IMG/VR virus record: IMGVR_UViG_3300042325_000039
Coordinates: 1 to 33,502 of that record
Source of the DNA: a virus
Direction: 5' to 3' (one strand)
DNA length: 33,502 nt
Positions 1 through 33,502 of this stretch are shown in pieces (the stretch's first letter is position 1; every line of letters begins with the position of its first letter). The position numbers and the translations under genes were made by a program. A model generated the notes under the pieces. It was not told the DNA's origin, ran no database searches, and saw nothing but the letters and a program-made list of their open reading frames with translations.

Positions 1-115
1 CCATACTACCGCAATTCATAACATTAAACAAGCAAATAACCTAATTGACACGGAAGATTGGTTTAAAGACAAAATGAAAAGAATTTGTCAAAAAATTGAA
101 ATTATCGAAAATTAG
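1..115 (+). CDS. DnaA domain IV-like protein, 3' end (continues from 33062)
   Basis: This is the C-terminal 37 codons of the gene annotated in full at 33062-33490, cut by linearisation of the circle. Reading from base 2, it begins with the HTTAIHNIK part of the DnaA signature helix and ends at the TAG at 113-115. It is not a separate gene and should be counted once. Confidence 0.9.
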   Translation, partial: HTTAIHNIKQANNLIDTEDWFKDKMKRICQKIEIIEN

Positions 116-125
116 TGTATATTTG
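96..125 (+). promoter_or_regulatory. Bacteroidota-type promoter for leader RNA and replication genes
   Basis: TTG at 96-98, a 19-base spacer and TATATTTG at 118-125 match the Bacteroidota primary-sigma consensus (TTG/TTTG, about 19 bases, TAnnTTTG). Transcription should start near base 131. The promoter overlaps the end of the DnaA-like gene and drives the structured leader at 131-225 and, by readthrough, the gene at 226. A second copy at 33471-33500 is the assembly overlap. Confidence 0.7.
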
Positions 126-130
126 CAGTA

Positions 131-224
131 TAGAAGACACATAGACGAACTGCGAACCGCCTATGTGTTTAGTGGTTAAATAATAATAACCCTGGTAGTT
201 CGCAGCTATCGGGGTTTATTTTTT
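131..224 (+). ncRNA. Putative structured leader/small RNA with kissing hairpin loops
   Basis: Hairpin 1 has an 8-bp perfect stem (ACACATAG 137-144 with CTATGTGT 161-168), extendable by a GU and an AU pair, and a 16-base loop at 145-160. Hairpin 2 is the terminator stem 190-198/206-214, with the 7-base loop TTCGCAG at 199-205. All seven loop bases are complementary to CTGCGAA at 150-156 inside loop 1, which would allow a kissing-loop or pseudoknot. A small alternative stem, GGTTA 174-178 with TAACC 187-191, would compete with the base of the terminator stem. A dedicated promoter lies just upstream and the U-tract ends at the start codon at 226. The RNA would be about 90 nt. It could be an attenuator of the replication gene or a free small RNA; I know no named family that it matches. 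Confidence 0.55.
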
Positions 225-225
225 T
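190..225 (+). terminator. Rho-independent terminator/attenuator abutting the start codon
   Basis: CCCTGGTAG (190-198) pairs with CTATCGGGG (206-214) over 9 bp, including two GU pairs, around a 7-base loop. TTTATTTTTTT follows at 215-225, directly before the ATG at 226. The wobbles make the hairpin stronger as + strand RNA. Its position between a good promoter and the replication gene points to attenuation. Confidence 0.7.
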
Positions 226-1035
226 ATGGCAAAAGATACTTTTTACTTCTCACACGACTACAATAGCCGTAATGACGAGAAGATTAAATTCCTTATTAGG
301 AAACACGGAATGCTCGGTTACGGGGTGTTTTGGGCAATCATTGAAGACCTTTACAATAATGCAAACGCATTGCGAACGGATTGCGATGGCATAGCTTATG
401 ACCTGCGAGTGCATAGCGAAGTTGTGCATAGCGTATTACACGACTTTGGTTTATTTGTATTTGAAGGCGAAAACTTTGGTAGTATGTCGGTACAAAAACG
501 CATAGACGAAAGGGATAGCAAGAGCAAGAAGGCAAGTCAAAACGCCCGTAAACGTTGGGTTTCTAATGTAAATGATGCGACCGCAATGCCACCGCATAGC
601 GACCGCAATGCTATAAAGGAAAGGAAAGGAAAAGAAATAAAGGAAATAAAAGAAATAATAGAGCTTCCTTTTGTTTCTAAGGAATTTGAAAAAATGTGGT
701 TTGATTGGAAGGATTACAAGAAAAAACAATTTAAGTTTACATATAGAACAACACAAAGCGAACTTGCTACCTTACAAGAATTAACAAAATTATCAAACGG
801 ACAAGAAGACATTGCTATAAAAATAATTAATCAGTCAATGGCAAATGGTTGGAAAGGTCTATTTAACCTAAAAGAAGATGCAAAAGGAACTTCAAATAAT
901 CAACGCAAACTTAATAAGTACGAACTCGAAGAGCTTAGAAACTACAACTACATCTACTCTACTTCCTATGGAGAAGGAGATTTTGACCGCATTTGTAGGG
1001 GAAAGAATGAGGAATCTAAACTCTACCATATTTAA
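226..1035 (+). CDS. Lin1244/Lin1753 (DUF4373)-type phage replication protein
   Basis: The N-terminal ~95 residues carry the Lin1244/Lin1753-like domain found in phage replisome organisers: FSHDYNSRNDEKIKFL at residues 8-23, then HGMLGYGVFWAIIEDLY at 27-43. The domain probably binds origin DNA. A basic, K/E-rich linker (about 130-145) is encoded by a purine-rich imperfect repeat at nt 614-660, and an alpha-helical C-terminal part follows. The 269-residue length is usual for the family. The start codon lies immediately after the U-tract of a terminator, so expression is probably controlled by readthrough or by that leader. The next replication gene begins inside the 3' end of this one. The family call rests on motif resemblance. 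Confidence 0.75.
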   Translation: MAKDTFYFSHDYNSRNDEKIKFLIRKHGMLGYGVFWAIIEDLYNNANALRTDCDGIAYDLRVHSEVVHSVLHDFGLFVFEGENFGSMSVQKRIDERDSKSKKASQNARKRWVSNVNDATAMPPHSDRNAIKERKGKEIKEIKEIIELPFVSKEFEKMWFDWKDYKKKQFKFTYRTTQSELATLQELTKLSNGQEDIAIKIINQSMANGWKGLFNLKEDAKGTSNNQRKLNKYELEELRNYNYIYSTSYGEGDFDRICRGKNEESKLYHI

Positions 1036-1636
1036 ACAAAACCTTGTTTACCTTATGCAGCTTGTAGGTATTAACAATCCTGGCGAAGTTAAGTTAGCAA
1101 TCTTAGAAGATTGGATAAGAACCGAGTATGGTGGCTTTACAATAAACGAAGTTAAAGTAGCGTTTAAGCAAATGGTAGCCAATGACTTTATCGACCACTA
1201 CCAGAACTTTAGTCCTGCATACTTTAGTCAGGTTATGGATAGGTATAAGAAAAAAGCAAACGAAGTAAGAAAAATGATGCCACAAGAACGAGTAGAAGCA
1301 ATCCCACACCTTACCGATTTAGAGATAATTGATTACTCATACCAAGAATATAAGCTTTTAGAAAACCGAACTTTTGATAGGTTGTTTAACCCATTATCCG
1401 TATTTACAAAGCTTAATAGTTCAGGCATCAAGGTGTGGACAAAAGAAGATGGCGCAGTTGCTAAAAAGAAACTAATGGAGATTATTACCTACAAGGCTAA
1501 TAAAATGGACATCATAAGCGCAAAGCAGTACCGAGACGAATGGACTGAGCAATGGCTTAAGAACCAAGCAAGAGCCGTAGCCGTAGCTTTATTTTTTGAG
1601 GAGCAAATAAAAATTGGTAAAGTTTCATTTTCTTAA
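968..1636 (+). CDS. Conserved phage protein, probable replication partner
   Basis: A 222-residue soluble protein if the ATG at 968 is used. In-frame ATGs at 878 (252 residues) and 1007 (209 residues, preceded by AGGGGA) are alternatives. The overlap with the upstream gene is 68 bases with the chosen start. The middle part (WIRTEYGGFTINEVKVAF, then NDFIDHYQNFSPAYFSQVMD) is well ordered and helical, followed by a basic segment. I do not recognise a catalytic motif. Its place right after a Lin1244-type protein suggests a helicase-loader or primosome-like role, but that is inference from position only. Confidence 0.65.
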   Translation: MEKEILTAFVGERMRNLNSTIFKQNLVYLMQLVGINNPGEVKLAILEDWIRTEYGGFTINEVKVAFKQMVANDFIDHYQNFSPAYFSQVMDRYKKKANEVRKMMPQERVEAIPHLTDLEIIDYSYQEYKLLENRTFDRLFNPLSVFTKLNSSGIKVWTKEDGAVAKKKLMEIITYKANKMDIISAKQYRDEWTEQWLKNQARAVAVALFFEEQIKIGKVSFS

Positions 1637-1650
1637 TATAGTTTTGTAAT

Positions 1651-1956
1651 ATGACCGCAAACGAATTAACCAAAGAAGCTATAAAGACCTTAAACAAAAA
1701 CGGGTGCTTTGTATGGCGCAACAATAACCTTGCGGTTAGAGGTCGCACATTTATAGGCTTGAAAGGTGTTCCAGATGTTGTAGGCTTCCACACACAAACA
1801 GGAGTAGCGGTTTACTGCGAGACAAAAGCTATAGGCGATAAACTTAGTAGCTACCAAATAGCATTTTTAAACTTAGCAAAAGCAGCAAATTGTTTTTGTT
1901 ACATAGCAACCGAAGAGAACGGCAAATTAATCTTAAAAGAATATGAACAAGAATAG
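1651..1956 (+). CDS. VRR-NUC-like PD-(D/E)XK nuclease
   Basis: A 101-residue single-domain nuclease of the VRR-NUC type. GVPDVVGF gives the catalytic Asp42, YCETKA gives the Glu57-Thr-Lys59 pair, and LSSYQIAFL gives the conserved Gln69 and hydrophobic helix. The family is a minimal PD-(D/E)XK fold that cuts structured DNA (flap or junction), and phages often carry it among replication genes. It follows the previous gene after 14 bases, and its 3' end overlaps the next gene by 14 bases. All key residues appear intact. The substrate is inferred from the family. Confidence 0.75.
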   Translation: MTANELTKEAIKTLNKNGCFVWRNNNLAVRGRTFIGLKGVPDVVGFHTQTGVAVYCETKAIGDKLSSYQIAFLNLAKAANCFCYIATEENGKLILKEYEQE

Positions 1957-2419
1957 CATCATATTAGAACTTTGGGAAAGCCGAGAACTTAAGGAAGCAA
2001 TAGACAAAATGCAGCCTGAAGATTTACGAGACGATTTAAGAAGTGAACTATTTAAGGTGCTATGCGAAATGGATGAGGAACGTTTAATAGATATGCGCAC
2101 ACGCAACGTATTGAAGTTCTACTTGGTTAGAACTATGATTAATATGATGCAAAGTAACACAAGCCAATTTTACCGCACATACCGAAAACCTTTAGAGGTT
2201 GAATTAATAGTACACGATAGAGACGAAGATTTACTAAACAAAGTAGAAGATGAGTTATCTAAGATGCATTGGTACAAAGCAGAACTTTTACGAGTGTATG
2301 CTATCAAGCATAACTGCAACGCTAAAGAATTAAGTAGGGTTACAGGTATTCCTTATATGTCAATACATAGGGAATTAAAACTAACTAAACGAGAACTTAA
2401 AAAACAACTACGGAAATGA
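1943..2419 (+). CDS. Sigma-region-4-like helix-turn-helix protein
   Basis: The protein has 158 residues. The C-terminal part (about 112-155) reads as an HTH: an acidic/hydrophobic helix (ELLRVYAIKHNC), then NAKELSRVTGIPYMSIHREL, then a basic tail LTKRELKKQLRK. This resembles sigma-70 region 4. The N-terminal part is helical and charged, without a clear -10-binding region 2. Phages of Bacteroidota often carry such a protein between nuclease and packaging genes; it may be a transcription activator or a sigma-like factor for later genes. Alternatively it is a small DNA-binding adaptor. It overlaps its neighbours by 14 bases upstream and by ATGA downstream. Confidence 0.6.
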   Translation: MNKNSIILELWESRELKEAIDKMQPEDLRDDLRSELFKVLCEMDEERLIDMRTRNVLKFYLVRTMINMMQSNTSQFYRTYRKPLEVELIVHDRDEDLLNKVEDELSKMHWYKAELLRVYAIKHNCNAKELSRVTGIPYMSIHRELKLTKRELKKQLRK

Positions 2420-2745
2420 AACAATATGTAGATAGAGAAGTTCTTTTACAAGTTAAAAGGGTTTATAGCCAAGATGAAATTATTGCCGACCTGCACAGAC
2501 AATTAAAAGAGTATGGGGTTAAGGTTGGAATTTTAGAAAGCCAAATAGCTGAACTTGAAGATGAAAATAAAGTACTTCGCAAAAATGGCGAACTTAATAG
2601 GCAAGATGAATATGTTAAAAACTTAAAACAAGTAATTGACCAAACATTAAAATCAAAACATAAGTATAAAAAATTAAGTGAAGAATTAATGTATAAAAAT
2701 AGCGAGTTATATTTTAAACTTAATAACCAAAATATACAAGTATGA
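2416..2745 (+). CDS. Coiled-coil phage protein
   Basis: A 109-residue, highly charged protein with a long heptad pattern from about residue 18 to 95 (IADLHRQLKEYGVKVGILES, then QIAELEDENKVL, then further Lys/Leu-rich helix). It is almost certainly a parallel coiled coil. There is no enzymatic motif and no signal or membrane segment. It is coupled to both neighbours by 4-base ATGA overlaps, so it is cotranslated with the HTH protein and the membrane protein. Function unknown. Confidence 0.6.
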   Translation: MKQYVDREVLLQVKRVYSQDEIIADLHRQLKEYGVKVGILESQIAELEDENKVLRKNGELNRQDEYVKNLKQVIDQTLKSKHKYKKLSEELMYKNSELYFKLNNQNIQV

Positions 2746-2975
2746 TAATTATAGCAGCAATATGCTTTGCAATTTTCTTTGTAGAGATACACCAATTTCA
2801 TAGAAAATGGTATTTAGATTTTAAGCCTTTTAGTTGCACGAGTTGTTTAGCAGCTTGGACAGGTTTAGTTTTATATTTACTACCTGCAATATGTACAGAC
2901 ATAATTGCGTTTGTATTTATACCAGGAGTGTTAGCACCTTTACTTTCAAAACTAATGTGGAACTTATGGAAATAG
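2742..2975 (+). CDS. Small membrane protein with CxxC motif
   Basis: A 77-residue hydrophobic protein. There is an N-terminal membrane segment at about 1-15, a short polar loop containing FSCTSCLAAW (Cys32, Cys35, Trp39), and two further hydrophobic stretches at about 36-54 and 56-73. The C..C-x3-W layout is like small phage/DUF1360-type membrane proteins, but I cannot assign the family firmly. It starts by an ATGA overlap with the coiled-coil gene. It might act in host-membrane takeover or exclusion; that is speculative. Confidence 0.55.
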   Translation: MIIIAAICFAIFFVEIHQFHRKWYLDFKPFSCTSCLAAWTGLVLYLLPAICTDIIAFVFIPGVLAPLLSKLMWNLWK

Positions 2976-3211
2976 AACATCGCAATTATTTAGACCTGCA
3001 TAGACCAAATTACGAAATGGTTCAGAATGGCTATGTGCGCAATATAGATTTGGACATCTTAAAAATGTACGAGCATATTTACCGCAAGTATATGAACCCA
3101 GATTTTATATTGACAGTATGGTGCAGCCATTGTATATTTGATATGATAAAACGTTTGTACGAATGGTACGACATACAACCTAAACCAAAAAATAAAAAAA
3201 AGAATGGCTAA
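2966..3211 (+). CDS. Conserved small phage protein
   Basis: An 81-residue protein starting at the ATG at 2966, which overlaps the upstream stop by 10 bases. A longer in-frame start at 2834 would bury most of the membrane-protein gene and gives an unlikely Cys/Thr-rich leader. The body reads RNYLDLHRPNYEMV and later LTVWCSHCIFDMIKRLYEW, with an x-Cys-x-x-Cys pair, ending in a Lys-rich tail. I know no function for it. It lies just before the LpxA-like gene, which it overlaps by 8 bases. Confidence 0.6.
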   Translation: MEIEHRNYLDLHRPNYEMVQNGYVRNIDLDILKMYEHIYRKYMNPDFILTVWCSHCIFDMIKRLYEWYDIQPKPKNKKKNG

Positions 3212-3683
3212 TTTTATTCACCCTACCGCTATCATTGGCGATAACGTAATTATCGGAGACGGAAACTACATTGGTGCTTATTGTATTATAGGCGATAAAG
3301 CCGAGCATAAAAAGTTCTGGAATAAAGAAAAAGGTAAAGTATACATAGGCGATAACAATGTTATTACAGGACTTGTAACAATAGATGCAGGAACTGAGAT
3401 TGATACGTTCATTGGTAATAATTGTTTCATAATGAAACACGCACACATCGGACACGATTGCACTATTTTAGACAATGTTACAATAAGCTGCGGAGCAAAA
3501 ATTGGCGGTCACTCTATTGTAGATAAGGGCGCTAATATAGGACTTAATGCAGTTCTACACCAGTTTGCAAACGTAGGCGAGAATTGTATGGTTGGAGCAA
3601 GTGCCTTTGTAAAAGGAGATGCAAAGCCAAATACTAAATATGCAGGAGTTCCTGCAAGGGAAATAGGCTCAAACATAAGATAA
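3204..3683 (+). CDS. LpxA-like left-handed beta-helix acyl/acetyltransferase
   Basis: The 159-residue protein is made almost wholly of hexapeptide repeats (IHPTAIIGDNVIIGDGNYIG at 5-24, IGDNNVITGLVTI at 48-60, IGHDCTILDNVTISCGAKIG at 82-101, then VDKGANIG and VGENCMVGASAFV). This is the left-handed parallel beta-helix of LpxA and related enzymes. HIGHDC (81-86) matches the LpxA catalytic-His neighbourhood, giving His84 as the likely base, and LHQF (118-121) is also LpxA-like. At 159 residues it lacks the C-terminal helical domain of full LpxA (about 260), so it is more like a sugar N-/O-acyltransferase. Two glycosyltransferases follow it, which suggests modification of a sugar on the host envelope or the virion. 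Confidence 0.8.
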   Translation: MANFIHPTAIIGDNVIIGDGNYIGAYCIIGDKAEHKKFWNKEKGKVYIGDNNVITGLVTIDAGTEIDTFIGNNCFIMKHAHIGHDCTILDNVTISCGAKIGGHSIVDKGANIGLNAVLHQFANVGENCMVGASAFVKGDAKPNTKYAGVPAREIGSNIR

Positions 3684-4366
3684 TGAAAGTAGCAATCTTA
3701 TTACTTGCACAAAACAGGCACGACTTAACTCAGCGTGTAATTAATCAAAACTTTTATAATAAAGGTTATGATGCGGACTGCTTCTTAATAGACAATGGCA
3801 GCGACACGCACGAAACGTTTAACTACCCGTTTACTGGTTATGACTTATCAAAAGAAAAACGAGGCATAGCAGCAGGAGTAAACGCAGGACTTAGGATAAC
3901 TCAGGACTACGATGCAGTTTGTTTATTAGCCAATGACATTTTACTACCTGACAATTGGTTAGCAAATTTTGTATTGTTTGCGCAACGAATAGAAAAGACA
4001 GGCATAATAGGAATACATTGCGTAGAAGCATTACCTCCTTTAGTAGACGGAGTACATAAAGTACATACACCTTTTGGAGATAACTTTATTACTCGTGAAC
4101 TTATAGACACAATTGGAGGTTATAATGAAGCATACGACCCTTATGGAATGCAAGATGCAGATTATGGAGAACGTGCAACTATTACAGGCTTTACTAATTA
4201 CTACCTTCCAGATATGCGCTCAGAACATATAGGACACGATGTCGGTAATGGCACGGAGTATAGGAGAATGAAAGACGAAAGTTTGGCAAGGGCGCAAAGC
4301 ATATGGGATAAATACCAAGACATATATCACAACCAAAAAAATATAAGATGCGAATACTTTGTATAA
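3683..4366 (+). CDS. Family 2-like glycosyltransferase
   Basis: A 227-residue GT-A fold enzyme. The N-terminal nucleotide-sugar site is visible as VAILLLAQNRHDLT (3-16) and FLIDNGSD (34-41), followed by KRGIAAGVNAGL (59-70). The usual DxD position reads LLANDILLPDNW, so the acidic metal-binding motif is Asn84-Asp85 with Asp90 close by. GGYNEAYDPYGMQDADYGER (145-164) supplies the acceptor site and candidate catalytic base Asp158 or Asp160. It would transfer a sugar from an NDP-sugar in the cytoplasm; the acceptor is unknown. It starts on the last base of the LpxA-like stop codon (TAATG), so the two are translationally coupled. Confidence 0.8.
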   Translation: MKVAILLLAQNRHDLTQRVINQNFYNKGYDADCFLIDNGSDTHETFNYPFTGYDLSKEKRGIAAGVNAGLRITQDYDAVCLLANDILLPDNWLANFVLFAQRIEKTGIIGIHCVEALPPLVDGVHKVHTPFGDNFITRELIDTIGGYNEAYDPYGMQDADYGERATITGFTNYYLPDMRSEHIGHDVGNGTEYRRMKDESLARAQSIWDKYQDIYHNQKNIRCEYFV

Positions 4367-5349
4367 CTTCTGCCAACTCGGGTGTCGGATACCACCGAAT
4401 TATGATGCCTATTGTTAATATGGAAAAAGAATACGCACTTATTACAGACGTACTTAATGACGAAGTATTAGAACAAGGGTGGGATATTGTGCTAATGAAT
4501 AGAATGTTAAACGAGATAGACGCAAAGCAAATGGACACTTGGCGCACCAAGTATGGCTTTAAGTTAGTAGTCGACAACGATGATTACTGGGAACTAAGCG
4601 AAACGCATCTATTGTATTACCGATACAAGTACAATAACATAGGCAAACAGATTACTGATTACTTAGAGATTGCAGACCTTTGTACCTGTACTCACGATAG
4701 GTTAGCAGAAGAAATAACTAAATACAATAAGAACGTTCACATATTACCAAACGCATTACCTTACGGCAAAGAGCAGTTCCAAGATAACAAGACCGAAGAT
4801 TACAAGATTAGATTATTCTGGTCAGGTAGCGGAACGCACGAAAGGGACTTGGAAATACTAAGGCAGCCGTTTAAAAGGCTACAAGGTATGAACATTAAAA
4901 CTGTTATAGCAGGGTATAACGATGCAGAGAAACCTATTTGGGATAAAATGATTGATAGCTTTACTTGTGGTTTAAAGCTTAACCCAACGATTTATAACTA
5001 TGCAAAGGTTACGGAGTATATGGGAGCTTATACAGATAGCGATATTTCTATTATCCCGCTTGTAGATAATAAGTTTAACTCTATGAAGTCCAACTTAAAG
5101 GTATTAGAAACGGCTTCAAAAAAGAACCCTGCTATTGTTAGTTATGTCAATCCTTACTTAGATATGCCAGTTCACTATGTAAAAAGCCAAAAGGATTGGT
5201 ACAAACATATCAAAGATTTGGTAAGCGATGCTGATATGAGAAAGGAAAGCGGAGAAAAGCTTTTTGAGTTCTGCCAAAAGAATTATAACTTTGATGGTAT
5301 AAATTTAGATAGAAAGTATATTTATAATAAACTAATTTCTCATAGTTAA
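4348..5349 (+). CDS. GT4-like glycosyltransferase
   Basis: A 333-residue GT-B type enzyme. The N-terminal domain has RILCITSANSGVGYHRI (2-18), with the Gly-rich acceptor loop, and VVDNDDYW (74-81), typical of this phage/bacterial subgroup. The C-terminal donor domain has RLFWSGSGTHERDLEIL (155-171) and SDISIIPLVDN (231-241), followed by KSNLKVLE with the conserved Glu254 that contacts the nucleotide. It overlaps the GT2 gene by 19 bases, and it closes the three-gene modification cassette. The start fits the overlap. Donor and acceptor cannot be read from sequence. Confidence 0.78.
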   Translation: MRILCITSANSGVGYHRIMMPIVNMEKEYALITDVLNDEVLEQGWDIVLMNRMLNEIDAKQMDTWRTKYGFKLVVDNDDYWELSETHLLYYRYKYNNIGKQITDYLEIADLCTCTHDRLAEEITKYNKNVHILPNALPYGKEQFQDNKTEDYKIRLFWSGSGTHERDLEILRQPFKRLQGMNIKTVIAGYNDAEKPIWDKMIDSFTCGLKLNPTIYNYAKVTEYMGAYTDSDISIIPLVDNKFNSMKSNLKVLETASKKNPAIVSYVNPYLDMPVHYVKSQKDWYKHIKDLVSDADMRKESGEKLFEFCQKNYNFDGINLDRKYIYNKLISHS

Positions 5350-5391
5350 ATTTTTTAATTATTAATCAACGGAAAATTTAATGGGGAAGCT

Positions 5392-5646
5392 ATGAGGAAA
5401 CACACACAAATTTATTTGCAGGGGATGGGTTATAAAACAACCGACTTCATTCCTTGCGAAGTGTGTGGCTCACAAGCGGTAGACGTACATCATATTGAAG
5501 CAAGAGGAATGGGTGGCAGCAAAGAGGCAGACGTAATAGAAAACCTAATGGGACTTTGTAGAAAGTGCCACATAGAATATGGAGACAAGAAACAATATAA
5601 AGAGTTTTTAAAAGACATACACGCAAAGAATTATGGCAAAGGTTAA
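5392..5646 (+). CDS. HNH endonuclease (packaging-associated type)
   Basis: An 84-residue HNH protein. Zinc ligands are CEVC (Cys22, Cys25) and CRKCH (Cys56, Cys59, His60). The catalytic His pair is in VDVHHIEARG (His33-His34) and the Asn is Asn51. It is the minimal size of HNH proteins found next to terminase genes in HK97-like phages, where they stimulate terminase cutting, and both terminase genes here lie within 1 kb. GGGGA lies upstream of the ATG. An in-phase role in packaging is inferred from family and location. It overlaps the following small basic gene by 14 bases. Confidence 0.75.
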   Translation: MRKHTQIYLQGMGYKTTDFIPCEVCGSQAVDVHHIEARGMGGSKEADVIENLMGLCRKCHIEYGDKKQYKEFLKDIHAKNYGKG

Positions 5647-5755
5647 CGAAAATAAAAACAAAATTAGCTTTGGCAAACGCAAAAGAGGCTCTGCAAAGAA
5701 GTCTTTTAACAAGCACAATCCAAGACCTAAAGCATATAAAGGGCAAGGCAGATGA
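5633..5755 (+). CDS. 40-residue very basic protein
   Basis: A short gene starting at the ATG at 5633 and ending with the TGA at 5753-5755. It encodes MAKVNENKNK, then ISFGKRKRGSAKKSFNKHNP, then RPKAYKGQGR, a Lys/Arg/Asn-rich peptide with no hydrophobic core. It overlaps the HNH gene by 14 bases and the next gene by ATGA, so it fits the tight operon pattern and has no spare room to be random. The pattern resembles small KRG..K.NKH..K...GQGR proteins seen in Bacteroidota phages. It could bind DNA or RNA, but no function is established. Confidence 0.65.
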   Translation: MAKVNENKNKISFGKRKRGSAKKSFNKHNPRPKAYKGQGR

Positions 5756-5973
5756 GAAAACTAAACGCTATATGGCTACTCCTTACGCACAAAGCTTACT
5801 TCCTTGCGGTATGTAAGACGGGTAAAAACGGAGACGATATGACCACGATAGGACACTATACCTATGCAATGGCAGAAACTTTAATCAATAAACATATAGC
5901 AGACGTAGACACTTACCTTGACCAAGAAGATGCTTTAGATGAAGCAAACGACATAATTAATGGAATACTATGA
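5752..5973 (+). CDS. Hypothetical phage protein
   Basis: A 73-residue protein starting at an ATGA overlap with the basic peptide gene and ending at another with the next gene. The N-terminal half is hydrophobic/aromatic (AIWLLLTHKAYFLAVCK) and the C-terminal half acidic (HIADVDTYLDQEDALDEAND). No motif was recognised. Its position between HNH and terminase suggests a packaging-region accessory protein. Confidence 0.6.
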   Translation: MRKLNAIWLLLTHKAYFLAVCKTGKNGDDMTTIGHYTYAMAETLINKHIADVDTYLDQEDALDEANDIINGIL

Positions 5974-6323
5974 TATTACTATCAAGCCAAATAGAAAGCA
6001 TTGCATCACGCAAAGACAAGACAATCAAGCTAACATTAGCAACCCAAGAGCTAAGTCCTAAAGATGCAGCTTCTTTGTTTCAGCTTAATCAACAGTTCTG
6101 CTACTTAGCAATCAAAGAAGAACCTTTCAGCAAAGAAGAACAAGACGTAGTAGAAAACTTAAAAGCAGACGTAGACACATTTAAGACACCGAGTCAAAGA
6201 TTACGAGGCATCTTATACAGAACATACGAACAAGACAACGAAGGATACAAAGATTTTAACACATATTACTTGTCCGTAATGGACAGAATATGTCAGCATT
6301 ATAAAACAAAAATAGATGGGTAG
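5970..6323 (+). CDS. Conserved phage protein upstream of terminase
   Basis: A 117-residue soluble, helical protein. The central KTPSQRLRGILYRTYEQDN and the aromatic C-terminal YYLSVMDRICQHYKTKID are distinctive and look conserved. There is no catalytic motif or membrane segment. It is coupled by ATGA upstream and overlaps the small terminase gene by 8 bases. Proteins of this type commonly sit just before terminase genes in Bacteroidota phages; I know no function for them. Confidence 0.6.
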   Translation: MILLSSQIESIASRKDKTIKLTLATQELSPKDAASLFQLNQQFCYLAIKEEPFSKEEQDVVENLKADVDTFKTPSQRLRGILYRTYEQDNEGYKDFNTYYLSVMDRICQHYKTKIDG

Positions 6324-6726
6324 GCATAAAGCAATAGAAACGCCTGAATTGATGCTTCAATACTTTACTGAGTATTGCGAGTATTGTAAAAGCAATCCTA
6401 TTAAAGTACACGACTTTGTAGGCAAAGACGGAGACGAAGTTTATAGATTAAGAGAAAGACCTTTGACGATAGAAGGCTTTGAGAACTATTGTTATAATCA
6501 AGGAGTTGTAAGTAATATAGATAGATATTTTGCTAACACAGATGGTGCTTACGAGGAATTTCGTAGCATCTGTTCGCGTATTAGAAAAACAATTAGACAA
6601 GACCAAATCGAAGGTGGTATGGCAGGGGTTTACAATCCAAGCATAACTCAACGTTTAAATAGCTTGGTAGAGAAGTCCGAGAACAAACACGAAGTAAGTG
6701 AGATTAAAATAACTTACGATAGATAA
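6316..6726 (+). CDS. Terminase small subunit
   Basis: A 136-residue protein directly upstream of the large terminase, to which it is joined by a one-base TAATG-type overlap. It begins MGRHKAIETPELMLQYF and contains RPLTIEGFENYCYNQGV, the predicted DNA-recognition HTH (about 48-65), then a helical oligomerisation part and a basic, polar C-terminus ending KITYDR. Length, position and this GFE-Y-C pattern fit the small terminase family seen in Bacteroidota phages. It would recognise the packaging site and load the large subunit. The pac/cos site itself was not identified. Confidence 0.8.
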   Translation: MGRHKAIETPELMLQYFTEYCEYCKSNPIKVHDFVGKDGDEVYRLRERPLTIEGFENYCYNQGVVSNIDRYFANTDGAYEEFRSICSRIRKTIRQDQIEGGMAGVYNPSITQRLNSLVEKSENKHEVSEIKITYDR

Positions 6727-7892
6727 TGCAGACAGTAGGCTTGAAGTTACATAACCCACACCCAGCGCAGAAGCAAGTACTTGACTGCGACAAAAGGTTT
6801 ATTGTAATGATGGCAGGTCGTAGATTTGGTAAGTCATTGATTAGCCAAACGATAAGCATAGAAACTGCGGTTAATAAAAAGCGAGTAGCTTACATAACAC
6901 CTACTTACCAATTAGGCAAGATATTTTTTAAAGAGATAGTAGACCTATTGCCATTGGAGATATACTCTAAGAACGAAAGCGACCTGGTTATTACATTCAT
7001 AACGGGTGGGAGTATACGTTTCTTTACGGGCGAAAGGTTAGACAATCTGCGTGGTTTAAAGTTTCACTTAGCAGTAATAGACGAAGCTTCTTTTATACCT
7101 AACCTTGAAGACGGCTGGCTAAACTCGATAAGACCTACTTTAACTGACTACAAGGGTAAAGCTATATTCTTAAGCACCCCTAAAGGTAAAAACTACTTCT
7201 TTAGTTTGTTTAGCAAAGCAGAACCTGATTGGCAAAGCTTTAAGTTCACTACATACGATAACCCTTACATTGACCCCAACGAAATAGACGATGCCCGAAA
7301 GCAATTACCTGAGGTTGTATTTGAGCAGGAGTATATGGCAAACCCGGCTGAGAACGCAGCAAACCCTTTTGGAAGCCAACATATACGCAAGTGCTTACAC
7401 CCAGTAACAACAATGCCTGTTGTAGCTTATGGGATTGACCTTGCTAAGTCAGTCGATTGGACAGTTATCGTAGGCTTAGACGAAGATGGAAACGTGGCTT
7501 ATTTTGACCGCTTTCAAATGGATTGGCATAATACCAAGCAAACTATCCTTAGGCTGCCTAAATGCCCTATCCTTGTCGATAGTACGGGGGTTGGAGACCC
7601 TATTCTCGAGGACTTACAAAGAGAAGGAGTAATGATACAAGGCTTAAAGTTTACAAGTTCAAGTAAGCAGCAACTAATGGAAGGGCTACAGGCTGCCATA
7701 CATCAAGGGAAAATAGGCTATCCTGAGGGGATAATCAGCCAGGAGTTAGAAGTATTTGAGTATCAATACACGGCAACCGGGGTAAAGTACTCAGCACCTT
7801 CAGGCTTTCACGATGATGCCGTGATGGCTTTGGCTTTGGCTTGGCAAAACTTCAGCCTTAAGCGTGGCACTGGTAGATACGCCTTCCTATAA
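6726..7892 (+). CDS. terL: Terminase large subunit (ATPase and nuclease)
   Basis: A 388-residue packaging motor protein. The ATPase domain carries Walker A AGRRFGKS (30-37), Walker B HLAVIDE (114-120) with catalytic Glu120, and the coupling motif FLSTPKG (148-154). The RNase H-like nuclease domain shows YGIDLAKSVDWT (Asp238), ILVDSTGVGD (Asp285) and FHDDAVMALALA (Asp363, Asp364), the three acidic sites. All motifs are intact, so it should both translocate and cut DNA. It is somewhat shorter than lambda- or T4-type subunits but normal for compact Bacteroidota siphoviruses. It ends an operon; the next promoter follows at 7951. Confidence 0.95.
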   Translation: MQTVGLKLHNPHPAQKQVLDCDKRFIVMMAGRRFGKSLISQTISIETAVNKKRVAYITPTYQLGKIFFKEIVDLLPLEIYSKNESDLVITFITGGSIRFFTGERLDNLRGLKFHLAVIDEASFIPNLEDGWLNSIRPTLTDYKGKAIFLSTPKGKNYFFSLFSKAEPDWQSFKFTTYDNPYIDPNEIDDARKQLPEVVFEQEYMANPAENAANPFGSQHIRKCLHPVTTMPVVAYGIDLAKSVDWTVIVGLDEDGNVAYFDRFQMDWHNTKQTILRLPKCPILVDSTGVGDPILEDLQREGVMIQGLKFTSSSKQQLMEGLQAAIHQGKIGYPEGIISQELEVFEYQYTATGVKYSAPSGFHDDAVMALALAWQNFSLKRGTGRYAFL

Positions 7893-7950
7893 TTTACCGC
7901 TTATCCTTGATATTTGCCGTTCATCACAATTTTTAAAAAAAGTTTGCCCA

Positions 7951-7993
7951 TTTGATTGTTGAATGTGTAAAGGTTGTATATTTGATATATCAA
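7951..7993 (+). promoter_or_regulatory. Promoter with palindrome over the -7 element
   Basis: TTTG at 7951-7954 (or TTG at 7956-7958, spacer 18) precedes TATATTTG at 7977-7984. The perfect 12-base palindrome TTGATATATCAA at 7982-7993 starts inside the -7 element and covers the expected start site, a classic place for an operator. It drives the microprotein block starting at 8015. The 122-base gap after the terminase gene otherwise shows no strong terminator. Confidence 0.65.
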
Positions 7994-8014
7994 TTAACCA
8001 CAAATACAAACACA

Positions 8015-8101
8015 ATGAAAAAAGAAACCGCACAATTATTAGCCGTATTTTTAGTAGCTTGTTACCTTATTGGACAATTACAAGACATCTACTCAAAATG
8101 A
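8015..8101 (+). CDS. 28-residue membrane microprotein
   Basis: The first open frame after the 7951 promoter. It encodes MKKETAQLLAVFLVACYLIG and QLQDIYSK: a short Lys/Glu start, one hydrophobic segment of about 13 residues and a polar tail. It ends at TGA 8099-8101, overlapping the next start by ATGA, the operon's usual coupling. The 30-base distance from the -7 element and an A-rich leader support the start. Function unknown. Confidence 0.5.
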   Translation: MKKETAQLLAVFLVACYLIGQLQDIYSK

Positions 8102-8223
8102 TTTACGCTATTTGCCTTCTGCTAATTGCAACAGGCTTTGCAATGGCAGCTTTAACCGACTATATAATCAAACACTATGACAAAAAGCACAAAAGAATAC
8201 ATAGACAAATATTACGCAAGTGA
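8098..8223 (+). CDS. 41-residue single-pass membrane microprotein
   Basis: Starts at the ATG overlapping the upstream stop (ATGA). Residues 2-20 are hydrophobic (IYAICLLLIATGFAMAAL) and the C-terminal half is strongly basic (KHYDKKHKRIHRQILRK), so an N-out, C-in single-pass protein is expected. A frame open from 7963 gives a longer product, but it would run through the promoter and replace the better-coupled start. It overlaps the next gene by 47 bases. Confidence 0.5.
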   Translation: MIYAICLLLIATGFAMAALTDYIIKHYDKKHKRIHRQILRK

Positions 8224-8389
8224 GCCTATTAGCATTATGATGTCTAACATTGATGCGACTTACTTAGAGATACTTACCTACTGCAACGAGCAGGGATATG
8301 AACCTGCAAAGCGTAGATTAAGAAGACCAGAACATAAGTCACAAATTGGCTTTTTTGACATTGAGAATTACAAACCCGAAACGATATGA
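8177..8389 (+). CDS. Hypothetical small phage protein
   Basis: A 70-residue soluble protein. It begins MTKSTKEYIDKYYASEP, has a helical middle (NIDATYLEILTYCNEQGYEP) and a basic patch KRRLRRPEHKS, then an aromatic end. It overlaps the previous gene by 47 bases and the next by ATGA. I do not recognise it. The basic patch could bind nucleic acid, but this is only a guess. Confidence 0.55.
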   Translation: MTKSTKEYIDKYYASEPISIMMSNIDATYLEILTYCNEQGYEPAKRRLRRPEHKSQIGFFDIENYKPETI

Positions 8390-8676
8390 AAACCGCAATG
8401 CAAGAATTAATCTTTCACATAGCATATATGGAAAGAAGAAAGTATCAAGATGAGCAAACACAGATACTTGGAGGTATGAATGATTGTATTATGTATGATG
8501 CCATCGTTATTCAAAATAGAGTCATTGAAGAATTAACTAAAGAGTATTCTGAATATCTTGAAAAAGAAAAAGAGCAGATAGAAATTGCCTTTGATTTAGG
8601 TAGAGATGAAGTTACATCTGTATTTATAATAGACGGAGAAGATTATTACAATAAAAAATTTAACCAAAGTAAATAA
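8386..8676 (+). CDS. MKTAMQELI-family phage protein, copy 1
   Basis: A 96-residue helical protein starting at an ATGA overlap. It has the family marks: MKTAMQELI at the N-terminus, YLEKEKEQIEIAFDLGRDE in the middle and GEDYYNKKFNQ at the end. The 93-residue protein at 31801-32082 has the same start, the same LEKEKEQI block and GEEYYNQTYNQ, so the two are paralogues about 23 kb apart with different central parts. The family is common in Bacteroidota phages and has no known function. This copy sits in the block before the tail genes; the other lies next to the ERF gene. Confidence 0.7.
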   Translation: MKTAMQELIFHIAYMERRKYQDEQTQILGGMNDCIMYDAIVIQNRVIEELTKEYSEYLEKEKEQIEIAFDLGRDEVTSVFIIDGEDYYNKKFNQSK

Positions 8677-8680
8677 ACCT

Positions 8681-8959
8681 GTGAGATACCATAGATTAAA
8701 AACATTAGCTCCATATTGGGAAAGAGTACAATCGGGAGAAAAGACATTTGAGATAAGGGAAAATGATAGAGATTTTCAAGTTGGAGATATAGTTGAATTA
8801 GAATATTATGACCCAAAAGAACCAGTAGTACAATTAGCATACAACTATAAACCTCCAATGATAATTACAACTGAAATTAAATATATTTTTAATGGAGGTA
8901 AATTCGGATTAGATGCTGATTATTGTGTAATGGCAATTGAAATTATTAACCAAAACTAA
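8681..8959 (+). CDS. DUF3850/ASCH-like (PUA fold) protein
   Basis: A 92-residue protein with RYHRLKTLAPYWERVQSG, KTFEIRENDRDFQVGDIVEL and a C-terminal YCVMAIEII. This is the layout of DUF3850, a PUA/ASCH-type beta-barrel: the Lys-Thr-Phe-Glu-Ile-Arg strand is the signature. ASCH-like domains bind RNA or modified nucleotides, and phages carry them near RNA- or nucleotide-related genes. The start is GTG at 8681, 4 bases after the upstream stop; there is no better ATG. Role not established. Confidence 0.72.
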   Translation: MRYHRLKTLAPYWERVQSGEKTFEIRENDRDFQVGDIVELEYYDPKEPVVQLAYNYKPPMIITTEIKYIFNGGKFGLDADYCVMAIEIINQN

Positions 8960-8963
8960 ACAA

Positions 8964-9428
8964 ATGGAACTACAACAAATCTTCGAAACAACAAAAGAAC
9001 AACGAGTAGAGTTTACCCACCAATTAATTGAACGATTAAACGCAGGGGAGCTTGACCCGTTAAAAACACATCTCCAGGTTAAAGCCTTAGAGGATATGCT
9101 TGAAACACTAAAGGCAAATAAGGACTACAAAGATGCCGTATTACAAGCAGCCGTTCTTAATGGCAAGGACTTTGAATATATGAGTGCCAAGTTTAACATT
9201 AGAGAAGTAGGGGTTAAATACGATTATACCAAATGCGAAAGTCCTGCATACGAGGAAATATTAAACGAATACAATAGCGCAGCTAAAGCCAAAAAGGATA
9301 TGGAAGATTTCCTTAAAAAAGTGCCACATCAAGGTCTTGATATTATCAACGGAGTTACTGGCGAGGTTACGAAAGTTTACCCACCTGCTAAGAGTAGCAC
9401 AACAAGTGTAGCCGTATCATTAAAGTAA
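8964..9428 (+). CDS. Conserved phage protein, coiled-coil
   Basis: A 154-residue protein starting at the ATG at 8964, 4 bases after the upstream stop; an in-frame ATG at 8937 lies inside the previous gene. It has an amphipathic N-terminal half (FETTKEQRVEFTHQLIERLN, then LQVKALEDMLETLKANKDYK), a middle CESPAYEEILNEYNSAAKAK and a Ser/Thr-rich tail. It looks like a soluble, possibly scaffold- or DNA-metabolism-linked protein. No catalytic motif was seen and I do not assign a function. Confidence 0.6.
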   Translation: MELQQIFETTKEQRVEFTHQLIERLNAGELDPLKTHLQVKALEDMLETLKANKDYKDAVLQAAVLNGKDFEYMSAKFNIREVGVKYDYTKCESPAYEEILNEYNSAAKAKKDMEDFLKKVPHQGLDIINGVTGEVTKVYPPAKSSTTSVAVSLK

Positions 9429-9436
9429 TAAAAATA

Positions 9437-9529
9437 TTGTACTTCTTTGCAATTTGCTTACCTTTGGCAGCGTTATGCTACATCGGTGGGCATCTTGCTT
9501 ATGAGATAACTTTAAAACTAAAGAAATGA
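9437..9529 (+). CDS. Possible 30-residue membrane microprotein (TTG start)
   Basis: An open frame from a TTG at 9437 to TGA 9527-9529 with the sequence (M)YFFAICLPLAALCYIGGHLA and then YEITLKLKK: one hydrophobic segment and a basic end. It overlaps the next ATG by ATGA, as the genes after it do. There is no ATG start, so it may be non-coding spacer; the coupling is the only support. Confidence 0.3.
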   Translation: MYFFAICLPLAALCYIGGHLAYEITLKLKK

Positions 9530-9606
9530 TTTTATTACCAGTCGCAATAGTGATAGTAGTATTTGCTATTTTAGAAATTCGTGATATGTATAACCAAACA
9601 AAATGA
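9526..9606 (+). CDS. 26-residue membrane microprotein
   Basis: ATG at 9526, stop TGA 9604-9606. The product is MILLPVAIVIVVFAILEIRD then MYNQTK, a single hydrophobic helix with a charged end. It is coupled by ATGA overlaps on both sides and so belongs to a chain of tiny membrane proteins. The size and composition are like holin-like or antiholin-like peptides, but the lysis genes lie 18 kb away. Function unknown. Confidence 0.5.
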   Translation: MILLPVAIVIVVFAILEIRDMYNQTK

Positions 9607-9719
9607 TAGTAGCAATAATATGTTCTTTAATCTCAGCAACCCTTATATCAATAGTATGGGTGCGATTAATAGACCAAAGCAATAAGATACTTGAACAAGA
9701 CAAAAAAGAAAACAAATGA
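9603..9719 (+). CDS. 38-residue membrane microprotein with charged tail
   Basis: ATG at 9603 (ATGA overlap) to TGA 9717-9719, which overlaps the tail-chaperone start by ATGA. The product has a hydrophobic segment MIVAIICSLISATLISIVWV and a charged tail LIDQSNKILEQDKKENK that could form a short coiled coil. It therefore resembles a small single-pass protein with a cytoplasmic tail. It is likely translated with the chaperone gene. Confidence 0.5.
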   Translation: MIVAIICSLISATLISIVWVRLIDQSNKILEQDKKENK

Positions 9720-10408
9720 CTTGGAACGAATTAACCATTTGGCAGTACCAACAAATCTACCCAATAGTTACTAAGCCTGAAAAGGATTGGACTAACTTAG
9801 ACGTGGAAAGTAAGTTAGTAGGTATTGTTTACAACCTAACTGACACGCAGGTAGATAGCCTAACTATTCAGCAATTCAATAATCTAAAGGCAACCCTTAG
9901 CTTTTTAAATGACAAGATAGAAGGTAAGCCTGTTAAGTACACCAAAGCAAACGGCAAACGCTACCGCTTTGTTTATGACGTGCAACAAATCAAAGCTGCC
10001 AGATATATCGAGAGCAAGGTATTTAGCACCGACTTAATTACAAACCTTCACAAGTTAGCAGCCTCTATGGTAGTGCCTCAAAAGAAAACTTGGTACGGCA
10101 AATGGGTAGATGACACCTACGACGCAGCCAAGCATAGTGAATATGCAGCCGACCTACAAGCCTCGAACTTTGTACACATTTATCATTCGGTTGTTTTTTT
10201 TTATCAAGTATACAGAAACTGGATAGAAGTTTCTCGGGGTTATTTGATACAGGAAATGATGTCGAAGGGGATGACACCCGAAGCAGCACAAGGGGCGGTT
10301 CAAATTTTATGCAGCACTTTGGATGGCAATATTGCGCCAAATCTGTTGCCGACCACGAAAATATTACAGTTGACCAAAGCTATGAACTTGCAACAATCCA
10401 GTTCTTAA
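9716..10408 (+). CDS. Tail assembly chaperone, short form (G-like)
   Basis: A 230-residue protein in the zero frame. It begins MTWNELTIWQYQQIYPIV and continues with KLVGIVYNLTDTQVDSLT (early helices), KPVKYTKANGKRYRFVYDV and ARYIESKVFSTDLITNLHKL. This layout matches Bacteroidota phage proteins taken as tail assembly chaperones. Residues 159-161 sit on the T9 run at 10194-10202. In the -1 frame the run joins an open frame to 10473 that ends in a very convincing protein tail (see next entries), so I predict two products, as with lambda G and GT. The G-type function is binding the tape measure during tail assembly. It is inferred; the gene order is unusual since tape measure and tube genes are distant. 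The final 68 residues of the zero frame use codons that look less native (TTG, CTG, CCG). Confidence 0.65.
   Translation: MTWNELTIWQYQQIYPIVTKPEKDWTNLDVESKLVGIVYNLTDTQVDSLTIQQFNNLKATLSFLNDKIEGKPVKYTKANGKRYRFVYDVQQIKAARYIESKVFSTDLITNLHKLAASMVVPQKKTWYGKWVDDTYDAAKHSEYAADLQASNFVHIYHSVVFFYQVYRNWIEVSRGYLIQEMMSKGMTPEAAQGAVQILCSTLDGNIAPNLLPTTKILQLTKAMNLQQSSS
10194..10202 (+). other. Slippery T9 run for -1 frameshift
   Basis: Nine consecutive T at 10194-10202 sit in the codons GTT TTT TTT TAT of the chaperone gene. A -1 slip on TTT-TTT leaves the tRNAs fully paired, and the new frame is open for 91 codons. No strong downstream stem was identified by eye. A sequencing or assembly error of the homopolymer length would look the same and must be excluded. 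Confidence 0.55.
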
Positions 10409-10473
10409 ATACGCTATCCTATCTAAAAGCTAAAGCCGATTACGATAAGGAGCAACATAGGAAACTTAAATAA
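10201..10473 (+). CDS. -1 frameshift extension of tail assembly chaperone (T-like)
   Basis: From base 10201 the -1 frame is open for 90 residues and ends at TAA 10471-10473. Joined to 162 zero-frame residues it gives a 252-residue product. The last 50 residues read GWQYCAKSVADHENITVDQS, then YELATIQFLNTLSYLKAKAD, a well-formed helical domain in native-looking codons. An internal ATG at 10309 could instead start a separate 54-residue protein. The overlap with the short form over about 200 bases is what a G/GT-type gene pair shows. Frameshifting is inferred, not shown. Confidence 0.6.
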   Translation, partial: LSSIQKLDRSFSGLFDTGNDVEGDDTRSSTRGGSNFMQHFGWQYCAKSVADHENITVDQSYELATIQFLNTLSYLKAKADYDKEQHRKLK

Positions 10474-10480
10474 TAGACAA

Positions 10481-10514
10481 GCCCTGCCAATTTTGGTGGG
10501 GTTAGTTATTTTTA
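10481..10514 (+). terminator. Rho-independent terminator after the chaperone gene
   Basis: CCCTGCC (10482-10488) pairs with GGTGGGG (10495-10501), with two GU pairs, followed by TTAGTTATTTTTA. The U-tract is interrupted, so efficiency may be partial. It lies between the chaperone stop (10473) and the GTG start at 10537. A TATATTTA sequence at 10524-10531 could be a weak -7 element, but no -33 element is well placed. Confidence 0.6.
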
Positions 10515-10536
10515 GCCGATAGGTATATTTATTTGC

Positions 10537-11217
10537 GTGAGTATAGCAAAAGCACAAATAAGGGAACTTCAGTCAAGCTTTATACAAAGCTTAGGCGATA
10601 CAGGGTTTGGCAAGGTCAACCCTAATGACCTACCTATATTGGAAAGGGTACTTGCAATCTATGGAGAAGCATTTAATAAAAGGGTTGCCCAAATATTAGA
10701 TGACGAAAAGATTACAAGTTCTGGTAAGTTAGCTAACCCTGCACAACCTATAATAACTAAATTTGGCACAGGCTATATTTTAAGTGTTGGTTATGAGCAA
10801 GGCAGCGAACAAGACAAGTACTTTAGATTTATCAATAAAGGGGTATTAGGTACAACAAATGAAAAGGCTGACCCAGATACACCTTATAAATTTGATAAGG
10901 CAAATAAAGCAGTTAATATAAGTGCCGTTCAAGAATGGCTAAGTTATAATAAGCTTAAGACAGTGGCAGTCAAGAAGTATAGTAAGCTTGGTGTGGAAAG
11001 CAAAGCTATTGAAAGCAAAAAGTCGTTAGCCTTTGTTATAGCAAGAAGCATACACAAAAAAGGTATTAGGTCTACTCACTACTTTGATAGAGCAATAGCG
11101 CAAATATTTAATAAAGATTTTATAGCAGATGTTGCACTGGCAATAGGCGGAGATGTGCAAATACAAATAAAGCAAACAGTAAACGAAATTAAGAATGGCA
11201 ATAACAATAACAAGTAG
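10537..11217 (+). CDS. Putative tail completion/neck protein
   Basis: A 226-residue soluble protein with a GTG start at 10537. KITSSGKLANPAQPIITKFG (residues 58-77), then YFRFINKGVLGTT and a basic HKKGIRSTHYFDRAIAQIF (174-192) are the pattern of the HK97 gp10/neck-like proteins of Bacteroidota phages, which close the tail or join it to the head. The C-terminus ends in an Asn-rich tail and overlaps the next gene by 23 bases. The family call is moderate, resting on motif layout and position among the tail genes. Confidence 0.5.
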   Translation: MSIAKAQIRELQSSFIQSLGDTGFGKVNPNDLPILERVLAIYGEAFNKRVAQILDDEKITSSGKLANPAQPIITKFGTGYILSVGYEQGSEQDKYFRFINKGVLGTTNEKADPDTPYKFDKANKAVNISAVQEWLSYNKLKTVAVKKYSKLGVESKAIESKKSLAFVIARSIHKKGIRSTHYFDRAIAQIFNKDFIADVALAIGGDVQIQIKQTVNEIKNGNNNNK

Positions 11218-12409
11218 CCCTGCACCCTATTCGTCGATGCACGATAATCTATGGTTTGTATCAAGTTCTACAAATAGTGGAACTACAAACTTCAAATTCG
11301 TGTATGATGTTTATATAAACGGAAGCCAAGTAATTAGGTCAAAGGTATTCCCTGCTCCAAGTGCAGAAGGAAGCTATGGGGTATTTAACGCATCTCCAAT
11401 GGTTCGCAGCTTTGTAACTAACTACTTTGAGCCTTCAGGTAATTCAATACTTGTAGCTTCAAACGATAAGATTAAAGTCGATTACGATATTAGAATAGGA
11501 GAAGAAGTGAGCGGTGTAACCACAACCAACTTAGCATCTGGCAGCTACTCAGCTTATAACTTTGTACCGCCATTGTTTGCAGACGTGTTCTTGACAAAGA
11601 ATAACACACCATTAGTGCTATCGGACTACTACGACAATTTGCTTTTAGAAAACTTTACAGACGATTTCTTAACCGAGCGTGATACCGATAACATAACAAT
11701 CGAGTATGGCGATAACTTTTACATTACCTTTTTACGCATAGCAACGGGCGGTTATTCTGCTTGGGTTGAAGTATTAGGCGATGGCGATGTGGTTACTAAT
11801 ACAGTTAGCGGTAACATTACTTTAGGCGGACAATTCAATATGTTTAACCTACAAGCAGGGCATATAAACGACTGGGCTTCTGGCACGATTATAGACGAAG
11901 ACACTTACGGCTATAACTTCTATTTAAAAAGAGGCGCAGCACAAACAAGGGTAATTAAGATAAGACATAAGTGCTATCCTAAATACCAGCAATTTAACCT
12001 CGAGTTCTTAAATAGGCTTGGCGGTTGGGACACTAAAAAGTTCGCTTTAGTTAATAGAAGGTCAAGCGAATATCAAAGGGCATCTTATAGGCGAAGCGAT
12101 TGGCAGCTTGTAGGTGGGCAAATGACAAACATAGATGGATATAACAGATATAACGAAACGACTTTTAACTATGCTATTCAGCATAAGGATAAATATAAGC
12201 TTACTTCTGATTGGGTTAGCGAACAAGATTATAGTTGGTTGGCTCAGCTTGTATCTTCGCCTATTGTCTATATGGAAGTACTTGGTGCTTATTTTCCTGT
12301 TACGATAACAGTAACAAACTACGAGTATAAGTTAGAAAGTGCAGATAAACTATTTAACTTTGAAATTGAAGTAGAAGTAGGTAAGTATTTAACAAGCCAA
12401 TTTAGATAA
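11195..12409 (+). CDS. Distal tail/tail-tip structural protein
   Basis: A 404-residue beta-rich protein. MAITITSSPAPYSSMHDNLW (1-20) opens an immunoglobulin- or tail-tip-like N-terminal part, followed by SSTNSGTTNFKFVYDVYING. The C-terminal third (from about 290) has YQRASYRRSDWQLVGGQ and QDYSWLAQLVSSPIVYMEV, typical of distal-tail (Dit-like) proteins of Bacteroidota siphoviruses. It precedes the hub gene, which it touches by TAATG. No adhesin domain or enzyme motif was seen. I cannot say whether it is the ring protein or an upper hub protein. Confidence 0.55.
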   Translation: MAITITSSPAPYSSMHDNLWFVSSSTNSGTTNFKFVYDVYINGSQVIRSKVFPAPSAEGSYGVFNASPMVRSFVTNYFEPSGNSILVASNDKIKVDYDIRIGEEVSGVTTTNLASGSYSAYNFVPPLFADVFLTKNNTPLVLSDYYDNLLLENFTDDFLTERDTDNITIEYGDNFYITFLRIATGGYSAWVEVLGDGDVVTNTVSGNITLGGQFNMFNLQAGHINDWASGTIIDEDTYGYNFYLKRGAAQTRVIKIRHKCYPKYQQFNLEFLNRLGGWDTKKFALVNRRSSEYQRASYRRSDWQLVGGQMTNIDGYNRYNETTFNYAIQHKDKYKLTSDWVSEQDYSWLAQLVSSPIVYMEVLGAYFPVTITVTNYEYKLESADKLFNFEIEVEVGKYLTSQFR

Positions 12410-14490
12410 TGATTAGCACTGAAATATACATCGAGGAACAGAAGATAGATTTATTGCAAGATATATCTACCGAGTTTACTTACGCTATTGATGACGTGAG
12501 CGAGTTCGGTAGTCGCAATACTTCATTTAGTAAAACAATAAGCATACCGGGTACGGCTAACAATAACCTAATCTTTGGTTACATCTTCGAACTTAACAAC
12601 GCAAACGTTACAGTTAATTCACTGCCAAACGTAGGGTATAACTACAACGTAACTAAACAAGCTAACTGCAAAATCTTTATTGATAAGGTGCAAATATTCA
12701 AAGGCACTTTACGAATATTGGAAATAGTTATCGACAAAGAAACTATCGAATACCAGTGCAGTGTGTTTGGTGAGCTTGGCGGTTTTATTAATCAGTTAGG
12801 TAATAAGCGTTTAGAAGATTTAGATTTTAGCGCATACGACCATACTTATAGCGTGGCTAATATTAGTTCAAGTTGGGATAACCCAGGCGGTAGTGGTTAT
12901 TACTATCCGCTTATTGATTACGGGAATGTTAGCACGGGTGCAGGTGCAGGTGGCTTAGGTGGTTACGGAGTAGCTAAAAAGGACTTTCAGTATACAACAT
13001 TCAGACCTGCTTTGTACGTTAAGGAGTATATACAAAAGATATTTGAAGGTACGGACTATACATTTGATTGTTCGTTCTTTGATACACCTTTATTTAAAAG
13101 GCTTATCATACCTAACAACCAGACAAACATAACTGCGTTAAATAATACGAGTATGAGCGCAACTGCTATTAATAGAGATATGCTATTAACAAGCGACCCT
13201 TACGTTCAATATACTTTAGTGACTGCTGGTAGCTTTACACTTGACGGAACGAATACTTTGTTTACTTATAGCGGTGCAACGCTTACAACTAATATACAAA
13301 TAACCTTAACAGGATTTGTAAATTACTTTGACGCAGCACAACCTACATACACTGTAATACTTAGAAAAAACGGGGTGCAGATTGGCTCACAAGATTTCGA
13401 CGCAAGTGTTACAAGAATGCTTAACTGCAACTTTACTGCCACTGGTGTGACGTTTAATGCAACTGACACTATGCAAGTAGAAATACTTGGTACGTTGATG
13501 AGCATTGAAATATTTACAGGTAACGTAGGAGTAACTACAAGCACACCTACACAAGTACAAATTAACTTAGGTGAAACTATTAAGGTAAGTCAAACAATAC
13601 CAAAAGGTATATTTCAAAGGGACTTTTTTTTAAGCATTGTAAAGATGTTTAACCTTTACGTTTATGAGAATAAGTTTAACGACAAAGAACTTGTTATTAG
13701 TCCGTATGTGGTTTTTTATCCTGAGAAGTCAGATAGCGCAGAAGATTGGACTAACAAAATAGACAGGGCAAAGCCTATCAGTATTAAGCCAATGAGTGAA
13801 GTGAATGCTCGATACTATAACTACAAGTTTAAGCAAGACAACGACTTCTATAACGAAAACTATCGCAAGAAGTACACCGAAGGTTATGGCGATTTTATCT
13901 ACGATACTGAGTTTGATTTCGTGAAGGAGACAGACGTTTTAGAAGTTATATTTGCTGCTTCTGTATTATACCAAGCAACAGGACAAGACAAAGTGTTCCC
14001 TGCTATCTATAAGAAGTCAAATACAAATAGTGCCGAGGATAGAATGGATAGTATTATACGCATAATGCAAACCAAAAAGATTACAGGTGTTGCAAGTTGG
14101 AATATAATGAATACAAGTACTGTCTTAGGTAGTTATACAAGCTATGGTTACGCAGGTCATTTAAACGACCCTAATAACTCTACAAGCGATATTAACTTTG
14201 GTGCGCCTAAAGAAATACAATTTAGCCCTGCTAACTTTACGGAGTTTAATGTATTTAATGATTTCCATAGCCCGTACCTTGCAGAGATAACAAACAAAGA
14301 TAGTAAGCTATTAAGCTGCTTTGGTTTACTTGATATAGTAGACATATTCAATTTAGATTTCAGCAAGTATGTATATATAGACGGGGTATTGTTTAGGCTT
14401 AACAAAGTCGAAAACTTTAACCCAATGGAATATAATACAACTAAGCTATCGTTTTTAAAAGTAATTAACACAAAATATCCAGTAATATAA
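12409..14490 (+). CDS. Tail hub/Tal-like tail protein
   Basis: A 693-residue protein that starts ISTEIYIEEQKIDLLQDIS, then DVSEFGSRNTSFSKTISIPG, the opening of baseplate-hub proteins (gp27-like fold) in this phage type. The middle (about 170-400) is Thr/Asn-rich and beta-strand-like, as in a carbohydrate-facing insert; the C-terminal part returns to hub-like segments. No lysozyme or peptidase motif is visible. It is coupled by one-base overlaps to the genes on both sides and precedes the tape measure gene. The hub assignment is inferred from order and composition. Confidence 0.55.
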   Translation: MISTEIYIEEQKIDLLQDISTEFTYAIDDVSEFGSRNTSFSKTISIPGTANNNLIFGYIFELNNANVTVNSLPNVGYNYNVTKQANCKIFIDKVQIFKGTLRILEIVIDKETIEYQCSVFGELGGFINQLGNKRLEDLDFSAYDHTYSVANISSSWDNPGGSGYYYPLIDYGNVSTGAGAGGLGGYGVAKKDFQYTTFRPALYVKEYIQKIFEGTDYTFDCSFFDTPLFKRLIIPNNQTNITALNNTSMSATAINRDMLLTSDPYVQYTLVTAGSFTLDGTNTLFTYSGATLTTNIQITLTGFVNYFDAAQPTYTVILRKNGVQIGSQDFDASVTRMLNCNFTATGVTFNATDTMQVEILGTLMSIEIFTGNVGVTTSTPTQVQINLGETIKVSQTIPKGIFQRDFFLSIVKMFNLYVYENKFNDKELVISPYVVFYPEKSDSAEDWTNKIDRAKPISIKPMSEVNARYYNYKFKQDNDFYNENYRKKYTEGYGDFIYDTEFDFVKETDVLEVIFAASVLYQATGQDKVFPAIYKKSNTNSAEDRMDSIIRIMQTKKITGVASWNIMNTSTVLGSYTSYGYAGHLNDPNNSTSDINFGAPKEIQFSPANFTEFNVFNDFHSPYLAEITNKDSKLLSCFGLLDIVDIFNLDFSKYVYIDGVLFRLNKVENFNPMEYNTTKLSFLKVINTKYPVI

Positions 14491-16694
14491 TGGCAGAAAA
14501 ACTTACGTTTGATATACAAGTCGGGGGAAACCAAGACCAAGCTTTAGGCTCTTTAAAAGCGCAGCTTAAAGAAGCTACTTTAGAAGTACAAAGATTGTCT
14601 GAAAAGTTTGGAGAAACTTCAGAACAAGCAGTTAAAGCAGCAGAAAGAGCATCAGAACTTAAAGACCAAATAGGATTTTCAAGTAGCTTAATTGATGCGT
14701 TTAATCCAGATGCTAAATTTAAATCTTTAACTTCTTCTCTTGCAGGTGTAGCAAGTGGATTTGCTGCGGTGCAAGGTGCTATTGGATTATTCGGTGTAGA
14801 ATCAGAAGCAGTAGAAAAGACATTATTAAAGGTGCAATCTGCAATGGCTTTATCTGAAAGTTTGCAAAATATTGGGGAGAGCATAGATAGCTTTAAACAA
14901 TTAGGAACAGTTGTTAAAAATTCAACTGTCTTTCAGGCTGCTTATAACTTTGTTATGGGGCAAAAGGTTGCTATACAAACACAAGATACGGCAACCACAA
15001 TAGCGTCAACTGTAGCAACTAAAGCACAAGCGGCTGCAACTAATACGGCAACTGTAGCAACAACGGCATCAAGTGTAGCAATGAAAGTATTGCGTGGGGC
15101 TATACTTGCAACGGGAATAGGTGCTTTAGTAATTGCGCTTATAGCAGTAGTTCAAAACTTTGGTAAAATAAAAGCTGCAATACTTAACGCAGTTCCAAGT
15201 CTTGGGAAGTTTGCTTCTACTGTTGGTAATGTTATAAACTCTTTTACTGATTTAATTGGTGTAACAAATGCAGCTTCAAGAGCAGAACAACAAAGACAAG
15301 CAATCTTTGCAAAGTCGTCTGCTAATACTAAAATAGTTAATGAAGGCATTGAAAGGCAAATTAAATTAATACAAGCACAAGGAGCAGAACAAGGTAAAAT
15401 TGATGCACTTAGAAAGCAACAAATTAATAATGAATTAAATGACCTTAAAAAATTAGCTGATACCAAAGGAGTTATAAGAGGCGAAGAAGCTAAGAAATAT
15501 AAAGACCTTAAAAATGATTTGGCTGTAATTGATGCAACTGCTGAAACTGCAAGAAGAGAAGAAGCAAAAAGGGCAGCAGAAAAAAATGCTTCGGCTGCAA
15601 ATAAGTATGGAGAAGATGCAAAGAAAAAAGCAGAGGCAGATGCAAAGGAAAGATTAGAAGCGCAAAAAGAAGCGTTATTAAAACTAAGTGAATTAAATAA
15701 TGCAATATTTTTATCTACTTTTAAAAACGAAAACGATAAGAAAAAAGCAGAACTTGAAATTGCTTTTAATAAAGAACGGGAAGAAATTTTAGCTAATACC
15801 AAGCTAACAGAAGAAACAAAAAATCAATTAATAGTTTCATTAAGAACTAAACTAAATACAGATTTAGATGCTATTAATCAAGCCGAAAAAGATAAGAAAG
15901 CAGCAGAAGATGCTAAAATGCTTGAAGAGGCTGCGGCTCAAATGGCTAAAGAAGATGATTTAGAATTTACTAATTTACAAAAAAAGTTTGCTAAAACACA
16001 AGACGACGAAAAGAAACAAGCAGCAAAAGACCTTGCTGACATAGATAAAAAGATTGCAAAAAATACTACTGACTTAGAATTAGAAAGGAGTTTATTAGAC
16101 GAAAAGCAAATAGCAGTTGAAGAAGCTTATGCCAGTAGTTTAATAACAGAAGAACAATACAATTCAGCATTAGAGGCAAATGCAAAAGCAAGGGCTGACA
16201 TAGATAAGCTAGAAGCCGAAGCAAAAGTTAAAAACGCAGAAGTTGCTTCGCAGTTATTAGGTACTATTTCTGATTTAGTTGGTAAGAACACCGCAGCAGG
16301 TAAAGCGGCTGCTATTGCTTCTACAACAATAGACACTTATTTAAGCGCACAAAAAGCATATGCTTCACAGTTAATTCCGGGTGACCCTTCTTCTCCTATT
16401 AGAGCGGCTATTGCTGCAGGTATTGCTATTGTCGGTGGTATTAAAAACGTTAAATCAATATTAGCAGTTCAAACACCAAATGGCGGTGGCGGTGGGTCTG
16501 CTAATATATCTGCCCCAAGTTTATCTGGCGCACCAATAGCACCTGCGCAACCACAAGCAGCAACTACTAATATTAGTGCACAATCTATTAATGCTTTAGG
16601 AAGTCAAACATCACGAGCCTATGTAATTGAGAGCGATGTAACAAGTAGCCAACAACGTATGGCAGCTATTCAGCAACGTGCAAGATTTGGTTAA
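14490..16694 (+). CDS. Tape measure protein
   Basis: A 734-residue, Ala/Lys/Glu-rich protein. Coiled-coil parts lie at about 15-62 and 270-590. A hydrophobic segment at 202-224 (AILATGIGALVIALIAVVQ) is the usual tape-measure membrane or channel element. A Gly-rich part (GGGGGSANISAPS) precedes the C-terminal 60 residues. If 1.5 angstroms per residue holds, the tail would be about 110 nm. The gene is placed after the hub and just before the capsid protease, an order different from lambda. No muralytic domain was seen. Confidence is high for the type because of size and composition. Confidence 0.85.
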   Translation: MAEKLTFDIQVGGNQDQALGSLKAQLKEATLEVQRLSEKFGETSEQAVKAAERASELKDQIGFSSSLIDAFNPDAKFKSLTSSLAGVASGFAAVQGAIGLFGVESEAVEKTLLKVQSAMALSESLQNIGESIDSFKQLGTVVKNSTVFQAAYNFVMGQKVAIQTQDTATTIASTVATKAQAAATNTATVATTASSVAMKVLRGAILATGIGALVIALIAVVQNFGKIKAAILNAVPSLGKFASTVGNVINSFTDLIGVTNAASRAEQQRQAIFAKSSANTKIVNEGIERQIKLIQAQGAEQGKIDALRKQQINNELNDLKKLADTKGVIRGEEAKKYKDLKNDLAVIDATAETARREEAKRAAEKNASAANKYGEDAKKKAEADAKERLEAQKEALLKLSELNNAIFLSTFKNENDKKKAELEIAFNKEREEILANTKLTEETKNQLIVSLRTKLNTDLDAINQAEKDKKAAEDAKMLEEAAAQMAKEDDLEFTNLQKKFAKTQDDEKKQAAKDLADIDKKIAKNTTDLELERSLLDEKQIAVEEAYASSLITEEQYNSALEANAKARADIDKLEAEAKVKNAEVASQLLGTISDLVGKNTAAGKAAAIASTTIDTYLSAQKAYASQLIPGDPSSPIRAAIAAGIAIVGGIKNVKSILAVQTPNGGGGGSANISAPSLSGAPIAPAQPQAATTNISAQSINALGSQTSRAYVIESDVTSSQQRMAAIQQRARFG

Positions 16695-16729
16695 ATGATA
16701 ACAATTTAAAAAACTTAATATTTAGAATT

Positions 16730-17314
16730 ATGGACTTACCTGTTTACTTATTAGACATTAGCGAGGATATGAATGACGATGCCGAGGTTGATTATGTGGC
16801 ACTCGTAGACAAACCTGCTATTCAAAAGAATTGGAATGCCTTTAAAAACGAACAACGCTTTGAAGTGGTTAGCGAAGACAAGCGTATTATTTCTGGACCT
16901 CTTATGCTTGCTGACGTACCTATTTTTAGGAGCGATGCTACTTATGGCGATTACTATGTGGTGTTCTCTAAAGATACTATTTTTAAGATTGCGCAAAAGT
17001 TTTTCAAAAGAGGCTACCAATCAAACGTAAACTTGATGCACTCACCTAACGCACAAGTAGAAGGTGTTACAATGTTTGAGAGTTTTATAACAGACGAAAG
17101 CAGAGGCATACTACCAATGAAAGGCTTTGAAGATGCACCAGACGGAAGCTGGTTCGGTAGCTTTAAAGTAGACAACGAAGGGGTTTGGAACGATGTTAAA
17201 GAGGGTAAATTTAAAGGATTTAGCGTAGAGGGTTTGTTTACTTACAAGACAAAACCTACAAAGGAGCAAGAACTTATGAATGCAATAAAGGAAATATTGC
17301 AGAGGGTTAAATGA
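16730..17314 (+). CDS. XkdF-like head maturation protease
   Basis: A 194-residue protein with the XkdF/Peptidase S78-type layout: VDYVALVDKPAIQKNWNAF (20-38), RIISGPLMLADVPIFRSD (52-69), VNLMHSPNAQVEG (100-112) and FKGFSVEGLF (161-170). His104 and Ser165 are candidate catalytic residues. It cleaves scaffold and capsid N-termini inside the procapsid. The short scaffold-like gene and the major capsid gene follow at once, as expected. Start at the ATG at 16730, 35 bases after the tape-measure stop. Confidence 0.85.
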   Translation: MDLPVYLLDISEDMNDDAEVDYVALVDKPAIQKNWNAFKNEQRFEVVSEDKRIISGPLMLADVPIFRSDATYGDYYVVFSKDTIFKIAQKFFKRGYQSNVNLMHSPNAQVEGVTMFESFITDESRGILPMKGFEDAPDGSWFGSFKVDNEGVWNDVKEGKFKGFSVEGLFTYKTKPTKEQELMNAIKEILQRVK

Positions 17315-17350
17315 TAAACAAAATCTTTTATTAATATTTAAACAAAAAGA

Positions 17351-17944
17351 ATGATGAACGCAAAAGATGCAATTATGCAAATTAGGGCTTTGTTCGAAGA
17401 TATGCCACCAGTAGAAGTTCCTGCTCCTATTGAAGAGGCTATCAATGACGAAGTACCTGTTACATTCGCAGAGTATAGCCTTATGGATGGTACTAAGGTT
17501 ATGATTAGCGAAATGGCTATCGGTGGCGAAGTTACCTTAGCAGACGGAACACCTGCACCAATGGGCGAACACCAATTGGCAGATGGAACTAAAATCGTTT
17601 TAGACGAAGCTTCTAAAATCTTATCTATTGAAACTCCAGAGGCTGAGGCTAAAGAAGCTGAAGAAGTACCTGCGGAAATGGGTAATAAGATTGACGAAAA
17701 GATGGCAGACGAAATTGCTGCTTTAGTTTCTCAAAACGAAAATCTAAAAACACAAGTAGCACAATTAGAGGCAAAAGTTAAGAATGGCTTTAGTCAAGTA
17801 GCTGAACTTATAGAAGCACTTACTAAAACTCCTAACGCTGAACCTATTGCGCAACCAAGAAACAACTTTGGTTCTAACGTAACTACACACAATATGAAGT
17901 ACGATAGAATTGAGAAATTTAGAAACGCTTTATTAAACAAATAA
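17351..17944 (+). CDS. Putative capsid scaffolding protein
   Basis: A 197-residue, highly acidic protein (Glu/Ala-rich) with repeated motifs (LMDGTKVMISEMAIGGEVTL then LADGTKIVLDEASKILSIE). A coiled coil follows at about 123-158 (EIAALVSQNENLKTQVAQLE), then a Pro/Asn linker and a basic end (KYDRIEKFRNALLNK). Acidic, coiled-coil protein with a basic C-terminus is the scaffold design, and it lies between protease and major capsid. The capsid-binding segment is probably the basic end. The start is an ATGATG pair at 17351, with the second in frame. Confidence 0.7.
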   Translation: MMNAKDAIMQIRALFEDMPPVEVPAPIEEAINDEVPVTFAEYSLMDGTKVMISEMAIGGEVTLADGTPAPMGEHQLADGTKIVLDEASKILSIETPEAEAKEAEEVPAEMGNKIDEKMADEIAALVSQNENLKTQVAQLEAKVKNGFSQVAELIEALTKTPNAEPIAQPRNNFGSNVTTHNMKYDRIEKFRNALLNK

Positions 17945-17956
17945 AAATAAAATAAA

Positions 17957-18910
17957 ATGGGATTTGATGTATCTGCTTTAGCGAACTATACAAAAGAAAA
18001 CGAAGCTCTATTAGTAACTTCGTCTGTATTAGGTTCAAAAACTGCGTCTCTTATTAAGAGCGCTGGCAATGTGATGGTGGGAGTTAAGAGTTCTGAGAAG
18101 ATAAATATTTTAAGCACAGACGCTATCTTCCAAGATGGTGCTTCTTGTGGCTTTAATGCTTCTGGTTCTACTACCTTTACTCAACGTACTGTAACTCCTG
18201 GTAAAATTAAAGTAAACGAAGCTTTGTGTCCTAAAGACCTTGAAGCTAAGTATTTACAAAAGGCTTTACCTACTGGTTCTATGTATGACAGTATTCCTTT
18301 TGAGCAAGAGTATTCTGAAAAGAAAGCTAAGACAATTGCTGCTCAATTAGAAACTGCGTTATGGACTGGCGACACTTCAAGTGTGAATGTTAACCTTAAC
18401 CGCTTCGACGGGCTTGTAAAATTAATCGGCGCTGCTTCAGGTGTTGTTGCTGCTAACGCTTCAACTTATATCTCTGGCGCTCCTTTAAGTTCTATTACTT
18501 CTGCTAACGTAATCTCTATCTTTGATGGTGTTTACCAAGCTATCCCTGCACAAGTTGTAGCAGCTGACGATATGACTATCTTCTGTGGTCAAGATTTATT
18601 CCGTACTTACACAATCGCTCTTAAAAATAGCGGTAGCTTCAATTACTCTATTGATGTTAAAGCTGATAGCGAATTCGTATTACCGGGTACTACAATTAAA
18701 GTTGTAGCAGTTGCAGGACTTAACGGAACTAATAAAGTTTACGCTATGCGTTTAAGCAATATGTTCTTAGGAACTGACTTACTTAACGAAGAAGAAAAGT
18801 TTGAAATTTTCTATGCTAAAGAAGCTGACCAAGTACGTTTCGTATCTGAGTTCAAAATGGGTGTAAACATTGCCTTCCCTGACGAAGTAGTGAAGTTTAT
18901 CCTTGCATAA
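17957..18910 (+). CDS. Major capsid protein
   Basis: A 317-residue protein with the style of HK97-fold capsid proteins of Bacteroidota phages: GFDVSALANYTKENEALLVT (2-21), TRTVTPGKIKVNE-like strands, a P-domain helix (EYSEKKAKTIAAQLETALWT, about 116-135) and ending GVNIAFPDEVVKFILA. It starts after an A-rich leader (AAAATAAAATAAAATG) 13 bases past the scaffold stop and is followed by a strong terminator, as expected for an abundant protein. The GGG-like T4 gp24 extra domains are absent. The head proteins nearby fit the call. Confidence 0.88.
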   Translation: MGFDVSALANYTKENEALLVTSSVLGSKTASLIKSAGNVMVGVKSSEKINILSTDAIFQDGASCGFNASGSTTFTQRTVTPGKIKVNEALCPKDLEAKYLQKALPTGSMYDSIPFEQEYSEKKAKTIAAQLETALWTGDTSSVNVNLNRFDGLVKLIGAASGVVAANASTYISGAPLSSITSANVISIFDGVYQAIPAQVVAADDMTIFCGQDLFRTYTIALKNSGSFNYSIDVKADSEFVLPGTTIKVVAVAGLNGTNKVYAMRLSNMFLGTDLLNEEEKFEIFYAKEADQVRFVSEFKMGVNIAFPDEVVKFILA

Positions 18911-18916
18911 TTTATA

Positions 18917-18948
18917 GGGTAGGTTGAAATACACCTACCCAATTTTTT
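18917..18948 (+). terminator. Strong rho-independent terminator after the capsid gene
   Basis: GGGTAGGT (18917-18924) pairs perfectly with ACCTACCC (18933-18940) around an 8-base loop, followed by AATTTTTTC. This would reduce readthrough from the capsid gene into the tail-tube gene at 18970. It is the most regular terminator in the window. Confidence 0.88.
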
Positions 18949-18969
18949 CAAACTAATAATATTATAAAA

Positions 18970-19491
18970 ATGGCTTGTGCTTTAACTCAAAATTATACCT
19001 TAGATTGTAAAGACAGTTTAGGCGGTATAACCGAAGTTTATTTTGCAGCAGCAGCAGACGTTACCTCTACAACCGAAGCAAGTGGTGTTATCACCGCACT
19101 TGTTAAGGCGACAGGTAAAAAGTTCTACAAGTACGAACTTGTTAAGGGTACTTCTCAATTAGTTGAGAACGTAAACGCAAACGTACAAAATGGTACTATC
19201 TTCTATGCTCCAGAATTAACTGTTGTATTAAACAAATTACAAGCGAACACAAGAAACGAAATCTTGTTGTTGGCTCAGAACACTTTAGTAGCAGTTGCCA
19301 AAGATAACAATGGCAAATATTGGTACTTAGGTAAAACAAGAGGCTTAGACCTTACAGGCGGTAACGCAGGTACAGGAACTGCCGAAGGTGATAGAAGTGG
19401 TTACACTTTAACCTTCACAGGTGCGGAAGCTGCCCTTGCTCCAGAGGTTAACTCTGTTGTAGCAGCAGCACTTACAACCGCAGGTTCTTAG
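18970..19491 (+). CDS. Major tail (tube) protein
   Basis: A 173-residue protein. ACALTQNYTLDCKDSLGGI (2-20) and the segment LVENVNANVQNGTIFYAPEL are the usual marks of the tail-tube proteins of Bacteroidota siphoviruses, together with LQANTRNEILLLAQNTLVAV and GDRSGYTLTFTGAE. It is beta-rich and has no membrane segment. It follows the capsid terminator and has its own strong terminator at 19517-19550, so it is likely expressed at high level. Stacking six copies per ring forms the tail tube in this class. Confidence 0.82.
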   Translation: MACALTQNYTLDCKDSLGGITEVYFAAAADVTSTTEASGVITALVKATGKKFYKYELVKGTSQLVENVNANVQNGTIFYAPELTVVLNKLQANTRNEILLLAQNTLVAVAKDNNGKYWYLGKTRGLDLTGGNAGTGTAEGDRSGYTLTFTGAEAALAPEVNSVVAAALTTAGS

Positions 19492-19516
19492 GTTGTTTTG
19501 GTTTTGTATATAGATG

Positions 19517-19550
19517 CCCCTGCCTTTAATTAGGTGGGGGTTTTTTATTT
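19517..19550 (+). terminator. Rho-independent terminator after the tail-tube gene
   Basis: CCCCTGCCT (19517-19525) pairs with AGGTGGGG (19532-19539) with two GU pairs, followed by GTTTTTTATTTT. The hairpin is similar in arm sequence to the one at 10481-10514. It ends the tail-tube transcript 25 bases after the stop. Confidence 0.85.
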
Positions 19551-19578
19551 TGCAAAGTTTTGCCTCTTAGTATATTTA
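19549..19578 (+). promoter_or_regulatory. Candidate promoter for the portal operon
   Basis: TTTG at 19549-19552, an 18-base spacer and TATATTTA at 19571-19578 (consensus TAnnTTTG, last base differs). It lies directly after the terminator and just before the start at 19585, so it could restart transcription for the portal, connector and fibre genes. Confidence 0.5.
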
Positions 19579-19584
19579 TAGTTG

Positions 19585-19959
19585 ATGTTACAATTAACTA
19601 AAGGGCAGACCCAAAATATCATTTTGACGCTAACTGAAAAGCAGACGCTTACCAATCCTAACTATTTATTTGTGTTCGAGAATAGAAGTACAAATACAGA
19701 CGTTAAGTTTGTTAAGCTAAATAATACGGATATAAGCGCATACAAGGAGCGTTACAACGAGTTCACTATTGTAGTGAATAGTTACTTTAATACAAGTTTA
19801 AACGGGCAATATACATACTCAGTTTACGAACAGGCAAGTACATCAAACCTAAACCCAACAGGCTTAAACCTGCTTGAAACGGGCATAATGGAACTTGCAG
19901 GTACAACTATATCATTTACAGAATACGAAACAACAAGCACATTCACAATTAGACAATAA
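19585..19959 (+). CDS. Conserved head/tail-associated structural protein
   Basis: A 124-residue beta-rich protein. The ATG at 19585 is used; a TTG directly before it could add one residue. LQLTKGQTQNIILTLTEKQ (2-20), YLFVFENRST and QYTYSVYEQAS give a regular strand pattern seen in small structural proteins of this phage group. The TAATG at 19957-19961 couples it to the portal gene. The role is inferred from position only; it may be a tail-fibre adaptor or head decoration. Confidence 0.55.
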   Translation: MLQLTKGQTQNIILTLTEKQTLTNPNYLFVFENRSTNTDVKFVKLNNTDISAYKERYNEFTIVVNSYFNTSLNGQYTYSVYEQASTSNLNPTGLNLLETGIMELAGTTISFTEYETTSTFTIRQ

Positions 19960-22091
19960 TGGAAATACAAGTATTGACATTTGCGGAAGCAAAGCAACCG
20001 GAATATAAAGAGAAAAAAGGCGAAGGGTATATGCAGTATGGTCAAAACAATGACTATCCGCAATACCTATTAGACCTTTTTAACAAGTCAGCCAAGCACA
20101 ATGCTATCGTAAGAGGCAAAGTAAACTATATTGTTGGTAATGGTTGGGAAGGCGAACAGCCTATTGTTAAGCAAGTTAATAGAGAGGAAACTTTAAACGA
20201 CCTTACTAAAAAGGTTGCTTTAGATTTAGAACTATTTGGCGGTGCTTATATCCAAGTTATTTGGGGTGTGCTTGGCGAAACTATTGCTGAGTTGTGGCAT
20301 TGTGATTATACAAAGATTAGAACTAACAAAGACAACACGCAGTTTTGGTATAAAGAAGATTGGAAAGCTACACGCAACCAAGAAAAGGCTGAAGTTTATA
20401 GTGCGTTTAACCCTAAAAACCCAACTGGTGTACAGATACTTTATGTAAAAGAGTACAGACCGGGAATGAATGTTTATAGCTTACCGGGTTATTTCGGTGC
20501 GCTTAACTACATCGAAAGTGATGTTGAAGTTTCTAAACACGTTTTAGGTAATGCTCAAACAGGGTTTTCTGCAAGTAAACTTATTACTTTACCAAACGGA
20601 GAGCCAAGCCCTGACGAGAAAAGAGCAGTAAGCAGACAGTTCGACAATATGTACACGGGTGCAGACGGCAAGAAGTATTTACTTGCTTTTGTAAACGATG
20701 CAACTCGTAAACCTATTGTAGACGATTTAGGTGCAAGTGATTTAACTAAAGAGGACTTTGGACGTGTAGACGAACTTATACAAACCAATATTTTCAGTGG
20801 ACATCAAATTACTGCTGCAGATTTATTTGGCATTTCAACACCGGGACAATTAGGAAGTCGCCAACAATTGCGTGACGCTTATGAAATCTTTAATAACACT
20901 TATATCCGTTACAAGCAAATGCAACTTGAAGGTGTGTTTAATATGCTTGGCGGTTATGCAGGTGTTACTGAAGAATTAAAGATTATACCTACTGACCCAA
21001 TCGGTATTGAGTTTACTGAGAACGTTCTTATTCAAAATATGTCTAAAGACGAGATTAGAGAAATGCTTAACTTACCTGCTTTAGAAGTAGATGCAAGTAA
21101 CGAAGCGCAAAGAGTTACAGATGGTATCGCTGCATTAAGTCCATTGGTTGCTAACAAGGTGTTAGAGTCAATGACTAAGAATGAAATTAGAGCCTTAGTT
21201 GCTTTGAAGCCTACAATAGATGGAGATGTTATTGCTTCACCTGTAACAACACAAGAACCAATGTCAGCCGAGACAAGTGTTAACGAACACATTAAAGGTT
21301 TAAAGGGTAGAGAGTGGCAGAATATGCAGCGCATCATTAGAGACTTTAACAAAGGTAAGATTACCAGAGAACAAGCTTCTTCAATGCTAAAAGGCGGATA
21401 TGCCTTAAGTGACGAAGAAGTTACAACTTGGTTAGGTTCTGAAGAGTTAGAATTTAGTGAGCAAGATTTTCAAGTATTCTTTGAGTTTGGAGAAGATAGA
21501 CAAGCCTACGAAGTTATTAAAAGCAAAACAAGATTTAGTGACGATGCTGACTTTGAAATGTTTGCAGACGTAACACAATTACAAAGCAATATCTTGGACT
21601 TGATTGTTAAGGATAAGCGCATTACTCCTGAAGTAATTGCTGACACTTTAAAAGAAGACATCGGAGCGGTTAAGCGTATTATTGATGACTTAATCGAGAA
21701 GGGGTTTATTAAAACAAAAGAGATTAAGCAAGGTAAAGGAATTGATAGTAACATTATAATCGAGAGAGAATTAACTGCACCTATTGGTAAAATTGTTGAA
21801 GCTATCAAGCCACAAACAACGCAGATTTTAATTCGTTACACATACGAATGGATACCAAGTTTAAATAGAAGCGGAGAACCTGAAGACAATCCTTTAATTA
21901 CTACAAGCAGACCTTTTTGTAAATACTTATTAGAAGCTAACAAGTTTTATACTCGTAGCGATATTGAAAGTATGAGTGCAAGGCTTGGCTATTCTGTATG
22001 GGATAGACGAGGCGGTTGGTGGAATGACAATGGTAAGATTTCAGAAAGTTGTCGTCACAGATGGGTATCAAATATCGTGAAGAGAAAATAA
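19959..22091 (+). CDS. Portal protein with winged-helix and MuF-like C-terminal domains
   Basis: A 710-residue protein. Residues about 1-400 are portal: YMQYGQNNDYPQYLLDLFN, NAIVRGKVNYIVGNGW (48-63) and ADLFGISTPGQLGSRQQLRD (287-306). After a Pro/Thr linker (420-440) come a helical part, and then LQSNILDLIVKDKRITPEVI (541-560) with DDLIEKGFIKTKEI (576-589), a winged-helix domain. The end (about 622-710) reads LIRYTYEWIPSLNRSGEPED, TSRPFCKYLLEANKFYTRSD and GGWWNDNGKISESCRHRW, which resembles the minor head (MuF/gp7) C-terminal fold, with Cys654, Cys698 and His700 as possible metal ligands. It is therefore a portal with a fused injected-type domain, longer than usual portals (400-550). The wing-helix role is unknown. 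Confidence 0.75.
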   Translation: MEIQVLTFAEAKQPEYKEKKGEGYMQYGQNNDYPQYLLDLFNKSAKHNAIVRGKVNYIVGNGWEGEQPIVKQVNREETLNDLTKKVALDLELFGGAYIQVIWGVLGETIAELWHCDYTKIRTNKDNTQFWYKEDWKATRNQEKAEVYSAFNPKNPTGVQILYVKEYRPGMNVYSLPGYFGALNYIESDVEVSKHVLGNAQTGFSASKLITLPNGEPSPDEKRAVSRQFDNMYTGADGKKYLLAFVNDATRKPIVDDLGASDLTKEDFGRVDELIQTNIFSGHQITAADLFGISTPGQLGSRQQLRDAYEIFNNTYIRYKQMQLEGVFNMLGGYAGVTEELKIIPTDPIGIEFTENVLIQNMSKDEIREMLNLPALEVDASNEAQRVTDGIAALSPLVANKVLESMTKNEIRALVALKPTIDGDVIASPVTTQEPMSAETSVNEHIKGLKGREWQNMQRIIRDFNKGKITREQASSMLKGGYALSDEEVTTWLGSEELEFSEQDFQVFFEFGEDRQAYEVIKSKTRFSDDADFEMFADVTQLQSNILDLIVKDKRITPEVIADTLKEDIGAVKRIIDDLIEKGFIKTKEIKQGKGIDSNIIIERELTAPIGKIVEAIKPQTTQILIRYTYEWIPSLNRSGEPEDNPLITTSRPFCKYLLEANKFYTRSDIESMSARLGYSVWDRRGGWWNDNGKISESCRHRWVSNIVKRK

Positions 22092-22101
22092 ATAAATAAA
22101 G

Positions 22102-22683
22102 ATGAGTTTAAACACATTATTCATATCGGTACAAAATATCAAAGACCGCTCTGGCTTACACGCTAACGTAGACGAGAAACTTGTCTTGCCTGAAATTAAA
22201 ACGGCACAAGATATGTTTATATTACCTGCACTTGGTAGCGCATTATATCTTCGTTTACAAACAGGCATTACTGCTAATAACTTAAACGCAGACGAAGTAA
22301 CTTTGTTAGATAACTACATTGCAGATACTTTAGTACACTATGTATTGAGTGAGTTGCCAATGGGTTTGTCTTATCAGTTTTACAACAAAGGACTATTAAG
22401 GAAGGGCGGTGAGAATACCGAAAACCCTTCAATGCAAGATATGATTGACGTGGCTAATAGATACAAGGCCCGTGCGGAGTTCTACAAGCAAAGAATGATT
22501 AAATACCTAAAAGAATATTCTACAACTTACCCTGAGTACTTGAATCCCGGAAGCGGCATTGATGCAATACACCCTGAGAATGATGCTTACACAACGAGCA
22601 TTTGGCTTGGTGATTTCGATTGTTGCGCAGGTAAAAGCTTCGAGGAACTATATCAAGGGAATAGAGGTTGTAGTGATTGCTAA
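22102..22683 (+). CDS. Head-tail connector protein (DUF6712-like)
   Basis: A 193-residue helical protein beginning SLNTLFISVQNIKDRSGLHA and including KLVLPEIKTAQDMFILPALG (25-44), the pattern of DUF6712 connector proteins in Bacteroidota phages. The middle has a long helix, and the end is Cys-rich (FDCCAGKSFEELYQ, GNRGCSDC). It lies 10 bases after the portal stop and before the tail-terminator-like gene, where connectors usually are. The Cys residues might be structural. Confidence 0.65.
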   Translation: MSLNTLFISVQNIKDRSGLHANVDEKLVLPEIKTAQDMFILPALGSALYLRLQTGITANNLNADEVTLLDNYIADTLVHYVLSELPMGLSYQFYNKGLLRKGGENTENPSMQDMIDVANRYKARAEFYKQRMIKYLKEYSTTYPEYLNPGSGIDAIHPENDAYTTSIWLGDFDCCAGKSFEELYQGNRGCSDC

Positions 22684-22685
22684 TT

Positions 22686-22817
22686 ATGAGTAAAGTAACA
22701 ACAATTAAAAACCAAAATAAACTTCGTGTTTATTTAGAAAAAATTAAGAATGAGCCTGAGCCTAAACCAAATAACAAAGCAAATAACGACACTCGGAAAC
22801 GACCACGAACAAATTAA
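22686..22817 (+). CDS. 43-residue basic small protein
   Basis: ATG at 22686 just after the connector stop, ending at TAA 22815-22817 and overlapping the next gene by 68 bases. The product is MSKVTTIKNQNKLRVYLEKI, then KNEPEPKPNNKANNDTRKRP and RTN: basic, polar, no hydrophobic core. Small genes in this position are common in related phages, but the long overlap lowers the confidence. Confidence 0.45.
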   Translation: MSKVTTIKNQNKLRVYLEKIKNEPEPKPNNKANNDTRKRPRTN

Positions 22818-23193
22818 CTTTGTTTACTTTGGCGATGTGTGGGAGCGTCTAAGCAACGGAGAGGTAACTTACCCTGCTATGTTCTACACGCTAACGGGTG
22901 CGACTATAAACGCTAAAAATATTACTTATAATTTTAGCCTTTATTTTATGGACAGAATGTTAATGGAAGAAACCAACGAAACCGAAGTGCTTAGTGATAT
23001 GACTTTAGTAGGTCAAGATATTGTAGCGCAGCTTCGTTACCCTAAAGCGATTTGGGATATTGGCGATACTGCTCCTTTGACTTACTTTACTGAGAGCGAC
23101 CCTGACTATCTTGCAGGTGTTAAGATAGATATTACAATGGAATTACCTTACTTAAACGATAGATGCCAAGTGCCATCAATATACCAATTTTAA
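22750..23193 (+). CDS. Putative tail terminator/tail completion protein
   Basis: A 147-residue protein with an N-terminal helix (SLNQITKQITTLGNDHEQIN) and beta-strand pattern, VWERLSNGEVTYPAMFYTLT, then MLMEETNETEVLSDMTLVGQ. It is like the tail-terminator proteins that follow connectors in many siphoviruses, and the position agrees. No enzyme motif was found. The start at 22750 overlaps the small basic gene upstream. It ends one base before the fibre gene. Confidence 0.55.
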   Translation: MSLSLNQITKQITTLGNDHEQINFVYFGDVWERLSNGEVTYPAMFYTLTGATINAKNITYNFSLYFMDRMLMEETNETEVLSDMTLVGQDIVAQLRYPKAIWDIGDTAPLTYFTESDPDYLAGVKIDITMELPYLNDRCQVPSIYQF

Positions 23194-23194
23194 G

Positions 23195-26100
23195 ATGATA
23201 GGAAAAAAGATTAATCAATTAGCAACCGAGTTAGCACCTGTAAGTACCGATTTAACTATTATAGGCGACCCAGTTAGTGGAGTAAGTAAGAAGATTACAC
23301 TTGCGCAATTAGGGGCGATATTTAGCGGTGCAGTTAGCTTTTATGATGACTTAGCTTCGTTCCCTGCAACGGGCGATATTAACGTTATCTATTGCGCTAA
23401 AGACACAAAGAAACTTTACTTGTGGAGTGGCAGTGCTTATGTAGAAGTATTCCCGTCTCAAGCGTTATTAGATACCTATCAGCTTAGAAGCGAAAAGGGT
23501 AACGCTAATGGATATGCTTCACTTGATAGTAGCGGTAAAGTTCCTATCAGTCAGCTACCGAGTTCTATTATGGAATACAAGGGAACTTGGAGTGCATCTA
23601 CTAACACCCCTACTCTTGCGAATGGTACAGGCGATACCGGTGATGTATATATTTGCAATAGTCCCGGTAGTGTAAACTTTGGAGCGGGTGCGATTACTTT
23701 TGCGATTGGTGATTATGTTATTTATAGCGGTACTATCTGGCAGCGTTCAAGCGGTGCGGTAGGTACTGTAACAAGTGTAGCTGCTTCTATTACGGGTGAT
23801 GCGATTGGCATAACTGGAAGTCCGGTAACAACAAGCGGAACTTTAGCTTTTGCTTTTGGCGGTAATAGTACTCAGTACATTAACGGAGCAGGTAACTTAA
23901 TTACGTTCCCTTCTATTATTAGCCAAGCTGCTAACTTAGTTACTGAGGTATATAATAAGACAGGTGCGACTTTAACAAAAGGAACAATTGTTTATATCAA
24001 TGGCGGTCAAGGAAACTTACCAACAATTACTAAGGCTATTGCAACGGGTGATAGTACAAGCGCACAAACATTTGGTATTGTTCAAGCGGACATTACTAAC
24101 AACAATAATGGATATGTAGTTATTGCAGGTCGTTTAAGCGATTTAGATACACAAGCTTACACTGAGGGGACTCAACTTTATTTGAGTTCTACAACGGCAG
24201 GTACTTGGACTTCTACAAAACAATACGCACCTGCTCACTTAGTTTATGTTGGTATCGTAGTAAGAGCGCACCCGACACAAGGGGTTGTAGAGGTTAAGAT
24301 ACAAAACGGATATGAGTTAGACGAGCTTCATAACGTAGCAGCGCAAACACCTTCAAACAACGATGGGTTATTTTATGAGAGTTCAACAGACCTTTGGAAA
24401 AATAAAAGCATAGCTACTATTTTAGGCTACACACCACAAACGCAGTTAAACGGGACGGGCTTCGTAAAAGCATCGGGTACAACTATCACTTATGATAATA
24501 GCACTTATGTAACTACTGACACGTTCCAAAATATCAGTGCAAGTAAAACATTTGCAGTAGGCTTTAATATTGCGTCTGCAGGTGGAACAAACCAAATAAG
24601 TGTTTTTGCAAATACGAATAGTTTATTTAGCGGTTCTGGTGGCTCTAATGTTTTTGGTTTTAACTCAGCTAACAATATTTATTTTGGTAAAGGGTTAGAC
24701 AATGGCGGTGTACTTAGTTGGAACAATTCAGCCGTGAGATATTACACTTTGCCAGATGCAACGGGAACGATTGCTTTAGTAGGTGGCTCAGGTGTGGGAA
24801 CTGTAACAAGTGTAGGTTTATCTGCACCAACAGGTTTTAGCGTATCTGGTAGCCCCGTTACTTCAAGCGGTACTTTAGCACTAAGCTTCGCAAGTGGTTA
24901 TAGCTTACCAACTGACACAAAGCAAAGCAATTGGGATACTGCTTATAATTCAAGGATAGTAAGTGTTGTAGCTCCTTTGACTTTTTCGCTTAACACTTTA
25001 GGAATAACACAAGCAACGGGAAGTTCAAACGGATATTTAAGCAGCACCGATTGGACTACGTTTAACAACAAGCAAAGTGCTTTAACCAATCCAGTAACGG
25101 GAACAGGTACTACAAACTACCTACCTAAGTTTACAGGTGCAAGTACAATAGGGGATAGTTCTATTAGTGATGTTGCATCTAGTCCTTTATCAATAGTAAA
25201 AAATGCTTCTTCTAGTACTTCTAATTTAATTTTTATTAGTCCTACAACAGGAACTAATGCTTCTATTTTAAATTTAGATAATGCAGGAGCAGGTAGCTTT
25301 TATATAGGCAGACAAAATAGTGCAGGTGCTAGTGTTTTATTAAGTGGTCTTGGTGCTTATGCAAGTGTAGTAGGACATACAGGTTCTCAAACTTTACATT
25401 TAGTAACTAATGCTTTAAGCAGAGTACAAATAGACGCTTCAGGCAATTTAGGTTTAGGAGTAACACCAAGTGCGTGGAATAGTGATTATGTAGCATTGCA
25501 ATTTGGTGCAAAAGGATTACTATATGGTAGAAGTGGTGGAGAAGTTGCATTTGGTACAAACTGGTATCGTAGTAGTGGTGGTTCATTTTTATATGCAACA
25601 AATGGGTTTGCATCATATCAAGCACAAGCAGATGGTGTACATTATTGGTTTCAAGCCCCTTCAGGAACGGCAGGTAACGCTATATCCTTTACCCAAGCAA
25701 TGACGTTAGATGCAAGTGGTAGATTGGGGATTGGTGTAACAAGTCCGACTGCAATATTAGATATAAATGCAGGGGCTAATGCACCAATTATTAGATTAAC
25801 AAGTTCGGCAGTAGGTCAAATACCTTTTAGTATTCGTGCAAATATTCCGGGATTTTCTAATGCAGGATTTTCAATTTATGATGAAACCGCTGCGGCAAAT
25901 AGATTAGTTATTTCAAGCACAGGCTCAGTAGGTATAGGTACTACATCGCCAAGTTATATTATAGATGCATATTCAACTACTTTGGCAAGAATAAGAGTAA
26001 CCGGTACTACAAATTTTGCTATTAGTCAGTGGCAAAATGATGGTGGGTATTTTTATCAAGGTATAGAAAACTCTACTAATACAGGTTTTGGTGCAGGAGC

Positions 26101-26647
26101 GTATGCAAGAGTTATGTGGAGTAGTGGAGCGTATCCTATTGTATTCGCAACTAATGACACCGAACGTTTCCGCATAACAAGTGGGGGGCAGATAGCAATG
26201 AATCAAAGCACAACCTATGGTGCTGAAACATTAGAAATTACAGGTCTTATATCGGGGAGTGCTCAATATGGAATTTTAATGAGTGGTAATCCTGCTTCTT
26301 ATACAAACTATGCAATGAGATTTCATTATACAGGAGTTGCGGTAGTTGGTTCTATAACTTTTAATACAACTTCAACCGCCTACAATACATCTTCAGATTA
26401 CCGATTAAAACAAGACCTTAAAGATTTCAGCGGACTTGATTTAGTTAGTAAGTTAAAAGCATACGACTACGAATGGAAGGCAGATAAAACCCGTTCTTAT
26501 GGTGTTATTGCTCACGAGTTACAATCAGTAATTAACTACGCAGTAACCGGAGTAAAAGACGGAAAAGAAATGCAGGGAGTAGATTATAGCAAAATAGTAC
26601 CTGTACTTATTAAAGCAATTCAAGAATTAAACGATAAAATAAAATAA
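23195..26647 (+). CDS. Tail fibre with C-terminal S74 intramolecular chaperone
   Basis: A 1150-residue protein. The N-terminal 60 residues (IGKKINQLATELAPVSTDLT) look like a tail-attachment part. Long Gly/Ser/Thr-rich beta-repeat regions follow, with two GTVTSV modules and three GLGVT/GIGVT/GIGTTSP-type repeats. The last 85 residues carry the S74 chaperone: SSDYRLKQDLKDFSGLDLVS (from 1066), AYDYEWKADKTRSYGVIAHE, then a coiled-coil end. In this family a Ser-Lys pair (Ser1067 and Lys1072 by position) cleaves off the chaperone after trimer folding. It is the best candidate for host-binding. The region around 25080-26400 is poorer in GC than its flanks by eye, as for a swapped receptor module. 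Confidence 0.85.
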   Translation: MIGKKINQLATELAPVSTDLTIIGDPVSGVSKKITLAQLGAIFSGAVSFYDDLASFPATGDINVIYCAKDTKKLYLWSGSAYVEVFPSQALLDTYQLRSEKGNANGYASLDSSGKVPISQLPSSIMEYKGTWSASTNTPTLANGTGDTGDVYICNSPGSVNFGAGAITFAIGDYVIYSGTIWQRSSGAVGTVTSVAASITGDAIGITGSPVTTSGTLAFAFGGNSTQYINGAGNLITFPSIISQAANLVTEVYNKTGATLTKGTIVYINGGQGNLPTITKAIATGDSTSAQTFGIVQADITNNNNGYVVIAGRLSDLDTQAYTEGTQLYLSSTTAGTWTSTKQYAPAHLVYVGIVVRAHPTQGVVEVKIQNGYELDELHNVAAQTPSNNDGLFYESSTDLWKNKSIATILGYTPQTQLNGTGFVKASGTTITYDNSTYVTTDTFQNISASKTFAVGFNIASAGGTNQISVFANTNSLFSGSGGSNVFGFNSANNIYFGKGLDNGGVLSWNNSAVRYYTLPDATGTIALVGGSGVGTVTSVGLSAPTGFSVSGSPVTSSGTLALSFASGYSLPTDTKQSNWDTAYNSRIVSVVAPLTFSLNTLGITQATGSSNGYLSSTDWTTFNNKQSALTNPVTGTGTTNYLPKFTGASTIGDSSISDVASSPLSIVKNASSSTSNLIFISPTTGTNASILNLDNAGAGSFYIGRQNSAGASVLLSGLGAYASVVGHTGSQTLHLVTNALSRVQIDASGNLGLGVTPSAWNSDYVALQFGAKGLLYGRSGGEVAFGTNWYRSSGGSFLYATNGFASYQAQADGVHYWFQAPSGTAGNAISFTQAMTLDASGRLGIGVTSPTAILDINAGANAPIIRLTSSAVGQIPFSIRANIPGFSNAGFSIYDETAAANRLVISSTGSVGIGTTSPSYIIDAYSTTLARIRVTGTTNFAISQWQNDGGYFYQGIENSTNTGFGAGAYARVMWSSGAYPIVFATNDTERFRITSGGQIAMNQSTTYGAETLEITGLISGSAQYGILMSGNPASYTNYAMRFHYTGVAVVGSITFNTTSTAYNTSSDYRLKQDLKDFSGLDLVSKLKAYDYEWKADKTRSYGVIAHELQSVINYAVTGVKDGKEMQGVDYSKIVPVLIKAIQELNDKIK
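23762..23850 (+). repeat. GTVTSV module, copy 1, in the fibre gene
   Basis: Encodes GTVTSVAASITGDAIGITGS followed by PVTTSGTLAF. It shares the 16-base stretch ACTGTAACAAGTGTAG (23765-23780) and the whole layout with copy 2 at 24797-24890. Such modules in fibre shafts arise by duplication. Confidence 0.7.
24797..24890 (+). repeat. GTVTSV module, copy 2, in the fibre gene
   Basis: Encodes GTVTSVGLSAPTGFSVSGSP followed by VTSSGTLALS. The two copies are about 1 kb apart, diverged between the conserved ends, and could be sites of recombination between fibre alleles. Confidence 0.7.
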
Positions 26648-26648
26648 T

Positions 26649-26978
26649 ATGACAACTTTTAAATGGGTAGTATCGCAAATGGACACCGCTCCAAGCGAAG
26701 ATGGTTTGACCGACGTGGTTAAGGTAGTGCATTGGCGTTATCAAGCAGAGCAAGTAGACGGAGACAAAACTTACAACGCTGAGGTTTACGGAGCGATGTC
26801 TTGCGCTACACCTTCGGACACGGACTTTACTGCTTATGACGATTTAACTTTCGACCAAGTATGCGAGTGGTTAGTAGCAGGAAACAACGTAGATGCTATG
26901 GAGTCAAACTTAGATACTCAAATCGAGAACCTTAAGAACCCACCCATTGTAAATTTACCTTTGCCGTGGAATAAATAA
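26649..26978 (+). CDS. DUF7936-like fibre-associated phage protein
   Basis: A 109-residue protein: WVVSQMDTAPSEDGLTDVVK, VHWRYQAEQVDG, TDFTAYDDLTFDQVCEWLVA and an end ending NLPLPWNK. This pattern is that of a small phage protein commonly found after tail fibres (DUF7936-like), with no known biochemistry. It could help fold or attach the fibre. It starts one base after the fibre stop. Confidence 0.65.
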   Translation: MTTFKWVVSQMDTAPSEDGLTDVVKVVHWRYQAEQVDGDKTYNAEVYGAMSCATPSDTDFTAYDDLTFDQVCEWLVAGNNVDAMESNLDTQIENLKNPPIVNLPLPWNK

Positions 26979-26994
26979 AATCTATATATCTTTA
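26960..26994 (+). promoter_or_regulatory. Weak candidate promoter for the lysis cassette
   Basis: TTTG at 26960-26963, a 23-base gap and TATCTTTA at 26987-26994, upstream of a poly-A leader and the ATG at 27010. It differs from TAnnTTTG in the last base and the spacer is long. Its location in the 31-base gap before the lysis genes is the main argument. Confidence 0.4.
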
Positions 26995-27009
26995 CAAAAA
27001 AAAAACAAT

Positions 27010-27396
27010 ATGAAGTACAAACAACTATTACAATTAGCAACAACATTAAAGTATGTTATTGGAAGTCAGGAAACAAAAGTTCAAAAAAAGCTATTCAAAG
27101 TTCAAGAAAAAATAGCTAAGTATCTTGATGAGTACAATAAGCAAGTTGAGGAATTAAGATTAGATAACGCTTCGGTAGACGAAAAAGGTATTTTATTACT
27201 TAATGAAAAAAGTGATTACAAGTTCTCAAAAGAAGGTATTAAGAAGCTTACAAAAGATATTGAAGCCTTAAATGATAAAGAATTTGATTTTCAAATAATT
27301 AACGTAGTCAATCCACAAGGCTTGGAAAATTTTACATTCTTACAAGATTGGGTAACTGGCGTAGAATTTAACAAACAAGAAGAAGAAGAACTATAA
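27010..27396 (+). CDS. Hypothetical phage protein before lysis genes
   Basis: A 128-residue charged, helical protein: YKQLLQLATTLKYVIGSQET, then KVQKKLFKVQEKIAKYLDEY, and a C-terminal acidic end (NKQEEEEL). An amphipathic coiled coil covers about residues 22-50. It has no signal or membrane segment and no enzyme motif; there is some likeness to small DUF1617-type phage proteins, without confidence. It starts after an A-rich leader and is followed by a TAATG-coupled holin-like gene. Confidence 0.55.
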   Translation: MKYKQLLQLATTLKYVIGSQETKVQKKLFKVQEKIAKYLDEYNKQVEELRLDNASVDEKGILLLNEKSDYKFSKEGIKKLTKDIEALNDKEFDFQIINVVNPQGLENFTFLQDWVTGVEFNKQEEEEL

Positions 27397-27566
27397 TGGC
27401 AAATAACCACCAAGCAGACCAATCAACAATCGTATCTTTAGTTAGTGCTACAATTAGCATTACAAATATTCAACCGCTATTCACATTGATTGCAAGTTTG
27501 GTGGCTATCGTTTCAGGTCTTATGGCTATTCGATACTATTACAAAATGACCAAAAAGCTTAAATGA
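27396..27566 (+). CDS. 56-residue holin-like membrane protein
   Basis: ATG at 27396 overlapping the upstream stop by one base; stop TGA 27564-27566 overlaps the spanin start by ATGA. It has a polar start (MANNHQADQS), hydrophobic stretches at about 11-22 and 27-46 (LFTLIASLVAIVSGLMAI) and a basic end (YYYKMTKKLK), as small holins do. Its place directly before a spanin and an endolysin makes a holin role likely. It is too short to be found by many ORF cut-offs. Confidence 0.65.
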   Translation: MANNHQADQSTIVSLVSATISITNIQPLFTLIASLVAIVSGLMAIRYYYKMTKKLK

Positions 27567-28000
27567 GATTAATACTTTTAGCCTTATTACTTACTTCTTG
27601 CGCTTCAGTTAAGAAGTTTGAAAAGCGTTATGATAGCACGGGGACAACTAAGATTGACTCCGTGCATCTTACTTTTTATGATAGCGTTACTAAGATTATA
27701 GAGAAGGAGCAAGTATTTACAAAAGAGGTTACTATCTATGACACAATACGGATAGCAAAGGATAGTATTATAGTAGTTCCCAAAATCGTAACTAAGTGGA
27801 TATACGAGACACGCGAGAAGGAGAACAATAATAGCCTTATTAAAAAAGACACAATAGCGTTAAATCGCACAGAAACGGCTCAAATTTCGATGGTAGATAA
27901 AAATAAGGTAACCACACAGAATAACTTTTGGAAGGCTCTAATCGGTCTTATAATAGCGATTATATTAATTTTAGCATATTGGAATAAGTTATGGAAGTAA
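27563..28000 (+). CDS. Unimolecular spanin (u-spanin)
   Basis: A 145-residue protein with an N-terminal lipoprotein signal (MRLILLALLLTSC; lipobox Leu10-Thr-Ser-Cys13) and a single C-terminal membrane segment at about 124-141 (ALIGLIIAIILILAYW). Between them is a periplasmic charged region with beta/helical stretches. Outer-membrane lipid at one end and inner-membrane helix at the other is the design of T1 gp11-type u-spanins, which fuse the membranes of Gram-negative hosts in the last lysis step. Holin-like and endolysin genes flank it with ATGA and 10-base overlaps. It proves the host has an outer membrane. Confidence 0.82.
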   Translation: MRLILLALLLTSCASVKKFEKRYDSTGTTKIDSVHLTFYDSVTKIIEKEQVFTKEVTIYDTIRIAKDSIIVVPKIVTKWIYETREKENNNSLIKKDTIALNRTETAQISMVDKNKVTTQNNFWKALIGLIIAIILILAYWNKLWK

Positions 28001-28437
28001 ACAAAGCAGGTAGGGACTTAATAAAGCACTTCGAAGGGTGCAAGTTAAAAGCGTACAAATGCCCGGCAGGTGTATGGACTATCGGCTATGGCAATACTTT
28101 TTACGAAGACGGAAGCAAAGTAAAGGAAGGCGATGTGATTACTCAGCAAAGAGCGAATGATTTATTTGACACAATCATTGACGATTTTGCGAGAATGACA
28201 GATGCTCTTGTAAAATCAAATGTAAGCGAAAACAATTTTTCTGCATTAGTTTCGTTTACTTTCAATGTAGGGACTGGTAACTTAAAGAAAAGCACTTTAC
28301 TAAAAAAGGTAAATGCTGACCCTAAAGACCCTTCTATTCCTGCTGAGTTTAAAAAATGGACGAGAGCAAATGGTGTTGTGCTTAAAGGGTTAGTGAGGCG
28401 GAGAGAGGCTGAAGCTAAACTATATGAGCAACTTTAG
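27991..28437 (+). CDS. Endolysin, GH24 lysozyme
   Basis: A 148-residue T4/P22-type lysozyme, cleaving the MurNAc-GlcNAc bond of peptidoglycan. LIKHFEGCKLKAYKCPAGVW (10-29) followed by TIGYGNTF shows the catalytic E-x8-C-x5-T triad as Glu15, Cys24 and Thr30, with Cys in the usual Asp position as in P1-type enzymes. VGTGNLKKSTLLKKVN and the C-terminal GLVRRREAEAKLY are the family's usual C-terminal part. There is no signal peptide, so the holin must release it. It overlaps the spanin gene by 10 bases. Confidence 0.9.
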   Translation: MEVNKAGRDLIKHFEGCKLKAYKCPAGVWTIGYGNTFYEDGSKVKEGDVITQQRANDLFDTIIDDFARMTDALVKSNVSENNFSALVSFTFNVGTGNLKKSTLLKKVNADPKDPSIPAEFKKWTRANGVVLKGLVRRREAEAKLYEQL

Positions 28438-28648
28438 AACTATATTAGTTAATTTATTATCGGACGAAAGCAACAGTATTAGCCATAAAAGAGTAGTGGC
28501 TATGCTTGGCAGCATTTGTCTTTTTATATCCCTGTTCTTAAACATAATCTTAAAAATTAACCCAAGCGATAAGTTAGTAGATGCCGTCTTGTATCTTACG
28601 CTATTTGCTATGGGTTACACCACAATAGATAAATTCAGCAAAAAATAA
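28424..28648 (+). CDS. Second holin-like two-pass membrane protein
   Basis: A 74-residue protein with hydrophobic segments at about 24-44 (VVAMLGSICLFISLFLNIIL) and 51-66 (LVDAVLYLTLFAMGYT), a charged N-terminus and basic end. It overlaps the endolysin gene by 14 bases. Such proteins downstream of endolysins serve as holin or antiholin, so one of this protein and the 27396 protein may antagonise the other. No signal peptide is needed for either. Confidence 0.6.
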   Translation: MSNFRTILVNLLSDESNSISHKRVVAMLGSICLFISLFLNIILKINPSDKLVDAVLYLTLFAMGYTTIDKFSKK

Positions 28649-28692
28649 TTGTTGAATAAAAAAAGTTTGGTATCTTTGAGAAAATCAAAGAT
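28649..28692 (+). promoter_or_regulatory. Promoter and dyad before the HNH homing endonuclease
   Basis: TTG at 28649-28651 (also at 28652), a 19-base spacer (from 28652) and TATCTTTG at 28671-28678 make a near-consensus promoter. ATCTTTGA (28672-28679) is the exact inverse of TCAAAGAT (28685-28692), an 8-bp dyad with a 5-base loop overlapping the -7 element and the start-codon region. It may be an operator, or a hairpin in the transcript's first bases. The ATG at 28694 is 16 bases after the element. Confidence 0.6.
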
Positions 28693-28693
28693 T

Positions 28694-29173
28694 ATGATAA
28701 AAACGTTTAAGATGCCTAAGTATTATGAAGTAAGCATAAACTTAGAAACAGGAGAAGTAAAAGTGTTTAGTAACTCCAAACACGCTAAAGGTAGAGAGTT
28801 GTCAATAAATAAAAGCGAAAGCGGATATTTAAGAGTGAAAATGAATAATAAAAGTTATCAAATTCATTCGTTAGTAGCTAAGTTTATTTTAGGAGAAAGA
28901 CCAAAAGATTATGTAGTTAATCACAAAGACGGAGTAAAAACAAATAATAGACCGAGCAATTTAGAGTATGTTACAGTAGCAGAAAATATAAGACATTCAA
29001 TAGAAACAGGATTGCATATTTGTAACACACCAGAATTGATGGGCGGATATAAAGACGGGAGATGTAAAGACAAGGTAAAGTATAAACACGATTGGTATAT
29101 ACAAAATAAACAACGCATCTTGGAAAAGGTGAAAAAAAGATACTATGACAAAAAACAACTTGCTCAAATCTAA
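28694..29173 (+). CDS. Free-standing HNH homing endonuclease
   Basis: A 159-residue protein (start at ATG 28694; a TTG at 28649 and an ATG at 28712 are possible alternatives). An N-terminal NUMOD4/AP2-like beta part (YEVSINLETGEVKVFSN) leads to the HNH_3 core: QIHSLVAKFILGERPKDY (56-73), VVNHKDGVKTNNRPSNLEYV (74-93) and ENIRHSIETG. Candidate catalytic residues are His77, Asn85 and the asparagines nearby; His58 is a likely metal ligand. The C-terminal basic tail (DWYIQNKQRILEKVKKRYY) looks DNA-binding. It carries its own promoter and overlaps the exonuclease gene by 29 bases: a mobile insertion between lysis and nuclease genes. Confidence 0.8.
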   Translation: MIKTFKMPKYYEVSINLETGEVKVFSNSKHAKGRELSINKSESGYLRVKMNNKSYQIHSLVAKFILGERPKDYVVNHKDGVKTNNRPSNLEYVTVAENIRHSIETGLHICNTPELMGGYKDGRCKDKVKYKHDWYIQNKQRILEKVKKRYYDKKQLAQI

Positions 29174-29894
29174 ACGTAAACGCCTCTATTTCGACGTGGA
29201 AGTCAGCCCAAATCTCGGTTTCTTTTGGACTGCCGGTTTTAAATTAAACATCTCTACCGAAAGTATTATCAAAGAACGTGCTATCATTTGTATTTGTTAC
29301 AAGTGGGAAGACGAAAAAGAAGTTTATCACTTACAATGGGACGCAAAGCAAAACGACAAAAAGATGCTTCAAAGTTTTATTGAAGTAGCAAACACGGCAT
29401 CGGAGTTAGTAGGACACAATGGCGATAAGTTCGACCTTGCTTGGATAAGAACCAGGTGTTTATTTCACAAGATAGAGATGTTCCCTTCTTACGTTACTAT
29501 CGACACGCTAAAGGTAGCAAGGCAAAAGTTTAGATTTAATAGCAACAAGCTTAACTACATAGCTGACTACTTAGGCATCGGCACTAAGATTAAAACCGAG
29601 TATAGTTTATGGAAAGACATTGTCTTACATAAGGACAAAGTAGCTATGGCTAAGATGATTAAGTATTGCCAAAAAGATGTTGTGTTATTAGAGCAGGTAT
29701 TTAACGCACTTAAAAATCACATAGAACCTAAAACACATTACGGGGTTATATTCGGTCAAGACCGAGGCTCTTGCCCTGAATGTGGAAGCGATGACTTAGT
29801 TATACAAATGAGGCGCACAACTGCAACAGGAGTAAAGAAAATATTATACAAGTGCAAAACTTGTTTTAAGATACATAGCAAAACCGACAAATAA
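29145..29894 (+). CDS. DEDD 3'-5' exonuclease with C-terminal zinc ribbon
   Basis: A 249-residue protein. RLYFDVEVSPN gives Asp17 and Glu19, HNGDKFDLAW gives Asp97 (with Asp94 near), and YCQKDVVLLEQ gives Asp178, the acidic residues of a DnaQ/RNase H-like exonuclease of the DNA polymerase B/YprB type. The C-terminal part has a zinc ribbon: CPEC (Cys210, Cys213) and CKTC (Cys237, Cys240). No polymerase domain is present, and the window encodes none, so it probably trims DNA ends in repair or recombination. The start overlaps the homing gene by 29 bases. Confidence 0.8.
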   Translation: MTKNNLLKSKRKRLYFDVEVSPNLGFFWTAGFKLNISTESIIKERAIICICYKWEDEKEVYHLQWDAKQNDKKMLQSFIEVANTASELVGHNGDKFDLAWIRTRCLFHKIEMFPSYVTIDTLKVARQKFRFNSNKLNYIADYLGIGTKIKTEYSLWKDIVLHKDKVAMAKMIKYCQKDVVLLEQVFNALKNHIEPKTHYGVIFGQDRGSCPECGSDDLVIQMRRTTATGVKKILYKCKTCFKIHSKTDK

Positions 29895-30098
29895 ATGGAC
29901 AGTAAAATACTTAGCTTAGTAATTGAAGATATGCGTAGGCGTGAACTTGTAGGCAAATCTAAATACGGAACTACAATGGATAGGAATGATTTAAGCACAG
30001 GGCAATGGATAACGCATTTAAAAGAGGAACTGCAAGATGCAATACTTTATTTAACTAAACTTGAACAGATACACAATGCGCCTCAAAAAGATATTTAG
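29895..30098 (+). CDS. MazG-like/DUF550-type mini-protein
   Basis: A 67-residue protein starting directly after the exonuclease stop. KYGTTMDRNDLSTGQWITHL followed by KEELQDAILYLTKL is the signature of the DUF550/MazG-like nucleotide pyrophosphohydrolase group, in which the E-E..D acidic helix binds metal. It is one helix pair shorter than full-length enzymes and may act as a dimer; phages use MazG-like proteins to clean or deplete nucleotide alarmones. Function is inferred from motif only. Confidence 0.6.
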   Translation: MDSKILSLVIEDMRRRELVGKSKYGTTMDRNDLSTGQWITHLKEELQDAILYLTKLEQIHNAPQKDI

Positions 30099-30504
30099 CT
30101 TCGGCAATATTTTAGACCGAGAAACCTACGAGCAATTAAGGGAATTAGATTACACCAACCCAAACTTTAAGGGTTGCGCTGACGAGTTCCAGTTCAATCG
30201 GGAATGGTGGGTTATGCTTGACGAAGGCGAGATAGTTGCTTATTGTGGTTCTATTTACTCTAAAGGCATCTGCATATTTAATCGAGCGTGGGTTAAGAAA
30301 TCACATAGAGGGCAAGGCATACAAAGACGAATGATTAAGACCAGGCTAAAGGCAGCATCTACTTTTTGCCATATAGCTATTACATACACAACCTTAGACA
30401 ACTTCCCTTCAGCTAATAACCTTATCTCGTGTGGGTTTAGGCTTTACTTACCCGAATATTCTTACGGGGGACACGATAAACTTTACTTTCAAAAGCTTTT
30501 ATAG
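30076..30504 (+). CDS. GNAT-like acetyltransferase
   Basis: A 142-residue protein from the ATG at 30076, 23 bases inside the upstream gene (a TTG at 30061 is an alternative start). It shows GNAT motif A as VKKSHRGQGIQRRMIKTRLK (73-92): RGQG-I-Q binds acetyl-CoA pyrophosphate. EIVAYCGSIY (52-61) is the preceding strand and SANNLISCGFRLY the C-terminal motif B. It could acetylate a host or phage protein or a small molecule; the substrate cannot be told. It is the last gene of the late strand segment. Confidence 0.7.
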   Translation: MRLKKIFSFGNILDRETYEQLRELDYTNPNFKGCADEFQFNREWWVMLDEGEIVAYCGSIYSKGICIFNRAWVKKSHRGQGIQRRMIKTRLKAASTFCHIAITYTTLDNFPSANNLISCGFRLYLPEYSYGGHDKLYFQKLL

Positions 30505-30670
30505 GTAGTATTTTTAGTACTTTTTGTACCTTCTGTTGTACAAAATGTGCTATAAACTGCACAATTTGATGTGCAAATGCAACATTGTTGCAAAAATAAT
30601 TTTAAAATATTTTAATAGTTTTGCACTTTGTATTGTGTAATGTGTTATTTTTGTTGAAACAAAACACAAA
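30505..30670. promoter_or_regulatory. Gene-free regulatory block: candidate origin/operator region
   Basis: The longest gene-free stretch. It holds TGTGC(T)/TGCACA/TGTGCA half-sites (30546, 30558, 30570; the last two form an inverted pair TGCACA-6-TGTGCA), TGCAAC-ATT-GTTGCA at 30578-30592, TTGTACAA at 30536-30543, and then 26 bases made only of A and T (30592-30617) with the palindrome TTAAAATATTTTAA at 30602-30615. Short repeated sites next to an AT-only stretch fit an origin, or operators of the early promoter, or both. Confidence 0.45.
30619..30664 (+). promoter_or_regulatory. Early promoter with dyad over the -7 element
   Basis: TTTTG at 30619-30623, a 22-base spacer and TATTTTTG at 30646-30653. 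The arms TTTTGTT (30649-30655) and AACAAAA (30658-30664) are exact inverses with a 2-base centre and cover the -7 element and expected start. The early operon begins at ATG 30671, so the predicted leader is about 10 bases, as at the other two dyad promoters. Confidence 0.6.
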
Positions 30671-30877
30671 ATGACACATTTAACCACCTACCAAATGTTC
30701 CAATATCAGCGATACGGGAACATCTTAATCGACGGGAGCAGGAGTACATCAAACCCTTACGACCCTGCTCTACTACCTAAAAACTACGATTACGAAGATG
30801 ACGATTACACCTTCACTCGTTGGGTAGAACACAATGCAGAACTTGAACTTTTAAAAAACGAATTATATGAAGATTGA
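30671..30877 (+). CDS. Hypothetical early phage protein
   Basis: A 68-residue acidic protein, the first gene after the early promoter. It reads MTHLTTYQMFQYQRYGNILI, then a Tyr/Asp-rich middle (YDPALLPKNYDYEDDDYTFT) and ends ELLKNELYED. There is no membrane segment or motif. First genes of early operons are often host-takeover or anti-defence proteins, but nothing in the sequence shows which. It overlaps the next gene by 11 bases. Confidence 0.55.
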   Translation: MTHLTTYQMFQYQRYGNILIDGSRSTSNPYDPALLPKNYDYEDDDYTFTRWVEHNAELELLKNELYED

Positions 30878-31064
30878 ATTTGTAAAAGAAACTAAGCCAG
30901 ACGGCACAATATTCTACTACACTTTAGTAGATAACAAATACGATAGCGCAAGTATGTACTTGGAATACTCACAAGCTTACGAATACTTTGTAAGCCTAAA
31001 GAAAAGACAAGAACCGATTATCGAAATTTTAGAACACTATAACATAGACATACAAAACAAATAA
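30867..31064 (+). CDS. Hypothetical early phage protein
   Basis: A 65-residue soluble protein, MKIEFVKETKPDGTIFYYTL then YLEYSQAYEYFVSLKKRQEP; two-strand start and helical end. It overlaps its neighbour by 11 bases and precedes the 31066 gene by one base. No family recognised. Confidence 0.55.
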   Translation: MKIEFVKETKPDGTIFYYTLVDNKYDSASMYLEYSQAYEYFVSLKKRQEPIIEILEHYNIDIQNK

Positions 31065-31065
31065 T

Positions 31066-31245
31066 ATGAAAAAAATTATTTTAACTTGGGCAGGTCTTAT
31101 GTGTATATGTTATTTATTAATAGCTTTTACATTATGGCAGTTCAATCCTGCAATGTGGGAAAAAGTAGAAAGAGGTTTATTATCCGTTATTGGAACATTA
31201 TTTAGTGGAGTATTAACGGTAATATATTATGATTTTAAAAACTAA
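31066..31245 (+). CDS. 59-residue two-pass membrane protein
   Basis: ATG at 31066, one base after the upstream stop; TAA 31243-31245. MKKIILTWAGLMCICYLLIA opens a basic start and first membrane helix (about 4-24), a polar loop (FNPAMWEKVERG) and a second hydrophobic stretch at 38-54 (LLSVIGTLFSGVLTVIYY) with a basic end. It is too short for common cut-offs but fills the gap before the ERF gene well. Function unknown; possibly a host-membrane effector. Confidence 0.6.
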   Translation: MKKIILTWAGLMCICYLLIAFTLWQFNPAMWEKVERGLLSVIGTLFSGVLTVIYYDFKN

Positions 31246-31261
31246 ACAAAACCAGAAACAA

Positions 31262-31801
31262 ATGAGCCTAATTAAAATTCAACAGGAATTAAAAGCACCT
31301 AAAAACCAATTCAATGCTTTTGCTAAATACAAGTACCGAAGTGCAGAAGATATTATAGAAGCTGCAAAGCCTATCTGCCATAAATACGGCTATGCTTTAA
31401 TGTTAAGCGACGAAGTAATAGAAGTAGGCGGTCGGGTATATGTAAAGGCTACGGCGCACCTATTTAAAAATGAAGATGGAGATAGTGCAAGATGTTGCGG
31501 AATTGCCAGAGAAGATGAATTTCAAAAAGGAATGTCAGCTTCGCAGATTACCGGTGCAGCAAGTAGCTATGCTCGTAAATACGCACTTAACGGATTGTTC
31601 GCAATAGATGACACAAAAGATGCAGATGCTACTAATGAGCATAAAGACGAAGTAAGCGAAGGACAAAAAGCTTTCTTAATTGAGCAGTTAGATAAGACAA
31701 AGTTTACTCAGGAACAAAAGTATAAGGCTATTGAGAAAATCAAAGCTATCAAGACCTTAGACGAATTTAACAAGATTAAAGAAACAATTAAAAAAAGTTA
31801 A
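31262..31801 (+). CDS. erf: ERF-family single-strand annealing protein
   Basis: A 179-residue recombinase from ATG 31262; a longer in-frame start at 31229 overlaps the membrane-protein gene and adds a Lys/Gln-rich leader. The ERF core is plain: LKAPKNQFNAFAKYKYRSAE (10-29), DIIEAAKPICHKYGYALML (30-48), SQITGAASSYARKYALNGLF (94-113) and AIDDTKDADAT. Such proteins anneal complementary single strands for phage recombination and circularisation. A helical C-terminal part (about 130-179) is typical. It starts the recombination part of the early block. Confidence 0.85.
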   Translation: MSLIKIQQELKAPKNQFNAFAKYKYRSAEDIIEAAKPICHKYGYALMLSDEVIEVGGRVYVKATAHLFKNEDGDSARCCGIAREDEFQKGMSASQITGAASSYARKYALNGLFAIDDTKDADATNEHKDEVSEGQKAFLIEQLDKTKFTQEQKYKAIEKIKAIKTLDEFNKIKETIKKS

Positions 31802-32082
31802 TGAAAACAGCAATGCAAGAATTAATTGAGTATTTAGAAAATACTTATTATGTTAAAGAAATACTTGATTGGGAAGATATTAAGAAAAATATACTTGAAA
31901 AAGAAAAAGAGCAGATAATAGCTGCTCATTTATATGGTATGGATAAATTTGCAACTGCTTTAAATGAATTTGTCAATATTAAAAACACAATTTTACAAAT
32001 ACAAAAAATAAAAATTGGTATTGAAAAACATGATAATGGAGAAGAATACTACAACCAAACCTATAACCAAAAAGAAAGCTAA
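31801..32082 (+). CDS. MKTAMQELI-family phage protein, copy 2
   Basis: A 93-residue paralogue of the protein at 8386-8676: same MKTAMQELI start, LEKEKEQI block and GEEYYNQTYNQ end. The middle part differs. It starts on the last base of the ERF stop (TAATG). Residues between the shared blocks are Lys/Ile-rich and helical. Function unknown; the link with ERF here may not be functional, since the other copy lies in a different block. Confidence 0.7.
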   Translation: MKTAMQELIEYLENTYYVKEILDWEDIKKNILEKEKEQIIAAHLYGMDKFATALNEFVNIKNTILQIQKIKIGIEKHDNGEEYYNQTYNQKES

Positions 32083-32321
32083 TGAGGGAACTATTACCAT
32101 TTGAAAGGCAGATGCTCCTGGCAGAAGTTTACCACTATGCTTGGTATAACGAAGAAGCATACGAGGACTTATTAGCCTTTATTAAAAAGTATGAAAACAA
32201 ATTAGACAAACCTGTATTTTTTAACCCAATCAATAACAATGACACAGAAACAACAAATCTTGAAACATTTGCTTTCGGGCAAAACATTGACACCAATTCA
32301 GGCTCTAACGAAGTACAATAG
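32082..32321 (+). CDS. Hypothetical small acidic protein
   Basis: A 79-residue protein with a helical, aromatic N-terminal half (MRELLPFERQMLLAEVYHYA, then WYNEEAYEDLLAFIKKYENK) and an Asn/Thr-rich disordered end. The start overlaps the upstream stop by one base (TAATG-like). The next gene begins inside its 3' end by 83 bases. No family recognised; the unstructured end may simply reflect that overlap. Confidence 0.5.
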   Translation: MRELLPFERQMLLAEVYHYAWYNEEAYEDLLAFIKKYENKLDKPVFFNPINNNDTETTNLETFAFGQNIDTNSGSNEVQ

Positions 32322-32445
32322 CCTAAGATTAGCAGCCGTAGTATTTGAATTAAAACGCAAAGGCTACAAAGTACGAACGGAATTAATTAACGTAGGTACG
32401 AAAAAACAAAATAAATTAGTAGCTCAATATTCAATTAAAAAGTAA
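32239..32445 (+). CDS. HTH DNA-binding protein
   Basis: A 68-residue helix-turn-helix protein: TQKQQILKHLLSGKTLTPIQ (2-21) and ALTKYNSLRLAAVVFELKRK (22-41), then a wing GYKVRTELINVG and a basic end. This is the layout of HTH_55-type small phage regulators. It overlaps the upstream gene by 83 bases but starts with a full, standard N-terminus, so the overlap is real. It could regulate the early promoter at 30619, whose dyad would be a target; untested. Confidence 0.7.
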   Translation: MTQKQQILKHLLSGKTLTPIQALTKYNSLRLAAVVFELKRKGYKVRTELINVGTKKQNKLVAQYSIKK

Positions 32446-32660
32446 TGAAATATTTAAAATTGGAAGCAATAATTAAAATAGATGAAAATTTATATTCTTT
32501 ATCTACTAAAGAAGATATTAAATTTTTTGTTGAAACATTAAATGATAAAGATAATACTACTTTACAATTATGGAGCAATGATATAGGAGATGAAATATGT
32601 AGTACAAATGAATTTAAATGGATTATTTTAAGTGAATTAATAAACAATAAAAACATATAA
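32445..32660 (+). CDS. Hypothetical phage protein
   Basis: A 71-residue soluble protein (MKYLKLEAIIKIDENLYSLS, then TLQLWSNDIGDEICSTNEFK). It looks like a small alpha/beta fold, with acidic patches. It starts on the last base of the HTH stop (TAATG) and is followed after one base by the next gene. No motif recognised. Confidence 0.5.
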   Translation: MKYLKLEAIIKIDENLYSLSTKEDIKFFVETLNDKDNTTLQLWSNDIGDEICSTNEFKWIILSELINNKNI

Positions 32661-32661
32661 A

Positions 32662-32844
32662 ATGAAAGAAGAATTAAAAAATGAAGACGAAAGATTTAAT
32701 AAATTAAAAGAAGCATCAATACCCTTAATTAAATATCTTTGTGAAAATCATCACCCACACATTACTGCAATAGTAACTGGAACAGGAATTGAAATAATGG
32801 AAGGTTTAATGTCTTTTCCAACTACTGAATATTTAATAGATTAA
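32662..32844 (+). CDS. Small conserved phage protein
   Basis: A 60-residue protein beginning MKEELKNEDERFNKLKEASI and containing HHPHITAIVTGTGIEIMEGL, a HPH-x-VT-x-T-x-E-x-E-G pattern seen in small proteins of Bacteroidota phages. The His-rich stretch might bind metal. It starts one base after the upstream stop. Function unknown. Confidence 0.55.
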   Translation: MKEELKNEDERFNKLKEASIPLIKYLCENHHPHITAIVTGTGIEIMEGLMSFPTTEYLID

Positions 32845-32864
32845 ACAATTAAAAACAAATAAAA

Positions 32865-33059
32865 ATGGAACAAAAAAAATGGAGTACTGGCGGTTGGAAA
32901 AAGCAGACCGCTAAAGGAGAAGTAATTAATTTTACAATTAATGATGTTAAATACTCAATGTGGGTAAACGCTTATAAGACAGAAGATAAGCAACCAGATT
33001 ACAAGATTTATGTAAATGATTTCAAACCTAAAGAAGACACGGAAGGATTGCCGTTTTAA
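32865..33059 (+). CDS. Possible SSB-like mini-protein
   Basis: A 64-residue protein: QKKWSTGGWKKQTAKGEVIN, FTINDVKYSMWVNAYKTEDK, QPDYKIYVNDFKPKEDTEGL and the end PF. The basic, aromatic beta-strand pattern is like a small OB-type nucleic-acid-binding part, and the end DTEGLPF resembles the acidic DDDIPF tip of SSB proteins that recruits partner enzymes. It is too short for a standard OB fold (about 100), so this may be a trimmed SSB or an interaction module. It lies between the ERF/HTH genes and the DnaA-like gene. Confidence 0.5.
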   Translation: MEQKKWSTGGWKKQTAKGEVINFTINDVKYSMWVNAYKTEDKQPDYKIYVNDFKPKEDTEGLPF

Positions 33060-33061
33060 TT

Positions 33062-33490
33062 ATGCTAACGAGAAATAAAGATGTTTCAATAAGACAACTA
33101 AAGGAGTTATATTATGCCCAGCGTAATACCCACGTTAAATTGCACGAAATGATGTCGCAGTTAGGGTTGTTAGGCATAGAAGACAACGAGCCTTTAGGTG
33201 CGGATATAGGTGCGAGAAGCATCGTTAAATTAGTTGAGGAAGTATTTGAGTGCGATATATCAAGAAGGGATAGGTCTTTACGAACTACCTTTGGTCGCAA
33301 GGCTGCTGCTTATTTACTTAGAAGGTATACCAAATTGAACCTCAAAGAGATAAGCGCATACACTGGCACTAAAGACCATACTACCGCAATTCATAACATT
33401 AAACAAGCAAATAACCTAATTGACACGGAAGATTGGTTTAAAGACAAAATGAAAAGAATTTGTCAAAAAATTGAAATTATCGAAAATTAG
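33062..33490 (+). CDS. Stand-alone DnaA domain IV-like protein
   Basis: A 142-residue protein. The C-terminal two thirds match DnaA domain IV, which binds DnaA boxes: a basic helix (RTTFGRKAAAYLLRRYTKLN, 74-93), NLKEISAYTG and the signature GTKDHTTAIHNIKQ (102-115). The N-terminal 50 residues are helical. The AAA+ ATPase and loader domains of DnaA are missing, so it cannot melt DNA as DnaA does. It may direct the host initiator, load the neighbouring Lin1244-type protein, or regulate transcription. The gene ends 3 bases before the promoter of the leader RNA (TATATTTG at 33493). No clear cluster of DnaA boxes was found. Confidence 0.82.
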   Translation: MLTRNKDVSIRQLKELYYAQRNTHVKLHEMMSQLGLLGIEDNEPLGADIGARSIVKLVEEVFECDISRRDRSLRTTFGRKAAAYLLRRYTKLNLKEISAYTGTKDHTTAIHNIKQANNLIDTEDWFKDKMKRICQKIEIIEN

Positions 33491-33502
33491 TGTATATTTG
33501 CA
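33376..33502. repeat. Terminal direct repeat, right copy
   Basis: Exact repeat of bases 1-127. The repeat closes the circle: the DnaA-like gene ends here and the promoter at 33471-33500 continues into base 128. In a circular map only one copy exists. Confidence 0.93.

Follow-up and report, generated by a model that had tools for sequence, protein, structure and literature searches.

The leader at positions 131–225 of the 33,502-base virus record analysed here in full (the window) is a ~90-base RNA in which two hairpins with complementary loops lie between a promoter and the ATG at 226. Judged by comparison of related sequences, it is an undescribed RNA family, a variant of leader attenuation, whose loop–loop joint probably serves to brake phage replication. 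The preferred reading, held with a probability of roughly 0.55, is that of a cis-acting attenuator leader in which a kissing complex within the RNA holds the terminator and the replication genes are kept low until released. The decisive evidence is comparative, and by that evidence the kissing leader is beyond chance. The family is frequent in uncultured phages, is placed at the DNA-replication switch and is common to phages with different initiator proteins. It would provide a natural example of a terminator with its own loop bound in cis, and it makes the effect of a loop–loop contact on intrinsic termination directly testable, with more than 20 natural loop pairs for swaps.

Genomic context and organisation of the leader

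The window carries a 127-bp direct terminal repeat (1–127 = 33376–33502), and the record probably represents an entire genome of ~33,375 bp, either circular or terminally redundant. The same leader is present in related contigs of 33.5–33.9 kb. Because of the repeat, the bases before 115 are the 3′-end of the gene at 33062–33490, which encodes a Bac_DnaA_C domain and ends at 114–115. Along the window, the end of this gene is followed by a promoter that overlaps it, by the leader and by a Lin1244_N gene (Table 1), which also matches PHROG 2562, ‘replication initiation protein’ (E = 3.6e-15). Two iteron-like arrays within the latter are a possible origin; their location recalls lambda O, where the origin lies within the initiator gene. 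The promoter pattern TTG-N18–20-TANNTTTG was seen seven times on the + strand of the window, with 1.5 matches expected, and the match at 33471 is the leader promoter site again, in the terminal repeat. Relatives of both families described below also carry a TANNTTTG-like element upstream of the leader. Transcription would be expected to start near 131. The promoter type (TAnnTTTG), together with related proteins in Bacteroidota records, points to Bacteroidota as the host phylum.

Table 1. Features of the leader region and first gene in the window
Feature	Position	Strand	Basis
Bacteroidota-type promoter, TTG-N19-TATATTTG (TTG 96–98, spacer 19 nt, −7 element TATATTTG 118–125)	96–125	+	Sequence match
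Hairpin 1, stem ACACATAG 137–144 / CTATGTGT 161–168, 16-nt loop 145–160	137–168	+	Sequence, folding
Kissing block CTGCGAAC in loop 1	150–157	+	Pairs with 198–205
Linker TTAGTGGTTAAATAATAAT	169–187	+	Nearly invariant in family A (alignment A3)
Terminator hairpin, 11-bp stem AACCCTGGTAG 188–198 / CTATCGGGGTT 206–216, 7-nt loop TTCGCAG 199–205	188–216	+	Sequence, folding; stem covaries
Kissing block GTTCGCAG (closing G + terminator loop)	198–205	+	Pairs with 150–157
T-tract, running into start codon ATG 226	215–225	+	Sequence
First gene, Lin1244_N (PF14297) replication initiation protein, 269 aa	226–1035	+	Pfam E = 1.4e-9
Two arrays of 11-bp iteron-like repeats within the replication gene	360–611 (360–419, 577–611)	+	Sequence

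The positions given in the initial annotation for the promoter, hairpins, loops, T-tract and ATG are all right by sequence. The pairing that it described between the terminator loop (TTCGCAG, 199–205) and loop 1 is present; the full loop–loop helix comprises 8 bp (150–157 with 198–205), and seven of its bases make up the entire terminator loop. An intrinsic terminator (stem 188–216, T-tract 215–225) thus sits between the promoter and the first gene, and it is kept in relatives. The terminator hairpin ends ~10 nt from the ATG; folded alone, it has a predicted free energy of −16.3 kcal/mol. The fold of the whole leader has a minimum free energy of −29.1 kcal/mol (z = −3.85), and one of 200 shuffles was equally good. 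In 71 family A leaders, the 14 nt preceding the ATG contain a mean of 10.7 T. In Flavobacterium, translation is raised by A residues at −3, −6, −12 and −13 (PMC6847099). These are missing from the start-codon context of the leader gene, which is consistent with low expression.

A third stem (174–178 with 187–191), proposed in the initial annotation as a competitor of the terminator, fits the window sequence but is lost in related leaders, where the TAACC site reads GACCC (L003) or GCCC (L013), and it forms no covarying helix. The covariation analysis found no covarying helix in the linker (169–187), and its near-invariance may mark a binding site.

Two leader families with covarying loops

Relatives were gathered by a replication-protein search (77 viral loci), with the family A linker as a search pattern (109 stretches) and with a family B search pattern (at least 120 stretches). 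For both families, the hairpins were chosen by a script that was blind to loop complementarity. The result is two leader families, with ~70 distinct leaders in family A and, among the matches listed, ~90 in family B, plus single relatives. In family A, loop 1 and the terminator loop match exactly over 8 bases in 67 of 71 distinct leaders, representing six types. The four exceptions are L192 (a G.U pair), L106 (one A.C pair), L205 (= L017), whose contig carries an inverted piece upstream of the leader, and L099, in which the script took the wrong hairpin and the correct one is present. Among the matches listed for family B, the match is exact over 7 bases in 82 of 92 leaders (ten types), and the other ten comprise eight in which the script missed the true hairpin although it is there, one non-leader and one leader with a replaced 5′ part. 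Matching loops are also found in the single relatives L044, L239, L037, L260 and L227 and in a second leader of L275. One of the natural loop pairs other than that of the window is GAGCGAAC/GTTCGCTC.

Neither of the covariance models R1 and R2 finds the other family; the architecture is common, with no detectable shared sequence, and common descent of the two families is not implied by it. One weak R1 match (E = 0.14), at 10648–10745 of L376, has a long terminator hairpin with an ATG directly after it and no evident kissing hairpin. Upstream of the initiator gene in L035, L040, L058 and L059, other terminator-like hairpins lie near the ATG and show long-range complementarity to upstream sequence; these are possibly further variants of the kissing-leader principle.

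Covariation of the loop pairing in relatives, set beforehand as the test of the proposed contact, was found in both families. In alignment A3 (33 family A leaders), 99.6% of the cells of the kissing helix are paired and five of its eight pairs have changed on both sides, while hairpin 1 is paired in 98.9% of cells and has two such pairs. In alignment A2 (27 family B leaders, among the matches listed), both-side changes occur at six of seven kissing pairs, and the only failing cells belong to L300 and L303, both misaligned by two columns. The whole-structure covariation score is 0.413 for A3 (0.163 in shuffles, at most 0.084 when slid) and 0.664 for A2 (0.210 and at most 0.145, respectively). 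In family B, conservation combined with covariation is confined to the kissing helix, hairpin 1 and the terminator stem in its lower and upper parts.

Many rows are phage fragments, and rows with kinship are not independent, so that cell counts overstate the number of events and it is safer to count distinct loop pairs. Across both families and the single relatives, all 22 of 22 distinct loop pairs (among the matches listed) are perfectly complementary. When partners were swapped, at most 7 of 22 were perfect in 20,000 permutations, and non-cognate pairs matched at a mean of 3.8 of 7 positions; this test is strictest for the 16 blindly picked types, because the single relatives were spotted by their loop match. 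Two hairpin loops are therefore paired in a helix kept by compensatory change, as in an intramolecular kissing loop, and since both loops have repeatedly changed together in evolution, the loop–loop joint is real. G.U pairs far outnumber A.C pairs (60 vs. 1 and 30 vs. 2), which assigns the structure to the + strand RNA and disfavours a cruciform or minus-strand structure. Covariation thus bears out the earlier proposal of a structured leader with paired loops that lies downstream of the promoter and upstream of the replication gene, and the G.U excess places it on the + strand RNA.

When both strands of 5.94 Mb were scanned blindly for a pair of hairpins whose loops are complementary, together with a T-tract and an ATG, 71 unique matches came up; 70 of them were leaders and the remaining one was a leader read in antisense. 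The strict scan of 1.45 Mb of shuffled locus sequence yielded none. This count shows specificity and not frequency, because the loci had been obtained via leader patterns or the initiator protein. A single element of this kind, its long stems having 10 and 11 pairs, is present in the window.

The Rfam check suggested initially returned no matching family for the leader: none was found at the gathering score in the window and nine relatives, and permissive limits gave neither a family nor anything resembling a cobalamin riboswitch. A DNA search of cultured phages gave no match. The family B model with strict filters had no match in 396 Bacteroidota genomes, a weak negative, as the set included no positive control. 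The open-access literature yielded no description of a comparable RNA from Bacteroidota phages. Two further candidate features were rejected. The frame of a family A leader peptide (ATGTGTTTAGTGGTTAAATAA, MCLVVK) is broken in L026, whereas in L195 it stays open and continues into the following gene; no comparable frame exists in family B. A kink-turn considered for the family B internal loop does not hold consistently among its members.

Genes downstream of the leader

The initial annotation tied the leader to a Lin1244-type gene. The leader does precede one in the window, but the association is too narrow, as the first genes range over several initiator types (Lin1244_N, DUF1376-like, HTH_36/DnaD-like and unassigned initiator-like), endonucleases (GIY-YIG and HNH-like) and one methylase-like gene. 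In L007, L013, L021, L004 and L037, an HNH homing-endonuclease-like gene lies exactly between the leader and the initiator gene (a label assigned by sequence look; the one gene tested gave no Pfam hit). Whatever gene follows, including an inserted homing endonuclease gene, the adjacency of U-tract and ATG is unchanged, with the ATG 0 to about 8 nt past the U-tract in the window and nearly all relatives. The second leader of contig L275 (7442–7530) has the loop pair GTGAGAT/ATCTCAC and precedes a NUMOD4/HNH gene located between late genes that are terminase-like and portal-like by position and appearance; the two loop pairs of this contig are only partly distinct. From these arrangements, the leader is seen to be a portable 5′ module. 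Since the first gene varies under the same leader, binding of one particular initiator cannot be the general trigger, and autoregulation by such a protein was rejected as a general mechanism.

Proposed mechanism and alternatives

The attenuator reading starts from a promoter match, two hairpins, a kissing helix on the + strand RNA, a U-tract and a place before replication genes. Transcription would start near 131 and hairpin 1 would fold first. On emerging from the polymerase, the terminator hairpin would be engaged through its loop by loop 1, with 7–8 Watson–Crick pairs; neither stem would open, and the two loops would form a kissing complex within one RNA. The kiss would keep the terminator hairpin closed, and most transcripts would presumably stop in the U-tract just 5′ of the ATG. 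In read-through transcripts, a kissing complex ~10 nt from the start codon may also lower translation. The leader would thus keep both the replication gene and transcription across its iterons low until the brake is released, either by a phage-modified RNA polymerase or by a factor of host or phage origin. The iteron-like repeats suggest a downstream origin, so read-through could also activate that origin.

No conserved alternative (antiterminator) fold was found; only hairpin 1, the kiss and the terminator stems covary, and the leader is therefore not a classical two-state attenuator. In family B, the complementary blocks are mostly two fully paired 7-nt stretches in tight 7-nt (or 9-nt) loops. 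With no conserved antiterminator and with blocks that fill such loops, the kiss and the terminator stem most likely coexist. Besides the lack of an alternative fold, two points count against the attenuator reading. The terminator looks strong without the kiss (the −16.3 kcal/mol given above), so that the gain from kissing is not explained, and a stable small RNA product could account equally well for the constant need for paired loops.

A stand-alone small RNA is an alternative of some weight, though unlikely. Its ~90-nt terminated product would be stabilised by the kiss and would function as a decoy or in trans, and the replication gene would depend on read-through. The leader's own promoter, compact fold and terminator, its high conservation across phages and the protection that kissing would give the RNA all fit such a product. 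The short interval from U-tract to ATG in the window and nearly all relatives, however, leaves no space for a second promoter, and as first genes are swapped while this spacing is kept, the leader RNA is tied to the gene. Loops saturated in cis would also be poor trans seeds, and on the + strand of the window there is a single further copy of GTTCGCAG and no second copy of CTGCGAAC.

Translational control seems improbable. The kiss would mask the start region or make it accessible, like the RepZ pseudoknot or the env8 cobalamin riboswitch, and the U-tract would be only a by-product. This alternative could draw on the closeness of the terminator hairpin to the ATG (~10 nt), the poor start context and the RepZ precedent (PMC8383071), but a long U-tract behind a GC-rich stem is a terminator requirement, and it is kept in every family.

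It is rather doubtful that released ~90-nt leader RNAs, each with its own loop pair, act on nascent like leaders to set replication and exclude close relatives, the variable kissing loops serving phages in the manner of plasmid copy-number RNAs. The loops vary no faster than the adjoining stems in families A and B, and the partly distinct loop pairs of L275 likewise count against trans-acting copy-number control.

By analogy with phage HK022, the folded leader might bind RNA polymerase and render it resistant to later pauses and terminators of a long operon, which is a long shot. HK022 putL is a ~70-nt two-stem RNA shortly 3′ of an early promoter and needs no dedicated proteins (PMC9378689), and the window leader too follows a promoter and heads a run of same-strand genes. 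However, the part of that account considered here mentions no U-tract behind the second stem of put, whereas the second stem of the leader is itself a terminator.

A chance loop match in an ordinary terminator is next to impossible: 7-mers do match randomly, with 2.75 weak matches per shuffled genome in a lenient scan, but the covariation in two families already refutes it, and the perfect cognate pairs (22/22) and the strict scan (70 leaders vs. 0 in shuffled sequence) stand against it as well.

Comparison with known RNA elements

In the antisense-controlled attenuators of pT181 and pIP501 and in ColE1 RNA I/RNA II, a leader RNA holds replication down and loop–loop contacts form between two RNAs. 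Unlike in these systems, the contact of the phage leader lies within one RNA.

In corrinoid riboswitches, an L5–L13 kissing loop stabilises the expression-platform hairpin and so steers a terminator or a ribosome-binding site (PMC10653944, PMC10907184), and in one of them the loop–loop contact promotes the terminator (PMC10653944). The leader likewise has an upstream hairpin that kisses a downstream terminator hairpin, and by this analogy the kiss should favour the terminator, with low default expression. Perfect, bulge-free loop contacts in corrinoid riboswitches tend to lock the state (PMC10653944, PMC10907184). The leader differs from them in having 7–8 perfect pairs with no bulge and in the participation of the terminator's own loop, and it lacks both a corrinoid aptamer core and an Rfam match.

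The RepZ leader of the IncI-alpha plasmid ColIb-P9 contains a pseudoknot that activates translation and with which an antisense RNA competes (PMC8383071). Both leaders place a long-range RNA pairing directly before a replication initiator gene (PMC8383071), but the second hairpin of the phage leader is a terminator and no antisense RNA is evident there. No convincing minus-strand promoter was found near the leader; TANNTTTG occurs on the minus strand at 792 and 913, within the chance number.

HK022 put shares with the leader a two-hairpin RNA right after a phage early promoter (PMC9378689). put suppresses termination, whereas the leader carries a terminator-like hairpin, and the kissing loops of the leader have no counterpart in the part of the put description drawn on here.
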